Shown: piece after piece, positions 1 to 57,923 of the stretch
Numbering within the stretch: position 1 is the stretch's first letter
Layout: every line of letters begins with the position of its first letter
DNA from: Opitutus sp. GAS368
GTDB taxonomy: Bacteria > Verrucomicrobiota > Verrucomicrobiia > Opitutales > Opitutaceae
Assembly (NCBI GenBank): GCA_945903545.1
Contig: CAMDOO010000008.1
Location: 1 to 57,923 of the forward strand
Length of the DNA stretch: 57,923 bases
Reading direction: 5' to 3'
Notes under the pieces: generated by a model
The model's input: only the letters and a program-made list of their open reading frames with translations
Databases searched by the model: none
What the model was told of the DNA's origin: nothing
Made by a program: the position numbers and the translations under genes

Positions 1-100
1 CCGATTCGCTGCGCGATTCGGCAAACGCCCGGTGGCCCCCGCCTATCGGCGGATCAGCGCTGCGCGGGAATCCGATGATTGCTACGATGGGTTGAAGTAA
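1..100 (+). CDS. possible 3' end of an unidentified gene running in from the left edge
   Basis: One frame (first full codon at base 2) stays open for 32 codons from the window edge to a TAA at 98-100. The encoded tail is basic, then acidic, ending in DDCYDGLK. I do not recognise the family. A perfect 12-bp inverted repeat follows 10 bases after the stop, which fits the end of a transcript. It could equally be a chance open frame in GC-rich DNA. The neighbouring tlyA-nadK pair is often preceded by isoprenoid or DNA-metabolism genes in other bacteria, but nothing here identifies such a gene. Confidence 0.3.
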   Translation, partial: RFAARFGKRPVAPAYRRISAARESDDCYDGLK

Positions 101-110
101 GGCGGGACCA

Positions 111-151
111 GTTCGGCCCGCCGAGCACATCGACGATCAGGCGGGCCGAAC
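111..151. terminator. 12-bp perfect inverted repeat, possible terminator
   Basis: The arms GTTCGGCCCGCC (111-122) and GGCGGGCCGAAC (140-151) are exact reverse complements around a 17-nt loop. No T-run follows on either strand, so intrinsic termination is uncertain. Its place just after a putative stop codon supports a 3'-end structure. Confidence 0.4.
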
Positions 152-488
152 CCATCCCCCCCCTACCTCAAGACATCGCGGGGCGAGGGCAGAATCCTTC
201 ACGAGCAGCGTAGATCGCAACATGCGGGAGAGCGGGTTTTTATCGGGTTCGGCACGAACCCGATAAAAACCCTCCGGACTCCGCGTTCTCTGCGTCTCTG
301 CGTGCCGCACTCCGAGGGATCGAAATCCTAATCCGGTTTTATCCCATAAATCCGCGGTTAAAACCCTCCGAGGTCTGAGCCCAAATCCGTGCGATCCGTG
401 CGATCCGTGGTTAAATATCGGAGATCGACCTCCGCGTGCTAAGCGTCTTTGCGTGCCAACATCCGGGAAGTCCGCCTAGCTCATTGGC
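152..488. repeat. gene-free stretch built of dispersed intergenic repeat modules
   Basis: No credible gene is present. From about 262 to 466 the sequence is made of modules that recur elsewhere in the window: a 'tctgcgtctctgcgtgcc' module, an 'aatccggttttat' module, an 'aaatccgcggttaaaa' module and a 'gatccgtggttaaa' module. Related text appears near 2900-2980, 4610-4680, 8640-8830 and 9840-10100. Confidence 0.6.
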
Positions 489-1238
489 ATGGCCTCCAAA
501 CTCCGCCTTGATGAACTGCTGGTCGCCCGCGGGCTGGTGGAGACGCGCTCCCAGGCGAAGGCGCTGATCATGACCGGGCGGGTGCGGCGAGGAACGGAGC
601 GGCTGGAGAAACCCGGCAAGGAGTTCCCGGAGGACCTGGAACTCACCATCGACCAGCCCCCGCGGTTCGTCAGCCGGGGCGGCGAGAAGCTCGCGGGGTG
701 GATGGAGCGCTTCCCCCTCGATCTGCGCGGGGCCCATGTCGTGGATGTCGGCGCCTCGACCGGCGGCTTCACCGATTGCGTGCTGCAGGCCGGCGCAGCG
801 GATGTGGTCTGCGTGGATGTCGGCCGCGCCCAGCTGCACGCCAAGCTGCGGGGCGATCCGCGCGTGACCAACCTTGAGCAGGTCAATGCCCGTCACCTCC
901 GGCCCGGTGACCTGCCCCGGTCGGACTTCGACCTGGCGGTGATGGATCTCTCATTCATTTCACTGCGCTCCGTCCTGCCCGCGGTCTGGCCGCTCGTTCG
1001 ACCCGGCGGCCGCCTGATCGCCCTGGTGAAGCCGCAGTTCGAGGCGGGGAAGGCCGAGGTGGACAAGGGCCGCGGGGTGATCCGCGACGCCGCGGTGCAG
1101 GACGCGGTGCTGGCGGGTATCACCACCTTCGCGCTGCAGGAGCTGCCTGGCGCCACGCTGATCGGCGCGATGGATTCGCCGATCACGGGCACGGATGGGA
1201 ACCGGGAGTTTTTGATCGGACTGCAAAAGACATCGTAG
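489..1238 (+). CDS. tlyA: TlyA-type rRNA 2'-O-methyltransferase (S4 and FtsJ domains)
   Basis: This 249-residue protein has the TlyA family layout. An N-terminal S4 RNA-binding domain (about residues 5-65, starting [12 protein letters not shown]) is followed by an FtsJ-like Rossmann methyltransferase domain. The SAM-binding motif [12 protein letters not shown] lies at 85-96, and K67 sits in the SRGGEKL segment typical of the family. TlyA enzymes methylate ribose 2'-OH groups of 16S and/or 23S rRNA in the cytoplasm; some homologues are described as haemolysins. Length and both domains are complete. The ATG at 489 gives the usual TlyA N-terminus. The TAG stop lies inside a copy of an intergenic repeat (1236-1288). 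Together with nadK downstream it recalls the common tlyA-nadK neighbourhood, here interrupted by a GxxExxY gene. Confidence 0.93.
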
Positions 1239-1288
1239 TTTGGGCACGCCAAGAAGGCGCTGCGCGCCAAGACAAAGGACGAACCAAG
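1236..1288. repeat. 53-bp direct repeat, copy 1
   Basis: This copy matches 1381-1433 at 49 of 53 positions without gaps. It contains the core 'gccaagaaggcgctgcgcgc', which can pair with itself in part. It starts at the tlyA stop codon. Confidence 0.85.
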
Positions 1289-1331
1289 GTCGATCCTGCA
1301 GCCAGAATTTGGTGTCTCCAAACTTTTGTCC

Positions 1332-1380
1332 GGTCTTTGTCTTGGCCGGCACGGCCTTCTTGGCGTGAACCCCATCCGGA
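1332..1380. repeat. direct repeat left of the GxxExxY gene
   Basis: About 49 bp running from 'ggtctttgtcttgg' to 'catccgga'. A close copy lies at 1951-2000 in the same orientation, so the two flank the GxxExxY gene. The core 'ggccttcttggcgtgaa' is an inverted version of the core in the 1236/1381 repeats. Confidence 0.8.
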
Positions 1381-1433
1381 TAGTTTGGACCCGCCAAGAA
1401 GGCGCTGCGCGCCAAGGCAAAGGACGAGCCAAG
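1381..1433. repeat. 53-bp direct repeat, copy 2
   Basis: Second copy of the repeat at 1236-1288, with four mismatches. It ends directly against the 3' end of the GxxExxY gene. Confidence 0.85.
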
Positions 1434-1434
1434 T

Positions 1435-1863
1435 TCAGCCCCCAAAACCATCCACGAGCCGGTGGAGTCCTTGCTTGAGCAAAGGAACGTTGAAGTTGAT
1501 GAGCAAACCGGCGGGTAGATGCGCCAAACGCAGGTAGGTCACCGCCTGCCGATAATGCACGGGCTGGAGTTTTTCGACGGATTTGAGTTCGCCGAGCACC
1601 TTGCCCTCGACCAACAGGTCGATCCGGAACGGATCTGAAAACTCGGTTCCCTCATATACAATCGGGACCGCTTTCTGTCTTTCAACGCCGAAGCCTTTTT
1701 TGGTTAATTCGTAGGCCAAGACCGTCTCGTAAACGGATTCCAGGAGTCCGGGACCAAGGTGACGATGGATTTTCAAGGCCGCATCAACGATAGCTGAGGC
1801 AATAGTGTCTTCATTCATGTTCGTAGTTGGGTTGGCGCCCTCATAAAAGGGCAGGTTATGCAT
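1435..1863 (-). CDS. GxxExxY family protein
   Basis: The 142-residue product carries the signature of the GxxExxY family: HRHLGPGLLESVYE contains the defining Gly-x-x-Glu-x-x-Tyr. A later block, IDLLVEGKVLGELKSVEKL, has the D...ExK arrangement expected of a PD-(D/E)XK-like nuclease fold. The cellular role of the family is not established. Two starts are possible. The ATG at 1863 has an AGGGG-type ribosome site four bases upstream. The ATG at 1818 gives MNEDTIA, closer to the usual family N-terminus. The gene lies opposite to its neighbours tlyA and nadK and is bracketed by near-identical repeats, so it looks like an inserted accessory gene. Confidence 0.85.
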   Translation of the reverse strand: MHNLPFYEGANPTTNMNEDTIASAIVDAALKIHRHLGPGLLESVYETVLAYELTKKGFGVERQKAVPIVYEGTEFSDPFRIDLLVEGKVLGELKSVEKLQPVHYRQAVTYLRLAHLPAGLLINFNVPLLKQGLHRLVDGFGG

Positions 1864-1950
1864 TTCACCCCTAAGAACGGAAAATGAGTCACCGATCTTT
1901 CACCTAATTTAACTTCAACCCGCTTTTTTTCGGTTTCGAAACCTTCGCCT

Positions 1951-2000
1951 GGTCTCTGCCTTGGCCCAGCAGGGCCTTCTTGGCGTGAAACCTATCCGGA
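1951..2000. repeat. direct repeat right of the GxxExxY gene
   Basis: About 50 bp matching 1332-1380 in the same orientation, including 'ggccttcttggcgtgaa' and 'atccgga'. The pair flanks the GxxExxY gene and could have supported its gain or loss by recombination. Confidence 0.8.
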
Positions 2001-2052
2001 ATTTCATGGTCAGGCGCGCGCTCCCACCTACGCTATCGGCTCCCCCCTGCCC

Positions 2053-2895
2053 ATGCCCCCCATCCGGAAACTCACGCTGGCGATCAATGCCTCCAAGGAC
2101 GGCGCGGCCGAGCTGGGGCGCGAGCTGGCGGCCATCGCGGCGAAGGCCGGCGTGGTCGTCCGGACGATTGATGCGCAACCGGTCGCGGCCGCTTCGCTGG
2201 CCGGCCAGGATGCTTGCTGTGTCATCGGTGGCGACGGCACGCTGCTCGGGGTCGCCCGCGAGGCGGCCCGCGCCGAGGTACCGCTGATCGGGGTCAATCG
2301 CGGCAGCCTCGGCTTTCTCACGACCTTCTCGGCCGATGAGGCCCGGACCCACTTTGCCGCGCTGCTGGGTGGCGCCTACCGACTGACCGGGCGCGCGATG
2401 CTGGAGTGCGGGCCGGCGGGCGGGGAACGCGACCTCGCGCTGAACGACGTCCTGATCAAGGCCCAGGAAAACTCCCGGCTCGTGCGCCTCGAGGTCGAGG
2501 CCGACGGCGAGCTGGTGACCGAGTACACCTGCGACGGCCTGATTCTCTGCACCCCAACCGGATCGACCGCGTACAATCTCTCGGCGGGCGGGCCCATCAT
2601 CCATCCGTCCGCGGAAGTGATCGCACTGACCCCGATCTGCCCGCACACCCTGAGCAACCGCTCGATCATTCTGCGGCAGGATGTGAAGCTCCGGATCCAC
2701 AACCGCACCCCGGACTCCCCACTGCTCGTGGCCCTCGACGGCCAGCGTCACCCGGGGATCAGGCAGAACGAGGTCGTGGAAGTCTCGATCTCGAAGCTCC
2801 GGGTGCAGTTGGTGCAGGCGGAGAAGTACTCCCATTTCACGGTCGTGCGCACGAAGCTGAAGTGGAGCGGCGGACTCGTCGACCGGCGGAGCTGA
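2053..2895 (+). CDS. nadK: NAD kinase
   Basis: The 280-residue product is a complete ATP-NAD kinase, which phosphorylates NAD to NADP in the cytoplasm. The GGDGT motif is at 59-63, followed by NRGSLGFLT near 83-91. The conserved substrate segment CTPTGSTAYNLSAGGPI is present, with a C-terminal beta-rich domain holding a DGQ segment. Length is typical of bacterial NadK. The ATG at 2053 sits just before the usual N-terminal strand RKLTLAIN. The gene is read in the same direction as tlyA. Confidence 0.95.
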   Translation: MPPIRKLTLAINASKDGAAELGRELAAIAAKAGVVVRTIDAQPVAAASLAGQDACCVIGGDGTLLGVAREAARAEVPLIGVNRGSLGFLTTFSADEARTHFAALLGGAYRLTGRAMLECGPAGGERDLALNDVLIKAQENSRLVRLEVEADGELVTEYTCDGLILCTPTGSTAYNLSAGGPIIHPSAEVIALTPICPHTLSNRSIILRQDVKLRIHNRTPDSPLLVALDGQRHPGIRQNEVVEVSISKLRVQLVQAEKYSHFTVVRTKLKWSGGLVDRRS

Positions 2896-3493
2896 GGTTG
2901 GCACGCCAAGGCGCGACGGCCGCAAAGGTCGATCCCCGGAAATTTTAACCGCGGATTGCTCAGATAAACCGGATTGGGGACGATCCCCGAACTCCAATCC
3001 CAGATGTTTTTGCCACCCGTCTTCGCTGCGCTACGCCGAGGCAGGCAGTGGCACCCCTTCGATTCCACTCAGGGCCTGAGCCCCACGACAGGCTCGGGGC
3101 ATTGAGCTTGTCGGAAACGGCCTGTCGAACGGCAGAGCTCACCCGTCTTCGCTCTGCGAGCTACGCCGAGCCAAGCAGAGCCCACACCTCATTGCTTTTG
3201 TTCGGAATTGTTGGCCGCAAAAAGGCGTAAGAAGCGCAAAAAAGCATGTGACTCCATTCAAGGCATTTTGGTTCGGAGCTCGGAAATCCGTCTATGCGCC
3301 TTTTGCCGTTTCGACGAGCTCAAGGCCCCGAGCCCAGTCGAGGGGCGCCTTTTTACGGCCAACCCTTCCGAGGCTGTCATCCGCCATCTGTCCGCTGTCA
3401 TCAGATTCCGGACTCTGTGCTCTTGTATGCCTCTGCCTGCCTCGGCGGAGCTCGTAGAGCGAAGACGGGGGGCAAATATCGGATCGGGAATCT
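2896..3493. repeat. gene-free repeat-rich region, including copy 1 of a 121-bp repeat
   Basis: No plausible gene is present. It opens with modules shared with other gaps ('ggcacgccaagg', 'aaccgcggatt', 'ataaaccggat'). Next come pieces resembling 'acccgtcttcgctgcgctacgccgag' (two copies, near 3017 and 3140). It ends with a 121-bp unit at 3356-3476 that recurs at 8860-8980 with five mismatches and no gaps. Confidence 0.7.
3356..3476. repeat. 121-bp long direct repeat, copy 1
   Basis: Aligned without gaps to 8860-8980, this unit differs at about five positions (roughly 96% identity). It runs from 'cggccaacccttccgagg' to 'gaagacggggggcaaa'. Both copies share orientation and enclose 5.5 kb with five to six genes. 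Confidence 0.9.
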
Positions 3494-3805
3494 CTACTTC
3501 AAGGCGGACCCATGGGCCAAGGCGAGTTCCAGGAGCTCGGCCACGAGCTTGGAGTTGTCCTTTCCCTCGCGGCGGGCCTTGCGGCGGATCTTCGCCATCA
3601 GGCGCGGTGGCAGCCGGAACAGGACCGGTTCGTTGCCGGACAGCGGCCGGCCCGCCCCGGCGCGGCGACCGCCGTGATAGAACGACCATGCCGTAGCCGG
3701 ATGCAAATCAGGCAGAGGCTCCCCGTTGAGCGAGGTGATGTTCGTTTGGTAGCCCTCGGCGTCAAAGACCGGCTTCGGGGCGGTAGTTTTTACAGTGTTC
3801 TTCAT
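3494..3805 (-). CDS. BrnA-like antitoxin (putative)
   Basis: The 103-residue product begins MKNTVKTTAPK and ends in a basic helical segment (LFRLPPRLMAKIRRKARREGKDNSKLVAELLELAL) that looks like a ribbon-helix-helix DNA-binding domain. A GRRAGAGRP stretch precedes it. It overlaps by about 44 nt the end of the BrnT-like gene, the standard toxin-first arrangement of BrnT/BrnA modules. Such antitoxins bind the toxin and repress their own promoter. The family assignment rests on position and the C-terminal helices, since the N-terminal half is not familiar. The ATG at 3805 is chosen; 12 further codons are open upstream. Confidence 0.72.
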   Translation of the reverse strand: MKNTVKTTAPKPVFDAEGYQTNITSLNGEPLPDLHPATAWSFYHGGRRAGAGRPLSGNEPVLFRLPPRLMAKIRRKARREGKDNSKLVAELLELALAHGSALK

Positions 3806-4064
3806 GAAAATCAGCTGCGTTGCTCCAGCAGCCGGCCCCAATGATCCGCACCACCCCGTGCGGCCGGTGGGTATAGCGCACCGCCACGATGCGTGATCCC
3901 ACCCGCCCGATGAGCCACCAGCGAAGCTCCGTCAAAGTGCTGTGCTTCGCATCGAATCGGATTAAGGCGCAAGGATCGCGGAAAGCCTGGCAGGCCTCCG
4001 AGAAGTCCAGCCCATGCTTTTCCCGGTTCTGCAGTTCCTTGTTGCGATCCCATTCGAAGTTCAC
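3762..4064 (-). CDS. BrnT family ribonuclease toxin
   Basis: The sequence NFEWDRNKELQNREKHGLDF followed by SEACQAFRDP is the classic BrnT (DUF497) N-terminus. WLIGRVGSRIVAVRYTHR and VRIIGAG follow in the expected order. BrnT toxins are small RelE-fold ribonucleases that cleave mRNA and arrest growth until neutralised by BrnA. The start is probably the GTG at 4064, giving V/M-NFEWD as in relatives. A TTG at 4091 would add nine residues. The tail after RIIGAG is less basic than usual and extends to about 100 residues. The gene overlaps the downstream antitoxin and sits between repeat-filled gaps, as expected of a mobile module. Confidence 0.85.
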   Translation of the reverse strand: MNFEWDRNKELQNREKHGLDFSEACQAFRDPCALIRFDAKHSTLTELRWWLIGRVGSRIVAVRYTHRPHGVVRIIGAGCWSNAADFHEEHCKNYRPEAGL

Positions 4065-4148
4065 GTCAGGCGCGGGCTTCTTGTTTGTCAATATTCTTAA
4101 TCAAGCCACGATACCGCTGGCGCGTCTGCGCCTGCCCGCACGCCTTGA

Positions 4149-4179
4149 GCCGGCCCCGGGCACGGGGCCCGGGGCCGGC
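4149..4179. terminator. 13-bp perfect GC hairpin
   Basis: Arms 4149-4161 (GCCGGCCCCGGGC) and 4167-4179 are exact reverse complements with a 5-nt loop. It lies 27 nt downstream of the stop of the minus-strand EF-hand gene and upstream of the toxin gene. There is no T-run, so it may slow or end transcription only with help. Confidence 0.5.
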
Positions 4180-4205
4180 AGCAACTGTGCCGAGGTGGTA
4201 GAGGG

Positions 4206-4526
4206 TTATGGGTTGGTTTCCGCCGACGTGGCGGCTGCGGCCTCCTTCTTTTTTTGGATGGTGGCCTTCCGCTTCTCGGCGGCGGCCTTGTTCTTGTCCG
4301 CCTTCTCGGCGGCCAGCTCATCCGGGTCCAGCTTGCCGTTCTTGTTCTTGTCGTACTGGGCCAGTTCCTCGCGATCGAGGCGGGCCTTCTTCTCGGCGGC
4401 GGTCTCCTTCTTGGCCGCGGCCGGCGTGGTTTTCTCGGCCGCCCGGAGAACCGGGCCAGCCAAAACCCCGGCCACCGCGAGGGCGGCGAGGGTCGTGCAG
4501 ACGGTGATCAAACGATGTGTTTTCAT
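4206..4526 (-). CDS. exported single EF-hand protein
   Basis: The 106-residue product begins with a clear signal peptide (MKTHRLITVCTTLAALAVAGVLAGPVLRA). A Lys/Ala-rich helix follows, with one canonical EF-hand loop DKNKNGKLDPDE, in which Asp1, Asn3, Asn5, Gly6, Leu8, Asp9 and Glu12 fit the consensus. The rest is charged and probably helical. It is likely a periplasmic calcium-binding protein of unknown role; small exported EF-hand proteins of this sort are frequent in Verrucomicrobia and Planctomycetes. There is no lipobox cysteine near the signal end and no obvious operon partner. Confidence 0.75.
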   Translation of the reverse strand: MKTHRLITVCTTLAALAVAGVLAGPVLRAAEKTTPAAAKKETAAEKKARLDREELAQYDKNKNGKLDPDELAAEKADKNKAAAEKRKATIQKKKEAAAATSAETNP

Positions 4527-4697
4527 AACACACCCCAGAACGCAAAAAACCGACCCGATCTTTCACTAAATCTTTCCAAAAGCGCAGATTTCTTGGGGAC
4601 GGGCCGGGTTTGACCGCGGATGACACGGATAAAACCGGATATTTTTACAGAAGCCACGGAGGCACAGAGCCCAAACCTCGGGGGTTTGATTCGGAGT

Positions 4698-4764
4698 TTG
4701 GCACGCCACGACGCCAAGACGCGAAGGCGGGCGACCTTGGCGTCTTAGCCTCGTGGCGTGCCAA
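4698..4764. repeat. 67-bp nested palindrome downstream of the M16 peptidase gene
   Basis: Outer arms TTGGCACGCCACGA (4698-4711) and TCGTGGCGTGCCAA (4751-4764) are perfect. Inner arms GACGCCAAG (4710-4718) and CTTGGCGTC (4736-4744) are also perfect. It starts 20 nt beyond the M16 stop codon (minus strand) and uses the 'ggcacgccaag' module seen in other gaps. It could act as a terminator or 3' stabiliser. Confidence 0.65.
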
Positions 4765-4783
4765 CCTGCCGGCTATGGCCCGA

Positions 4784-7351
4784 TCAGGCTTTCGGGCGGA
4801 CGACCAGCTGGGTGCGCAGCGGGCGCTGGAAGTAGCGGAGGGCGAACTTGGCGAGGTCGTCGCGGGTAACGCGCTCGATGTAGGCGTCGTACTTTTTCCA
4901 GTCGTTGACCGGCAGACCGTAGAGGGCATTGAGACCGGCCTGCATCGCGCGGGCGCCGATGGTCTGCAGGCCCTGGCGCCGGGCGGCCTTGAGGCGGGTC
5001 TGGCAGCGGAGCAGCTCGGCCTCCTCGACGGCCCCGGTCTGCACGCGGGCGATCTCGGCGTCGATCTCGGCCAGGACCGCGTCGGCGGTCGCCGGGGCCG
5101 TGCCGGCATAAAAGCAGAACATGCCCGACTCGAGGCCGGTGACGCGCGCGGAGCGGACGAAGTACGCCAAGCCCTTCTCCTCGCGCACGCGCTCGAACAG
5201 GCGCGACGCCATGCCGCTGAAGAGCTCGTCCGCGACCTCCCCGATGTAGAAATCCGGGGCGAGGAGCGAGGGCCCGGGAAAGGCCTGGAACACGACCGCC
5301 TGCTCGCGCGGCTGGATCTCCACGAAGTCGCCGGGGGACGCCGGCAGCGGGAGGTGGAGTGGCCGGGAAACGGGAGCCTCGCCCTTGGGCAGGTCGCCGA
5401 GGAAGTCCTCCAGCCGGGCCCGGAGCCGGGCGGGCGCAAAATCGCCGGCCACGGCGAGCACGACATTGGGGGCCACGATCAGGCGGCGGTGCAACGCCGC
5501 GAGATCCTTGGTCGTGATGGCCTTCACCCCGGCCTCGTCGCCGTGGGCATCGAGCGCGAGCGGGTGGGCACCGTAGAATTTTCTGCGGAGCAGCTTCCGA
5601 CCGAGCGTGACGACGTCGTCCTTGTCCTGCTGCAACTCCGCGAGGTGCGCGGCCTGCTCGATGCCGAAGGTGCGCGCGCGGAACGCGGGCGTGAGCGCGG
5701 CATCGGCGAGGATGTTCAGGCCGCGGGAGATATCGGGCGCGAGGACCTCGACGGCGAGGCCGAGGCTGTTGTTGCCGGCGAACGGGGAGAGCGAACCGCC
5801 GACTTCCTCGATCTCATGGGCCACCTCGGCGGCATCGAGCCGGCGGGTGTCCTTGGTCAGCATGGTGGCCAGCAGCGAGGTGGTGCCCCGGCGATTCGGC
5901 GTTTCCTGCATTGGGCCGCCGCGGCAGACGAGCCGGAGGTGGATGTTGGGCAGGTGTGAATCGGGCTGGAGCAGGAGCCGGGCGCCGTTTGGGAGGCGGA
6001 TTTCCTCAAAGTCGGGCCGGGCCCGGTGCTTGGCGGCGGAGGTAAGCTTGGCGGCGCCCTGACGCGGCCCGAGGGACACGTTCGTCGCGCGGGAGGGCAG
6101 CAGATACTTTTTCAGGACGCGCTGGAGGTCCTTCGAGGTGAGGGCGGACAGCTGCTCAAAATAGTAGCGGGTATAGCCGAGGTCGCCGACCACCACCTCG
6201 GCGGCGCCGAGGCGCGACGCCTGGCCCGCCATGGTCTTGCGGGTATTGATCTCGCCAACGACGAGCTGGCGCCGGGCCTTGCGCAGGGCGGCGGGTGAAA
6301 AGCCGCGCTTGGCGCAGCGCGCCAGTTCCCGCTCGATGGCCTCGGTCGCGGCCACCCGCTTGGCGGCATCGCAGGAATAGGAAACGCAGAACAGGCCCAT
6401 CCGCCCGGGATTCCAGCTCTGGGCGTCGATCGAGTGCACCAGGCCCGCCTGCTCGCGGATGGCCTGCCAGAGCACGGAACTGTCGCCCGCCCCAAGGACG
6501 GTCGCCAACAGGTCGAGGGCCGGCGCATCCGGGTGCGTGAGGCCGGGTACCTGCCAGGCAAGCCCGGCCCGGGTGAGCTCCAGGTCCTCAAACAGATGCT
6601 GCTCGCGGCGGGCCAAGGCCGGGGATTCATCGGGAACGAGGACCGGGGCGAGGCGGGAACGGGCCACCGCTCCAAAGTGCTTCGCGACCAGTTCCTGCGT
6701 CGCAGCCACATCGACATCGCCCACCACCACGACCACGAGATTGTTCGGGACGTAGCGGGAGCGGTAATAGGCCAGCAGGTCTTCGCGGCTGACCCCGGCA
6801 AAGACATCGCGGTAGCCGATGATGGGATGCCGGTAGGGGTGCTCGCGGAAGGCCGTGGCGAAAAACGCCTCCCAGAAACGGTTGTCGGGGTCGTCGCGCG
6901 TCATCGCGATCTCGCGGAGGATGACGTCCTTCTCGCGGGCCACCTCATCGGCCGGCAGGGTCGAGTGGAGCACGGCATCGGCCAGCAGGTCGATCGCCAC
7001 GCCGCAGTGTTCGCTCGGCAGGTCGATGTAATAGACCGTGCGGTCGAAGGTGGTGTAGGCGTTGATGTAGCCGCCATGGGCCTGGACCGTGGCCGAGATC
7101 TCGCGGCCGGCGCGGCGCTCGGTGCCCTTGAAGAGCATGTGCTCGAGGTAATGCGAGAGCCCGGCGCCCAGGTGGGACTCCTCGTGCTGGCTGCCCGTCT
7201 TCACCCAGACTTGCACGGAGGCGAGCGCGGCGGACTGGTCGGGCTTGACGATGAGAGTCAGTCCGTTCGGCAGGACCGTCCGCGCCACCGGCTCGCGCCA
7301 GAAAACCTCAAGCAGGGCGGCATCGGTCGGACGGGATTGAGCAGGGGGCAT
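4784..7351 (-). CDS. M16 (insulinase-like) zinc metallopeptidase, two-domain
   Basis: The 855-residue product holds two M16 halves. The N-terminal half has the inverted zinc motif HYLEH in SHYLEHMLFKGTERR, and the downstream glutamate region EKDVILREIAMTRDDP. The C-terminal half (from about DFEEIRLPNGARLLLQ) has the same fold but no HxxEH, as usual for the non-catalytic half of fused M16 enzymes. Such proteins degrade peptides inside a clamshell chamber. No signal peptide is seen with the ATG at 7351, so the protein may be cytoplasmic. Twenty-four more codons are open upstream, but they lie in a 'gtgaaa' simple repeat and are unlikely to be coding. Confidence 0.93.
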   Translation of the reverse strand: MPPAQSRPTDAALLEVFWREPVARTVLPNGLTLIVKPDQSAALASVQVWVKTGSQHEESHLGAGLSHYLEHMLFKGTERRAGREISATVQAHGGYINAYTTFDRTVYYIDLPSEHCGVAIDLLADAVLHSTLPADEVAREKDVILREIAMTRDDPDNRFWEAFFATAFREHPYRHPIIGYRDVFAGVSREDLLAYYRSRYVPNNLVVVVVGDVDVAATQELVAKHFGAVARSRLAPVLVPDESPALARREQHLFEDLELTRAGLAWQVPGLTHPDAPALDLLATVLGAGDSSVLWQAIREQAGLVHSIDAQSWNPGRMGLFCVSYSCDAAKRVAATEAIERELARCAKRGFSPAALRKARRQLVVGEINTRKTMAGQASRLGAAEVVVGDLGYTRYYFEQLSALTSKDLQRVLKKYLLPSRATNVSLGPRQGAAKLTSAAKHRARPDFEEIRLPNGARLLLQPDSHLPNIHLRLVCRGGPMQETPNRRGTTSLLATMLTKDTRRLDAAEVAHEIEEVGGSLSPFAGNNSLGLAVEVLAPDISRGLNILADAALTPAFRARTFGIEQAAHLAELQQDKDDVVTLGRKLLRRKFYGAHPLALDAHGDEAGVKAITTKDLAALHRRLIVAPNVVLAVAGDFAPARLRARLEDFLGDLPKGEAPVSRPLHLPLPASPGDFVEIQPREQAVVFQAFPGPSLLAPDFYIGEVADELFSGMASRLFERVREEKGLAYFVRSARVTGLESGMFCFYAGTAPATADAVLAEIDAEIARVQTGAVEEAELLRCQTRLKAARRQGLQTIGARAMQAGLNALYGLPVNDWKKYDAYIERVTRDDLAKFALRYFQRPLRTQLVVRPKA

Positions 7352-7389
7352 AGGGGACAGAAGTGAAAGTGAGATTGAAAGTGAGTGAC

Positions 7390-7470
7390 GAGTGAAAGTG
7401 AAAGTAGCGAGCCACCGAACCAACCGATTTCGTCCCTACCCTCGCTCACGCTCCTCTTTCACTTTCACTC
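7390..7470. repeat. 15-bp perfect inverted repeat upstream of the M16 gene
   Basis: GAGTGAAAGTGAAAG (7390-7404) is the exact reverse complement of 7456-7470. Further 'gtgaaa/attgaaagtgag' units lie at 7361-7388. The structure fills the gap between the Minf_1886 gene and the M16 start on the minus strand and would form a long-looped hairpin in a read-through transcript. Confidence 0.7.
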
Positions 7471-7487
7471 GCCGCCCATGGGCGCCG

Positions 7488-7913
7488 TCAGGCCATGCCC
7501 AGCGAGCCCGTGGGGAGCGGGCGGGCGGGCTGGAAAGGCTTCACGAAGGCGTCGTCGAACGTGAAGATCTCGCTGAAGTCCTCCCGGCGATCGCTCTCGG
7601 TTTTGCTGAACACCCGGTATTCGATCAGATTGAACACGATGTCGCCGAAGTCGGAGCAACGGGTGACCCCCCAGGAATTGAGCACGGTCTTCGCCAGCGG
7701 GCCGTACTGGTCGAGGGCGTAGTCCCGCAGTCCCGTGAGTAGTTCCGGGCCCGAGACATGGGCCTTCTCTCCGGTCCGCTTGGTGTTTTGCTTCTTCAAC
7801 TCCTTGACGGTATGATCCAGCCCCAGGCGAACAAAGTCATAGGCCTTGCGGTCGAACCGCGGGTCCTCCTTGCGGATCAGGGCGACAACCTCGGAAAATT
7901 CTGGTGCAGGCAT
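7488..7913 (-). CDS. Minf_1886 family protein (Verrucomicrobia/Planctomycetes-restricted)
   Basis: The 141-residue product starts MPAPEFSEVVALIRKEDPRF and contains YDFVRLGLDHTVK, HVSGPELLTGLRDYALDQYGPLAKTVL, and WGVTRCSDFGDIVFNLIEYRVFSKTESDRREDF. These are the hallmarks of the Minf_1886 family known from Verrucomicrobia and Planctomycetes. No biochemical function is established. It is probably cytoplasmic. An in-frame extension to 7991 exists but runs through the divergent promoter region, so the ATG at 7913 is preferred. It is divergent from the Fur-like regulator gene, and a 19-bp palindrome lies between them. Confidence 0.88.
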   Translation of the reverse strand: MPAPEFSEVVALIRKEDPRFDRKAYDFVRLGLDHTVKELKKQNTKRTGEKAHVSGPELLTGLRDYALDQYGPLAKTVLNSWGVTRCSDFGDIVFNLIEYRVFSKTESDRREDFSEIFTFDDAFVKPFQPARPLPTGSLGMA

Positions 7914-7989
7914 AGTGAACGTCAGGGAGTAAGCACAGGAGGGTTTCGGGCGCAATCCCCCGCCAAAAGGACACGATTTCAGATTAGCC

Positions 7990-8008
7990 ATTTGTGCCTA
8001 TCACAAAT
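7990..8008. promoter_or_regulatory. 19-bp perfect palindrome, candidate Fur-family operator
   Basis: ATTTGTGCCTATCACAAAT has perfect 7-bp arms and a 5-nt centre. It lies in an AT-rich stretch between the divergent Minf_1886 and Fur-like genes, 54 bases before the regulator's ATG. AT-rich palindromes of this size are typical binding sites of Fur-family repressors, so autoregulation is likely (inference). Confidence 0.6.
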
Positions 8009-8061
8009 AATTAACAATTAGCTGGCGTGACCAAATTGGCACACGCAATCTCCGCTTTCAC

Positions 8062-8601
8062 ATGATTGCTTCGACGCAAACCAATCATCCTCTGGTCGAG
8101 GAAAAGCTGAGCCGGCAGGACGACCGCCCGGCCACCCCGCTGAACCAAGCGATCGCCCGCCTGCGCGCGGCCAGCCTGAGGGTCACCCAGCCCCGGATCG
8201 CGATCCTCGAGGCCCTGATCAAATTCGGCCAGCCGGCGAGCATCGAGCAAATCCACGAGGGACTGAAACGCTCCGCCTGCGACCTGGTCACGGTCTACCG
8301 TTGCCTGTCGGCCTTCGAGGGCCTCGGCCTGGTGCGGCGCTCCTTCCTCCCCAGTGGCACGAGCCTCTACGAGATCAGCCTCGGCGAAACGAACCGGTAC
8401 CATGTGATCTGCAAGGAGTCGCATCGCGTGGAGGTGATCGACCCGGAGACGACCGCCGAGCTGCGGGCCGCGCTCGCGGGCATCGAGGAAAAGCTGGCGG
8501 CCAAGGGTTATACCAACCTTTCCCACGTGGTGGAGTTCTTCGGCGTCGCCCAAGCGACGGCGCCCCGGCGATCAAGTCCGAGGCCTGAGCGGGCACAGTG
8601 A
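8062..8601 (+). CDS. Fur family transcriptional regulator (zinc-site-poor variant)
   Basis: The 179-residue product has the Fur winged-helix fold. LRVTQPRIAILEALIKFGQPASIEQIHEGL and the recognition segment DLVTVYRCLSAFEGLGLVRR match the family. The dimerisation domain follows (SLYEISLGETNRYHVICKESHRVEVID). Instead of the usual HHHxHxxC with CxxC, only RYHVIC and KESHR remain, so the structural zinc Cys4 site is absent. Metal choice (Fe, Zn, Mn or peroxide sensing) cannot be assigned. It acts as a DNA-binding repressor or activator. The ATG at 8062 leaves an N-terminal extension of about 25 residues. A palindromic candidate operator lies upstream. Confidence 0.88.
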   Translation: MIASTQTNHPLVEEKLSRQDDRPATPLNQAIARLRAASLRVTQPRIAILEALIKFGQPASIEQIHEGLKRSACDLVTVYRCLSAFEGLGLVRRSFLPSGTSLYEISLGETNRYHVICKESHRVEVIDPETTAELRAALAGIEEKLAAKGYTNLSHVVEFFGVAQATAPRRSSPRPERAQ

Positions 8602-9025
8602 GTATCGCCGCTCCGAGAGCGGACGGCAGCAGGCGGATGGCAGCCCGGACCAATACCGGTTTTTGCCACAGAGGCGCAGAGACACCGAGATCGGATAGTT
8701 TGGGGTTCGGAACTCAAAACTCAGACCCCAAAACTCAAAACCAATCGGCTTGGGCTCTGGGGCAAAAACCTCCGCAGATCGAAACCCTGATCCGGTTCTC
8801 ATCTGCGGAATCCGCGGTCAAACCTTCCGGGGTATTTTTTGCGTTTCTTGCGCCTTTTGCGGCCAACCCTTCCGAGGCTGTCATCCGCCATCTGTCCTCT
8901 GTCATCAGATTCCGGACTCTGTGCTCTTGTATGCTTCTGCCTGCCTCGGCGTAGCGCGCAGAGCGAAGACGGGGGGCAAAAAACAGGCTTGGTGACGTTT
9001 GCTCTGTCGGGCCAACTTCTCCGCC
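8602..9025. repeat. gene-free repeat-rich gap
   Basis: No gene is seen. The region contains modules such as 'cacagaggcgcagagacacc', 'aactcaaaactcag' text in two imperfect copies (8709-8750), 'ctgatccggttctcatctgcgg', and copy 2 of the 121-bp repeat (8860-8980). The dienelactone hydrolase starts 45 bases after that copy. Confidence 0.65.
8860..8980. repeat. 121-bp long direct repeat, copy 2
   Basis: Gap-free partner of 3356-3476 with about five mismatches. Both copies lie in the same orientation. Confidence 0.9.
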
Positions 9026-9814
9026 ATGACCATCAAGGACAATGAGCACATCGATCTTGCCACGCCGACCGGCCCGATGCGGACGCATCTCTTCCGCCCG
9101 ACCGCGCCCGGACGCTACCCGGGCATTCTCCTTTATTCGGAAATCTTCCAGGTGACCGGGCCGATCCGGCGGACCGCCGCCCTGCTGGCCGGCCACGGCT
9201 TCATCGTCGCGGTGCCCGAGATCTACCACGAGTTTGAGCCGGCCGGCACGGTGCTCGCCTACGACCAGGCGGGTGCCGAGCGCGGCAACGCGCTGAAGAC
9301 CGCCAAGGAACTTTCCGCCTACGATGCCGACGCCCGGGCCGTGCTGGCGTTCCTGCGCGGACACGCGCAATGCACGGGCAAGCTCGGCGCGATCGGCATC
9401 TGCATCGGCGGGCACCTCGCCTTCCGCGCGGCGATGAATCCCGAGGTCTCCGCCACCGTATGCTTCTACGCCACCGACCTGCACAAGCGCGGGCTTGGGA
9501 AGGGCATGAACGACGACAGCCTAGCCCGCGCCGGCGAGATCAAGGGGGAGCTGATGATGCTCTGGGGGCGGCAGGATCCGCATGTGCCCGCCGAGGGCCG
9601 CGCCCAGAACTATGCCACGCTGGCGAGTACCGGCACGCCGTTCACCTGGCACGAGTTCAACGGCGCGCACGCCTTCATGCGCGACGAGGGCTACCGCTAT
9701 GACCCCGAGCTGGCGCTGCAATGCTACCAACTCGCGCTGGGGTTGTTCCGCCGGAAACTGGGCGAAGGCGATTTGTCCGCGGTCGCAACAGGTTCAGGGG
9801 AGACGAAACACTGA
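9026..9814 (+). CDS. dienelactone hydrolase family protein
   Basis: The 262-residue alpha/beta hydrolase has the dienelactone hydrolase layout. The nucleophile elbow GICIGGHLAFR has the cysteine nucleophile, the acid is in WGRQDPHVP, and the histidine is in FNGAHAFMRDEGYRYD. The family cleaves dienelactones or other small esters in the cytoplasm; the substrate here is unknown. The N-terminus LATPTGPMRTHLFRP and the segment YPGILLYSEIFQVTGPIRRTA are typical. The ATG at 9026 is preferred over an upstream in-frame start in the repeat region. It is monocistronic, flanked by repeat-rich gaps. Confidence 0.9.
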   Translation: MTIKDNEHIDLATPTGPMRTHLFRPTAPGRYPGILLYSEIFQVTGPIRRTAALLAGHGFIVAVPEIYHEFEPAGTVLAYDQAGAERGNALKTAKELSAYDADARAVLAFLRGHAQCTGKLGAIGICIGGHLAFRAAMNPEVSATVCFYATDLHKRGLGKGMNDDSLARAGEIKGELMMLWGRQDPHVPAEGRAQNYATLASTGTPFTWHEFNGAHAFMRDEGYRYDPELALQCYQLALGLFRRKLGEGDLSAVATGSGETKH

Positions 9815-10117
9815 GAGTTGCACGCGAAGACGCGAAGAACGCGAAGGTCGAGCCCCGGAGGTTTTGAACCACGGATGCCACGGATGAAGCCGGATGGGTT
9901 TCGTTCACCAGAATATTGGCACACAGAGACACGGAGAACACGGAGGACGGAAGGGGTTGGTTTCGGAACTCCGAAACAAAAACCAAAGGTCCGCACTCTG
10001 TGCACTCTGTGTCTCTGGGTGAATCCAATCCGGCTCGGGTCCGAAACGCTAATCCGGTTTTATCCGAACTTAGCGTTCTTGGCGGCTTGGCGTGCCAATC
10101 TCCGACTCAGCAGGAAA
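9815..10117. repeat. gene-free gap made of dispersed repeat modules
   Basis: No gene is seen. Modules in order: 'cgcgaagacgcgaagaacgcg', 'aaccacggatgccacggatg', 'gcacacagagacacggag', 'actctgtgcactctgtgtctctg', 'aatccggttttatccg' and 'gcgttcttggcggcttgg'. The same modules occur in other gaps in other combinations. Confidence 0.65.
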
Positions 10118-10870
10118 TCAGACCGGGGCGGCGGTGAAGTTGGCCTCGACCTTGCGCCAATTCACGACGTTCCAGAAGGCCTTCACGTAGTCGGGGCGGA
10201 CGTTCTGGTACTTCAGGTAATAGGCGTGCTCCCAGACATCGAGCCCGAGCACGGGCACGGCGCCGTCGCTCCAGGGCGAGTCCTGGTTGGCGGTCGACTC
10301 GATGACGAGCGCCCCACCCCGGACATTCAGCCAAGCCCAGCCGCTGCCGAAGCGGCCGGTGGCGGCCGCGGCAAAGCGTGTCTTGAATTCTTCGAACGAG
10401 CCAAAGGCCTTGTCGATGGCCGCGGCGAGCGCACCCGTCGGGACCGTGGCACCGGGGCCCATGATCTCCCAGAAGAAGCTGTGGTTCACATGTCCGCCGA
10501 CGTTGTTGCGCACCGCGGCGCGAACGGCGTCGGGCACGGACGGCAGTCGCTGCAGGAGCTGAATGCCGGTGAGGGCCGATAGCGCGGCCTGGTCCCTGAG
10601 CGCGGCGTTGGCGTTGTTGATGTAGGCCTGGTGATGCCGGGAGTGGTGAATCTCCATCGTGCGCGCATCAAGGTGCGGCTCGAGGGCGTCATAGGCGTAA
10701 GGCAGCTTGGGGAGGGAGAACGGGCCCGAGGCCGGGGCGGCGGCAGAAGCAGCAACGGGCGCCGCGGCGGCCTGGGCCGTGGAACCAAGTGCGCCCAAGC
10801 CCACCAGCGCGACTCCGGCGCCGAGGCCTTTGATCACATCACGACGGGAGATTGGGGATGAGGAGTGCAT
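10118..10870 (-). CDS. Mn/Fe superoxide dismutase with Tat signal peptide
   Basis: The 250-residue product has a twin-arginine signal ([17 protein letters not shown]) and then a complete SodA/SodB-type enzyme. Metal ligands by family alignment are H75 ([11 protein letters not shown]), H130 ([10 protein letters not shown]), D211 and H215 ([12 protein letters not shown]). GGHVNHS favours the manganese or cambialistic type. It dismutates superoxide to peroxide and oxygen. The Tat signal predicts export of the folded, metal-loaded enzyme to the periplasm, which is less common than cytoplasmic SOD. The ATG at 10870 starts just before the signal. The Ala-rich linker at 33-48 is low complexity. Confidence 0.93.
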
Positions 10871-10982
10871 GGTGCATTTGCTCGCCGGAAGCCGGTCAAG
10901 GCAAGCATCCAACCCCAACTCACAAGTTCGTCATGCAGACTTTAGCACGGGGCAAGCGAGCGCGAAACCCGGCAACGAACCG

Positions 10983-12200
10983 TCAGAATTCCAGCTTGAG
11001 ACGGACCCCGGCGGCCCACGCATCCTTCGCCCCAATCACACCCCCAGGATTCCGGATGAGCTGAAGATCGGGTTGGAGCGTGATTCCATGCCCCAAGGGC
11101 TCTTCCCACGTCAGCTCCACTTGGGTTTCGCTCCGGGCCAAGGGCCCGTGGGCGGCAAGAAACCTATCGCTCAACACCGCCTGTGCCACCGCCAAGCCGA
11201 GACTGGACTGCGGACGTGAGCGCAGCAAACCGGACCAGACGGCACCTGCGCTCCATGAGCAGCGGAAATCTTCCGCAGCGGCGGCGGTCCAGCCGCAGCG
11301 GCCAAAACAGGAGATGTCACCGAACGCCCCCACTCCGACGGTATGTTCCGCCAAGAAATACACCCCCCGACTCCCGGCGGGGGCGCCGGTCCGGACGTCG
11401 GGAAACTTGGCGGAATAACGCCAGCCGCCCAGGCCAAGGTGGGTGTCATCCGTTTCCCAGCCGGCTTCGGCCACATACAGCGTTCCGTCACCGCCACCCA
11501 GCTTGAGGTGGGTGCCGCGCGGATTAGAGGGGTCGCCCGGCGCGCCATCATAAGCGGCCGTCTGAAGTGAGACGCCGGCCCATGGCTCGACCCGCACGCG
11601 CAAAGCCAGGCTGGTCGACGGAAATATCGAGGGGCCGTTCCGCCCGGTGGCGGACATCTCCGTGCCGATGCCGAACACCGGGCCAAGGAAAAGCGCGCTC
11701 GCCTCGGTGACATAGAACTCGGAGTTGAGATTATGGAGTCCGGCCAGCACCGACACGCGATTGGCGGCGAAATTCCGCTCGATCCACGCTTCGTACAGGC
11801 TGACGGCCGGCGTACCTACCTCAATGTTATCGATGCCGGCAAGACTGCCGGCCAACTCGTTCGGCCGCCCGCCCGCGTCGCCCAGTCCGTAGACCAACAA
11901 TCTGGTGTCCTTCCACCCGAAGGCCTTGTCCCCATCGATCGCGACTTGGAGGTCCAAGTTGCCGAGCCCACGCCAGCGGCCAGCCTTGCCGCCCGCGAGC
12001 TGCCGCCAGGCATCAACGGCGGCCACCCCTTCGAAAGTGTAGCCGTTGGCATCCAGATTGGACCGGGCACCGGACCAATCTCCCGAAATGCGTTCCTGGG
12101 CATAGTCGGGCGCCGGCTCGGAAGTGCGGGCTGGTTGGGCAGCCAGGCAGGTAAAAAAGATGATGACCGGGTAGAGAGGGCGGAACAGGGCGCTGGACAT
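10983..12200 (-). CDS. OprB-type carbohydrate-selective porin
   Basis: The 405-residue product begins with a signal peptide (about 1-25, ending near AARTS/SEPAP). It shows the OprB hallmarks SGDWSGARSNLDANGYTFEG near the mature N-terminus, LLVYGLGDAGG, EAWIERNF, and a C-terminus ending in phenylalanine (RLKLEF). OprB proteins form outer-membrane beta-barrels that let sugars diffuse. An internal ARCGWTAAAAEDF segment contains a cysteine pair (CFGRCG), unusual for porins. The ATG at 12200 is chosen over an upstream start because it directly precedes the signal peptide. The gene is followed by the SOD gene in the same direction. Confidence 0.85.
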   Translation of the reverse strand: MSSALFRPLYPVIIFFTCLAAQPARTSEPAPDYAQERISGDWSGARSNLDANGYTFEGVAAVDAWRQLAGGKAGRWRGLGNLDLQVAIDGDKAFGWKDTRLLVYGLGDAGGRPNELAGSLAGIDNIEVGTPAVSLYEAWIERNFAANRVSVLAGLHNLNSEFYVTEASALFLGPVFGIGTEMSATGRNGPSIFPSTSLALRVRVEPWAGVSLQTAAYDGAPGDPSNPRGTHLKLGGGDGTLYVAEAGWETDDTHLGLGGWRYSAKFPDVRTGAPAGSRGVYFLAEHTVGVGAFGDISCFGRCGWTAAAAEDFRCSWSAGAVWSGLLRSRPQSSLGLAVAQAVLSDRFLAAHGPLARSETQVELTWEEPLGHGITLQPDLQLIRNPGGVIGAKDAWAAGVRLKLEF

Positions 12201-12314
12201 GATAGGTGGGGGACTTTGGCTGGAAGCAGCCAAACGAGAGAACAATCGCAACTTAGACGGTTGGTCAGGCCCGGCGTTTCAAGTAAACCCCCGCGCCCAG
12301 CTACCGAACTGCGC

Positions 12315-13283
12315 TTAGAATTCCAGATAAGCCTGGATGGCGCAGAATGACGCCCGGTCCACGGCGGAGCCGCGAAAATTGGTGCGGGTATATTCGGCCC
12401 GCAGCGTCAGCTGCGGTGTGACTTTGAGTGCTGCCACGAAGGTATAGCGGGCCCAACCGGGTCCCCTATCAGCTTGGTCCCCGCTGACCCGGGCTGCGAG
12501 TGAAACCCGGTCAGTCAGGCCATGCTCCACGCGCACGAGCCAGGTTTTACCCCGGTCGCCGGTGCCGCCGTCCTTCTTCGTCCAATCGGCGACCAGGAGG
12601 GTCGAAGCGGTGAGCTGGTAGGTGGCCCAAAAATCGTAAAGCACCGCCGCGTTCGCCGGGCCGCCACCGCCTTCGTAGCCCACGCCTCCCGTGAGCACCA
12701 TTTTCGGAATACCCTGGAAGGACACGAAGCCCTCATAGCCTTGGTTGTGTCTCAATTCACCGTCGCCGGCGGAACCCGTGCCGGCCGGAGAGAGGGAATC
12801 GAGCAAGGCGGCGCCGAAAACCCAGCGGACGGATTCATCGTCCACCCTCAGCCCGCTGTGGTAACCCGGGATCGGATCATACCCATCGCCGTTCCCGTAG
12901 GTGATGGTGGGGTTGTCGACGGCAAAGAACTCCTCATAGCCGAGGTTGGCCAGGAACTTCCCTCCCGTGAGGCTGAGGCCGCGGCCGAGATCATAGGTGA
13001 CATAGGCGTCGAGCAGCGCGGTTTCGGGCACGGCGTCCGGCAGGTGATAAAGACTGGTCACGGCCGAGACCCGACCCGAGGCGGCCTGGAAGCGCAGGAA
13101 GGCGTCGTCGAGGCCGAAGTGATCCGCGGAGGAACCGGGGCGGAAATCCGTCCGCTGGTAGGATTCAGAGACGAATCCGCCGACGGAAAACGCGTCGGTC
13201 AGTTTGACTTCGGCCAACCCCCGGCTGGCGAAGCCGGGAAGGAGCAGGCCGACAGCAGCCAATGCGAGGACTCGTATCGTCAT
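12315..13283 (-). CDS. outer-membrane beta-barrel protein, paralogue of the gene at 20222-21187
   Basis: The 322-residue product has a signal peptide (MTIRVLALAAVGLLLPGFASRGLA) and then EVKLTDAFSVGGFV. It is rich in alternating beta strands and ends in phenylalanine (YLEF), as outer-membrane barrels do. Shared blocks with the protein at 20222-21187 include LLDAYVTYD, LTGGKFLANLGYEEFF, NPTITYGN, IPGYHSGLRVD, NQGYEGFVSF and a final IQAYLEF. It resembles the putative beta-barrel porin-2 (OmpL-like) group, but no substrate is known. A long in-frame upstream extension to 13784 lacks sense as a protein and is left out. Confidence 0.82.
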   Translation of the reverse strand: MTIRVLALAAVGLLLPGFASRGLAEVKLTDAFSVGGFVSESYQRTDFRPGSSADHFGLDDAFLRFQAASGRVSAVTSLYHLPDAVPETALLDAYVTYDLGRGLSLTGGKFLANLGYEEFFAVDNPTITYGNGDGYDPIPGYHSGLRVDDESVRWVFGAALLDSLSPAGTGSAGDGELRHNQGYEGFVSFQGIPKMVLTGGVGYEGGGGPANAAVLYDFWATYQLTASTLLVADWTKKDGGTGDRGKTWLVRVEHGLTDRVSLAARVSGDQADRGPGWARYTFVAALKVTPQLTLRAEYTRTNFRGSAVDRASFCAIQAYLEF

Positions 13284-13616
13284 GGGGGCCGGGGGTTGAG
13301 GAATCGCCGGCACCCAGTGGCACCACGCGACGAAGGCGTTAGAGATTATTGCGACCAAAGAGAAATCAACCCGTTGAGCGCGGAAGGGAGAGGGCCGATG
13401 GAGGACACCTTGGCAGAAGGCCAACGCATCGGCACCTTCACTCAACCATGGGCAAGCCAGGGACCCCAGCTTGACAATGGCGTTTTTGGATGGGTAATCC
13501 CGCGCACCCGGTTCACGCGCCATGGCCAAATCCCACACCCGCCATTCCCAAGCCCAGCCAAAAGGTGCGACTGCGGCGGCGCGCGCCCTGCTCGCGGTCA
13601 AGGAAAGCGACGTGAA
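13284..13616. other. intergenic region between divergent porin and efflux operons
   Basis: No gene is supported. The stretch must hold the promoters of the minus-strand barrel gene and the plus-strand metal efflux operon, but I see no clear -35/-10 pair. An AAGGA ribosome-binding-like site lies at 13600-13604, 12 bases before the next ATG. Confidence 0.4.
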
Positions 13617-14024
13617 ATGAACTTGAGCATGAAATCGCACCCGCGACGGACCGGCCTGCGCGCGTGGGTCGGGCTGACCGCCTTGCTGCTGATCGGCCTC
13701 TGGCTGCCAGCCACGTCCCATGATTGGCTGGAATCGGTCGCCTGGATTCATGCGCACGATGATTTTGGCCAGGAGGCGCGCCACGAGGCAGCCGATGGTT
13801 ACTTCCGGGTGGAGCAGGGACTATTGCAGCTGAAAGCCCCGGTACTGGCGGCGCCGGCGTCGCCTACCACCCTGGTCGTCGGCCTCGACTCCCGCAGGGC
13901 GCAAAATGAGCCTCCTCCTTTGTCCGTGGTTGAGCACAGCACCGCGCCACCAGAACTAACGGTAAGTTGGCTGTTTTCACGACGCACGGCGGGACCCAAC
14001 CGGGCGCCTCCGTCAGTGGGCTGA
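13617..14024 (+). CDS. small exported protein heading a metal-efflux operon
   Basis: The 135-residue product starts MNLSMKSHPRR and has one hydrophobic segment (GLTALLLIGLWLPATS, about 22-37), which reads as a signal peptide or anchor. The next part is acidic and His-containing (HDWLESVAWIHAHDDFGQEARHEAADG), then Pro/Ala-rich. I do not recognise the family. Position and His-rich periplasmic start recall the small CzcI/CnrY-like proteins at the head of heavy-metal efflux operons, but no homology is claimed. It lies 107 bases before the TolC-type gene, same strand. Confidence 0.6.
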   Translation: MNLSMKSHPRRTGLRAWVGLTALLLIGLWLPATSHDWLESVAWIHAHDDFGQEARHEAADGYFRVEQGLLQLKAPVLAAPASPTTLVVGLDSRRAQNEPPPLSVVEHSTAPPELTVSWLFSRRTAGPNRAPPSVG

Positions 14025-14131
14025 TCATCCTCGGATTCGAGGAGAGTCCCAGCCGCCCACGCCCCCCAGGGCGGGGCGTGATTTCCGTCGGTCACCGCGC
14101 CGGCCCTGATTGCCCGATTCCCATCCACACC

Positions 14132-15436
14132 ATGACTACCCGCTCCCGCATTGCTTGCCGCCTCACCCTTCCAGCCGCCTACCTGTTCCTCGCCACCGCC
14201 CGGCTCACCTCCGCGGCAGAACCGGCCAACCCTCCCCCGCCCGTCCCGGTTCAAACCCTGGCCGAAGCGGTGCTGGCAACGAACCCGGAGTTCAAATTCT
14301 ACCAAGAGGAGCTCGCCGCGGTCAAAGCCGGGGTGCGGATCGCCGGCTCGGCCAACGACCCGGAACTTTCCGTGGCGGCCGGGCGCAAACGCGCCCGTGA
14401 CGCGGCCGGCACGGTGACGGGTGAAGGCACCGTCTGGGCGATCTCGCTCTCGCAGACCTTCGAATGGCCCGGCCGCCTGGCCCTGCGGAAAGCCATTGCC
14501 AACCGCGAGGTCGCCCTGGCCGAGCTCGGTCTCGCCCGGTTTCAAGCCGCGCTTTCCGCCCGGGTCCGCACCCTCGCATACGGCCTGCTGGCCGCGCAGG
14601 AACAGGCCGCGGCGGCCGCCGAGGTGGCGGAGCGTTTCCGGGCGTTGAAGGAGACGTTCCTCGCGCGCGATCCGGCGGGGCTGACCCCGTTGCTCGACAC
14701 CCGCGTGATCGAGGCGCAGGAACTCGCCCTCCAGCGCCGGGCCACGGAAGCGGCCCTGGCCGCCCAGGCTGCGCTGGTGGAACTGAACCAGCTGCGCGGT
14801 CTTGCCGTCGAGGTGCCCCTGCAGGTGGCCAAGGCCAGAATCCTGTTTCACGCCGCCCCCTCGCTGGAGGCCCTGCTCGCCGCCGCCCGGGACAACCACT
14901 TTGAGTTCCAGTCGAAAAAAATCGAGCTGGAGCAGCAGGGCTTCGTGGTGCAGCTCGCGCGCAACGAGCGCCGGCCGGCCTTGACCGTGAGCCCCTTTGT
15001 CTCCCGGGAAGCGGCCGATGGCCGCGAAACCACCGTGGGACTCGGCCTCAGCGTGCCCCTGCCCCTGGCCGCGCGGAATCGTGCCGGAGTTGATGCCGCG
15101 GAGGCGCGCCGCCGCCAGGCGGAGGCCGCCGTGCTGGTCGCGCAGCGCGAGATGGAGCGCGAGGTCATCGTCGCCGCCCAGACCTTCAGCGCAAAATTGG
15201 ACGAAACCGCCCGCTGGGCGCCCGAGGCCGCCGAGAAGTTCCGCGAGGCCGCCGAACTGGCCGATCGCCATTACCGGCTCAATGCGGTCCCGCTCGCGAC
15301 CTATGTCGGGCTGCAAACGGCGTATCTTGATGCCGTGGATGCCCTGCTCGACACCAAGCGTGAGGCGCTCGAGGCGGGACTCCGGCTTCAGCTCCTCACC
15401 GGGCTCAACTTCAACGCCGTGGCAATCGCGCCATGA
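14132..15436 (+). CDS. TolC/CzcC family outer-membrane efflux protein
   Basis: The 434-residue product has a signal peptide ending near LTSAA and two long helical repeats typical of outer-membrane efflux proteins (OEP). Recognisable parts are LAEAVLATNPEFKFYQEELAAVKAGVRIAGSANDPELSVAAG near the N-terminus, SQTFEWPGRLALRKAIANRE in the middle, and ETTVGLGLSVPLPLAARNRAG in the second repeat. It is the outer-membrane channel of an RND metal efflux system. Its TGA overlaps the ATG of the czcA-type gene (ATGA at 15433-15436), a sign of translational coupling. Confidence 0.9.
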   Translation: MTTRSRIACRLTLPAAYLFLATARLTSAAEPANPPPPVPVQTLAEAVLATNPEFKFYQEELAAVKAGVRIAGSANDPELSVAAGRKRARDAAGTVTGEGTVWAISLSQTFEWPGRLALRKAIANREVALAELGLARFQAALSARVRTLAYGLLAAQEQAAAAAEVAERFRALKETFLARDPAGLTPLLDTRVIEAQELALQRRATEAALAAQAALVELNQLRGLAVEVPLQVAKARILFHAAPSLEALLAAARDNHFEFQSKKIELEQQGFVVQLARNERRPALTVSPFVSREAADGRETTVGLGLSVPLPLAARNRAGVDAAEARRRQAEAAVLVAQREMEREVIVAAQTFSAKLDETARWAPEAAEKFREAAELADRHYRLNAVPLATYVGLQTAYLDAVDALLDTKREALEAGLRLQLLTGLNFNAVAIAP

Positions 15437-18400
15437 TCGATCGCATTCTCGAATTCTCCCTGCGCCAGCGAGCCATCGTCCTGCTCGGCGCGGTCGGACT
15501 GCTCGGGGCCGGGCTATGGTCCGCGGCCCATCTCCCCATCGATGCGATTCCGGACATCACCGGGGTGCAGGTGCAGATCAACACGGAGGTCCCGGCGCTC
15601 GCGGCCGAGGAGTCCGAGAAGCTCGTCACCCAGCCGATCGAGATGGAACTCGCCGGCCTGCCGGGCGTGGAGGAAATGCGTTCCCTCACCAAGTTCGGAC
15701 TCTCGCAGGTGACCCTGCAATTCAAGGACGGCACCGACATCTACCGGGCGCGCCAGCTGGTCGCCGAGCGCCTGCAGGGCGTGGCGGAACGGCTGCCCGC
15801 CGGGGCATCGTCGAAGCTCGCCCCCATCAGCACGGGGTTGGGCGAGATCTTCTACTACAGCGTGGGTTACCGCGCCGACGCGAAGGGCAAACCCGCGACC
15901 GAGCTCGAGCAGCTCATTGCCCTGAGCGAAATCCAGGAGTACATGATCAAGCCCCTGCTCCGCACCGTGCCCGGCATCGCGGAGATCAACGGGACCGGCG
16001 GCTATGAGAAGCAGTTTATCATCCAGGCCCGGCCGGAAGCACTCGCCGCGGTCGGCCTGACTTTCAGCGAGCTCGCCGCCCTGGTCGCGCAGAACGTGGA
16101 GAATTCCGGCGGCGGCATCATCAACCGCGCCGGCGAACAACTCACCATCCGCGCGATCAGTCGGGTCACGACCCTGGAGGAAATCTCCAACCTGCCACTC
16201 AAGTTCGAGGCCGGCACGAGGCCGCTGCTCGTGAAGGACGTGGCCGAGGTGAAGCTCGGCACGAAGTTCCGCACCGGTGCCGCCACCCTCGACGGCCACG
16301 AAACCGTCATCGGCACCACGCTGATGCTGGCCGGGGAAAACAGCCGCGAGGTCGGCGAACGGGTCAAGGCCCGGATCGCGGACATCCAGACCAAGCTGCC
16401 CGAGGGGGTGGAGATCCAGGCACAGTACGACCGCTCCCTCCTCATCGGCCGCACCATCGGGACAGTGGAGAAGAGCCTCTTCGAGGGCGCCGTGCTCGTG
16501 GTGGTCGTGCTCCTGCTGCTGCTCGGCAACTGGCGCGCCGCGCTGATCGTGACCTGCGCCATCCCGCTTTCCTTCCTCTTCGCCCTCGCCGGCATGCAGC
16601 GTTTTGGCATCTCGGGCAACCTGATGAGTCTCGGCGCCGTGGACTTCGGCCTCATCATCGACGGGGCGGTCGTGATCGTCGAGAACATCGTCCGCCAGCT
16701 CGGCCAGCGCCAGCACCAGCTGGGCCGGGTGCTCACGGCCGAGGAGCGCGCGCACACCGTGCTCGCGGCGTCGAAGCAGGTCGGCAACCCGATGTTCTTC
16801 GGCGTCGTGATCATCGCGGTCGTCTACATCCCGATCCTCGCGCTCACCGGGATCGAGGGGAAGATGTTCCACCCGATGGCGCTCACGGTGATGCTCGCGC
16901 TCGGCGGCGCGCTCGTGCTCGCCCTCACGCTCATGCCGGCGCTGTGCGCGCTGGTCCTCCGCGGCAGGATCCAGGAGGAGGACAACCTCCCGATCCGCCT
17001 GGCCAAGCGCCTCTACGCGCCCGTGCTCGCGGCGGCCCTGCGCCTGCGCTGGCTGGTGGTCGGCGGGGCCGTCGCGCTCTTCGCTGGCTCCCTCTGGGTC
17101 TTCACCCATCTGGGCGCGGAGTTCACGCCCAAGCTGGATGAGGGGTCGATCACCGCGATGCTCTACAAGCCCGTCGGCATGAGCATGGAGGAGTCTCTCC
17201 GCACGGACATCGAGGTCGAAAACCGGCTGCGCCAGGACTTCCCCGAGATCACCCGGATCTTCTCACGCATCGGCACAAGCGAGATCGCCTCCGACCCGAT
17301 GCCGCCCAACGAAAGCGACGTCTACATCTTCTACAAGCCGGTCGGAGAATGGCCGAAGACCGCCGGGCGGCCGAGCAACAAGGCGGAGCTGCGGGAGCAC
17401 ATCGAGACCGCGCTCCAGAAGATCAACCCCGATTACAGCCTGCTCTTCGCGCAGCCGATCGAGATGCGCTTCAACGAAATGCTGGAGGGCACGAAGGCCG
17501 AGCTGTCGGTGAAGATCTTCGGCGACGACTACGACGTGCTGGAAAAGCTGGCGGAGCAGATCAAGGGCATCCTCGAGAAGACGCCCGGCGTGGATCAGGT
17601 GGAATATGAGACCGAGGGACGCACCCCGCAGCTGCAGATCAACGCCAAGCGCGACATGCTGCGCCGCTACAATGTCCAGGCCGGGGAAGTGAACAAGGCC
17701 GTGAGCGCCGCCCTCGCCGGCGAGGTCGTGGGGCAGCTGGTGGAAGGCAACCGCCGCTTCGACATTGTCGTGCGCCTGCCCGAGGAACTGCGCGCGAATG
17801 ACGAGGAGATCAGGAAACTCCCCCTGCGCGTCGGGGCCAACGGCCTGCTGCCGCTCGGCGAGGTGGTCGAATTCACGACGGTCAAGACGGTCGACCCCAT
17901 CCAACGCGACGACGGCCAGCGCCGCGCCGCCCTGATGGTGAACCTCAAGATCCGCGACATCGAGGGCTTCGTCCGCGACGCCGAGCAGCGCATCCAGCAG
18001 GAAGTTAAAATGACCGACGGCTACATCGTCGAGTTCGGCGGGCAGTTCAAGAACCTGCAGGAGGCGCGCACGCGCCTGGCCGTGGTCGTGCCATCGGCTC
18101 TCCTCCTGATCTTCATCCTGATCTTTCTGGCCTTCGGCTCGCTCAGGCAGGCGCTGCTGGTCTATTCCGGCATCCCCCTCGCCGTCACCGGCGGAGTCGC
18201 GGCGCTCTGGTTGCGCGACATGCCGTTCAGCATCACGGCCGCCGTCGGCTTCATTGCGCTCACCGGCGTGGCGGTGCTCAACGGGATGATGCTCGTGAGT
18301 TATTTCAATCAACTGCGCGAGGAGGGGAAATCCATCTTCGACGCGGTGCGCGAAGGCGCGCTCACCCGGTTGCGACCGGTGTTGATGACCGCGACGGTCG

Positions 18401-18576
18401 CGAGCCTGGGGTTTGTGCCCATGGCGATCGCCACCGGGGCGGGCGCCGAGGTCCAGCGCCCCCTGGCCACCGTCGTGATCGGCGGCATCATCAGCTCCAC
18501 CTTCCTCACCCTCGTGCTGCTGCCGGTGCTCTATGCGTGGTTTGAAAAGTCCCCGCGTGACCAGGCCAACCCATAA
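15433..18576 (+). CDS. CzcA/CusA family heavy-metal RND efflux pump
   Basis: The 1047-residue product is a full-length heavy-metal RND transporter with 12 predicted membrane spans and two large periplasmic loops. The N-terminus MIDRILEFSLRQR and the proton-relay helix DFGLIIDGAVVIVEN (404-418) are typical of the HME group. The DFG...DGA...VEN form is that of Zn/Co/Cd/Ni (Czc/Cnr-like) pumps rather than Cu/Ag pumps. It exports divalent cations from the periplasm or cytoplasm, driven by protons. It is coupled to the TolC-type gene. A membrane-fusion (CzcB) gene, normally required, is not in this operon. Confidence 0.95.
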   Translation: MIDRILEFSLRQRAIVLLGAVGLLGAGLWSAAHLPIDAIPDITGVQVQINTEVPALAAEESEKLVTQPIEMELAGLPGVEEMRSLTKFGLSQVTLQFKDGTDIYRARQLVAERLQGVAERLPAGASSKLAPISTGLGEIFYYSVGYRADAKGKPATELEQLIALSEIQEYMIKPLLRTVPGIAEINGTGGYEKQFIIQARPEALAAVGLTFSELAALVAQNVENSGGGIINRAGEQLTIRAISRVTTLEEISNLPLKFEAGTRPLLVKDVAEVKLGTKFRTGAATLDGHETVIGTTLMLAGENSREVGERVKARIADIQTKLPEGVEIQAQYDRSLLIGRTIGTVEKSLFEGAVLVVVVLLLLLGNWRAALIVTCAIPLSFLFALAGMQRFGISGNLMSLGAVDFGLIIDGAVVIVENIVRQLGQRQHQLGRVLTAEERAHTVLAASKQVGNPMFFGVVIIAVVYIPILALTGIEGKMFHPMALTVMLALGGALVLALTLMPALCALVLRGRIQEEDNLPIRLAKRLYAPVLAAALRLRWLVVGGAVALFAGSLWVFTHLGAEFTPKLDEGSITAMLYKPVGMSMEESLRTDIEVENRLRQDFPEITRIFSRIGTSEIASDPMPPNESDVYIFYKPVGEWPKTAGRPSNKAELREHIETALQKINPDYSLLFAQPIEMRFNEMLEGTKAELSVKIFGDDYDVLEKLAEQIKGILEKTPGVDQVEYETEGRTPQLQINAKRDMLRRYNVQAGEVNKAVSAALAGEVVGQLVEGNRRFDIVVRLPEELRANDEEIRKLPLRVGANGLLPLGEVVEFTTVKTVDPIQRDDGQRRAALMVNLKIRDIEGFVRDAEQRIQQEVKMTDGYIVEFGGQFKNLQEARTRLAVVVPSALLLIFILIFLAFGSLRQALLVYSGIPLAVTGGVAALWLRDMPFSITAAVGFIALTGVAVLNGMMLVSYFNQLREEGKSIFDAVREGALTRLRPVLMTATVASLGFVPMAIATGAGAEVQRPLATVVIGGIISSTFLTLVLLPVLYAWFEKSPRDQANP

Positions 18577-18586
18577 GACCTTCCCC

Positions 18587-18667
18587 ATGATCGCCAACTT
18601 TAGGCTCTTTTCTGGCGTAGGATTTGCTAAACCAGATCCATGCATCCCAAGCGCGTCCCCGGCCTGA
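18587..18667 (+). other. 26-codon open frame after czcA, possible stub of a lost adaptor gene
   Basis: Ten bases after the czcA stop an ATG opens MIANFRLFSGVGFAKP... and the frame ends after 26 codons. Start spacing suits the next gene of the operon, which would normally be the czcB adaptor. The first eight residues could begin a signal peptide, after which the frame becomes unrelated. This is speculation from position only. Confidence 0.25.
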
Positions 18668-18888
18668 TCCTCACCGTCCTTGTCCTCCCGGCGTCTGTCC
18701 TCGCCCATCCGGGTCACGACGGTCACGAACTGACCTGGGATTTCGGCACCGAATTGGGGCATCAACTTGCGACGCTGAGCCTGCTGATCGCGCCGCTCGT
18801 GATCGGGGTTTGGTTCGCCGTGGGGCTCAAGCGCTCGCGCTCAAAGCTTGCGCGGGTCGCAAGCGAGACGCGGGAACGCCGGCGCTAG
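18640..18888 (+). CDS. small His-rich membrane protein
   Basis: The 82-residue product has a signal-like hydrophobic N-terminus (VPGLILTVLVLPASVLA) and a His-rich motif HPGHDGHELTWDF with a later GHQ. One membrane helix (LSLLIAPLVIGVWFAVGL) and a basic tail follow. HPGH motifs right after a cleaved signal are known from HupE/UreJ nickel permeases, so a metal-binding role near urease and efflux genes is plausible (inference). It is far shorter than HupE. Its last 48 bases overlap the 3' end of ureD on the opposite strand. Confidence 0.6.
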   Translation: MHPKRVPGLILTVLVLPASVLAHPGHDGHELTWDFGTELGHQLATLSLLIAPLVIGVWFAVGLKRSRSKLARVASETRERRR

Positions 18889-19665
18889 GATCCGGCGGAT
18901 CTCCCGCAGGGTTTGCTTCAGCCGGGCCGTGGACGGGGCGACAAACTTGATGCTCCAGCCGGCGGCACGCAGCCGGCTGATGCCAAGCCAGAGGCCGTCG
19001 CCGTGCAGGGCGGTCAGGGCCGGTCGCCAGGCTCCGCCATCGTCCTCCCGCTCCGGGATCAACACGGCATTGCCAAAGCACGCCGCCGGACCCGAGCCGG
19101 CCAGGGCCGCGAGCGCCTGCAGGGCGGGGCCCGTCTGATCAAAGCGTTCGCGCAAGGCGAGGATGCCGCCGACTGTCACCTCGCTCTCCAAGACCAGTCG
19201 GTCCCAACCCCAAGCCTCGCCGTGGGCCACGCGGCCCGACACAAGCAGGTCCGCATAGAAAGCCGCCCCACCCGCCTCGACCTCGATCCGGGTGGTTTGC
19301 CGGTAAGAACAACCGCGATGCGGCACGAGCGGCTCGGGCATCACCTCCAGCCAGCCGCCCTTGGCCACGGCGAAAGTCTGCCGGCACTCGGCCGAGCCGG
19401 ACTTCATGCGGAAGCTCCGGCTCGCACTCGGCGTCGTGACCAGCAGCGCCGCCCCCTCCCCGACCCTGATGTCCGACTCCAGCCGGTCGCCCGAAAGAAT
19501 CCCGGCGGTGGGATTCACCACCTGTGCCAGCAGCACGCCGGTGTCGGCGTCCCAATAGGGTTTGCTCAGGTGATAGGGCGCGCGGAACGACTGCGCGGCG
19601 AGGACCGTGCGGGCGCGGGCGCCGACTGCGGCCCGCAAAGAAAGATGGCCCGAGAACTCAGTCAT
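18841..19665 (-). CDS. ureD: urease accessory protein UreD (UreH)
   Basis: The 274-residue product matches UreD, which helps deliver nickel to apo-urease in a complex with UreF and UreG. Visible blocks are APYHLSKPYWDADTGVLLAQVVNPTAGILSGDRLESDIRVGEGA, TPSASRSFRM, GWLEVMPEPLVPHRGCSYRQTTRIEV and GRVAHGE. It seems complete. However, ureA, ureB, ureC, ureE and ureF are absent here, and ureG upstream is only a remnant. Unless urease genes lie elsewhere, this UreD has no client. It is preceded by the ureG remnant by 26 nt. Confidence 0.9.
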   Translation of the reverse strand: MTEFSGHLSLRAAVGARARTVLAAQSFRAPYHLSKPYWDADTGVLLAQVVNPTAGILSGDRLESDIRVGEGAALLVTTPSASRSFRMKSGSAECRQTFAVAKGGWLEVMPEPLVPHRGCSYRQTTRIEVEAGGAAFYADLLVSGRVAHGEAWGWDRLVLESEVTVGGILALRERFDQTGPALQALAALAGSGPAACFGNAVLIPEREDDGGAWRPALTALHGDGLWLGISRLRAAGWSIKFVAPSTARLKQTLREIRRILAPAFPRLACDPRKL

Positions 19666-19667
19666 GA

Positions 19668-19716
19668 GTTTTTTTGCTCCGCAAAAAAACCTTAGCTTCC
19701 CGCGGAGCGGGAAGCT
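19668..19716. repeat. two adjacent perfect hairpins with 3-nt loops
   Basis: First: GTTTTTTTGC-tcc-GCAAAAAAAC (19668-19690). Second: AGCTTCCCGC-gga-GCGGGAAGCT (19694-19716). Both have 10-bp perfect arms, and their loops are reverse complements. They span the last codons of the ureG remnant and the ureG-ureD gap. Confidence 0.75.
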
Positions 19717-20117
19717 GCGAACAGCACCGCGTGCTCGATCCAGGCGATCACCTGGTCGAGGTGGTACTCGCGCTTGAGGTCGCAGAACAGGAACGGGCGG
19801 GTGCCGCGCTGGACCTTTGCATCGCGCTCCATCACGCCGAGGTCGGCGCCCACCAGCGGCGCGAGGTCGATCTTGTTGATGATGAGGAGATCGCTGAAAC
19901 GGATGGCGGGGCCGCCCTTGCGCGGGATCTTATCCCCCTCGGCTACGTCGATGACATAGATGAAGGCATCCACCAGCTCGGGGGAAAATGTTGCGGTAAG
20001 GTTGTCGCCGCCGCTCTCGACCAGCACGAGCTGGAGGCCGGGTGCGAACTTCGCCTCAAGGGCCCGGCAGGCCTGCTCGTTCATTGTGGTGTCGTCGCGG
20101 ATCGCGGTGTGCGGGCA
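19692..20117 (-). pseudogene. ureG: ureG remnant lacking the N-terminal GTPase half
   Basis: Reading from 20117 on the minus strand gives [20 protein letters not shown], then [47 protein letters not shown] and [21 protein letters not shown]. These are the C-terminal 60% of UreG, including the NKxD guanine motif and the Cys-Pro-His nickel motif. The codon directly before Cys is TGA (20118-20120), and no UreG sequence precedes it. The P-loop GxxGSGKT half, about 75-80 residues, is missing. An ATG at 20084 could still start a 130-residue protein, which could not hydrolyse GTP. The break lies 31 bases from the hairpin that ends the neighbouring barrel gene. Confidence 0.88.
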
Positions 20118-20154
20118 TCACCAGGGGCCCCGCAACGGGATCCAGCCCGGGCAC

Positions 20155-20186
20155 AAAAAAACCGGGCTCCCCTGAGGGAGCCCGGT
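20155..20186 (-). terminator. rho-independent terminator of the barrel gene
   Basis: ACCGGGCTCCC (20161-20171) and GGGAGCCCGGT (20176-20186) form a perfect 11-bp stem with loop CTGA. A run of A (20155-20160) on the plus strand gives a U-tract on the minus-strand RNA. It lies 35 bases after the stop of the gene at 20222-21187. Confidence 0.92.
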
Positions 20187-20221
20187 TGAGAGTCGGTGGC
20201 CGGATCGGCAACCGAATCGAA

Positions 20222-21187
20222 TTAGAACTTCAGGTAGGCCTGAACACCGAAGAAGTTGGCATCAGCGCCACCCTGGGTGTCCTGACGGCTGTACTCAGCA
20301 CGGACCGTGAAGTCCTTCGTGAGAGCAATGCCAGGAGCCACTGTGTAGCGGACGAACTTCGAACCGGCGTCATTGTCCTTCTCACCGCTCACGCGGAAGG
20401 CCGTGTTGACCTTGTCAGTGAACTGGTAGTTGACGAGGAAGAGCCAATTCTTGCCCTTGTCGGCGGTGCCACCATCGCGCTCAGCGTACTCCGCCGCGAC
20501 CGAGGTCTTGGCGTCGACCTTGTAGGAAGCCCAGATGTTGTAGGCGTAGATGTCCTTGCCGGTCGCCGCGCTCTGGTTGTCGAAGGCAAGGCCCGCGAAG
20601 AGGACGAGGTCGGTCACACCCTTGTAGGTGAGGTAACCCTCATAGCCCTGGCCCTTCTTGAGCTCGCCGTCACCCTTGAGGGCGGTGGCGCCGTAAACGG
20701 AGTCAAGCAGCGCGCCGCCGTAGCCCCAAGCCGAGTTGGAGACGTCGATCTTGACGCCGCTGTGGTAGCCCGGGATCACGCCGATGCCACCGTTGGCAAA
20801 CGTGATCGTCGGGTTGTTGACGACGAAGAAGGACTCGTAGCCGAGGTAGCTCAGGAACTTGCCGCCGGTCACCGAGACGCCGTTGCCGGCATCGTAGGTG
20901 GCGTAGGCATCGAGCAGCGAAGCCTCGTCCGGAGCCTGGCCCGGCACGAAGTAGATGCTGGCAACCCCGGTCACGGGAGCCGACGTGTACTTGAAGAGCA
21001 GCTGGGAGCTATCGACGTCGAAACGGTCGGTAGCGGCGGCAGCCGTGGGCTTCAGGTACGTGTAGGAACCGGCGACATACCCGCTCACGGAGAAGGTGTC
21101 GTTGAGTTTGACTTCGGCCATGGCCTGGCCCGCGAAGGCGAGGGCGAGGACGCTAACAGTAGCCAACTTGAGTGCTGATTTGGTCAT
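20222..21187 (-). CDS. outer-membrane beta-barrel protein (porin-like)
   Basis: The 321-residue product has a signal peptide (MTKSALKLATVSVLALAFAGQAMA) followed by EVKLNDTFSVSGYVAGSYTY. Strand-rich repeats end in VQAYLKF with a C-terminal Phe for barrel assembly. It is a clear paralogue of the gene at 12315-13283 and probably belongs to the OmpL-like beta-barrel porin-2 group. Codon choice looks highly biased (GGC, AAG, GTC), suggesting strong expression, and the gene has its own terminator. Where the urease structural genes would be expected relative to the ureG remnant, this gene stands instead. The ATG at 21187 precedes the signal peptide. Confidence 0.85.
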   Translation of the reverse strand: MTKSALKLATVSVLALAFAGQAMAEVKLNDTFSVSGYVAGSYTYLKPTAAAATDRFDVDSSQLLFKYTSAPVTGVASIYFVPGQAPDEASLLDAYATYDAGNGVSVTGGKFLSYLGYESFFVVNNPTITFANGGIGVIPGYHSGVKIDVSNSAWGYGGALLDSVYGATALKGDGELKKGQGYEGYLTYKGVTDLVLFAGLAFDNQSAATGKDIYAYNIWASYKVDAKTSVAAEYAERDGGTADKGKNWLFLVNYQFTDKVNTAFRVSGEKDNDAGSKFVRYTVAPGIALTKDFTVRAEYSRQDTQGGADANFFGVQAYLKF

Positions 21188-21262
21188 AGGTTTTTTCTTT
21201 TGGAACTTGATGATGTCTGGCCCGACTTTCGACCTGTAGGACGAAAATTGTTCCCGACTCAC

Positions 21263-21292
21263 TTAGCAGATTGGAGGCCAACTGAATGTCAA
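21263..21292 (-). promoter_or_regulatory. possible sigma70 promoter of the barrel gene
   Basis: On the minus strand a perfect TTGACA (21287-21292) lies about 100 bases upstream of the ATG. The -10 position holds only weak matches (CTGCTA or TGCTAA at 17-18 nt spacing), so the call is tentative. Confidence 0.35.
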
Positions 21293-21351
21293 GATCAGGA
21301 AACGATCTGTCCAAGCCCAACTTATATCGCAAGTTATTATATACAAATATA

Positions 21352-22803
21352 TTACGACTTTGATAGCAGCTCCCGAAGCATCCGATCCACCTCTTGGGGA
21401 TTAGCCCGGCCACGAGCCGCTTTCATGACATGACCCTTGAAGCCATTGATGGCGCTATCCTTACCTTTCTTGTAATCATCTAATGACTTAGGATTAGAGG
21501 CGATCGCCTCACGGCACCAGTTTTCGAGCTCGGCACCGGAATTTGAGCTAGATTCCAATCCAAGGCGTGCAGCCACCGCTCCCGGCCGCTCGCCGGTTCG
21601 AAAAACCTCGGCAAAGACGTCCTTGGCCGCCGGCCCAAGCAGTTTGCCGCCAGCCACCAGCGTGACCAATTCAGCCAAATGGGCGGGCTCAATCCGGCAC
21701 TGGGCCAGGCTGACTCCTGCCGACCCCATCTCACGCAGGAGGCCATTGATGATCCAGTTGGCAGCCATGGCAGGCTGACCGGAGATACGGGCGGTTTCCT
21801 CGAAGAAGCGGCTGAGCGCCTGATCCCAGATCAAAACCGAAGTGCTGGTATAGGGCAGCTGATATTCGGCAAAAAAGCGGCGCTGCCGGTCGAAAGGCAT
21901 CTCGGGCAAATCACGGCGGAGGCGAGCCAACCATTCCTCATCGACCCGGACCGGCATCAGGTCGGGATCGGGAAAGTAGCGGTAATCATGCGCCATTTCC
22001 TTGGACCGGAGGGATTGGGAAGCTCCCGTCTGGCCATCGTAGTCGCGTGTTTCCTGGACGATCACCCCACCCCGCTCCATCACGGCCAACTGGCGCTTGA
22101 TCTCGTGCGCGATGCCATCCCGCACAAACGCGATGGAATTGAGGTTCTTTAGCTCAACCTTGGTCCCGAGGCGCGCCTCGCCCATGGGGCGGATTGAGAT
22201 ATTCGCGTCGCAGCGCATCTGCCCCTTTTCCATGTCACAGTCCGAGATGCCCCCCTGGACCATCGTCGCGCGCAGCGAAGTCAGGAAGGCATGAGCCTCA
22301 TCGGCGCTCTGTATCGCCGGATCGGACACGATCTCCATGAGCGGGGTGCCAGCGCGGTTGTAGTCGACCAGGGATTCCCCCGCAAAATGGTTCAGTTTGC
22401 CAACGTCCTCCTCAAGATGAATGCGCGTCAGCGGGATCGCCTTGTGCTCCCCCATGATATTCCGCGCAGCCCCCGGAAGCTCGATCTCCACCTGGCCACC
22501 CAGGCAGATCGGCTGGTCGTACTGCGAGATCTGGTAGTTCTTGGGCGAGTCGGGATAAAAATAGTTCTTCCGGTCCCATTTGCAGACCGGCGCGATTTTG
22601 CAGCCGAGCATCAGCCCCGCCTTGATCACCGCGTCGAGCGCGGCCTTGTTCATGACCGGAAGCGCGCCGGGCAGGGCCAGCACTACCGGATCCGTGAGCG
22701 TGTTCGGCTCCCGGCCAAAGCCCGTCTCCACCGGGGAAAACATCTTCGAGCGGGTCCGGATCTGCACATGGACCTCAAGGCCGATGACCGCTTCGTAGTT
22801 CAT
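21352..22803 (-). CDS. gatB: Asp-tRNA(Asn)/Glu-tRNA(Gln) amidotransferase subunit B
   Basis: The 483-residue product starts MNYEAVIGLEVHVQIRTRSKMFSP. It includes CKWDRKNYFYPDSPKNYQISQYDQP, HLEEDVGKLNH, YNRAGTPLMEIVSDP and CDANISIRP, all diagnostic of GatB, which phosphorylates and transamidates misacylated tRNA. The C-terminal YqeY-like tail binds tRNA. It is the last gene of pheS-pheT-gatC-gatA-gatB, 29 bases after gatA. The ATG at 22803 fits relatives; an upstream in-frame extension overlaps gatA. No clear terminator is seen before the next gene at 21187. Confidence 0.96.
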   Translation of the reverse strand: MNYEAVIGLEVHVQIRTRSKMFSPVETGFGREPNTLTDPVVLALPGALPVMNKAALDAVIKAGLMLGCKIAPVCKWDRKNYFYPDSPKNYQISQYDQPICLGGQVEIELPGAARNIMGEHKAIPLTRIHLEEDVGKLNHFAGESLVDYNRAGTPLMEIVSDPAIQSADEAHAFLTSLRATMVQGGISDCDMEKGQMRCDANISIRPMGEARLGTKVELKNLNSIAFVRDGIAHEIKRQLAVMERGGVIVQETRDYDGQTGASQSLRSKEMAHDYRYFPDPDLMPVRVDEEWLARLRRDLPEMPFDRQRRFFAEYQLPYTSTSVLIWDQALSRFFEETARISGQPAMAANWIINGLLREMGSAGVSLAQCRIEPAHLAELVTLVAGGKLLGPAAKDVFAEVFRTGERPGAVAARLGLESSSNSGAELENWCREAIASNPKSLDDYKKGKDSAINGFKGHVMKAARGRANPQEVDRMLRELLSKS

Positions 22804-22832
22804 GATGATTCCGCTCGATCGTCCCGAGGTGT

Positions 22833-24299
22833 TCAAAGCGCCGGGCGACGGGTGTGCCACTCATGTCCGCTTTCGTAGGCTCGGGCGATGGCCAGCAGTT
22901 CCGCCTCCTGAAAGGGCTGGCCGATGAGCTGCAGGCCGACCGGCAGTCCGCCGGAGGTGAAGCCACAGGGGACGCTGATGCCGGGCAGGCCGGCGAGGTT
23001 CACCCCGATCGTGTACACATCGCAGAGGTACATCGCCAGCGGGTTGGCGGCCTTCTCTCCCACCCGGAACGCCGGGGTCGGCGCGGTGGGGGTGAGGATC
23101 GCGTCAACCTCGTGGAACGCGTTGAGAAAATCCTGACGGATCAGCGTGCGCACCTTCTGGGCCCGCAGGTAAAAGGCGTCATAGTACCCGCTGGAGAGCA
23201 CATAGGTGCCGAGGATGATGCGCCGCTTCACCTCCGGGCCAAAACCCTCGGCGCGGGACCGGAAATACAGGTCCACGGCATCCGTCGCCGACTTCGCCCG
23301 GTGGCCGTAGCGGATGCCGTCAAACCGCGCGAGATTCGAGGAGCACTCCGCGGTTGCGATGATGTAGTACGCACCGACCCCGTACTCGGTATGCGGCAGG
23401 GAGACCTCCTTGATCGTGCAGCCGAGCCCCTGGTAGTACGCGACGGCCTTCGCCACCGCGGCCGCCACCTCGGGATCGAGCCCCGCGCCGAAATACTCCT
23501 TCGGGATGCCCAGCCGCCATGGCCCGCGGCGCTGCGGCAATTCCGCGCGGTAATCGGGCACCTCCGCGCGAAACGAGGTCGAGTCGTGGACATCGTGCCC
23601 GGCAATGGCACGCAGCACAATCGCGGCATCCTCCACCGTGCGGGCAAAGGGCCCAATCTGGTCCAAGGAAGAGGCGAAGGCGACCAGCCCGTAGCGGGAG
23701 ACGAGGCCGTAGGTCGGCTTCAGCCCCACCAGTCCGCAAAAGGCCGCCGGCTGCCGGATGGACCCGCCGGTATCGGAGCCGAGGGTCGCGACCGCCGCGC
23801 CCGCCGCGAGGGCCGCAGCGCTACCACCCGAGGAGCCGCCGGGCACCCGGCTGAGATCCCAAGGGTTGAGGGTCGTCTGCGTGGCCGAATTCTCGGTCGA
23901 CGAACCCATCGCAAACTCATCCAAGTTCAGGCGCCCCCAAGGAATGGCGCCGGCCGCGCGCAGCCGGACCGTGACCGTGGCATCGTACGGTGAGATGAAA
24001 TTCGCGAGCATCCGGCTGGAGGCAGTCAGCGGCTGGCCGGTCACTGCGATAACATCCTTCATGCCGATCGGGATCCCATCGAGCGGCCCCCGCGCCTGGC
24101 CGGCGGCGCGGCGCGCATCCGAGGCCCGGGCCTCGGTCAGGGCGCTCTCCGCATCCAGCGAGTTGAAGGCCTTGACCCGGCCGTCCACCGCTTCCTTGCG
24201 GGCCAGCAACGCGCACACCAACTCCTCGGAGGAAATTTCCCGCCGCGCCAGCATGCCACCCAGATCGGCGACGGTTCGATAGTAGATCTCGGAAGCCAT
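22833..24299 (-). CDS. gatA: Asp-tRNA(Asn)/Glu-tRNA(Gln) amidotransferase subunit A
   Basis: The 488-residue product is the glutaminase subunit of GatCAB, which releases ammonia from glutamine for transfer to Glu-tRNA(Gln) or Asp-tRNA(Asn). The amidase-signature triad is K81 (GIPIGMKD), S156 (GGSSGGS) and S180 (SDTGGSIRQP). The conserved segment FCGLVGLKPTYGLVSRYGLVAFASSLDQIGP is intact. It lies between gatC and gatB with short gaps (25 and 29 nt). Confidence 0.97.
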   Translation of the reverse strand: MASEIYYRTVADLGGMLARREISSEELVCALLARKEAVDGRVKAFNSLDAESALTEARASDARRAAGQARGPLDGIPIGMKDVIAVTGQPLTASSRMLANFISPYDATVTVRLRAAGAIPWGRLNLDEFAMGSSTENSATQTTLNPWDLSRVPGGSSGGSAAALAAGAAVATLGSDTGGSIRQPAAFCGLVGLKPTYGLVSRYGLVAFASSLDQIGPFARTVEDAAIVLRAIAGHDVHDSTSFRAEVPDYRAELPQRRGPWRLGIPKEYFGAGLDPEVAAAVAKAVAYYQGLGCTIKEVSLPHTEYGVGAYYIIATAECSSNLARFDGIRYGHRAKSATDAVDLYFRSRAEGFGPEVKRRIILGTYVLSSGYYDAFYLRAQKVRTLIRQDFLNAFHEVDAILTPTAPTPAFRVGEKAANPLAMYLCDVYTIGVNLAGLPGISVPCGFTSGGLPVGLQLIGQPFQEAELLAIARAYESGHEWHTRRPAL

Positions 24300-24324
24300 G
24301 ACTCCAAAGCCGGGAGCGCCCGGT

Positions 24325-24615
24325 TTATTCGACCACCTTGGGAACGGAGATCATGTGGTTGCGCTGGGCCGGGGCATTCTGCAGCGCCGCGGCGACAGAC
24401 AGCGACGGCGACGGCACATCCTCCCGCCAGACGTTGAAGAGCGGAAAGGCGTGGGCCGTCGGCTCCACAGCCGAGACATCGACCTGCTTCAGTTGCTCAA
24501 TGTGGTGCAGGATGTCCCCGATCTGCTTGGTGTACTCCGCCTTCTCCTCCGCTGAGAGCGCCAGCCGCGCCAGCGAAGCCACCCGCTCGATGTCGATTTC
24601 GTCCGAGGATGCCAT
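24325..24615 (-). CDS. gatC: Asp-tRNA(Asn)/Glu-tRNA(Gln) amidotransferase subunit C
   Basis: The 96-residue product has the GatC pattern: IDIERVASLARLALSAEEKAEYTKQIGDILHHIEQLKQVDVSAVEPTAH. RNHMISVPKVVE at the C-terminus is typical. GatC wraps around GatA and stabilises the GatAB complex. It is 12 bases after pheT and 25 before gatA, so the transamidase genes are co-transcribed with phenylalanyl-tRNA synthetase genes. Confidence 0.95.
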   Translation of the reverse strand: MASSDEIDIERVASLARLALSAEEKAEYTKQIGDILHHIEQLKQVDVSAVEPTAHAFPLFNVWREDVPSPSLSVAAALQNAPAQRNHMISVPKVVE

Positions 24616-24627
24616 GATGCCAACGGG

Positions 24628-27084
24628 CTATTTCCGGATCTGGATCCCGGCATCCTCCACGATCTTCGCCTGGATGCCGTTGAAGATGCCGTTGACCTCG
24701 TCATCCGTCAGGGTCCGGTCGGCGGCCCGGAAGACAATGGAGTAAGCCAGGCTCTTTTTCCCCTCGGGAACGCCGGCGCCGCGGTAAAGATCGAAAACGC
24801 GGACATCCTCGACGACCAGGCTGCCCCCGGTGGCGGCACGGGCCGCGGCCAGGATCAAACTGCGGATTTCACCGGCCGGCCGCGCCTCATCCACCAGCAA
24901 CGCGAGATCGCGCAGCGCGGTCGGAAACAGGCTGAAGTCGGCGTAACGCGGACGGAATCCACGGGCACCGAGGCGCTCCGGCAGGATCAAAAACTGACCG
25001 GCATAGACCTTGCCCTCGACGCCAGCCGCGCGGACCGCCGCCAAGTCGAGCAGGCCGAACTGCGCGACCCAACCGCGCTCGATCCGGCCGATCGCCGCCG
25101 CGTGGCCCGATTGCCAGCCGGGGGTGACGTCCTGGCTCAGGTGACGGGCTTCCTTGGCGAGGTCAACCCCGGCCGCCCCGGACAGCACCTCGACCAAGTG
25201 CTTGGCCGAATAAAAGTCAGGCGCACTGCGGCGCAGCCAGGTGCGACCGCCGGGATTTTCCGAAATGATAAAGGCGACCGCCACCCATTCACTGAACTGG
25301 CCATCCTGCTCAAGAAAGACCCGCCCCGTCTCGCAAAGACGCTCGATTTCCACCCCGCGCGACTGGTTCAGCTGCAGGGACTCGAGCAGGCCGGGAATCA
25401 GACTGGAGCGCAGGTTGGATTGATCCTCCACGAACGGATTGGACAGGGCCGCCGCCGTGGACACTCCCGGACCGGACCAAGCCCGGACCTCGCGGTCGCT
25501 GCGTAGCGTATAGTTCAGGCACTCGTGGAAATCCTGCCCCACGAGGTAATCGGTGACCTTGCGGTTGAAAAGGGCCACGGGCGCGTCCTCCACGACCAGG
25601 CCGGGCGCCACCGGCGTGACGCTGGGAATCTTTTCCGTACCGTAGACACGCAGGACCTCCTCGACCAGGTCGATGGGGCGATCGAGATCATCGCGCCAGC
25701 TCGGGACGGACACTGTCCAAGCCGGTCCCCGATCCAGGGTCTGCTCCTCCCGGGTCACCGTCAGCTCCAGCAATTCGAGCGAGGCCTTCATTTCAGCATC
25801 GGGAATCTCAAAGCCGAGGCGCTCGCGGATGAAGGCCGGGGTGAAGACAATCTCCCGGTTCCAAGGCACGTCCCCACCCACTTTCCAACCGGGGCCGGCC
25901 ACCTGCCCGCCCGCCGTCTCGAGGATGAGGTCGATGGCCCGCCAAGCCGCTTCCAAGGTCCCGTGCGGGTCCACGCCCCGCTCGTAGCGGTAGGACGAAT
26001 CCGAGGCCAAACCCAGCCGCTTCGAGGTCGCCCGCACCGCCTGCCGACGGAAAACTGCGCACTCAAGCACGAGGTCCGTGGTGTCATCAGCCACCCCGGA
26101 GGCCACCCCGCCCATGATGCCGGCAATCACGACCGGCTGGCCGGCATCGGCGATCACGAGCATGTCCTCGGACAGTTTGCGCTCTTTGCCATCCAGCGTG
26201 GTGATCGCCTCGCCGGCCGTGGCGCGGCGCACGTGGATCTCCGCGCCGGCGAGGCGACGAGCATCAAACGCGTGCAACGGCTGGCCGGTCTCGAGCATCA
26301 CATAGTTCCCGACATCAACGACGTTATTGATCGGGCGCAGGCCCACCGCCCGGAGACGGTCCTGCAGCCAGGCCGGGCTCGGGGCGATGCGGATCCCGGT
26401 GATCACATGGGCCGTGTACAGCGGGCAATCCCCCGGGGCGGACACCTTGACAGCGCGAAGCAGATCGGGCCGGGCCGGGGTGGTCGGCACGCCGCGGAAT
26501 TTTTCCTGCGGATAGGCCAGGTCCTTCCTGAACCACGCCGCCAGTTCCCGGGCGATACCCAGGTGAGAAAGACAATCCGGCCGGTTCGGGGTGATCTCGA
26601 TGTCGAGGATCACGTCGCCCGAAGGCAGCACCTGATTGATCGGCACCCCCAGGTTGGGCCGGGCGGCCAGGATCAGGAGCCCATCCACATCCTCGGCAAT
26701 CCCGAGTTCCTTCGCGGAGCACATCATGCCGTCGGATTCCTGGCCGCGGATCTTCGAGCGCTTGATGACAAAATTCCCGGGCAGCACGGCGCCCGGCAGC
26801 GCCACCGGCACCCGATCGCCGACCTTGTAGTTCTGGGCGCCGCACACGATCGTCTTGACGCCGCCGGCCGGACCGACGTCGACCTGGCAGACCGAAAGCT
26901 TGTCCGCATTGGGATGCTTGTCGCGCACGAGCACTTCCCCGACCACGACCTGCTCCAGGCGGGGGGCCCCGGTACGGATAACCTGTTCCACCTCGAAACC
27001 GAGGAAGGTGACCGCGCGACAAACCTCCTCAACCGGAGCGTCGAGGGCCACGTAATCCTGCAACCAGTTCAGCGAGATCTTCAT
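24628..27084 (-). CDS. pheT: phenylalanyl-tRNA synthetase beta subunit
   Basis: The 818-residue product has the long bacterial PheT layout. The N-terminal MKISLNWLQDYVAL leads into a tRNA-binding OB domain (VVVGEVLVRDKHPNADKLSVCQVDVG). B3/B4 editing (NRPDCLSHLGIARELA), B5 and the C-terminal ferredoxin-fold anticodon domain (YADFSLFPTALRDLALLVDE) follow. It charges tRNA-Phe together with PheS. Its ATG overlaps the pheS stop by four bases. Confidence 0.97.
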   Translation of the reverse strand: MKISLNWLQDYVALDAPVEEVCRAVTFLGFEVEQVIRTGAPRLEQVVVGEVLVRDKHPNADKLSVCQVDVGPAGGVKTIVCGAQNYKVGDRVPVALPGAVLPGNFVIKRSKIRGQESDGMMCSAKELGIAEDVDGLLILAARPNLGVPINQVLPSGDVILDIEITPNRPDCLSHLGIARELAAWFRKDLAYPQEKFRGVPTTPARPDLLRAVKVSAPGDCPLYTAHVITGIRIAPSPAWLQDRLRAVGLRPINNVVDVGNYVMLETGQPLHAFDARRLAGAEIHVRRATAGEAITTLDGKERKLSEDMLVIADAGQPVVIAGIMGGVASGVADDTTDLVLECAVFRRQAVRATSKRLGLASDSSYRYERGVDPHGTLEAAWRAIDLILETAGGQVAGPGWKVGGDVPWNREIVFTPAFIRERLGFEIPDAEMKASLELLELTVTREEQTLDRGPAWTVSVPSWRDDLDRPIDLVEEVLRVYGTEKIPSVTPVAPGLVVEDAPVALFNRKVTDYLVGQDFHECLNYTLRSDREVRAWSGPGVSTAAALSNPFVEDQSNLRSSLIPGLLESLQLNQSRGVEIERLCETGRVFLEQDGQFSEWVAVAFIISENPGGRTWLRRSAPDFYSAKHLVEVLSGAAGVDLAKEARHLSQDVTPGWQSGHAAAIGRIERGWVAQFGLLDLAAVRAAGVEGKVYAGQFLILPERLGARGFRPRYADFSLFPTALRDLALLVDEARPAGEIRSLILAAARAATGGSLVVEDVRVFDLYRGAGVPEGKKSLAYSIVFRAADRTLTDDEVNGIFNGIQAKIVEDAGIQIRK

Positions 27085-28133
27085 GGCCGGTCAGCAAACT
27101 GCTTCAGGAAACGCCCGTCATTCTGATAGAAATATCGGATGTCATCGATGCCGTAGAGAGTCATGGCCAGACGCTCCAGGCCCATGCCAAAGGCGAACCC
27201 TGTCCAGACCGCCGGGTCGTAGCCCACGGCGGAAAAAACCTCGGGATCGACCATGCCGCAGCCGCCGATCTCGATCCACTCCTTGTTGACCTTCGGCAGG
27301 TGGCGGGCGCTGAGGTCCACCTCGAAGCTTGGCTCGGTATAGCCGAAATAATGCGGGCGGAAACGGGTCTTGGTGTCCTTGCCGAGCAGGCTGGCGAAGA
27401 CGTAATCCAAGAGGGCCTTGAGGTCGCGCACGGTTACATTGCGATCCACATAAAGGCATTCCAACTGGTGGAAATTCGCGCTGTGCGAGGCATCCGTGGT
27501 ATCGCGGCGGTAAACCCGGCCGGGCGAAACGATGCGGATCGGCGGCTGGCCCTGCAGCATGGTGCGGATCTGTACGGACGAAGTGTGCGTGCGCAGCAGG
27601 TAACGCTCCCCCGGATTCCGCTTCGAGATGTTGGCGAACTGGGCTCCCTCGGGAAAATAGAACGTGTCCTGGGCATCGCGCGCCGGGTGATCGGCCGGGG
27701 TGCTCAGGGCATCGAAACAATAGTACTCCGTCTCCACCTCGGGCCCGTCGGCGACCGCGAAGCCGACCTTGCGCAGGATGCGGCACATCTCCTCCCGGAC
27801 CTGGGTCAGGGGGTGAAACGTGCCCGGGCCGGAATCCGGCGCGGGCAAGGTGGCATCCACCTGCGGCCCAAGCTGGGCGGCCATCTCGGCGGCCTGGATG
27901 CGGTGCAGGGCGGCATCGAGGAATGTCTGGATCTGCTGCTTCGCCTCGTTGATGAGCTTGCCCAGGGCGGGACGCTCCTCCTTGGCCACCGAGCCCATGC
28001 GCTTCATCAACGCGGTCAGTTCCCCGTTCGGGCCGACCAGGCGGGCCTTGGCCGCCTCGAAGGCCGGCCGCTCCGCGATGGCGGCCAGCTCGTTACTGGC
28101 ACGGGCGATGAGGTCTTTCAGCGAGTCCTGCAT
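27081..28133 (-). CDS. pheS: phenylalanyl-tRNA synthetase alpha subunit
   Basis: The 350-residue product has an N-terminal coiled-coil domain and the class II catalytic core. Motif 2-type HTSSVQIRTM and RVYRRDTTDASHS, and motif 3-type VWTGFAFGMGLERLAMTLYGIDDIR are visible. FRPHYFGYTEPSFEVDL is also typical. It heads the pheS-pheT-gatCAB operon. An intrinsic terminator of the ribosomal protein operon lies just upstream, so this operon probably has its own promoter in the 67 bases between. Confidence 0.97.
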   Translation of the reverse strand: MQDSLKDLIARASNELAAIAERPAFEAAKARLVGPNGELTALMKRMGSVAKEERPALGKLINEAKQQIQTFLDAALHRIQAAEMAAQLGPQVDATLPAPDSGPGTFHPLTQVREEMCRILRKVGFAVADGPEVETEYYCFDALSTPADHPARDAQDTFYFPEGAQFANISKRNPGERYLLRTHTSSVQIRTMLQGQPPIRIVSPGRVYRRDTTDASHSANFHQLECLYVDRNVTVRDLKALLDYVFASLLGKDTKTRFRPHYFGYTEPSFEVDLSARHLPKVNKEWIEIGGCGMVDPEVFSAVGYDPAVWTGFAFGMGLERLAMTLYGIDDIRYFYQNDGRFLKQFADRP

Positions 28134-28200
28134 GGATGTTCTAGGCAGAATTCCCGGCGCACCCGGTGTTCAGCAAGTCTTTATGCTGGGGGTTCCCCAA

Positions 28201-28234
28201 CAAAAAGGACGGCGACCGTAGCACGGCGCCGTCC
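28201..28234 (-). terminator. rho-independent terminator after rpmI-rplT
   Basis: GGACGGCG (28207-28214) and CGCCGTCC (28227-28234) are perfect complements with a 12-nt loop. AAAAA at 28202-28206 gives the U-tract in the minus-strand RNA. It lies 39 bases after the rplT stop. Confidence 0.85.
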
Positions 28235-28273
28235 CGGAGGAACCTGGAGTGGATCGGGAGAAAATCCCGGGGC

Positions 28274-28657
28274 TCAGGCTTTCTTCGCGGAGGCGGCCTT
28301 GTCCTTCAGGGCGGCCTGCGCCTGCTTAACGAGCCCGACAAAGGCGACCTCGTCGCGGATGGCGAGGTCGGAGAGAACCTTACGGTCCAGCTCGATGCCG
28401 GCGGCCTTGAGGCCCTCGATGAAGCGGCTGTAGCTGATGCCGGCACTGCGGCAGGCGGCGTTCAGGCGGACGATCCAGAGGCCGCGGAAATTGGCCTTCT
28501 TCTTCTTCCGATCGCGATAGGCATACTGCCAGGCGTGCTGGACAGCCTCCTTGGCGTAGCGGTAGAGCTTCGATTTATTGCCGAAATACCCGCGGGCGTA
28601 TTTCAGGACTTTCTTGCGTCGCTTGCGGGAAGCGGGGGAGTTGGTTGCACGAGCCAT
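28274..28657 (-). CDS. rplT: 50S ribosomal protein L20
   Basis: The 127-residue basic product begins MARATNSPASRKRRKKVLKYARGYFGNKSKLYRYAKEAV and contains FRGLWIVRLNAACR and YSRFIEGLKAAGI, all L20 signatures. L20 binds 23S rRNA early in 50S assembly and in many bacteria represses its own operon. It lies after rpmI, with a terminator downstream. The C-terminal Ala/Lys extension is slightly longer than usual. Confidence 0.96.
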   Translation of the reverse strand: MARATNSPASRKRRKKVLKYARGYFGNKSKLYRYAKEAVQHAWQYAYRDRKKKKANFRGLWIVRLNAACRSAGISYSRFIEGLKAAGIELDRKVLSDLAIRDEVAFVGLVKQAQAALKDKAASAKKA

Positions 28658-28738
28658 GTTGGTTTTTCCTTGGTTTAATCGCCGGCGGGTCGGCTTAGTT
28701 CACCCGCCAAGGCGTGTTTGGATTGATGCGCGACTGGT

Positions 28739-28933
28739 TTACAGGCCGTGCGGCAGGCAGCGGAGCAGCGGAGCCGCATGACCAACGGCCACCAATTTGT
28801 CCCGTGAGGCACGACGCTTCTGCTTCGTGCTCTTGGAGGCAAGGAGGTGACGGAAACCGGGCGTGCGGCGCACGAGCTTGCCCTTGGCGGACAGCTTGAA
28901 GCGCTTGGCGACAGACTTCTTGGTCTTTTGCAT
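28739..28933 (-). CDS. rpmI: 50S ribosomal protein L35
   Basis: The 64-residue product MQKTKKSVAKRFKLSAKGK... with HLLASKSTKQKRRA is L35. It is followed by rplT (81-nt gap). The usual upstream partner infC is not present; a terminator for another operon sits 109 bases upstream, so transcription must start in that gap. An L20-responsive leader would be expected there, but I could not identify one with confidence. Confidence 0.95.
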   Translation of the reverse strand: MQKTKKSVAKRFKLSAKGKLVRRTPGFRHLLASKSTKQKRRASRDKLVAVGHAAPLLRCLPHGL

Positions 28934-29041
28934 GGGAATCAGGGGTCAAAAACAGAGATTGGACCCGGGAGTGTAAAGGGCAAAGTTGGGTGAATAGCCG
29001 GGTAAACCAACCCGCGCACCGGCAACGCCGGGGTTGGACAC

Positions 29042-29067
29042 AAAAAAGGCCCGGATTGCTCCGGGCC
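29042..29067 (-). terminator. rho-independent terminator of the exbB-tonB operon
   Basis: GGCCCGGA (29048-29055) and TCCGGGCC (29060-29067) form a perfect 8-bp stem with loop TTGC. AAAAAA at 29042-29047 supplies the U-tract on the minus strand. It is nine bases after the stop of the last operon gene. Confidence 0.93.
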
Positions 29068-29076
29068 GAAAGTGTC

Positions 29077-29718
29077 TTACTGGCCGCGACCTTGGCCGCC
29101 ACCACCGGGACCGCCACCACCGGGACCGCCGCCGCCGGGACCGCCGCCGCCGGGTCCGCCCCGACCGCCGCGGCCACCAGGACCACCGGCACCAAACGCG
29201 GCCGGAGGCGGCATTTGCATCATCGGATCCGAGGCCAAGGCATCGAGGAGGCGCTTGCGGGTGCGCTCCTGATCGAGCTCAGCCGTCGTGCGCTCAATGC
29301 GGGCCCGCTCCATATCGGAAGTGATGGCAAAGATCTCCTTGAGGAATTGGTCGCGCTGCCTCTGAACCGCCACGATCTGGGCGTCCATCGCCTTGATCTC
29401 GGTGGTGCGGCTCGCGAAGTTGGCCTTGGCCGTGTTCGTGGCATCGACATCATCCTGCTTCTCCTTGGCGATGTCGGCCGACTTCTTGGCTTCCTTCTGG
29501 CGATCCTCCTCGACTTTCTTCGCCTCTTTTTCGGCCGTATCCTTGCGGTTCTTGTCGCGAATCACCTCATCAGCGCGCTTCTTGTCATCGATCGCTTTTT
29601 GCTTCTTGGCCTGATATTCGACTTCGTGCACAGCCGCTTTCTTGCGGTCAGCCGAGTAGAACACCATAAACACAGCCAACATAACCGTCGGGCAGATCAA
29701 AAAAATCCATTTTTTCAT
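29077..29718 (-). CDS. membrane-anchored coiled-coil protein with Gly-Pro-rich tail
   Basis: The 213-residue product has one N-terminal membrane helix (KKWIFLICPTVMLAVFMVFY) and a long charged coiled coil (about 30-165, many K/E/D heptads). The C-terminal tail alternates GGP and GGGG units (about 180-213). I know no named family. It resembles the preceding gene product in plan and may be its paralogue. As the last gene of the exbB-exbD-exbD-tonB operon, it is probably an inner-membrane protein whose rod spans the periplasm (inference). The ATG at 29718 starts right before the helix; the upstream in-frame extension overlaps the previous gene. Confidence 0.78.
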   Translation of the reverse strand: MKKWIFLICPTVMLAVFMVFYSADRKKAAVHEVEYQAKKQKAIDDKKRADEVIRDKNRKDTAEKEAKKVEEDRQKEAKKSADIAKEKQDDVDATNTAKANFASRTTEIKAMDAQIVAVQRQRDQFLKEIFAITSDMERARIERTTAELDQERTRKRLLDALASDPMMQMPPPAAFGAGGPGGRGGRGGPGGGGPGGGGPGGGGPGGGGQGRGQ

Positions 29719-29743
29719 GTGAGTGGGGTGAAGCGGGTTTGGC

Positions 29744-30301
29744 TTACTGCTTCTTCTGCTTGGCAAGTTCCTCCTGGGCACGGCGCTCGGCCTCGATGCG
29801 GGCCTGCTTCGCGCGCTCATACTGGATCACTTCCTCCTCGCCGCGCTTGGCGTTTTCCTGCGCCTGCTTGGCGGCCTCGCGGACAAGACCAACCTCAGCG
29901 GTGGCCGCCTTCTTCTGGAGCTCCAAATCGGAGATTTCCTTGTTCAGCGCGGTGAGCTCGGTCTGCTTCTCGTCGATCGTGCGAATGAGCTTGTCCGCAT
30001 CCTGCTGGGCCCGGGCCAGGGTCTCCTTGCGCTCGATTTTCAGCTTCTTTTCCTCGTCGGTAATGCGCTGCTTCTCGGCCTTTTCAGACTCCTTCCGCGT
30101 GCGGAGGGCGAGGGCGTCATTGTAGGCCTTCTCCTGGTCGGCGACCAGCTGCGCCGCCTTGGCTTTCTTGGCATCATCGATCTTTTGGATTCGATCAACC
30201 TCTTTCTGGTTATGTTCCTTCAGGAAGGTCCAGTAGTAGCCGGCAAAGCCGAGCACACAGAGAATGGGGATGACGAAATAGACTGAGGTCTTCTTCTTCA
30301 T
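29744..30301 (-). CDS. membrane-anchored coiled-coil protein
   Basis: The 185-residue product has one N-terminal helix (SVYFVIPILCVLGFAGYYWTFL) and then an almost continuous coiled coil rich in Lys, Glu, Ala and Gln. No family is recognised. Its anchor-plus-rod plan matches the next gene. It sits 28 bases after the TPR gene and 25 before the next, so it belongs to the ExbB/ExbD/TonB operon. A structural link between inner membrane and cell wall or outer membrane is plausible but unproven. Confidence 0.78.
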   Translation of the reverse strand: MKKKTSVYFVIPILCVLGFAGYYWTFLKEHNQKEVDRIQKIDDAKKAKAAQLVADQEKAYNDALALRTRKESEKAEKQRITDEEKKLKIERKETLARAQQDADKLIRTIDEKQTELTALNKEISDLELQKKAATAEVGLVREAAKQAQENAKRGEEEVIQYERAKQARIEAERRAQEELAKQKKQ

Positions 30302-30329
30302 TGGAGAGATGGTTGGGGCGGGGGGTTAA

Positions 30330-31796
30330 TTATAGGTTCGCCCGCTTCTGGTCGCGGACCTTGATGGAATCTTCGGACGCCTTCAGGATCTGCTGGAACT
30401 GACCGGTGGCTTGGGTGTTGGTTTTGACGTCAGGCACGGCGAGGCCCTTTTTGCACGCGTCAACCGCCTCTTCGTAGCGATCGGCCGAATAACAGTAGTA
30501 GGCCAGCGAAAGATAGAGGGTGACTTCACGACCGGGAACGCCCTTGCGATCGGCCTCCTTGAGGGCATCGATAGCCGCGGGAACCCGATCGAGCGAGAAA
30601 TTGGCTTGACCGACCTGCAGGTCGAACTGGCCATTTTGCGGGTAATTGGTCGCCGCCTCCTTGAGCACGTCGATGGCCTTGTCCTGCTTGCCGAGCTGCT
30701 GGTAATAGGTGGCGACGAAGCCCCAGACACGCTCGGTCATGGCAGGCTGAATGCGATTGGCCCGCAGAGCCTCAAGCATGACCTCGGCGCCCTTCTCGAT
30801 CTGGCCGATGTCAAAATAGGTCTTCGCGAGGTTCAGCACATGGCTGGTGGGGTCATCGCCCTTGTCGCCCTTGAACAGTCCCGCCTCACTCATCGCGCGG
30901 TCGTAGGCGACGATAGCGCGGTAACGGTACTCACTCGCCTTTTGCTTGTCGCCCTTTTCGGCGGCCGTATTCCCCATGCTGAGGTATAGTCCGGGCAGCA
31001 TGGTCCAAAGGCGGGTGTTTCCCGTGGATTTCGGTTCCTTCTTGAGCAGGAGCTCAGCGACGCGGGCGGAGTTCTCGTTGTCTCCCTCGTACTGATACAT
31101 CGCCATGATGAAACGGTACAGCGGGGTGGGAAAGTTGATGCTGAGGGACAGCGCATCCGTGGCCACTTGGCGCGCCTGGCGAATCAGCGGGAGGTCGATC
31201 TTGTCATCAGCACGATCCATCGTCGCCTTCCGGTAGAGGAAGTTCGCGTATTGGTACATGTCATTCAGGTCCTTCCGTGGTGCCCGCTTGATGTACTCCT
31301 CATAATGGAAAATGGCCTTGTCGAGCAGCTTGGCACGGTCGGCAGCCGTCTGATTGGGGGAATCGATCGCAACAAAAAACACGATCGCGAGGTTCTTGCG
31401 CGCTTGGGTGATATCCTGCAGCGGCAGGCGACCGGGGATCCGCGTGATGATGTCGAGCACGGTCTCAAGAGGCTCGATGGCGACCCGCGTTTCCGGCAGC
31501 TGCAGCGAGAGGTTGCCCTTGTAGAGATTCAGCTGGGCGCGGTCGAAGCTGTCGCCGGGCTCCGCCACCTTGAGCAGCTCGTCGAGAATGGCGAGCGACT
31601 TGGGCGTGTCATTGGCATCCGTGGCTTCCTTGAGCTTCAGCATGCCCTCCGAGACCTTCTGCGAAAGCTCATTCTTGAGCGGCTGGGCGGCCAGACCCTC
31701 CTGTTGGGCCCGAAGCTCGAGGGAGAGCAAGAGGCCACCGACGACAACGAGGGCAACGCAGCCAAAAATCTGGGAGAAAGTGTTTTTCACGGTCAT
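30330..31796 (-). CDS. exported TPR repeat protein of the TonB operon
   Basis: The 488-residue product has an N-terminal signal or anchor (IFGCVALVVVGGLLLSLELRA) followed by tetratricopeptide-like helical repeats. Examples are AVMLEALRANRIQPAMTERVWGFVATYYQQLGKQDKAIDVLKEAATNYP and YLSLAYYCYSADRYEEAVDACKKGL. TPR domains bind protein partners, so it probably acts in the periplasm as an adaptor of the ExbB/ExbD/TonB complex. Its ATG overlaps the tonB stop by four bases. TPR partners of TonB systems are known in other phyla; the exact role here is inferred. Confidence 0.85.
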   Translation of the reverse strand: MTVKNTFSQIFGCVALVVVGGLLLSLELRAQQEGLAAQPLKNELSQKVSEGMLKLKEATDANDTPKSLAILDELLKVAEPGDSFDRAQLNLYKGNLSLQLPETRVAIEPLETVLDIITRIPGRLPLQDITQARKNLAIVFFVAIDSPNQTAADRAKLLDKAIFHYEEYIKRAPRKDLNDMYQYANFLYRKATMDRADDKIDLPLIRQARQVATDALSLSINFPTPLYRFIMAMYQYEGDNENSARVAELLLKKEPKSTGNTRLWTMLPGLYLSMGNTAAEKGDKQKASEYRYRAIVAYDRAMSEAGLFKGDKGDDPTSHVLNLAKTYFDIGQIEKGAEVMLEALRANRIQPAMTERVWGFVATYYQQLGKQDKAIDVLKEAATNYPQNGQFDLQVGQANFSLDRVPAAIDALKEADRKGVPGREVTLYLSLAYYCYSADRYEEAVDACKKGLAVPDVKTNTQATGQFQQILKASEDSIKVRDQKRANL

Positions 31797-32440
31797 TTCG
31801 AATTCCCGTTGAGTTTGAAATTGATCGGCACCGACATGTTGGTCTTGACGCTCTTGCCACCCTTCTTACCGGGCTTGAACTTCCACTTGGACACCGCAAG
31901 CAGGGCCGCCTGTTCAAACTCGCGCTGGGAGGAGGAAAGTACCCTGGCGTTTACCACCAGGCCGTTCTCATCCACAACGAAGCCGACCTCGACAAAGCCC
32001 TCCACACCCTTGCGCTTCAGGTCGGCCGGGTAGTTGGGAGGAACCTGCAGCGTGGGATTGGGAATAGTGTCAAGATCCTTGAGCTCGAAAACCTTCGCGA
32101 ATCCGGCCGTGAGGTTACCCTGCGGGATGCTCAGCGCGCCCGTGGAAAGCTTGAGGCTGTCCGGAGGCGGCGGCTGGGGCGGAATGACAAACGAATCCGG
32201 GGTCACCAACTGCGGCAGATCCTGCTGCATTGGGGGCATGAACTCGATCTTCTCCGGGGTCTCCTCCGACTCCTCGGGCTCGGTTTCCTCCGGGGGCAGC
32301 GTCTTAAGCTCAAGCTGCACCACCTTCTCCACCTCTTTCTTCCTTTCAGGCGGGCCCGACTTGGTGGCCTCGCTGACCCACACCACGCCAACATGGAGAA
32401 CGATGGCAAAAATAATACCAATGATCAGATCGCGACGCAT
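31793..32440 (-). CDS. tonB: TonB family energy transducer
   Basis: The 215-residue product has a single N-terminal membrane helix (DLIIGIIFAIVLHVGVVWVS) and a Glu/Pro-rich spacer. The TonB C-terminal domain holds YPADLKRKGVEGFVEVGFVVDENGLVVNARVL and AVSKWKFKPGKKGGK. TonB passes proton-motive energy from ExbB/ExbD to outer-membrane receptors. The TonB helix normally carries a conserved His; here H16 in AIVLHVG fits. It is 20 bases after the second exbD. No TonB-dependent receptor is in the window. Confidence 0.92.
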   Translation of the reverse strand: MRRDLIIGIIFAIVLHVGVVWVSEATKSGPPERKKEVEKVVQLELKTLPPEETEPEESEETPEKIEFMPPMQQDLPQLVTPDSFVIPPQPPPPDSLKLSTGALSIPQGNLTAGFAKVFELKDLDTIPNPTLQVPPNYPADLKRKGVEGFVEVGFVVDENGLVVNARVLSSSQREFEQAALLAVSKWKFKPGKKGGKSVKTNMSVPINFKLNGNSK

Positions 32441-32460
32441 GGGATAATGGGGTTGAGTGA

Positions 32461-32895
32461 TTATCTACCCGTTTCGGTGGTCGAGGTATTGACCGAGAAC
32501 GTAATCCCCGCGTCGCGCAGCGCGTCGATGACCTTGATGGTGGACGCGAAGGAAGCGAGCGAATCGCCCGCAATGAGAATGCGCTGGTCGCTGACCGGGA
32601 CTGTTTCCTTGTATTGCTTGAGGCGGACCGGGAGCGAAACCAGCTCCAGGGGCTCGCGATTCCAATACATGGTATCGGCATCCGAGACCTGCAGGGTCAC
32701 GTCATTGGGATTCGGCGGAGAGGGCGAAGGATTGGAGACCGGCAGCGAAACCGGAAGCGACGCGATCTTGTCCAGCGAGAGAGTGAACAGGACAAAGGTC
32801 GCGAGGAGGAAGAAGATCACATCGATCAGGGGAATGATCTCGATGCGCGCCTTTTTTTTGCCGTCGTCTGTTTTTGAGGAGCCGCCGCCTGACAT
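32461..32895 (-). CDS. exbD: ExbD/TolR family protein, second copy
   Basis: The 144-residue product has a short cytoplasmic Lys/Gly/Ser start, one membrane helix beginning IEIIPLIDVIFFLLATFVLFTL with the proton-carrying Asp, and a periplasmic domain. The membrane segment is nearly identical to the upstream exbD copy (GKKKARIEIIPLIDVIFFLLATFVLFTLSL), while the periplasmic part differs. A Pro-rich linker (NPSPSPPNPND) follows the helix. It works with ExbB as the proton channel. Two different ExbD subunits suggest a heteromeric complex. Confidence 0.93.
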   Translation of the reverse strand: MSGGGSSKTDDGKKKARIEIIPLIDVIFFLLATFVLFTLSLDKIASLPVSLPVSNPSPSPPNPNDVTLQVSDADTMYWNREPLELVSLPVRLKQYKETVPVSDQRILIAGDSLASFASTIKVIDALRDAGITFSVNTSTTETGR

Positions 32896-32938
32896 GGGTA
32901 AATTGGTTGGGATTAAAGGGAAATCGGGTGCGAAGGTA

Positions 32939-33373
32939 TCACGTCGACTTGGGCGCGGTCTTCGCCTCGATCAGGATTTTCTTGAAACCCGCCTTGCGGA
33001 CTTCGTTCAGGACATAACCAAAAACCTGGCTGTAACGCGACTCGCCGTCGGCATTGAGAAGGATCTTGCCCTCCTTGTTGGTGGCCACGCCCCACGCCTG
33101 GATGCGTGGAATCAGGTCGTCGAGGCCGATGACGGCGTCATTCCATGCGACCCCGCCTTCGGCGGTCACGCTGATCGTGACGGAAGCCGAGGGATCACGC
33201 GCCTCCGTTGTGGAGGCCTTCGGGAGGTCGACCCTCACTCCCGCTGTCTTGTTGAGGGAGAGGGTGAACAACACGAAGGTCGCGAGCAGGAAGAAAATGA
33301 CGTCAATGAGAGGAATAATCTCAATGCGCGCCTTCTTCTTTCCGCCGCCGCCGCCGCCGCTTGATCCAGACAT
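32939..33373 (-). CDS. exbD: ExbD/TolR family protein, first copy
   Basis: The 144-residue product begins with a run of Gly (MSGSSGGGGGGKKKARIE) and has the same IPLIDVIFFLL helix with the essential Asp as the second copy. Its periplasmic domain ends VLNEVRKAGFKKILIEAKTAP, a typical ExbD/TolR C-terminus. It lies 45 bases after exbB and 43 before the second exbD. The poly-Gly start comes from a GCC/GGC repeat at about 33347-33360 that may vary in length. Confidence 0.93.
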   Translation of the reverse strand: MSGSSGGGGGGKKKARIEIIPLIDVIFFLLATFVLFTLSLNKTAGVRVDLPKASTTEARDPSASVTISVTAEGGVAWNDAVIGLDDLIPRIQAWGVATNKEGKILLNADGESRYSQVFGYVLNEVRKAGFKKILIEAKTAPKST

Positions 33374-33418
33374 GGGATTGGTTAATTCAGGATTACACTA
33401 CGCCACCGGAGCGCCCGT

Positions 33419-34108
33419 TCAGCGAGCGAACGGGGGGATGGTTTCGGACTTCTTGACCAGGATCTCGAGGGCGTTGGAAGCATCAGCAACCTCATGCTTC
33501 GCCTCCTCGATACGGGTGTTCAGATAATTGTAGGGTAGCAAGCAGGCGATGGCGATCAAGAGGCCGCAAGCCGTGGCGATCAGGGCTTCAGCAACACCAC
33601 CGGTGATAGTGGAGGCAGCCGCGCCAATGTCGCCACCGCCGAGCGCGCCGAAGGTGCGCATCATGCCGGTCACGGTGCCGAGCAGTCCAAGCATGGGGGC
33701 TGCCGTGATGCAGGTGTCGAGCGTGGCCATGCCCTGGCCAAAGCGGTTCATTTCATGACTGGAGGCGCGGATGAAGGCGTTGGTCATGGAGAACTCCTTG
33801 TTCGTGAGGGCGTACACCAGGATGCGGGCAACGAAGTCCTTACTCTTCTTGCCGATCTCGACCGCGGCCTGCAGGTCGCGACGCTCGACGCACTCGAGCA
33901 TCTTCTCGACCACCTCGGGCTCACGGGTGCCATTCTCACGAACGATGAAGAGGATGCGCTCGATCACCACGGTCGTCCCGAGGAACGACAGCAGGAGGAT
34001 CGGCCACATGATTTCCTTGCCGGCGTGGAACAGCTCCATGAACGACATGGAACTGCCGTCCGGGTTCGTAAGGAGGAACGCGAAGGTGTTGAGGATCGGG
34101 GTGGTCAT
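33419..34108 (-). CDS. exbB: ExbB/TolQ/MotA family proton channel protein
   Basis: The 229-residue product has three membrane helices. The first (IMWPILLLSFLGTTVVIERILF) is followed by a cytoplasmic helical part. The last two are in APMLGLLGTVTGMMRTFGALGG and GVAEALIATACGLLIAIACLLPYNYL, the conserved ExbB core. With ExbD it forms the proton-driven motor that powers TonB. It is the first gene of the seven-gene operon; the gap upstream of about 390 bases holds the promoter. Confidence 0.94.
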   Translation of the reverse strand: MTTPILNTFAFLLTNPDGSSMSFMELFHAGKEIMWPILLLSFLGTTVVIERILFIVRENGTREPEVVEKMLECVERRDLQAAVEIGKKSKDFVARILVYALTNKEFSMTNAFIRASSHEMNRFGQGMATLDTCITAAPMLGLLGTVTGMMRTFGALGGGDIGAAASTITGGVAEALIATACGLLIAIACLLPYNYLNTRIEEAKHEVADASNALEILVKKSETIPPFAR

Positions 34109-34500
34109 AGTAGGGAGTGTAAGGGACAGGTTCTAGAGAGGTAGGCGGGGCGGTCGGGGAGATTCGGTCAATCCAACGTCGGGCGCCCCGTTTCATGTGG
34201 GCAGGGCGCGAGGCACGACGTCGAGGTGAGGGGTAACTAGTGGGGTATTGGGTTTTAAAACACTAAGCTAACTGCGGAGAAATTGAAATCAGTGAATATC
34301 GAAAACTGCCTGTCAAACACCTTTCTGCGTTCGCGGGCGAAAAAAAATTCCAGCGGGCCGGTTGCACTGGTTAACCCGAAATGACGCGGAAACTAATTCG
34401 CGGGAAATGACCCGCCGTTTCCCCGCGCGGCGGACAGTTTCACTCTCAGCGAGGATAATTCGCCGCGCTTTTTTCCGCGGCGGGAGGCTTGTTCCCAAAG
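34109..34500 (-). promoter_or_regulatory. upstream region of the exbB operon with a possible promoter
   Basis: No gene is present. On the minus strand a perfect TTGACA (34311-34316) is followed at 17 nt by ACTGAT (34288-34293), a weak -10. An AT-rich stretch ('ggttttaaaacac', 34250-34262) lies between it and the gene. The remainder shows nothing I can name. Confidence 0.35.
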
Positions 34501-34574
34501 TGGCTGCCCGACTAGGACTCGAACCTAGACAAGCAGAGTCAGAATCTGCTGTGCTACCATTACACCATCAGGCA
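34501..34574 (-). tRNA. tRNA-Gln(CUG)
   Basis: The minus strand folds into a 74-nt cloverleaf including encoded CCA. The acceptor stem is TGCCTGA/TCGGGCA, the D-arm GGTGTAATGGTAGCAC, the anticodon loop TTCTGAC (CUG) and the T-arm GGTTCGAGTCC. Glutamine identity is of interest because GatCAB is encoded in this window. Confidence 0.95.
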
Positions 34575-34641
34575 GTAAAAATTTCTGCGGGCGGTCTGCG
34601 CTGTTCTTCGCCGTGCCGGCCAACAAACAAATGCTTGGGAT

Positions 34642-34716
34642 TGGAGCCGGCGATGGGATTCGAACCCGCAACCGCCTGTTTACAAAACAGGTGCTCTACC
34701 GTTGAGCTACGCCGGC
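34642..34716 (-). tRNA. tRNA-Thr(UGU)
   Basis: A 75-nt cloverleaf with encoded CCA. The acceptor is GCCGGCG/CGCCGGC, the anticodon stem CCTGT/ACAGG with loop TTTGTAA (UGU), and the T-loop GGTTCGAATCC. Confidence 0.96.
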
Positions 34717-34822
34717 GAAGTCCGACCGCGCCTCTAAAATGCAGGACCGGATCGGTCCGTAAGAAAGAACGTGTTTTGTGATAGCTGGATCCATCCCTGC
34801 GGGCAGACAACCGGGGAGAGGT

Positions 34823-34897
34823 TGGTGGCTCCCCGGGGACTCGAACCCCGAACCTACTGATTAAGAGTCAGCTGCTCTACCATTGAGCTAGGAAGCC
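34823..34897 (-). tRNA. tRNA-Lys(CUU)
   Basis: A 75-nt cloverleaf with encoded CCA. The acceptor is GGCTTCC/GGGAGCC, the anticodon loop CTCTTAA (CUU) and the T-loop GGTTCGAGTCC. Confidence 0.95.
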
Positions 34898-35076
34898 GCC
34901 TGCCAAGAGGGGCAAAAGCTCATCAACACACAGTTGATGTCAACAGCGATTTCCTCCGGAGGAAAAAGGTTTCTCCCGCGCCCGGCCAAATCGATCGCTT
35001 CACAGACCAATCCCGGGTTTTTTCTGCTTGCGGATGGAACAGCCGTGGCGCTTTGTCGCCCTCTTCGTGAATGAAT

Positions 35077-35153
<77 letters not shown>

Positions 35154-35238
35154 TTGCAATGACTCGCGCCGAGGGAACAGTCGGTGAATCCTTTCCCGAA
35201 TCCGTCTGAGGTAAAACCGGAATTTGCCCGGTGCACCA

Positions 35239-36084
35239 TCAAATGCAGAAGGGATTGAACCTGCGCTCGTGCGCCAGCGTGGTCATCGGGCCATGGCCCG
35301 GGGCGACCACGGCAGCAGCGGGAATCACCTCGAGCATGCGCTCCAACTGCCGGGCCAGTTCATGCCGGCAGTGGTAGGCTCCGCCCACCGAGCCGGCAAA
35401 AAGCAGATCCCCCGCCACAAAAAGCGGGGCTCCGCGGGGCGCAGCCCCCGAGGCCACGAGGTAGCAGCTGTGCGCCTCGACATGCCCCGGCGTATCGTAG
35501 GAAGTCACCGCCATGCGACCAAAGGATTGCGGCCGGCCTTCCTGCATGGACAATGCGCCGGCCACGCCTGATCCGACCGGCGCAAAAACCGGCACCCGCC
35601 CGAAATGCCCCATGACCTCGCGCAGGCCTCCCGCGTGCTCCGGCTCGGCATGGGTCAGGAAGACGCCGCCCAGCGACTTCACATGGGCGGGCCACTCGCG
35701 CGCCAGGAGTTCAAAAGAGGAGCCCACATCAAAGAGGAGCGCTTCCGAACCACCACACTCCCCCACCAAGTAGGCGTTGGAAACACCCACTCCATGCCGC
35801 ATGCGCAGTGGCCAGACACAAAACGGCAGCCCGGTGATTTCCGGCAGGGGGTAGCGCCCCTCCCGCAGCGCCCCCAGCCCGACTTCGTTGAGCTTGAGGG
35901 CCCCGGCCAGACGCCGGACTTCCGCGGCGTCCAAGTCGTAACGGTAATCAATCGCATCCCGGATCTTTCCCACCGTGACTCCCGATCGGGCCGCAACTTC
36001 CTCGTCACTGAAGCCGGAACGGCGGAGCGCCTTCTCAAGCACGTCACCGAGTTCGTCTTCTAGCGGGATGGGTCCGGCGGTCAC
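35239..36084 (-). CDS. MBL-fold protein with N-terminal helix-turn-helix and altered metal motif
   Basis: With a GTG start at 36084 the product has 281 residues. Residues 8-75 look like a Cro/XRE-type helical domain ([21 protein letters not shown]). A metallo-beta-lactamase fold follows. The motif normally HxHxDH reads H145-A-E147-P-E149-H150, so the second His is Glu and the Asp is Glu. The later ligands are kept: [17 protein letters not shown] and APGHGP. It may be a hydrolase with changed metal preference, or a sensor. A longer reading from an ATG at 36162 shares its CATG with the divergent pyrE start. The start choice is uncertain. Confidence 0.78.
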
Positions 36085-36160
36085 GACGCAAGGCAAGGGA
36101 CGGCGGCGGGCGCAGGCAAAATTGAATTTCTTTTCTGCCGCGGTTTTGGCACCGTGCGGC

Positions 36161-36730
36161 ATGGACCCCGTTCAACAGGAAGTTCTCGACATCTTCATCA
36201 GCACCAAGGCCCTGCTGCACGGGCACTTCGTCCTGCGCTCCGGCCTGCACAGCGGACACTACTTCCAGTGCGCCCAAGTCTGCCAACGGATGGATGCCGT
36301 CGAGCGCCTGGCCGCGCTGCTGGTCGCAAAGCTGGCCCAGGTGAGATTCGACACCGTGCTGGCGCCGGCCATGGGTGGGCTGGTCATCGGGCAGGAGGTC
36401 GCCAGGGTCGCGCGCAAGCGTTACATTTTCGCCGAAAAGGAGAACAACGTGCTCGTCCTGCGCCGGGGCTTCGTCTTCGCGCCGGGCGAGCGCGTGCTCG
36501 TGGTGGAGGACGTCGTGACCCGCGGCGGCCGGGTCCGCGAATGCCTCGACCTCGTGCGCCAGGGCGGCGGCACGGTCGCAGGCATCGGCATGCTGGTTGA
36601 CCGCAGCGGCGGCGAAACCCACTTCGATGTGCCGACGGTGTCCCTGCTCGAGCTTAACTTCCCCACCTACCCCGCCGACGCGCTCCCCGAGGCGATTGCC
36701 CGGATCCCGGTGCAGAAGCCGGGCAGCTGA
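36161..36730 (+). CDS. pyrE: orotate phosphoribosyltransferase
   Basis: The 189-residue product joins orotate to PRPP to make OMP in pyrimidine synthesis. The PRPP-binding motif VLVVEDVVTRGG is intact, and HFVLRSGLHSGHYFQCAQV and APAMGGLVIGQEVA are typical of the PyrE branch with KxxN-type FAEKENN. The ATG at 36161 fits the family start. Its stop is 16 bases from the convergent htrA stop. Confidence 0.94.
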   Translation: MDPVQQEVLDIFISTKALLHGHFVLRSGLHSGHYFQCAQVCQRMDAVERLAALLVAKLAQVRFDTVLAPAMGGLVIGQEVARVARKRYIFAEKENNVLVLRRGFVFAPGERVLVVEDVVTRGGRVRECLDLVRQGGGTVAGIGMLVDRSGGETHFDVPTVSLLELNFPTYPADALPEAIARIPVQKPGS

Positions 36731-36746
36731 ATCGGGACTTCCGCGC

Positions 36747-38171
36747 CTATTTTACGTCGATGCCGAGGACAGTGATCTTTTCTCCGACGTAGACGTAGAA
36801 CCGGTTGATCCCTTTCTGGATCGACTTCCGGGCCTTGGGTAGGTCGTCGGTGACCGGATCGTTGTTGATCCGGGTGACCACCATTCCCGGCTTCAGCTTC
36901 GAGCTGTAGTCCGAGGCATCGGACACCGCGGTGATCTGGAGCCCGTCCACCTTGGCATCGAGCCGCAATTTCCGGCGGTCACCGGGGGTCAGTCCGGCGA
37001 CCGTCACGCCTGCCAAAAGCTCGTTGGGCCGGCCGGAATCATCCTCAAAATTGGCCAGCGTCACCTCGACGGTGTCCTCCTTGCCCTCCCGGAAATAGCG
37101 CACCTTGATCTGGGAATCCGGCGGCTTCTGGGAAATGACAACCCCGAGTTCGGCCTTACTCCCAACCGACTTGCCATCGATCGCCACCACGACGTCGTCG
37201 ATCTTGAGCCCGGCTTTGGCGGCGGGACCCTCGGTATCGACGCCGGTCACAACCACGCCCTTCGAATTGGGGGGAAGTTTGAAGGAGCCGATCAGGTCGG
37301 GCGCCAAGTCATCCGGGTCAATGCCGAGATATCCGCGGGATACCTTTCCGTTCCGGATCAGGTTCTCCATGACATTGGTGGCCAGTTTCACAGGCACCGA
37401 GAATCCAATGCCGATACTCCCACCCATCTCGCCCCGGCCCGTGGAGAGGATGGCGCTGTTGATGCCCACGAGTCGGCCCTTGGCGTCGACCAAGGCGCCG
37501 CCGGAATTGCCCATGTTGATGGCGGCGTCGGTCTGGATGAAATCCTCGTAGCCCTTGGTCTCGGCCGTGTCCAGGAGGCGGATCTGCCGGCCTTTGGCCG
37601 AGACGATGCCCATGGTTACCGTCTGACCGACGCCCAGCGGGTTCCCGATCGCAAACACCACGTCACCGACGCGCAGCTTGTCGCTGTCAGCCAGGGTCAC
37701 GACCGGGAGGTTTTCACCCTCGATCTTGATGACGGCAATATCGGTCTTGGGATCGGTGCCGATCAGGGTGGCCTTGACCTTTTGGTCGCCGACCCGAGAC
37801 ACCTCGATCTTGTCCGCCCCCGCCACCACGTGGTTGTTGGTCAGGATATACCCGTCGGCCGAGACAATCACCCCGGAGCCGAGGCCGCTTTCCTCGAGAT
37901 TGGGCCGCCCGGGAAAATTCTCGCCGAAGATCTGCCGCGCCAGCGCATTGTCCGGGGCGTTCTTCGAGACATAGATGGAAACGACCGAACCCTGCACTGA
38001 CTCAAGAGCATCGGCGTAGCTGGTCACGACCGGCGTTTTCCCGATCGGGGTGTCGTCGATGACCAAAACGGGCATGGTGCGCGGCGTCTCCGGCCTGGCC
38101 GCCGACGCAGCAACCGCGGCAGGAGTGGCCAGCAGGAGGGAGAACAGTCCGGCGCAGATCAGAGGCTTCAT
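36747..38171 (-). CDS. HtrA/DegP-type periplasmic serine protease
   Basis: The 474-residue product has a signal peptide (about 1-22), a trypsin-like domain with triad H114 (TNNHVV), D144 (TDIAVIKI) and S223 (GNSGGALV), and two PDZ domains. The first PDZ holds GVVVTGVDTEGPAAKAGLKIDDVV; the second begins near VAGLTPGDRRKL. These proteins degrade or refold damaged envelope proteins. The second PDZ is less typical. It reads from its own start with 60 bases to prs upstream. Confidence 0.93.
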   Translation of the reverse strand: MKPLICAGLFSLLLATPAAVAASAARPETPRTMPVLVIDDTPIGKTPVVTSYADALESVQGSVVSIYVSKNAPDNALARQIFGENFPGRPNLEESGLGSGVIVSADGYILTNNHVVAGADKIEVSRVGDQKVKATLIGTDPKTDIAVIKIEGENLPVVTLADSDKLRVGDVVFAIGNPLGVGQTVTMGIVSAKGRQIRLLDTAETKGYEDFIQTDAAINMGNSGGALVDAKGRLVGINSAILSTGRGEMGGSIGIGFSVPVKLATNVMENLIRNGKVSRGYLGIDPDDLAPDLIGSFKLPPNSKGVVVTGVDTEGPAAKAGLKIDDVVVAIDGKSVGSKAELGVVISQKPPDSQIKVRYFREGKEDTVEVTLANFEDDSGRPNELLAGVTVAGLTPGDRRKLRLDAKVDGLQITAVSDASDYSSKLKPGMVVTRINNDPVTDDLPKARKSIQKGINRFYVYVGEKITVLGIDVK

Positions 38172-38231
38172 GGGATTTTGGGGGCGCCGGAGTGCAACGA
38201 GTCGGGAGCAGCACCCGCCTGCTGGAGAATA

Positions 38232-39179
38232 CTAGAAACCCTTAATGCGAAAAAGGCTAGTCACACTCTCGTTGCTGTTGATGCGCAGGATCGCCTGGCC
38301 CAGCAGCGGAGCCACGCTGAGAACCGTGATCGGCAGCCCCTTGGTGTCGATCGGGGTCGAATCTGTGGTGATCAGCTCGTCGATCAGCCCGCTTTTCAGG
38401 CGTTCGATTGCATGCTCATTGAGGATGCAATGGCTCACCGCCGCCCGCACGCTGCGGGCGCCGTGCTCGCGGAGGATCTTGGCCGCCGCGGTGATGGTTC
38501 CCGCGGTCTCGGTGATATCGTCAACCAGGAGGATGTCGCAGCCGGCCACCTCGCCGACCACGCTGATCGCCTCGACGTTGGTCGCACTGGTGCGCTTCTT
38601 GGCCACCATACCGAGGCCGGCGCCCAGCACATCGGCGTACGCGGCCGCCATCTTCATGCCGCCCACATCGGGGGAGCAGGCGACGAGATTGCCGAACTGG
38701 CGCTTCGCGAGATACTCGAAGAAGACCGGCGAGGCATAGAGATGATCGACCGGGATGTCGAAGAAGCCCTGGATCTGCTGGCTGTGCAGGTCCATCGTCA
38801 GGATGCGGTTCGCCCCGGCGGCCACCAGCAGGTTGGCCACAAGCTTGGCGGTGATGGGCACTCGGGGCTGATCCTTGCGATCCTGGCGGGCATAGCCGTA
38901 GAACGGCAGCACGGCGGTGATGCGCTGGGCCGAGGCCCGACGCGCCGCATCGATCATGATCAGGAGCTCGACGAGGTGATGGTTGCTTGGCGGGCAGGTC
39001 GACTGGATGATGTAGACGTCCTGACCGCGGATGTTCTCGTTGATCTTCACGAACGTCTCGCCATCCGGGAAACTGGTTACGGTCGCCTCCCCCAACGGCA
39101 TCCCGATGCTTTTGCAAATGGCCTCCGCGAGGGGGCGATTCGAGTTGCCGGAAAAGATCTTAAGCCGCGATTCGCTCAT
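38232..39179 (-). CDS. prs: ribose-phosphate pyrophosphokinase
   Basis: The 315-residue product makes PRPP from ribose-5-phosphate and ATP. It has LKIFSGNSNRPLAEAI, FPDGETFVKINENIRGQDVYIIQST and the catalytic flexible loop region YGYARQDRKDQPR. The PRPP loop DILLVDDITETAGTITAA is intact. Length is standard for class I enzymes. It lies 24 bases after lpxD, same strand. PRPP synthesis near pyrE is functionally fitting, though the genes are not co-transcribed. Confidence 0.97.
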   Translation of the reverse strand: MSESRLKIFSGNSNRPLAEAICKSIGMPLGEATVTSFPDGETFVKINENIRGQDVYIIQSTCPPSNHHLVELLIMIDAARRASAQRITAVLPFYGYARQDRKDQPRVPITAKLVANLLVAAGANRILTMDLHSQQIQGFFDIPVDHLYASPVFFEYLAKRQFGNLVACSPDVGGMKMAAAYADVLGAGLGMVAKKRTSATNVEAISVVGEVAGCDILLVDDITETAGTITAAAKILREHGARSVRAAVSHCILNEHAIERLKSGLIDELITTDSTPIDTKGLPITVLSVAPLLGQAILRINSNESVTSLFRIKGF

Positions 39180-39203
39180 GGGCCCGGGATGGTGGGGACT
39201 TTG

Positions 39204-40250
39204 TCACGAGGCGGAAGACTTTTCTAGACGTTCTTCGATCGCATCTACCCGGCGGAAGAGATCCGGCAGCCTTTGCTTCAGCACGGCGATGCGGCGCTCC
39301 AGCATGTAAGGCATCGCGGGCGAGCCGTTGACATAGGCCCCGGGGGCCACCGGGGCCGTGACGGCGGCACCGCCGCCGATCTTGGCCCCCTGACCGATGG
39401 TGATGTGACCGGCCACGCCCGCCTGGCCGCCGAGCACGGCGTAATCCCCGATGGTCACGCTGCCCGAGATCCCGACTTGGGCACAAAGGATGCAGTGCCG
39501 GCCGATCACGACATTGTGGGCAATCTGCACGAGATTGTCGATTTTGCTGCCCTCGCCCACAACCGTCCGGCTGAAGCGGGCCCGATCGAGCGTGGAATTG
39601 GCCCCGATCTCGACGTCATCGCCCACCACGACGTTGCCGACCTGCGGGACCTTTTGGTGGCGCCCGCCGGCAAACTCGTAGCCAAAGCCATCGGATCCCA
39701 CCACCACGCCGGGCTGGAGCCGCACGCGACGGCCCAATTCGCACTCCGCCGCCACGATGGCTCCGGGCATCAGCCAGGAGTCGTCCCCCACCCTGGCACC
39801 CCGGCCGACAAAGACCTGGGCCTGCAGATGACAGCGCTCACCCACCTCGGCCCCCGACTCCACCACGCACAGCGGCCCAATTGTGGCCGTGGCGGCGATC
39901 CGCGCCCCCGAGGCGATCACCGCCGAGGCGTGGATCCCCGGGGCGGGGCGCGGCCAGAGCATCGACTCCAAGCGCGCACAGATCTGGGCGAGCGCCACCG
40001 AGGGACTCTCGACCAGCAGGTGCATCTGGCCCTCAGGCGGATCGTCGGCATAATCGACCGGCAACAGAATGACGGAGGCGCGGCACGCGGGCACCTGCGG
40101 CCGATACTTGGCATTGCCCAAAAAACTCATGTCACCCGCGCCGGCCCCCTCCAATGAGGCAATGCCCGTGATGCTCTGCCCGGCCCGCCCGCGGGTCGCC
40201 TTCGGCCCGACGATGCCGATGATCTCCTCGGCGGAAAATGAAACCTGCAT
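39204..40250 (-). CDS. lpxD: UDP-3-O-acylglucosamine N-acyltransferase
   Basis: The 348-residue product has the LpxD N-terminal uridine-binding domain and then a left-handed beta-helix of hexapeptide repeats ([23 protein letters not shown]...). The catalytic-histidine region [29 protein letters not shown] is intact, and a helical C-terminus ends [12 protein letters not shown]. It adds the second acyl chain in lipid A synthesis, so the organism makes lipopolysaccharide. A terminator precedes it, so it is not simply read through from ompH. Confidence 0.95.
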
Positions 40251-40289
40251 GGCCGGCAGTCTGGGGAAGACGCGCCGCGCATGGCCAAC

Positions 40290-40318
40290 AAAAAGCCCCG
40301 CGGGAGATCCAGCGGGGC
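40290..40318 (-). terminator. rho-independent terminator after ompH
   Basis: GCCCCGC (40295-40301) and GCGGGGC (40312-40318) form a perfect 7-bp stem with a 10-nt loop. AAAAA at 40290-40294 gives the U-tract on the minus strand. It splits the usual bamA-skp-lpxD order into two units. Confidence 0.9.
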
Positions 40319-40342
40319 TGAAATAGGCGGGCGCGAGGCAGC

Positions 40343-40969
40343 TTATTTCTTGGCCGCCGGGGGCGTGGCTGCGGGAGCAGTGACGGGCGTAGACGAGCGG
40401 TTGCGATTGATCTCAGTCAGCACCTCCTCGGTGATATCGAAGGAAGGATCGGCAAAAACCACCACCATGACCCCGAGGGCACCGACACCGGACTTGTCCA
40501 GCAGGAGGGTCGCGCCCTTCTTCTTGGCGATCTCGCCGGCGAGCTTGCCGATCTCCTCGAACATCAAATCGCGGTAATTCTGGATCCGCTTCTGCATGGC
40601 GGCGACAAACTGGTCGCGGTAATTCATACCCTCGGCGTTCTTCGCCTGGATCTTGGCATAGGTGTCCTTTGCATCGGCAGCGGCCTTGGTCCGGGCCGAC
40701 TCGTTCAGAGTGGGGTTCTTCGATTCCTCATCCTGCGCCTTGTACTTTTCCGCCATCGCGGTGGCTTCCTTCTGGATGTTCTCGAGGTCGGCCGTGGCCG
40801 CCTGCTGCTCGGCCGTGAGCTTGGCGTTCTGCTCCGCGGTGTTGGGGTGCTCGTCGAGCAACTTGACCATATCCACCACCATTACCTTGAGCGGAGCCTG
40901 GGCGAAGGCAGGAACCGCGGGAAGGAGCAGGCAGGAGGCAACCAACAGGGAGCGAAGAAGCGATTTCAT
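40343..40969 (-). CDS. OmpH/Skp family periplasmic chaperone
   Basis: The 208-residue product has a signal peptide ([24 protein letters not shown]), then a long coiled coil rich in Ala, Glu and Lys. The C-terminal Skp-like strand part is [12 protein letters not shown]...[20 protein letters not shown]. Skp/OmpH chaperones hold unfolded outer-membrane proteins for BamA. It lies 32 bases after bamA, the conserved order. The ATG at 40969 is preferred over a GTG two codons upstream. Confidence 0.9.
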
Positions 40970-41001
40970 GTTCACGAGGGTTTAGGCGGCTCCCGCAGGC
41001 G

Positions 41002-43410
41002 TCAATACCGACCGCCGAGGGAGAAGTTGAACTGCGGGCCCTTTTGATTGCGCGGGTCGCGGGTGAGCGGGATACCGTAGTCGAGGCTCACCGGCGCCCC
41101 GGCCAGGAAGAAGCGGAAGCTGAACCCGAAGTTGTCGTTGTAGCCGCCCGGGTTGAAGTCGAACGGCTTGATGTTCACGAAGCCGGCATCGTAAAAGAGC
41201 GCGAAGCGGATGGCCGAGACGATGTCGATGGTGTACTCGGTGCTGAAATATCCGTAGGAGCTGCCGCCGATCGGCTGCAGGGTGGAATCCTTCGGCCCCA
41301 CGTCGCGGAATTCAAAGCCGCGGAGGTCATCGGGCCCGCCGAGGAAGTAGCGGCTGTAGTAGGGCACGTCCCTGGTCGCCCCAAAGCCATCGATCACCCC
41401 GAGGCGCCCAATGAGCGAGACGACCTGGGTCTTGGCCTGGAAGACGGGGAAGAACTGCGAGCCGCGGAACTCGGCGGACCAGTAGTTGCGGTCGCCGCCC
41501 AACGGGCCGCCCGCCACCGTGGCATCGAGCTCCATGCGGTTGCCGCTCGTCGTGTTGATCAGCCGGTCGCGATGGTCGATGGTCAGCTGCAGGCCGAGGC
41601 GCGAAACATAACTGACGCCCGCCTGGGCCCGGATGAAGCTCGAGGCCGCGGCGTCGACATTGAGGATGTCGACCTTTTCCAGAGTGTAGTCGACGCGCCC
41701 GTCCAGACCGATCAGGTCGTTAAGCCGCTTGCGCAGGTAGACGTTCACGCCGGTGTGAACCTCCTTGTAGAGCGTCGTGTCGTAGGCCGCGGTCGTCCGG
41801 AAGAGGTTGAAGCCCAGGCCCAGACGGCGCTGGAAGAGCCAGGGCTCCTCAAAGGACAGACTCATGTCACTGGTCTCCGACCCCAGCTGCAGGCGCAGGC
41901 GGAATTTCTGGCCGTCACCCTTGAAGAAGGAGCGCCGGTTGAAGAGATCGAAATTACCCTGGGCGAACTCGATGAAGAGGGACGCGCGGTCGAGCGAGCT
42001 GAAGCCGGCGCCGAACTGGAGGTTGCCGGTGCGGCCCTCCCGGACGGAGATCTTTAGGTTCTTGCGGCCGGGGATGTTGGTGTTCTCCGAAGTGACGTCG
42101 ACCGTGTCGAAGAAGCGGGTGTTCTCCAGGGTGAGCTTGGCAATCTTCATCTTCACGCCGCTGAAAACGTCGCCCGGCCCGAGGGGTAGCTCGCGCAGGA
42201 TCGCGGTGCTCTTGGTCGTCGTGTTGCCCTCGAGGTTCACCGACTCCACCTTGTACTTCTCGCCCTCGTTGATCTCGTACTCCACGTCGATGTTGCCCGT
42301 GGCGGTGTTGGGCTGGCGGTGCATCGTCACGTTGGTGTCGGGCGGCAGGTAGCCGTCGCGGCCATAAAAGTCTTGGATCGTCTCCGTGTCCTTATCGAGC
42401 TTGGAGGGGACGAAGAGCGTGCCGGTGCGCTGGCGGACGAGGCGCCGGAGCAGCTCGGTCTGGTAGACGGTGTTACCGACAAACGTGATCTCACCCACGC
42501 GATACTGGCGGCCCTCGTTGACGTGCACGGTGATGACGAGCCGGGTCGCCTTGGGATAATCGAACTTCACCTCATCGGGCGCAATCTCGACATCAAGGAA
42601 GCCCTCCTCGCGATAGTAGTTCCGCAGCTTCTCAAGGTCGTCCTCGAAAGTGTCGTCCCGGAAACGGCCATTACTGAGGGCCCAGGAGAGCCAACCCCAC
42701 TTCTTGGTTTCCATCTCCTTGCGCAGCACGCGGGCGGAGGCGTGGTCGTTGCCGGTGAACCGCACCTGGCGGATCTTCACCTTCGCCCCCTCGCGGATCT
42801 GGAAGATGACCGTGGCATAACCCGTGGCCCGGTCGCGCTCGATGGCGTAGTTGACGGTGGCCTGATTGTAACCGCTCTTCTCGTAATAATCCCGGATCTT
42901 CTCGGAATCCTCCTTCACCTGGCGCTCGTCGAGGGCGAGATTGGGCCGGGACTTGACCTCGTCCTGCAGCCGGCTGGTGCCGACCCGGTCATTGCCCTCA
43001 TAGCGCAGGGCCAGCACGCGATATTTCGGGGTCACCTCCACGATCAGGTTAACCACATTCGGCTCGGTGGCACTGTTGCTGCGCAGGACCTGGGCGGTCT
43101 CGAACAAGCCGGTGCGATAAAGGGTGCGGATATCCCGGTCCAACGCGGATTCATCCAGATCCCCGCCCTCGCGGAGCTGCATATTGGCCCGCACCACTTG
43201 CTCATCCACCACGGCGGTGCCGACAAAGCGCACGGTGATCGTGCCAATCTTCTCCACCGGGGCCGCCGGCGCGGCGGCCGGGGCGGCGCCAGATGGCTGG
43301 GCAATAGCCTGCTGGGCACTAACCTCCGCGATCAGCGACCACACGGAAAACCACGCTGCGACAAGGAGACAGGTGACCCTGCACTGAGGGTTACTGGGTA
43401 TAGTTTTCAA
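41002..43410 (-). CDS. bamA: outer membrane protein assembly factor BamA
   Basis: The 802-residue product has a signal peptide (to about AEVSAQQ) and five POTRA-type domains, the first with GTITVRFVGTAVVDEQVVRANM. The C-terminal Omp85 barrel ends FNFSLGGRY. It inserts beta-barrels into the outer membrane. The start is TTG at 43410, inside the last codons of dnaB (20-nt overlap); I find no later ATG that keeps the signal peptide. It is followed by an ompH/skp gene. Sharing a transcript with dnaB is unusual. Confidence 0.95.
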   Translation of the reverse strand: MKTIPSNPQCRVTCLLVAAWFSVWSLIAEVSAQQAIAQPSGAAPAAAPAAPVEKIGTITVRFVGTAVVDEQVVRANMQLREGGDLDESALDRDIRTLYRTGLFETAQVLRSNSATEPNVVNLIVEVTPKYRVLALRYEGNDRVGTSRLQDEVKSRPNLALDERQVKEDSEKIRDYYEKSGYNQATVNYAIERDRATGYATVIFQIREGAKVKIRQVRFTGNDHASARVLRKEMETKKWGWLSWALSNGRFRDDTFEDDLEKLRNYYREEGFLDVEIAPDEVKFDYPKATRLVITVHVNEGRQYRVGEITFVGNTVYQTELLRRLVRQRTGTLFVPSKLDKDTETIQDFYGRDGYLPPDTNVTMHRQPNTATGNIDVEYEINEGEKYKVESVNLEGNTTTKSTAILRELPLGPGDVFSGVKMKIAKLTLENTRFFDTVDVTSENTNIPGRKNLKISVREGRTGNLQFGAGFSSLDRASLFIEFAQGNFDLFNRRSFFKGDGQKFRLRLQLGSETSDMSLSFEEPWLFQRRLGLGFNLFRTTAAYDTTLYKEVHTGVNVYLRKRLNDLIGLDGRVDYTLEKVDILNVDAAASSFIRAQAGVSYVSRLGLQLTIDHRDRLINTTSGNRMELDATVAGGPLGGDRNYWSAEFRGSQFFPVFQAKTQVVSLIGRLGVIDGFGATRDVPYYSRYFLGGPDDLRGFEFRDVGPKDSTLQPIGGSSYGYFSTEYTIDIVSAIRFALFYDAGFVNIKPFDFNPGGYNDNFGFSFRFFLAGAPVSLDYGIPLTRDPRNQKGPQFNFSLGGRY

Positions 43411-44782
43411 AGCGCGTGATGTCTCGGAGGAACGTAAGCTTCAATTCTCCTACCGGTCCGTTTCGTTGCTTGGCAACGATTAACTCCGCCGAGTCGGCAG
43501 CGACCTGGAACTTCTCCTCGGCATCTTTGGGGCGGGCAAGCATGAGTACGACGTCGGCATCCTGCTCGATCGACCCGGATTCGCGCAAATCCGCCAGTCT
43601 TGGCGTGCGGTTCTCCTTTTCGGACGAGCGGTTGAGCTGGCTTAATACAAGCACGGGGACGTCGAGTTCCTTCGCGAGCGCCTTTAATCCGCGGGAGGCC
43701 TCGGCCACCTGCTGTTCGCGCGGGACCCGGCTGTCGGTGGGGGCGAGGAGCTGGAGATAGTCGACCACGATCATGCCCAGCTTCTTCCGGGCATGAATGC
43801 GCCGGGCCTTGGCCCGCAACTGGGTGATGGAGAGCTGGCTCGAATCATCGATGAACAAAGGCGACTTGGTGAATTCGTCGGCCGCCTTGATCAGCCCGGA
43901 CTGTTCGGTCCCGTTCTTCGATAGCAACCCGTCGCGCAGCAGTTTCATGTTCACCCGGGCCCGTGAGCAAAGCATGCGGAGGGCCAGCTGGGCCGCGCTC
44001 ATTTCCAGCGAGAAGATCAGCACCGGTGCGGGCTCACCCCGCTTGGGCAGGGCCGCGGCCTCGGCGAAGTTGAGCGCCAGCGACGTCTTGCCCATGGAGG
44101 GGCGGGCCGCGAGCACGATCATTTCCTGACGCTGGAAACCGAAGGTCAGCGCGTCGAGGTCCTTGAAGCCCGAGGTGACGCCCGTCAGCTCGCCCTGCTT
44201 CATCATCATCTTCGTGATGACCTTCATCGCCTCGTTGGTCGGCCCCCCCATCGGCTTGGCGCTCTCGCTCACCCGGCTCTGGGTCACGGCAAAGAGGTTC
44301 TGCTCGATGCGGTCGACAAACTCGTCGATCCCACCGGTGAAGGCGTAGCAATCCTCCACCGCCCCCGTCGCCGACCGGATCAGTTCCCGCAGGAGGTGCA
44401 ACTCGCGCACCTTGTCGATGAAGTAGCCCGCCTGGGCCGTGGTGGGAATGCGGCCGCTGACCTGGGTCAGGAACGCGTAGCCGCCGATCGCGTCGAGCTG
44501 CTTGCTCGTCTTCAGCTCTTCCGCGAGCACGGCGATGTCCACCGGGGCCTGCCGGTTGTAAAGCGCCAGCAGTCCCTGGTAGATCACGCCGTGCTTGGCG
44601 TCGTAGAAGGACTCGGGCACGATCCGCGCCTCTAGGCACCGGGAGAGCACATCGGCGCCGTCGAGCAGGCAGCAGGAGATCAGGTATTCCTCGGCCTCAA
44701 GACTGTGCGGCACAGTCCGCACGGCCGACACCGGGGCCGGGGAGCGGCGGCCCGGAGGAGAGGAAGAAGGATCGTCAGCCAT
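43391..44782 (-). CDS. dnaB: replicative DNA helicase DnaB
   Basis: The 463-residue product has the N-terminal DnaB domain (PHSLEAEEYLISCCLLDG) and a RecA-like helicase domain. Walker A is AARPSMGKTSLALNFA and Walker B includes LGMIVVDYLQLL. The arginine-finger region SRGLKALAKELDVPVLVLSQLNR is followed by LADLRESGSIEQDADVVLML. It unwinds DNA at the fork. The ATG at 44782 precedes a disordered Pro/Ser-rich stretch. A terminator of the rplI operon lies upstream, so it has its own start of transcription in about 95 bases. Confidence 0.97.
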   Translation of the reverse strand: MADDPSSSPPGRRSPAPVSAVRTVPHSLEAEEYLISCCLLDGADVLSRCLEARIVPESFYDAKHGVIYQGLLALYNRQAPVDIAVLAEELKTSKQLDAIGGYAFLTQVSGRIPTTAQAGYFIDKVRELHLLRELIRSATGAVEDCYAFTGGIDEFVDRIEQNLFAVTQSRVSESAKPMGGPTNEAMKVITKMMMKQGELTGVTSGFKDLDALTFGFQRQEMIVLAARPSMGKTSLALNFAEAAALPKRGEPAPVLIFSLEMSAAQLALRMLCSRARVNMKLLRDGLLSKNGTEQSGLIKAADEFTKSPLFIDDSSQLSITQLRAKARRIHARKKLGMIVVDYLQLLAPTDSRVPREQQVAEASRGLKALAKELDVPVLVLSQLNRSSEKENRTPRLADLRESGSIEQDADVVLMLARPKDAEEKFQVAADSAELIVAKQRNGPVGELKLTFLRDITRFENYTQ

Positions 44783-44875
44783 GCAGGGAAAAATGCGAAC
44801 CGGGCGCGCCCCGGTACGCAATGCCGACTTATTCCTTTTTTGTTCACAAGGGCCGGGGCCGCCGGGGCCCGGCCC

Positions 44876-44905
44876 AAAAAAAGCCGCACCCCGAAGGGTG
44901 CGGCC
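44876..44905 (-). terminator. rho-independent terminator after rplI
   Basis: GCCGCACCC (44884-44892) and GGGTGCGGC (44897-44905) form a perfect 9-bp stem with loop CGAA. Eight A (44876-44883) give the U-tract on the minus strand. It lies 21 bases after the rplI stop. Confidence 0.95.
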
Positions 44906-44926
44906 TGAAATCTGGGAACGGGCGTG

Positions 44927-45436
44927 TTACTTCTTCTCGGCGCGGGCCGGCTTCACCTCTTCCACGGGAGCGGCGACGATCGGGTTCTCGGAGACAACGT
45001 CGAAACCAAGGTCCACCGTGACATCCGCGTGCAGCTTCACCTTCACCTCATGGCGACCGAGGGTCTTCACGGGCGTGTGGAGTTGGATGCGGCGCTTGTC
45101 GATCGTGAAACCGGCCGCCACGAGCTTGTCGTGGATATCGTTCGCGGTGATCGCGCCAAACATCTTGCCGCCCTCGCCGGTCTTCACCGCGAAGGCCAGG
45201 CCGGTCTTCTCGAGCTTGCGCGCCAGCTCCTGGGCGCCGTTGAGCTCGGTGGCCTCGCGTTCGCCGCGGCGCTTCTTCAGCGCATCGACGTGTTTGCGAT
45301 TTGCCCGGGTGACGGGAACCGCGATGTTGCGGGGCAGGAGATAATTGCGGGCAAAGCCGGAACGGACCCGGACTTGATCGCCTTCACCGCCAAGACCCTC
45401 GACGGGTTTGACGAGCAGAACTTCATTGGTGGCCAT
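44927..45436 (-). CDS. rplI: 50S ribosomal protein L9
   Basis: The 169-residue product has the L9 N-terminal domain VLLVKPVEGLGGEGDQVRVRSGFARNYLLPRNIA, a long linking helix, and the C-terminal RNA-binding domain with GKMFGAITANDI. A short Ala/Glu/Lys tail is added. It ends the rplY-pth-rpsF-ssb-rplI group, 54 bases after ssb. Confidence 0.96.
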   Translation of the reverse strand: MATNEVLLVKPVEGLGGEGDQVRVRSGFARNYLLPRNIAVPVTRANRKHVDALKKRRGEREATELNGAQELARKLEKTGLAFAVKTGEGGKMFGAITANDIHDKLVAAGFTIDKRRIQLHTPVKTLGRHEVKVKLHADVTVDLGFDVVSENPIVAAPVEEVKPARAEKK

Positions 45437-45490
45437 GGGAGGAGTTGGGTTTGTTGAAAGGGATGGGAAGAGGGAAAGGAAACGGCGGGC

Positions 45491-45964
45491 TTAGAACGGC
45501 ACATCTTCATCGATGTTGGCGGGCGCGGCGGGCTTGTTGCCGGTCCGCGGAGGAGGAACACTGCCAGCGCCGGGGCCGTCGGAGCCTTCGTCGGAGGCCG
45601 GGGCGCCGCCACCACCGCCGGGGGCGGACCCGCGGGAGGAAAGGAACTGCACGTTGTCGAGGACGACCTTCAGCTTGCTGCGCTTCTGACCGCTGGTCTT
45701 GTCCTCCCACTGGTCGAGTTTCAGGCGACCCTCGACCATCGCCAGGCTGCCCTTGGAGAGATACTTGGCCACGAGCTCGCCCTGCTTGCTCCAGGCCTCG
45801 ATGTCCACGAAGGTCGTCTCGTCGCGCATCGCGCCGGAGTCGTCCTTAAACTGGCGGTTAACCGCGATCCCGAACTGGCAGATGGCCGTGCCCTTCGGGG
45901 TGACCCGGAGCTCCGGATCGCGCGTGAGATTGCCGATCAGGAAAACTTTGTTGAGGTAGGCCAT
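45491..45964 (-). CDS. ssb: single-stranded DNA-binding protein
   Basis: The 157-residue product has an OB-fold (MAYLNKVFLIGNLTRDPELRVTPKGTAICQFGIAVNR) and a Gly/Pro/Ala-rich linker. The acidic tip EDVPF recruits partner proteins. It binds ssDNA in replication and repair. It lies between rpsF (23-nt gap) and rplI, the standard rpsF-ssb arrangement. Confidence 0.96.
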   Translation of the reverse strand: MAYLNKVFLIGNLTRDPELRVTPKGTAICQFGIAVNRQFKDDSGAMRDETTFVDIEAWSKQGELVAKYLSKGSLAMVEGRLKLDQWEDKTSGQKRSKLKVVLDNVQFLSSRGSAPGGGGGAPASDEGSDGPGAGSVPPPRTGNKPAAPANIDEDVPF

Positions 45965-45987
45965 GGGACTTCCGCGGTTCGAGGGCG

Positions 45988-46284
45988 TCAGGCTGAGACG
46001 ATGAACGTGCGGTAGACGCTGCTGTTGAGGCGGAGCTTTTCCTTCAGCTGGGCCGGCGCCTCGGCGGGAGCCGAGAAATCGACATGCACGTAGGGGGCGC
46101 CGGTGAGCTTGCGGTCGGTGACGCGGATGAAGTCCTTCTTGCCGATGTTGTCCACGGCGGAGACGGAGCCGCCGAGCGCGGCGATCTCCTTCTTCACGCC
46201 GTCGATGATCTGCTCCACGGTGTCTTCCTTGCCGCGGTTATCCACGATAAAGGTCGCGCGGTAGTTACGATTGGTCGGTTTCAT
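45988..46284 (-). CDS. rpsF: 30S ribosomal protein S6
   Basis: The 98-residue product NYRATFIVDNRGKEDTVEQIIDGVKKEIAALGGSVSAVDNIGKKDF... is S6. The central strand YVHVDFSA is typical. It is slightly short at the C-terminus compared with enterobacterial S6. Its first 20 bases overlap the pth 3' end, which suggests coupling. Confidence 0.94.
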   Translation of the reverse strand: MKPTNRNYRATFIVDNRGKEDTVEQIIDGVKKEIAALGGSVSAVDNIGKKDFIRVTDRKLTGAPYVHVDFSAPAEAPAQLKEKLRLNSSVYRTFIVSA

Positions 46285-46864
46285 TGGTTTCCCTACGGTT
46301 GAGGATGTTCATGGCCCGGGCAACCCCGCTTTCGAGAAGCAGGGCGAGGCCTTGGAGGTGATGATCGAGTTGTGGTTGAAGAATGCTGGCTTGGGAAGCG
46401 GTGAACTTGCCGAGTACGTAGTCCTTGAGGTCCATCTCCGGCGGCGACTTGGGCCCGATACCGAGGCGGTAGCGGACGAATCCGTCACCGATTTGCTCGA
46501 GCAGGCTGGCGATGCCGTTGTGGCCGCCGGCGCTGCCCTTGACCGAGACTTTTACCAGGCCGAGGTCGATGCCGACATCGTCGTAGGCGACGGCGATGGC
46601 ATCGGCCGGGATCCGGTGATAGGCGGCAAAGGCGCGGAGGGCCCGGCCGCTCTCGTTCATATACGTGAGCGGCTTGAGCAGCCAGCGGGTGCGGCCAGGG
46701 GCAAAATCCCAGCGAGCAACCTCCGCCTCAAAACGAGGCAGAGACTGCCAAGCGAGGTTTTCGCGGCGGGCCAGGGCATCGAGCACCATCCAGCCCAGAT
46801 TATGCCGGGTGGCGGCGTACTCGGCGCCCGGATTGCCCAGGCCGGCAACGAGCGAAATGGACAT
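46265..46864 (-). CDS. pth: peptidyl-tRNA hydrolase
   Basis: The 199-residue product releases peptides from prematurely detached peptidyl-tRNA. The N-terminus LVAGLGNPGAEYAATRHNLGWMVLD contains the catalytic His in RHN. LLKPLTYMNESGRALRAF, VAYDDVGIDLGLVKVSVKGSAGGHNGIASLLEQIG and FVRYRLGIG are all present. It lies after rplY and overlaps rpsF, the frequent rplY-pth order. Confidence 0.96.
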   Translation of the reverse strand: MSISLVAGLGNPGAEYAATRHNLGWMVLDALARRENLAWQSLPRFEAEVARWDFAPGRTRWLLKPLTYMNESGRALRAFAAYHRIPADAIAVAYDDVGIDLGLVKVSVKGSAGGHNGIASLLEQIGDGFVRYRLGIGPKSPPEMDLKDYVLGKFTASQASILQPQLDHHLQGLALLLESGVARAMNILNRRETNETDQS

Positions 46865-46883
46865 GACTCAAAGAACAACGCGG

Positions 46884-46911
46884 GCGGCCCGGCGGGAAAG
46901 CGCCGGGCCGC
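46884..46911. terminator. 11-bp perfect GC hairpin between rplY and pth
   Basis: GCGGCCCGGCG (46884-46894) and CGCCGGGCCGC (46901-46911) enclose a 6-nt loop. On the minus strand a T-rich stretch (TTGTTCTTTG) follows only after five bases, so it may be a leaky terminator or processing hairpin between rplY and pth. Confidence 0.5.
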
Positions 46912-46924
46912 TCGCGGCAAAAAC

Positions 46925-47713
46925 TTACTTCTTGGCAGGCGCCGCCGGCTTGGCACCGGCGGCCGGGGCGGCCGGCTTCGCGCCAGCGGCGGGAGCGGCA
47001 CCCTTGGCACCGGAGGCCGGGGCGGCGGCCTTGGCATCGCCCGCGGGAGCAGCGGCACCGGCGGCAGGAGCGGCGGCATCGCCAGCGGCGGGAGCAGCGG
47101 CACCGGCACCGGCAGCGGGAGCGGCGGAGACCGCCGAGACGACCTCGGCCACGGGCTCGACGCAGGAGACGACCGGCTGATCGGGATCGTCGAGAAATTG
47201 GACGCCAGGAATCTGCTTCAGCTCGCTGATGTGAATGGTCTCACCGACCTTGAGCTCGGTGACGTCAACCTCGATGAAGCCCGGAAGGTCCTTCGGCAGA
47301 CAGCGGATGCGAATGCCCGAATTGGAAGCCTCAAGCACGCCGCTCTGGTTCTTCACGCCGAAGGACTCGCCCGTGAGCTGGGTCTTCACCCGGATCTCGA
47401 AGGTCTCGTCGGCCTTGACCTCGCGGAGGTCGACATGGAGATAACGATCCGTCATCGGATCGCGCTGAATCTCTTGGAGGAAAGTAAGGGCCTTGTCGGC
47501 CTTGTCCTTGCGCTGCAACTCGATCAGCGAGGCGGAGCCGGAAATGGCCTTGATCAGGCGGATGAACTCCGGGCCATCGATGGCCAGAGACTCCGGCGCG
47601 GTGTGCTTTCCGTAAAGGACCGCGGGGACCTGATTGGTCTTGCGGAGGCGGCGGGAAGCACTGCGGCCCGTCTGGGCGCGCGGCGTGACATTGAGTTTGA
47701 TCTGTTGCTTCAT
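46925..47713 (-). CDS. rplY: 50S ribosomal protein L25/CTC with long Ala-Pro-rich tail
   Basis: The 262-residue product has the L25 domain (KQQIKLNVTPRAQTGRSASRRLRKTNQVPAVLYGKH) and the TL5/CTC C-terminal domain (LPKDLPGFIEVDVTELKVGETIHISELK). About 70 residues of low complexity follow, built from Ala-Pro-Ala-Ala-Gly and AKPAAPA units. L25 binds 5S rRNA. The tail is basic near the end and likely disordered. The ATG at 47713 fits the family. Codons upstream in frame run through the tRNA-Asn gene and are not coding. Confidence 0.94.
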   Translation of the reverse strand: MKQQIKLNVTPRAQTGRSASRRLRKTNQVPAVLYGKHTAPESLAIDGPEFIRLIKAISGSASLIELQRKDKADKALTFLQEIQRDPMTDRYLHVDLREVKADETFEIRVKTQLTGESFGVKNQSGVLEASNSGIRIRCLPKDLPGFIEVDVTELKVGETIHISELKQIPGVQFLDDPDQPVVSCVEPVAEVVSAVSAAPAAGAGAAAPAAGDAAAPAAGAAAPAGDAKAAAPASGAKGAAPAAGAKPAAPAAGAKPAAPAKK

Positions 47714-47895
47714 GGATTTCGTTCCCCCTGTCACCCCGGAATTGAGGGCAGGCGTAGTGGAAAAGGGGTTGAGGTGATAGGTGCGGACCGGCCGAAAGCA
47801 ATCAAAAGTTTGGAGATCCGCACCCAAGGCCTGAAAGCGGCTCTTGCGTCCAAGCCATTCCCGCCGGCGCACCGTGTGCGGTCGTGCCTTTTGAA

Positions 47896-47970
<75 letters not shown>

Positions 47971-48061
47971 AGACATTCCAAGAGGGGACGAAAAACGAAA
48001 GCCGCAGCCCTTCTGTCAATGCTCCTTTTATCGCGAAGCCGCCGAGCCTACAGCTGAGGGG

Positions 48062-48469
48062 ATGCACGATTGGCAAATCCTTGCCGCTCAGGCCAAGGTC
48101 CGTCTTCATCGGCGTTCGCTCGTCGTCCACGTCCAGATCCAGGTGAGGGCAGACCAGCTCGAGACCTTCCGGGCCGCCACCCTGGCCAATGCCAGCGCCA
48201 GCCGGCGGGAACCGGGAGTGCTCCGCTTCGATGTCTGCAGCAGCAGGACGACCTCCGCCTCAGCCGACGAAGGGGTCAGGTGGGTCAGAAAGCTGGTCTC
48301 CGATCTCGGCCTTCCCGCCTTGAGTCATTACGGAATCACTTCAAGTCGCATCCCGGAAATCGTGGCGCGGGCCGGGCAGGCCAGCAGCATGAAGGCCAAC
48401 CCCCTCGCCCTGACCACCGGGGAGTTGGCGGAAGTGGTGGTTGCCGCAACCGGGCCAGATTCCGGTTGA
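48062..48469 (+). pseudogene. in-frame chimera: ABM monooxygenase start joined to alcohol dehydrogenase end
   Basis: The open frame of 135 residues consists of two unrelated parts. Residues about 20-57 (VVHVQIQVRADQLETFRAATLANA, then REPGVLRFDV) match the N-terminus of antibiotic-biosynthesis-monooxygenase (ABM) domain proteins. Residues about 69-130 (EGVRWVRKLVSDLGLPALSHYGIT, then SSMKANPLALTTGELAEVV) match the C-terminus of iron-containing alcohol dehydrogenases. Such genes are often neighbours in bacteria. The middle of both is gone, so an internal deletion probably fused them. Neither active site survives. It may still be translated. Confidence 0.75.
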
Positions 48470-48511
48470 AGAAATTCGCCGCCAAGGCGGTCGTGAGTGA
48501 TCCCCGACTCG

Positions 48512-48793
48512 TCACACCCCGGACCCGGCAAGTCTGCGCCCGCGATCAAGCAGGGCCTTTTCCTCGGGCAGCAGCTTCGGCTGCCTTTCGGCCTTGGAAA
48601 AATAGAGCCGCGCCTCGGCGCGCCGCCCCGCCTCGGTCAGGATCAAGCCATAGAAAAGGCAGGCCCGCGGGCTGACACGGATCCTCTCCTGGATGGAGTC
48701 GAGTTTCGCCAAGGCGGCCGCGCGGCCGCCACTCTGAGTTTCCATCCAGGCCCAGGCCGCCACTTCTTCCACCAAGGGCTGCGGTTGAGCCAC
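48512..48793 (-). pseudogene. possible C-terminal remnant of a TPR protein
   Basis: The frame from GTG 48793 gives 93 residues. VSPRACLFYGLILTEAGRRAEARLYFSKAE and QPKLLPEEKALLDRGRRLAG look like the last TPR helices of a larger protein. The frame is also open upstream to about 48880 (RAYLERAVAQPQPL), still TPR-like. No start with a ribosome site and no full domain are visible, so it is probably a remnant. Confidence 0.45.
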
Positions 48794-49052
48794 CGCCCGC
48801 TCGAGGTACGCGCGCGACTCGCCCAGCTTCCGAGGCCGGTCGTCTACGCGCTCGCCCTCCAGATCAAGCGGAAGTAAACGAGAGCGGCACAGGGCCGTTG
48901 CTTCTGCTGGTAGGGCTTGGACTCCGTCCGCGCCGGGCAGACTCTGGGTTGGATTAGCAGCCTTGGGGCGAGCCCGGCGGCGTGCGGAGTCGCCGCCCTA
49001 CCCAATCGAGACACTACCAAACCCCGTCCACTCCTTATCCCGTGCCCGCTAC
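48794..49052. other. non-coding stretch upstream of the remnants
   Basis: Beyond the open TPR-like frame I see no gene. 'gcggcgtgcggagtcgccgccctacc' (about 48978-49003) contains an imperfect inverted repeat that may mark the 3' end of the pilX transcript on the minus strand. Confidence 0.35.
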
Positions 49053-50492
49053 TCAGAAACTCAGCTGCGTGCTATATGTCGCCCGGTCGGCCGCCGTCAC
49101 CAGCTCGCGCCACTTCGTAATGCCAAAGGGATTGTTCGAGCCGTAGTTGGCCAGCGACTCATCATAGTGGAAATTCTGGTTGCCGACCACCGTGATGGTC
49201 TTGGCCACCGCCGAGCCCCACAAGCCACCGCTGGTGCCACCGCCGTTGAGACTGAGGCTCGCAAAGGGCGCATATATGATCCCGCTGAACGCCCCGTTGC
49301 CACTGATGCTGATCGACTGCGGGGTGCCCAGGGCCGCGGTCGCCTTGGTGCCCCAGATTTGGAAATTCTTCGGCTGGTTCATGGTCGCAGCGGAACCGCT
49401 CCCGTTGATCACGCCATTCCCGGCCAGGCTCATGTCTCCCGCCCCATACATGGCAAGGTTGGCGCCGACATCCAGGGTGATCGAGGCGTTGCCGCCCAGA
49501 CTCACCGTCGTACCCGTCGTGTTGGTGACCCGCAGGACCACATCCCCTGAAACTGTGATCTGGTTCGCGACCGCGCCCGACAGCGAGATGCTGGGCACAT
49601 CGTAGTAGTACTTGCCGTCCGCCGCCGCGCTGTCGCCACCGCGGGGCAAAGTGATCGGTCCGGTGATCGCGGTCAGGGTGTAGCCGGAGGTTGTCGGCGC
49701 CGTCACATCATCCAGGCTCGCCGTGAAGTCCGAGGCCACGCGGGCGGGATCCTTGACGCCCGCCGCGGTGCCATAGGGGCCGACGCGGCCGGTGGGGCCG
49801 ACGCTGATCGCGGTGGTCGAGGGCCCGCCCACCGAGGCATAGCCGTAGATGTCGGCGTTCTGCACGGAGACGTCGGAGGTCACCGAAACGCTGCCCACGC
49901 TGCCCTTGTCGTGGGCCACGCCGGCGCTGTAGGGGATCGCGGCGGTGCCGGAGTTGTTGTCGGGGTCGGAATTCCAGCTGTCCACGCCGGTGTTGCCGGT
50001 GAAGGCGATCTCGTCCTTAGCCACCAAGCCGGTCGCAAAGAGCGAACGGCGCCGCAGCGTCACCTCGACCCACTTTTCCTGGGCGGGACCTGACGCAGTC
50101 GTGATAATCGACCGGGCCACGATCAGCGGCAACGGCGTCCCCGTTGAGTTATAGTCCTGCACGTACACCTTGATCACCGCCGTCGCACCATGCGGGAGCG
50201 TGAAACCGCTGAAGGGGCGCGTCGCATTGTTCCCGGTGGGCGTCCAGCCGGTCCAAGCCGAGGTATTACCCGCGGTGGCCTGGTTGAACGACCACACCGC
50301 CTGCTCCAATCCGGTGTCGGCCAGATTCATGGCCGCAATGCTGTTGAAGGACCGGTTCGAGAGATTGAGCGCGGTCGTGCTCATCTTGATGTAGCTGGTC
50401 AGCGAGATCGCGATGATGGCCGCAAAGATCAGCGACACGATCAGCACGGAGCCGCGCTCGGCCCGGCGCAAGAAGGAGGAGGAAGGGTGCAT
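49053..50492 (-). CDS. PilX-like pilus assembly protein, copy 1
   Basis: The 479-residue product has a PilX-type N-terminus: RRAERGSVLIVSLIFAAIIAISLTSYIKM, a prepilin-like helix without the usual Glu5. It continues to MNLADTGLEQAVWSFNQA. The large C-terminal part has repeated Gly-Asn-Gly strands (AGNGVING, SGNGAFSG, VGNQNFHYDESLA), which suggests a beta-helical domain like that of other verrucomicrobial PilX proteins. It would be a minor pseudopilin of a type IV or type II-like apparatus. It is the last gene of the second cassette and a paralogue of the gene at 51741-53138. Confidence 0.85.
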   Translation of the reverse strand: MHPSSSFLRRAERGSVLIVSLIFAAIIAISLTSYIKMSTTALNLSNRSFNSIAAMNLADTGLEQAVWSFNQATAGNTSAWTGWTPTGNNATRPFSGFTLPHGATAVIKVYVQDYNSTGTPLPLIVARSIITTASGPAQEKWVEVTLRRRSLFATGLVAKDEIAFTGNTGVDSWNSDPDNNSGTAAIPYSAGVAHDKGSVGSVSVTSDVSVQNADIYGYASVGGPSTTAISVGPTGRVGPYGTAAGVKDPARVASDFTASLDDVTAPTTSGYTLTAITGPITLPRGGDSAAADGKYYYDVPSISLSGAVANQITVSGDVVLRVTNTTGTTVSLGGNASITLDVGANLAMYGAGDMSLAGNGVINGSGSAATMNQPKNFQIWGTKATAALGTPQSISISGNGAFSGIIYAPFASLSLNGGGTSGGLWGSAVAKTITVVGNQNFHYDESLANYGSNNPFGITKWRELVTAADRATYSTQLSF

Positions 50493-50515
50493 GGGATTGG
50501 CCGGCCGGAGCCGGT

Positions 50516-51136
50516 TCAGGTGCTGGAGACTTTGTTGCGCATGATGAAACGCGCCGAGATCACGAGATTGGTGGCCGACACCACGGTCGTGCTGGTCCGC
50601 GAGGCCGTGAGGGTCAGTTGCAGTTGCTTCGTTTCCAGATCGTTGGTCGCCGCCCCGAGCACACCGACCTTGTAGCGGTCAAAACTGAACGAGGTGACGC
50701 TGGTGATCAGCTCCCGGGGCGTCGCCGTCGAGCTGGCCGCGCCGGTCTTGCGGCAAAAGGAGCGGTAATAGGGACTCGAGGTGCTCGTCTCGTAGTAATA
50801 CGTGACCTGGGTGTCGGGGTCGGTGGCCAGCACCCCCGGAATCGTCAGCGTGATGCTGTTGCCGCCGCTGTTGTTCGTGGTGTGGACCGTGTCGTTCCAC
50901 GTGATGTTCTTGGACATGCGCACATCCTCGGCGAAGGTCTCCAGGCCGCGCCGCGCCTGCGATTCCATCGTGATGTAATTGCCGAGATTGGCCGCCGTGC
51001 GGCCGATGAAGAGATTCGAGGACAACACCGCGGCCAGCAGAAAAGCCGAAAGGCCCGCGCTGATCATGAGCTCGACCAGCGTGAACCCGCCCGCGCGGTT
51101 CCGCCGGGGATCAATGCGTCGTGTAGAAGTAGTCAT
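50516..51136 (-). CDS. PulJ/PilW-type pseudopilin, copy 1
   Basis: The 206-residue product has a type III signal with cleavage at G|FTLVELMISAGLSAFLLAAVL, including Glu5. The body is beta-rich and ends SARFIMRNKVSS. It corresponds to the PulJ/GspJ class of minor pseudopilins. Its ATG lies inside the end of the pilV gene (26-nt overlap), and 23 bases separate its stop from pilX. It is a paralogue of the gene at 53138-53710 (ARRGLETF/ARRGLDQF, NDLETKQLQLTL/NDLETKLLQLTL). Confidence 0.87.
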   Translation of the reverse strand: MTTSTRRIDPRRNRAGGFTLVELMISAGLSAFLLAAVLSSNLFIGRTAANLGNYITMESQARRGLETFAEDVRMSKNITWNDTVHTTNNSGGNSITLTIPGVLATDPDTQVTYYYETSTSSPYYRSFCRKTGAASSTATPRELITSVTSFSFDRYKVGVLGAATNDLETKQLQLTLTASRTSTTVVSATNLVISARFIMRNKVSST

Positions 51137-51611
51137 AGAGTCCGTTCTTGCCGTAGTAGCTGCTGAAACTGAGCGAGTGGGAGGAGCCGTTGTAGCCGAC
51201 CCAGGTCACGGCCAGGGTCAGCAGCTTCATGTTCGTCTGGCCGCTGACGTCCGCGATCGTCCGGGTGCAGACGAAATCGCTGAGCATGTTCGCGGCGGTG
51301 GTGCTGTAGCCGGTGAAGGAGGAGTCGATGGCCACGTTGCCCGACGTCCCGTTGTTCGAGGCGGCCTGCAGGGCCGTGACCTGAGTCCAGTTGTTGAGCC
51401 GCAGGTCCTCCATCAGGCTCTGCAGCACCTGGGTCGCGAGCGTGGTGTTGCGCGCGTCATCCAGCGACTGGTAGCCACGCTGCAGCACCATGATCGAGGT
51501 GGAGACCGCGAGGAGCATCACCATGGCACCCATCGCCACCTCCAGGATGGTGAAGCCCCGCCGGAGGAAACGCCGGCCGCGGGCCAGGCTGTCGAGGGAT
51601 CGGACTTTCAT
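51111..51611 (-). CDS. PilV/GspI-type pseudopilin, copy 1
   Basis: The 166-residue product has the prepilin signal RRG|FTILEVAMGAMVMLLAVSTS with Glu5, and ends SYYGKNGLYDYFYTTH. It belongs to the PilV/GspI class. It opens the second pseudopilin cassette. The ATG at 51611 is preferred to a GTG three codons upstream. A 19-bp palindrome shared with the histidine kinase promoter lies 59-77 bases upstream. Confidence 0.87.
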   Translation of the reverse strand: MKVRSLDSLARGRRFLRRGFTILEVAMGAMVMLLAVSTSIMVLQRGYQSLDDARNTTLATQVLQSLMEDLRLNNWTQVTALQAASNNGTSGNVAIDSSFTGYSTTAANMLSDFVCTRTIADVSGQTNMKLLTLAVTWVGYNGSSHSLSFSSYYGKNGLYDYFYTTH

Positions 51612-51669
51612 CGACACCACGCTAACAGTTCCGCGGGAACCCGGTTAGGGCCGTTGGCCATGTATTACG

Positions 51670-51688
51670 GGCCTACCAACCCTAGGCC
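51670..51688. promoter_or_regulatory. 19-bp palindrome, candidate operator of cassette 1
   Basis: GGCCTACCAACCCTAGGCC: arms GGCCTA/TAGGCC, 7-nt spacer. The same arms, spacing and flank (TGTTCG versus TGTCCG) recur at 56595-56613 before the histidine kinase gene. It probably binds the adjacent DevR-like regulator (inference). Confidence 0.65.
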
Positions 51689-51707
51689 TGTTCGTGCCTA
51701 TTTGACC

Positions 51708-51726
51708 GGGAGCCCTGCCTGCTCCC
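51708..51726. terminator. short hairpin after pilX copy 2
   Basis: GGGAGC (51708-51713) and GCTCCC (51721-51726) with a 7-nt loop lie 14 bases after the stop codon at 51741 (minus). There is no U-tract, so it is likely to be weak. Confidence 0.4.
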
Positions 51727-51740
51727 AACCAGTCGGGGCT

Positions 51741-53138
51741 TCACCAACCTTCAAATCGGCCGAGGTCAACCGCCCGGTCGGCCGCGGACTGCAGCTCGCG
51801 CCACCGCGAAATCCCGAAAGGCGTGGTGGTGCCGGAGTCCGCGAGCGACTCGTCGTAATGGAACGAGGCATTGCCCGTCAGGGTGATGTCGCGCGCCACG
51901 ACCGAACCCATGATGTCGCCGTTGCCGACCAGGCGGACATCGCCATTAGGGGCGTAGATCGAGGTCTTGATCGCGCCATTGCCCGCGATCTGGAAGTCCT
52001 GCCCGCCCAGGGTCTGGTTCGTGCCGAAGATCGTGCACGAGATCGGCTGGGCGTTGGCATTGACCATGCCATTGCCGGCGATCCGGAGATTACCCTCGGT
52101 GTAGATCGTCAAGGTTGAGCCCGCCGGGATATTGATCGCGGCGTTGCCCGCCACGCTGATCGCCGTGGATCCCGAGCCCGTTGTCATGATCAGGGTCACG
52201 TCGCCCAGGATGGTCAGGCTCTGGTTGCCGCTCAGGGAAATGGTTGGCACGCGCCAGCGCGTCGCCGTGCCCGCCGTCCCCAGGGTCGTTCCAACCGAGG
52301 CCAGGAGCGTCCCATCGACCGGGGCGGCGACCAGGTTGAACTCCGCGCTGAAGTCGGTGGTGATCCGGTTCGAGTCCACCGCCACGTTGTCCGGGGTGCT
52401 CGCGCCGCGCACCGTGCCCTGCGATCCCACCGAGGGTTGCGCGCCGCCGGTCGCCACGGTGCCCCAGATGTGGGCCTGGTTGATGAGCACGGCATCGTTC
52501 GTCACCGCCGCGCTCGCAACGGAGCCGTGGTCGCGCCGCACCGCGGCCGAATACGGCACCGCCGCCGTCGCGGGATCGTTATCCGGGTCGGAGATCCAGC
52601 TGTCCACACTCGCGTTCGTCCCCGCGAAGCTGAGGCTGCGCCGCGCCACCAGCCCGGCCGCAAACCACGACCGGCGCCGCAGCGTGACCTCGATCATCTT
52701 CGTCACGGGCGTCGCCCCCGGCGGCGACACGGTGGCCAGCGCCACGACCTTCGGGTTCGTGCCGGTGGCGGGAGTGCGGTTGTCGACGTAGACCTTCACC
52801 GTGCCGGTGGTGTTGGCCGTGAATTGAAAGTCGGGAAAATTCTTCCAGGCCGCGGTGCCGTCGCCGCTCCAGCCCTGCCAGGCGTCGGACTGACCCGCGG
52901 TCGCGCGGTTGAACGACCAGACGCCCTCCTCCGTGCCGGCCTCGGCGAGGTTCAGCGCCGCCCGGGCATGGAAGGCCCGGTGCGCCAGCCGGGTCGTGTT
53001 GAGGTTCAGGCTCAGGTAGCTGCCGAGCACGATGGCGATGAGGGCCGCGACCAGCATGGCGACAATCAACACCGCGCCCCGTCGGGCGCCGGGGAACCCC
53101 GCACCCGGGGACCGTTGAGACTGGAAGGTCGCGCCCAT
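51741..53138 (-). CDS. PilX-like pilus assembly protein, copy 2
   Basis: The 465-residue product has the PilX-type N-terminus RRGAVLIVAMLVAALIAIVLGSYLSLNLN, then ALNLAEAGTEEGVWSFNRATAGQSDAWQGW. The C-terminal Gly-Asn repeat region includes SIYAPNGDVRLVGNGDIMGSVVARDITLTGNASFHYDESLAD. It matches copy 1 in order throughout (LRRRSWFAAGLVARRS/LRRRSLFATGLVAKDE, PFGISRWREL/PFGITKWREL). Its ATG overlaps the pulJ stop as ATGA. It is the last gene of the histidine kinase-led operon. Confidence 0.85.
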   Translation of the reverse strand: MGATFQSQRSPGAGFPGARRGAVLIVAMLVAALIAIVLGSYLSLNLNTTRLAHRAFHARAALNLAEAGTEEGVWSFNRATAGQSDAWQGWSGDGTAAWKNFPDFQFTANTTGTVKVYVDNRTPATGTNPKVVALATVSPPGATPVTKMIEVTLRRRSWFAAGLVARRSLSFAGTNASVDSWISDPDNDPATAAVPYSAAVRRDHGSVASAAVTNDAVLINQAHIWGTVATGGAQPSVGSQGTVRGASTPDNVAVDSNRITTDFSAEFNLVAAPVDGTLLASVGTTLGTAGTATRWRVPTISLSGNQSLTILGDVTLIMTTGSGSTAISVAGNAAINIPAGSTLTIYTEGNLRIAGNGMVNANAQPISCTIFGTNQTLGGQDFQIAGNGAIKTSIYAPNGDVRLVGNGDIMGSVVARDITLTGNASFHYDESLADSGTTTPFGISRWRELQSAADRAVDLGRFEGW

Positions 53139-53710
53139 CAGTTGGTCACCCGCTTGTTGCGCAGCAGCAGCCGCGAAGAATAGGCCCGCTGGTTGGCCGC
53201 CACCGTGGTCGCGCCGGTCCGCGTCACGCGCAGCGTCAGCTGGAGCAGCTTGGTCTCCAAATCGTTCGCCGCCTCCATGTCCGACGAGCCCCCCGAATCC
53301 AGGCGGTACCGGCGGAACGCAAAGTCGGAGGCCACCCCGCGGATGAGGGGGATCCTGGGCGACGTCGAGCTCGCGGCCCCGGCCTGACGGAAGAAACTCC
53401 CGGCGTCGTAGCCATAGGTGACGGTCGTGGAACCCCCGGAAGCCGGTACGGTCAGGGTGACGCTCTGCGCACTGTTCCAGTGGATGTCGCTCGCCTCGCG
53501 GGCCTCGCCCGAGAACTGGTCCAGTCCACGCCGGGCCTGGGCCTCCATCTCGCTGTAGTTGCCCGCGCTGAAACCGCTCCGCCCGATCATCAGGAAGGCG
53601 CTCAGTACGCCGGCCAGCACGAACGTCGACAGCGTCGAGGCGATCAGCACCTCGACCATCGTGAAACCGCGGACGCGGCGCGGCTCAGTGGGCGGTGTAG
53701 AAATAATCAT
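53138..53710 (-). CDS. PulJ/PilW-type pseudopilin, copy 2
   Basis: The 190-residue product has the prepilin signal VRG|FTMVEVLIASTLSTFVLAGVLSAFL with Glu5 and ends SSRLLLRNKRVTN. It is the paralogue of the gene at 50516-51136. Its ATG falls within the last codons of pilV copy 2, with exactly the same 26-nt overlap as in the other cassette. Confidence 0.87.
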   Translation of the reverse strand: MIISTPPTEPRRVRGFTMVEVLIASTLSTFVLAGVLSAFLMIGRSGFSAGNYSEMEAQARRGLDQFSGEAREASDIHWNSAQSVTLTVPASGGSTTVTYGYDAGSFFRQAGAASSTSPRIPLIRGVASDFAFRRYRLDSGGSSDMEAANDLETKLLQLTLRVTRTGATTVAANQRAYSSRLLLRNKRVTN

Positions 53711-54155
53711 AGAGTCCGTTCCTCCCGTAACGGGTGACCAACCGCGCGGTCTGCGGGCGTCCGTCGTGGCCGCGCCAGGTCGCGGCGAGGGTGATCTCCT
53801 TCATGTCGGTCCGGATGTCGCGGATGGTTCGGGTGCAGGTGAACCCTTCGCCCCCCAGGCCCGTCACCGCCTCCACCGCGACGGACGTCGCGCCCGCATC
53901 CTGCAGCGTCTGCAACTGGTCCCAGTTGCGGAGGCGCAGCCGTTCCAGCTCGGTCTGCATCACTTGCGAGGCGTAGGTGAGGTTGCGCGCGGCATCCAGC
54001 GCCTGGAAGCCGCGCTGCAGCGTCAGGATCGCGGTCGTGATGCCGAAGAGCATCACCGAGGCCGCGATCATCACCTCCAGCACCGTGAAGCCCCGCCGCC
54101 CCGCCCGGGGCGGGAAAGTCGGGGCGGACACGTCGGGCTGAGGTCGGACGGGCAT
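53685..54155 (-). CDS. PilV/GspI-type pseudopilin, copy 2
   Basis: The 156-residue product has the prepilin signal RRG|FTVLEVMIAASVMLFGITTA with Glu5 and ends TRYGRNGLYDYFYTAH, almost the same C-terminus as copy 1. The ATG at 54155 begins 12 bases after the response regulator stop; a TTG two codons upstream is less likely. It belongs to one operon with the two-component genes. Confidence 0.87.
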   Translation of the reverse strand: MPVRPQPDVSAPTFPPRAGRRGFTVLEVMIAASVMLFGITTAILTLQRGFQALDAARNLTYASQVMQTELERLRLRNWDQLQTLQDAGATSVAVEAVTGLGGEGFTCTRTIRDIRTDMKEITLAATWRGHDGRPQTARLVTRYGRNGLYDYFYTAH

Positions 54156-54167
54156 GGACAATCCCGC

Positions 54168-54842
54168 TCACTCCTTCGGCGCACCGGACTTCTGCACGTA
54201 GACGGCCGCGGCCTGCGACCGCCGCTTGACCTTCAGCTTCTCAAAGACGCTCACGAGGTAGTTTTTCACCGTGTTCTCACTGAGGGTCAGCTGGTCGCCG
54301 ATCTCCTTGTTCGTGCGGCCCTCGGCCACGAGCGCGAGCACGCGCCGCTCCTGCGGCGAGAGCACCGCGAGATCCACGCCCTCCGCCGGGTCGCCCCCGC
54401 GCAGCAGCCGCAATACCCGGGCGGTCACGTCCGGCGTCAGCACCGAGCGGCCGGCGGCCGCGTTCTCGATCACCTCCATCAGGCCCAACGGGTCGACCTC
54501 CTTCATCAGGTAACCCTTCGCGCCGGCGATCACCGCCTCGTAGACCAGGCTGTCGTTGCTGAACGAGGTCAGGATCAGCACCTGCGTCTCCGGCCGGTCC
54601 TTCAGGATCTGGCGGCACGCCTCCAGGCCCGAGCCGTCCGGGAGGCGGATGTCGAGCAGCACCACGTCGGGCTTGTGCTGGCGCGCGGCGGTGACGGCCG
54701 CCGCCGCCGTCGCGGCCTCGGCGATCACGGTCGTCGACAATTCATTGGCGTGGGCGCTGAGCACGGTGCGAATGCCGCTCCGGACAAGCGCGCTGTCGTC
54801 AACGAGCATGATGCGGATCGGTTTGGTGGCGGTTTTGGTCAT
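54168..54842 (-). CDS. NarL/DevR-type response regulator
   Basis: The 224-residue product has a receiver domain with acidic pocket D15/D16, phospho-acceptor D64 (VVLLDIRLPDG) and K114 (YLMKEVD). A LuxR-type helix-turn-helix follows: LSPQERRVLALVAEGRTNKEIGDQLTLSENTVKNYLVSVFEKLKVKRRSQAAAVY. The recognition helix and RRSQAAVY end resemble DevR/DosR. It is coupled to the kinase (ATGA overlap) and precedes pseudopilin cassette 2. It likely binds the 19-bp palindromes at 51670 and 56595 (inference). Confidence 0.93.
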   Translation of the reverse strand: MTKTATKPIRIMLVDDSALVRSGIRTVLSAHANELSTTVIAEAATAAAAVTAARQHKPDVVLLDIRLPDGSGLEACRQILKDRPETQVLILTSFSNDSLVYEAVIAGAKGYLMKEVDPLGLMEVIENAAAGRSVLTPDVTARVLRLLRGGDPAEGVDLAVLSPQERRVLALVAEGRTNKEIGDQLTLSENTVKNYLVSVFEKLKVKRRSQAAAVYVQKSGAPKE

Positions 54843-56467
54843 GATAATGATTTTGGGGGATTGAGAATCAGGGTCACATGGGTGCCGCCTCCGGGCTCGG
54901 AGCGGACTTGGAACTGGGCCCCGAGCTCGCGGGCGCGCCCCGCGAGATTGTCGAGCCCGCGGCCGCCGTTGCCCCCACGCTGCGCCGGGTCGAAGCCACG
55001 GCCGTTGTCCTCGATGGCAAAAATCGCGCTGTCCCCGTCGGACTGCAGGCTGACGCGGACCTCCGTCGCCTCGCCGTGGCGGAGCGCGTTGCTCACGGCC
55101 TCGCGGGCAAACTGCAGGGCATGCGCCCGCTGCACCAGGGTCAGCCGGGCCGCCAGCCCCTCGTCGATCGTGAGGACGGCGCTGACCGGCCGGATGCTCT
55201 GCATGTAGTCGAGCAGCGCGGTCACCGCATGGGTGAAGGTCTGCTCCCGCGCCGCCTCGGGTTCCAGCCCGGCGATGAAATTTCGCAGGTCGGTGACGGA
55301 CTCGTTCAGGACCGCGCGGGTCTGCTCGAGTCGGGCCACCGCCTCCTCCTGCTCGGGGCGCAGCAGCACCCGGATCCCCGCGAGGCCCATGCCCGCCGCG
55401 TAAAGCGCCTGGATCACGCCATCGTGCAGGTTACGCCCCAGCCGGGCGCGCTCCTCGAGCGTCCGCCGCAGCGTCTCCTCGCTCTGGCGCAGTGATTGCT
55501 CGACGCGGGCGCGCTCCGCGATCTCGCGCTGCAGGGAATCGCGCTGCTCGAACGAGGACTCCACCAACTGCGCCACGCGCCCGAGTTCGCCCTGGTCGGC
55601 ACGCAGCGGCGAAAGGGCCGCCGGGTCGTTCCGGCCGAGGCTCGAGCTCACCAATTCCAGCGGGCGCAGCACCCAGAGCTGGAGGCCCAGCGCGAGTGCC
55701 CCGACCACCAGCAGACCGAAGGCGAGGAAGATCCAGAGGCCCGAATCCAGGGACGCGAACGGCGCCGGCAGTTCCGGCACGGCGAACTCGGCCCGCAGCA
55801 CCCGCAGCGGCCGGCCCGCCAAGTCGTTCAGCGGGCGGGTGAGCGCCACCCGACCGGGCGGCAAACCCGGCGCCGCCACGCCGGTCTCCTGCAGGGTCAT
55901 AGTGCCCTCGGCGAGTCCGCCCAGCGTCCGCAGCCGCGTTTCGTCCCACCGACGCGCCACCAGCAGCCAACCGCGCGGCGGCTCCCCACCGCGCCGCACC
56001 GGGCCCGTGCCAATCTCCAGCAGGCCCGATTCGTCCCGCGCAAAAAAACGCGCCGTCGGCGCCCCCGCGGCCGCGCGCGTGAAGTCCGCCGCCGGCACCG
56101 GCAGCGCGGGGGCGCCCTTGCCCCCGGCCGTCGCGGCCAGCCAGACCGAGCCGTCCGGATGCAATACCCACGCCGCCGTCGCGTCGAAATAACTCAGGCT
56201 CGCCGCCAGCCGGGTGCGGGTCTCTTCGGCCTCGCCATTGAGCAATCTCCCCAACTCCTCGCCCTGCGCGTATTCAAGGACCAGTGCATCCCATTTCCGC
56301 GTCGTGATCGCCAGCCAGCGATCGAGCACCAGGCCGCGTTCCACCACGGATTCCGCGCGGATCGATTCCAGCTGACCCCGCTCCAGCCAACGGATCCCGG
56401 CCACCGAGGCCGCAAATCCTCCAAGCAGGAGTCCAAGCAAGATGAGAAAGCGTCGCTTGATGCTCAT
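54839..56467 (-). CDS. membrane sensor histidine kinase (HisKA_3 type)
   Basis: The 542-residue product has a first membrane helix (about 7-24), a CHASE-like periplasmic sensor region (25-243), a second helix (about 244-267), a HAMP-like linker and coiled coil, and the HisKA_3 dimerisation domain. The phospho-acceptor is H348 in GRNLHDGVIQALYA. The HATPase_c domain has AREAVSNALRHG and IEDNGRGFD. It senses an unknown periplasmic signal and phosphorylates the coupled regulator. The ATG at 56467 gives MSIKRRFLIL, a normal membrane-protein start. Confidence 0.92.
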   Translation of the reverse strand: MSIKRRFLILLGLLLGGFAASVAGIRWLERGQLESIRAESVVERGLVLDRWLAITTRKWDALVLEYAQGEELGRLLNGEAEETRTRLAASLSYFDATAAWVLHPDGSVWLAATAGGKGAPALPVPAADFTRAAAGAPTARFFARDESGLLEIGTGPVRRGGEPPRGWLLVARRWDETRLRTLGGLAEGTMTLQETGVAAPGLPPGRVALTRPLNDLAGRPLRVLRAEFAVPELPAPFASLDSGLWIFLAFGLLVVGALALGLQLWVLRPLELVSSSLGRNDPAALSPLRADQGELGRVAQLVESSFEQRDSLQREIAERARVEQSLRQSEETLRRTLEERARLGRNLHDGVIQALYAAGMGLAGIRVLLRPEQEEAVARLEQTRAVLNESVTDLRNFIAGLEPEAAREQTFTHAVTALLDYMQSIRPVSAVLTIDEGLAARLTLVQRAHALQFAREAVSNALRHGEATEVRVSLQSDGDSAIFAIEDNGRGFDPAQRGGNGGRGLDNLAGRARELGAQFQVRSEPGGGTHVTLILNPPKSLS

Positions 56468-56594
56468 GCAGACGCCCTGAAATCTGCGCCTGCTCCAATC
56501 ACTGCCAAGAGTGAACCTGCCCCTACGCAATTATCCCGCCCTTCTGCCCGGTGGATACTTCTACCTCTGTAAATCTGAAGCATGGGCCCATTCC

Positions 56595-56613
56595 GGCCTA
56601 TTAACATTAGGCC
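56595..56613. promoter_or_regulatory. 19-bp palindrome, candidate operator of the kinase operon
   Basis: GGCCTATTAACATTAGGCC: same arms and spacing as 51670-51688, with matching 3' flank TGTCCG. It lies 128-146 bases upstream of the kinase ATG. It suggests autoregulation and shared control of both pseudopilin cassettes. Confidence 0.65.
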
Positions 56614-56675
56614 TGTCCGGATGTTTAATTTCCGTGCACCCCCCTTGCTGATCCGGTGGACATTCGCGGCGAGCC

Positions 56676-57923
56676 TCAACGGCCCGAAACCGCGCGCAGC
56701 TCCCCGAGCAGGGCGCGATGACGAGGCGAGGCGAAATAACCCATCACCGCGCGGGTGGTCGCCTCGCCGAGGCCGGCCCCGCGCAGCGCGGCGGCATCCG
56801 CGTTCGCCAGTTCGCCGAGCCCCTGGAATTGAGCCGCGAGCCTGGCCGCCGCCGACTCCCCCACCCCGGGGATCGACAGCGCGAGGATCCACCGGTGCAG
56901 TTCCGCGCCGCGGGCCGCGGTGATCGCGCGGGCGAGGTTCTCCGCCGCCGCACCGGGCACCCGCCCCGGCAAAACCAGGTCGGCCGGCTGCAGCCGGAAT
57001 ATATCCGCGATCGTCCTCAGCCTGCCCCGCGCGATCAGCGACTCGATCAAGGCCGGCCCCAGACCCGGCAGATCGAGCACCTCGCGCGCGGCGACATGCC
57101 CGATCCTGCCCGCCAGCTGCGCGGGGCAATCCTCATTCGGGCAACGCCGCGCCACTTCGCCGTCGCGATGCTCCGCCGGCGCGCCACAGACCGGACACCG
57201 GGTCGGAAAAACAAACGGAACGGTTCCCCCCGGCCGGGCAGCCACGACCACTTCACCTACGACCGGGATCACCTCGCCGGCTTTCTCGACCACCACGGTG
57301 TCGCCGATCCGCGCGTCCAGCCGGACGATCTCGTCCGCGTTGTACAGCGTCGCCCGCGTGACAACGGACCCCGCCAGCTCAACCGGCTCCAGCACCGCCA
57401 CCGGTGTCAGCAAGCCGGTCCGCCCGACCTGCACCTCGATGGCCAGCAGCCTGGTCTCCGCGCGGGGCGAGGTGAACTTGAACGCCACGGCCCAGCGTGG
57501 ACCCACCGCCGACCCGCCGAGTGCGCGCTGCCGCGCCACCGCATCGACCTTCACCACGACACCATCCATGGGCAACCCCACCCGGGCGCGTTCGCGCCCC
57601 ATCGCCTCCACCGCGCGCCAGACCCCATTCGCGTCCACCGCCTGCCGCACGCCTTCCAATGCCGGAAGACTCCAGCGCCGGACCCGCTCCAGGAATTCCC
57701 GCTGCGTGGCCGGGACCGTCGATGTCGGCTCCCACGCCCCGAAGCCGTGGACCACAAACGCGAGCCCGCGTTGCGCCACTTCCCGCGGGTCGGTCTGCCG
57801 CAGCGCCCCGGCGGCCGCGCTCCGCGGGTGGGCGAACCCCCGCTCCCCGGCCGCCGCGCGCTCCCGGTTCACCCGCGCGAACACCGCCACGGGCACATGC
57901 CATTCGCCGCGCAACTCGACCAG
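56676..57923 (-). CDS. NAD-dependent DNA ligase, 3' part, no BRCT domain
   Basis: The frame is open to the right edge, so the N-terminus with the KxDG lysine lies outside. Present are ERGFAHPRSAAAGALRQTDP, adenylation motifs MDGVVVKVD and WAVAFKF, the OB-fold, a Cys4 zinc finger (CPVCGAP...CPNEDC), and helix-hairpin-helix repeats (LDLPGLGPALIESL, LSIPGVGESAAARLAAQF). The protein stops soon after the HhH region (GELRAVSGR) without the usual BRCT domain. It seals nicks in DNA using NAD. It may be a second, shorter LigA paralogue. Confidence 0.88.
   Translation of the reverse strand: MVELRGEWHVPVAVFARVNRERAAAGERGFAHPRSAAAGALRQTDPREVAQRGLAFVVHGFGAWEPTSTVPATQREFLERVRRWSLPALEGVRQAVDANGVWRAVEAMGRERARVGLPMDGVVVKVDAVARQRALGGSAVGPRWAVAFKFTSPRAETRLLAIEVQVGRTGLLTPVAVLEPVELAGSVVTRATLYNADEIVRLDARIGDTVVVEKAGEVIPVVGEVVVAARPGGTVPFVFPTRCPVCGAPAEHRDGEVARRCPNEDCPAQLAGRIGHVAAREVLDLPGLGPALIESLIARGRLRTIADIFRLQPADLVLPGRVPGAAAENLARAITAARGAELHRWILALSIPGVGESAAARLAAQFQGLGELANADAAALRGAGLGEATTRAVMGYFASPRHRALLGELRAVSGR

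Follow-up and report, generated by a model that had tools for sequence, protein, structure and literature searches.

Two exact copies of the 19-bp palindrome GGCCTA-N7-TAGGCC are found in the 57,923-nt stretch of DNA analysed here (the window), which raises the question of whether they are read by a regulator encoded between them. The positions (51670-51688 and 56595-56613), the differing spacers (CCAACCC and TTAACAT, respectively), the right flanks TGTTCG and TGTCCG and the gene context, one copy before a kinase gene and one before pilV copy 1 with all genes on the minus strand, were confirmed as described in the initial annotation. No further exact copy was found anywhere else in the window. 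Under a first-order Markov model for the window, 0.0009 exact copies are expected where two are seen and, over the 3,083,619 bases of the genome, 0.05 copies where three are seen. With up to two mismatches, the window contains four matches against 1.86 expected, so only the exact form is unusual. The third genomic copy (C82:832-850) overlaps an ORF end and looks incidental. Exact palindromes on G013:C1 and G094:C49, and those on C82 and C75 of the window's own genome, were all taken as incidental, being located within ORFs or at ORF ends.

The palindrome at 51670 lies after X2, which ends at 51741, and ahead of pilV copy 1, the first gene of a cassette comprising V1 (51111-51611, PilV-like pseudopilin), W1 (50516-51136, prepilin-type protein, PF07963) and, behind W1, X1 (49053-50492, DUF7305 protein, PF23981). 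V1 scores below the curated cut-offs of both TIGR02523 PilV (24.0 of 52.2 bits) and TIGR02598 Verru_Chthon cassette protein B (21.5 of 51.4 bits). The palindrome at 56595 lies 62 bp beyond ligA and about 127 bp upstream of the start (56467) of a sensor histidine kinase gene (54839-56467; HisKA_3 and HATPase_c, with CHASE4 below its cut-off), which is followed by a NarL/FixJ-family response regulator (RR) gene (54168-54842). A second cassette consisting of V2 (53685-54161, pseudopilin), W2 (53138-53710, prepilin-type protein) and X2 (51741-53138, DUF7305 protein) begins 6 bp behind the RR gene and lacks its own box. Between the two cassettes, which are duplicates, stretches are 73-80% identical, and the palindromes might be chance occurrences or leftovers of cassette duplication. 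However, their spacers differ, they precede different genes (kinase and pilV), the expected number per window is minute and the element is conserved in relatives at a fixed distance from a -10 box. The two window palindromes are not chance, and the combined chance or leftover explanation, contradicted by the family scan, the link to the RR clade, the -10 geometry and later-found loci, is hardly credible.

The palindrome belongs to a larger promoter element, whose additional half-sites and -10 box are not listed in the initial annotation. In Opitutaceae loci, the full element reads TAGGSC-N6-GSCCTA-N4..8-TAGGSC, followed by a fourth half-site some 17 bp further downstream and by a TANNNT -10 box that mostly lies 43-47 bp past half-site 3, immediately ahead of the start codon. 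The V1 site has every one of these features: half-site 1 (TAGGCA, 51695-51700, five of six letters) lies 6 bp upstream of half-site 2 (GGCCTA, 51683-51688), and half-site 3 (TAGGCC, 51670-51675), which follows after N7, is located 17 bp ahead of half-site 4 (GGCCCTA, 51646-51652) and 45 bp ahead of a -10-like box (TAGCGT, 51619-51624), which in turn precedes the ATG at 51611 by 7 nt. Based on this promoter, the start of pilV copy 1 is most likely ATG 51611 and not GTG 51620. Half-sites 1 and 2 form an 18-bp TAGGCA-N6-GGCCTA repeat of constant size, the likely dimer site, and the palindrome corresponds to half-sites 2 and 3, whose spacing varies. Targets of the NarL/FixJ type typically have, ahead of the promoter, an inverted repeat some 18-20 bp long, and V1 has one in the 18-bp TAGGSC-N6-GSCCTA. 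The proposal that the palindrome is the regulator's target is partly supported, as it marks RR/pseudopilin loci, but the functional unit appears to be the larger multi-half-site array. Separately, the spacing between half-sites 2 and 3 ranges from 4 to 8 bp among aligned promoters, which is unusual for a rigid dimer and counts against a reading based on an RR dimer.

With a box definition refined on the very family loci later counted and shuffles preserving base but not dinucleotide content, 11 of 47 RR-pseudopilin gaps fit the three-half-site model with at most two mismatches, compared with 0 of 1880 single-base shuffles. Under the same constraints, 14 of 22 gaps (those with at most four mismatches, 23 in total, L057 being left out) had TANNNT at 40-49 bp, a peak reached by no bin in 1000 shuffles (mean 1.75), and a start codon followed 4-10 nt after TANNNT in 11 of the 22 (shuffle mean 2.3, maximum 7). 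When CANNNT was accepted besides TANNNT, only 25 of 82 V genes passed a combined box and -10 test, against 1.4% of controls. The V gene of a second RR locus in the window's own genome (C16) likewise carries an array, with its -10 box at 45 bp.

The array could in principle act at the RNA level, as a hairpin between genes (terminator, attenuator or processing element) that would, for example, limit read-through from the upstream gene into the cassette: sites often occur soon after the preceding stop codon, the spacer varies in length as loops do, and half-site 2 could pair with half-site 1 or half-site 3. Yet half-sites 2 and 3 retain the complete set of six Watson-Crick pairs in only 8 of 32 aligned promoters (L057 and L058 left out), and counting G-U pairs increases this to 13 or 14 (five with one G-U, one with two). 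Further, the downstream sequence is A/T-mixed and mostly without a U-run (L061 has one), so that, judged on pairing and tail, the stable stem plus U-run of a Rho-independent terminator is absent, and conservation of the primary sequence extends across unlike neighbors. No Rfam family matches the array, with one sub-threshold match elsewhere. As the -10 box lies at a fixed distance past the array, transcription of the pilin mRNA would begin downstream of the array, which also argues against a hairpin. Poor pairing, the tail and the -10 position led us to set this explanation aside as improbable.

A promoter element bound by a regulator is the likelier reading, and the RR encoded in the window is the candidate binder. 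It combines a receiver domain with a GerE/LuxR HTH and has a HisKA_3 kinase partner (PF00072, PF00196, PF07730 and PF02518, all above cut-off), as expected for a two-component system. Its initial description as DevR/DosR-like is borne out by its best PDB sequence match, DevR/DosR (PDB ID: 3c3w; E-value 1e-43 for the single sequence and 2.5e-64 for a profile of the RR and its clade). The base-contacting residues of DosR named in passages of PMC4082495, K179, K182 and N183, align with N190, K193 and N194 of the RR, the latter two being invariant across the 21 RRs compared. No named NarL-type equivalog cut-off was reached among the 25 of 99 matches listed, the best being MadR (159.3 of 300 bits).

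Conservation in related genomes, suggested as a check in the initial annotation, speaks for the link between array and RR: the palindrome recurs ahead of related pseudopilin cassettes, is seldom seen in other places and goes with the RR clade. Across 100 family genomes, the strict form CRGSCCTA-N4-8-TAGGSCYG is present at seven places, six of them kinase/RR/pseudopilin loci and the seventh inside a RecN-like ORF. Leaving out identical RR matches and loci with less than 200 bp after the RR, a palindrome with at most one mismatch lies no more than 320 bp 3' of the stop codon for 21 of 81 RRs of at least 46% identity, compared with 0 of 21 more distant NarL-type RRs and 1.2% of random windows. 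Sixty of the 81 loci, including that of the window's own RR, have no such palindrome behind the RR, and 44 have none even at two mismatches, 20 of these preceding a prepilin-like ORF; some palindrome-less loci use other box dialects and some may simply be without a box. Palindromes with at most one mismatch are also found in trans, before seven second cassettes (window, L044, L045, L047, L049, L054 and L055), all following an X gene except in L054, where the palindrome is 7.3 kb from the RR. In a later-found set, 7 of 11 RR-pseudopilin loci carry an array (three half-sites, 0-5 mismatches) with TANNNT at 42-47 bp and four fail, counts that come without a shuffled control of their own and include some close relatives of earlier loci; 15 of 38 Verrucomicrobiota loci had been left out as duplicates or too short. 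Of 573 relatives, the best 80 had been kept.

Since a neighboring RR and box are co-inherited, linkage alone is no proof of binding, and the array might be a promoter element bound by a different NarL-type RR or a global factor. Many NarL-type RRs are indeed encoded in the genome (26 matches to the RR in G000), and L152 combines a K-type RR with a short-form half-site, against the dialect rule seen elsewhere. On the other hand, the box follows the RR clade across unlike pseudopilin cassettes and before a Nitrospira PAS-type sensor gene, none of the 21 distant RR loci has it at one mismatch or fewer, and the dialect differs by RR type even inside one genome: in each of G073, G096 and G043, the N-type RR is followed mainly by short half-sites and the K-type RR by long ones, the N side being a tie in G034 and G094. 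We therefore consider another regulator unlikely. RR type and half-site dialect are correlated (Fisher p = 0.0013, computed without the 13 of 23 N-type and 27 of 53 K-type loci in which half-sites were absent or tied and without six RRs with an unread helix), but this reflects a single switch on the RR tree and is no proof that the residue matters; N190/K190 is accordingly not claimed as the cause.

Nitrospira RRs are associated with a related GGCTCTA/TAGRGGC box at no more than one mismatch in 10 of 32 loci (one of 33 left out; control about 1%), a count that is not blind because the dialect was defined after ten of its loci had been inspected. Tentatively, Opitutaceae may contain several separate modules of kinase, RR, box and pseudopilin cassette, each RR clade having its own dialect, and the regulator-box pair may have been re-used for a non-pilin target in Nitrospira. 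If so, the dialects TAGGCC, TAGGGC and TAGAGGC would keep duplicated pilus-tip cassettes separately switchable, and the kinase may sense the state of the pilus tip itself.

The initial annotation predicted one autoregulated regulon controlling both cassettes. The kinase site is reduced and only weakly suggests autoregulation in this genome. It consists of half-sites 2 and 3, with no half-site 1, no half-site 4, no 18-20-bp repeat of the NarL/FixJ type and no TANNNT within the next 170 bp. Among the 26 kinase genes whose start was usable, five have an exact or one-mismatch palindrome upstream (window, L044, L045, L048 and L060), and near-full forms with TANNNT at 44-45 bp precede those of L044, L045 and L048.

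The array, the fixed -10 distance and the RR-clade link are features of the sequences themselves. Building on them, we hypothesize that the palindrome at 51670 is probably the core of a half-site array read by the DevR/DosR-like RR of the window, or by clade relatives, to switch on V1-W1-X1. A signal sensed by the adjacent kinase would lead to phosphorylation of the RR, whose dimer would bind the 18-bp repeat formed by half-sites 1 and 2 and extend onto half-site 3 and onto half-site 4 next to the -35 region; RNA polymerase would then start at the -10 box, giving a nearly leaderless mRNA. Binding by the RR, activation rather than repression, phosphorylation dependence, the kinase signal and the role of the pseudopilins are inferred. 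The reduced copy at 56595 may allow the RR to act on the kinase-RR-V2W2X2 operon that encodes it.

The motif of Mycobacterium DevR/DosR is TTSGGGACTWWAGTCCCSAA, with half-sites of the form GGGACT/AGTCCC. The system described here shares with it a NarL/FixJ-family RR, in which K182 and N183 are kept as K193 and N194, and inverted G-rich half-sites, but differs in the half-site itself (TAGGSC; the GGGACT/AGTCCC form is not present), in the 6 bp between half-sites 1 and 2, in its extra half-sites and in targeting pseudopilins instead of dormancy genes. The UvrY/GacA box of BarA-UvrY and GacS-GacA, described in passages of PMC4682653 as an 18-bp inverted repeat TGTAAG-N6-CTTACA with, at csrC, an additional half-site close by, shares its 6-N6-6 geometry with half-sites 1 and 2; its half-site sequence differs, its repeats lie far upstream of sRNA promoters and those passages mention no fixed -10 distance. 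Control of pilin-type genes by a two-component system, proposed here from sequence, has a parallel in Pseudomonas aeruginosa, where, according to PMC5979040, FimS-AlgR positively regulates the minor-pilin operon and minor pilins are proposed to feed back. The RR here is of the NarL/FixJ type and the kinase of the HisKA_3 type, whereas AlgR is a LytTR-type regulator.

No regulator of Verrucomicrobiota multi-copy pseudopilin cassettes was found in open-access literature at the level of listings. The array, 45-bp distance, -10 box and near-leaderless start offer a sequence-level regulon rule for these cassettes, and RR-box pairs with differing dialects represent a natural set for studying the insulation of paralogous two-component systems, in environmental bacteria that are not known to be pathogens. 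The cassettes resemble Verru_Chthon (TIGR02598) cassettes in being multi-gene pseudopilin cassettes, the V1 match being weak and below the curated cut-off. Those behind K-type RRs in L071, L073 and L075 encode proteins with partial HpsA similarity, below curated cut-offs, while X1 and X2, unlike Verru_Chthon and HpsA cassette components, are DUF7305 proteins.

The minus strand of the window carries, in order, ligA (named by eye), the palindrome at 56595-56613, a histidine kinase (54839-56467), a response regulator (54168-54842), the pseudopilin cassette V2-W2-X2, the palindrome at 51670-51688 and the cassette V1-W1-X1. Both palindromes, exact GGCCTA-N7-TAGGCC copies, are located where the initial annotation placed them, with the flanks it gave. 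A prepilin motif is present in the W proteins and DUF7305 in the X proteins, and the V proteins give weak matches to PilV models. The cassettes are duplicates that have since diverged. The regulator, initially credited with a DevR/DosR-like recognition helix, is a NarL/FixJ-family protein with DevR/DosR as its top PDB match by sequence. Under a first-order Markov model, 0.0009 exact palindromes are expected in the window and 0.05 in the 3.08 Mb genome. The initial annotation proposed searching this genome and its relatives for the motif. In this genome the exact form has three copies; the one outside the window lies on a different contig, where an ORF ends. The widened form GSCCTA-N4-8-TAGGSC occurs in only five places: sites 51670 and 56595, a second kinase/regulator/pseudopilin locus on contig C16, and contigs C75 and C82, where the copies look incidental.

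The regulator was searched for in 100 Opitutaceae genomes, with 40 regulator-centred stretches serving as a first look. The kinase-regulator-V-W-X order is recurrent among relatives and the palindrome recurs in many of the gaps before V. The 99 other genomes have exact copies in four places, and in two of these (genomes G054 and G039) the contig also bears a regulator ortholog and cassettes. A strict extended form was found in seven places across the 100 genomes, six at kinase/regulator/pseudopilin loci and one within a RecN-like ORF. Up to 320 bp 3' of the regulator stop codon, the palindrome is present with 0, 1 or 2 mismatches in 8, 13 and 16 of 81 regulators of at least 46% identity (none in 44), compared with 0, 0 and 1 of 21 more distant NarL-type regulators (none in 20) and 0.3, 0.9 and 8.5% of random windows from the same loci. 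A prepilin-like ORF follows next in 52/81 versus 0/21. Regulator matches at E ≤ 1e-45 occur in 7 of 132 genomes of the order, all in this family. The best 80 of 573 relatives in a named collection are Verrucomicrobiota MAGs, then Nitrospira and a few others, the Opitutaceae among them being Opitutus, Lacunisphaera, Rariglobus and Didemnitutus.

Side-by-side reading of the gaps revealed a third half-site, giving TAGGSC-N6-GSCCTA-N4..8-TAGGSC, in which the palindrome corresponds to half-sites 2 and 3. Across 47 regulator-pseudopilin gaps, this model fits with at most two mismatches in 11 and at most three in 14; among 1880 shuffles, none had two or fewer and 0.27% had three. Within the model, half-sites 1 and 2 together make up a repeat of invariant length, 18 bp, whose geometry is that of the UvrY/GacA box (PMC4682653). 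In 32 aligned promoters, half-sites 2 and 3 are separated by 4, 5, 6, 7 or 8 bp in 1, 11, 11, 8 and 1 cases, and many have a fourth, GCCYCTA-like half-site about 17 bp further on (by eye and column information). A TANNNT -10 box falls in the 40-49 bp bin in 14/22 good-array gaps, most commonly at 44-46 (shuffle mean 1.75; 14 not reached by any bin in 1000 shuffles), and a start codon lies 4-10 nt past a TANNNT in 11/22 (shuffle mean 2.3, maximum 7). The window V1 promoter reads TAGGCA-N6-GGCCTA-N7-TAGGCC, with GGCCCTA at 17, TAGCGT at exactly 45 and then 7 nt to the ATG. Among seven second-cassette V1 promoters (window and regulator-centred loci L044, L045, L047, L049, L054, L055), the box is TANNNT at 45-46 in four and CANNNT at 46-47 in three.

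Since the array stands at a fixed distance from a -10 box that closely precedes the start codon, it is a promoter DNA element outside the pilin mRNA. A transcript hairpin formed by the inverted half-sites is unlikely, since half-sites 2 and 3 pair fully by Watson-Crick rules in only 8/32 promoters. Half-site 4 lies close to the -35 region, which suggests that the bound regulator would activate transcription; it may, possibly, repress instead. AlgR, of the FimS-AlgR system, belongs to a regulator family other than NarL/FixJ. This two-component system provides a precedent for positive control of minor pilins (PMC5979040).

The box accompanies the regulator clade while the downstream genes vary between VWX cassettes, other pseudopilins and cassettes with HpsA-like proteins. 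Half-site variants differ between regulator clades: regulators with N190 are associated with short TAGGCC (8 short, 2 other) and those with K190 with long TAGGGC (5 short, 21 other; Fisher p = 0.0013, ties and empties dropped). A third variant, TAGAGGC, is concentrated in a single subclade. In the alignment, the DosR counterpart of residue 190 is K179, which contacts bases (PMC4082495). N-type regulators form one clade, together with two regulators of unread helix, and the change of variant is therefore a single switch. Within genomes, G073, G096 and G043 have mainly short half-sites behind N and long behind K, the N side is tied in G034 and G094, and locus L152 (G020) runs contrary to the rule. 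As three genomes show this contrast cleanly and two give a tie, confidence is slightly reduced that the clade regulator activates the pseudopilin promoters through the array, which we nevertheless consider probable from comparative sequence evidence; binding by another regulator becomes slightly likelier, yet is still improbable. Of 11 regulator-pseudopilin loci found later via another collection, seven have the array (0-5 mismatches) with TANNNT at 42-47; this combination was not obtained in L213, L231, L242 and L256. The proposed regulon and its promoter architecture are a new case of something familiar, regulation by NarL/FixJ two-component systems that act at inverted repeats; searches of one open-access library returned no description of it.

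In Nitrospira, a related GGCTCTA/TAGRGGC box occurs with at most one mismatch at 10/32 regulator loci (control about 1%; variant defined after some loci had been viewed), 12-13 bp past the stop codon in 8/10. Most of the following genes that were read look by eye like PAS-type sensors, an assignment that Pfam confirms for L214. ATTYGGCTCTA-N6/7-TAGRGRCAAAA is conserved 13 bp past the related regulator gene in L214, L217, L219, L225, L226 and L228; in L214, L219, L226 and L228 the following gene resembles a PAS-type sensor, not a pilin.

The initial annotation also predicted autoregulation. Upstream of the kinase, the palindrome is exact in L044 and L045 and has one mismatch in L048; these promoters all carry TANNNT at 44-45 and a sequence resembling half-site 4. 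Their half-site 1 is evident in L044, incomplete in L045 and displaced by one base in L048. At up to one mismatch, 5/26 kinase genes have the palindrome. Of the array, the window kinase site has just half-sites 2 and 3, and the 170 bp downstream contain no TANNNT. Direct control of the kinase-regulator operon is plausible within the family but poorly supported for the window copy. In L044, L045, L046, L050, L053 and L059, the region upstream of the kinase or regulator includes a conserved stretch that by eye has an rpsT-like divergent start (MANTKSAIK); in the window, by contrast, the kinase adjoins the ligA-like gene.

Half-sites 2 and 3 (at most two mismatches) with TANNNT or CANNNT at 42-48 precede 25/82 V genes versus 55/4000 random windows; VWX cassettes distant from regulator genes mostly lack this combination. 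The second clade regulator of this genome is on C16, where the array of the V gene is TAGGCC-N6-GGCCCC-N6-TAGGGC, its -10 box lies at 45 and an additional array (by eye) precedes the first pseudopilin-like ORF. C16 also encodes a 276-aa ORF (L075:7227-8057) with a pseudopilin-like beginning and an HpsA-like end (below cut-off), which suggests a cassette gene, either shortened or fused, that follows an array of its own. At L067:11432-16119, two ORFs behind a clade regulator have very long Ser/Thr-rich (TSTSTS) tails and lie close to pseudopilin-like ORFs.
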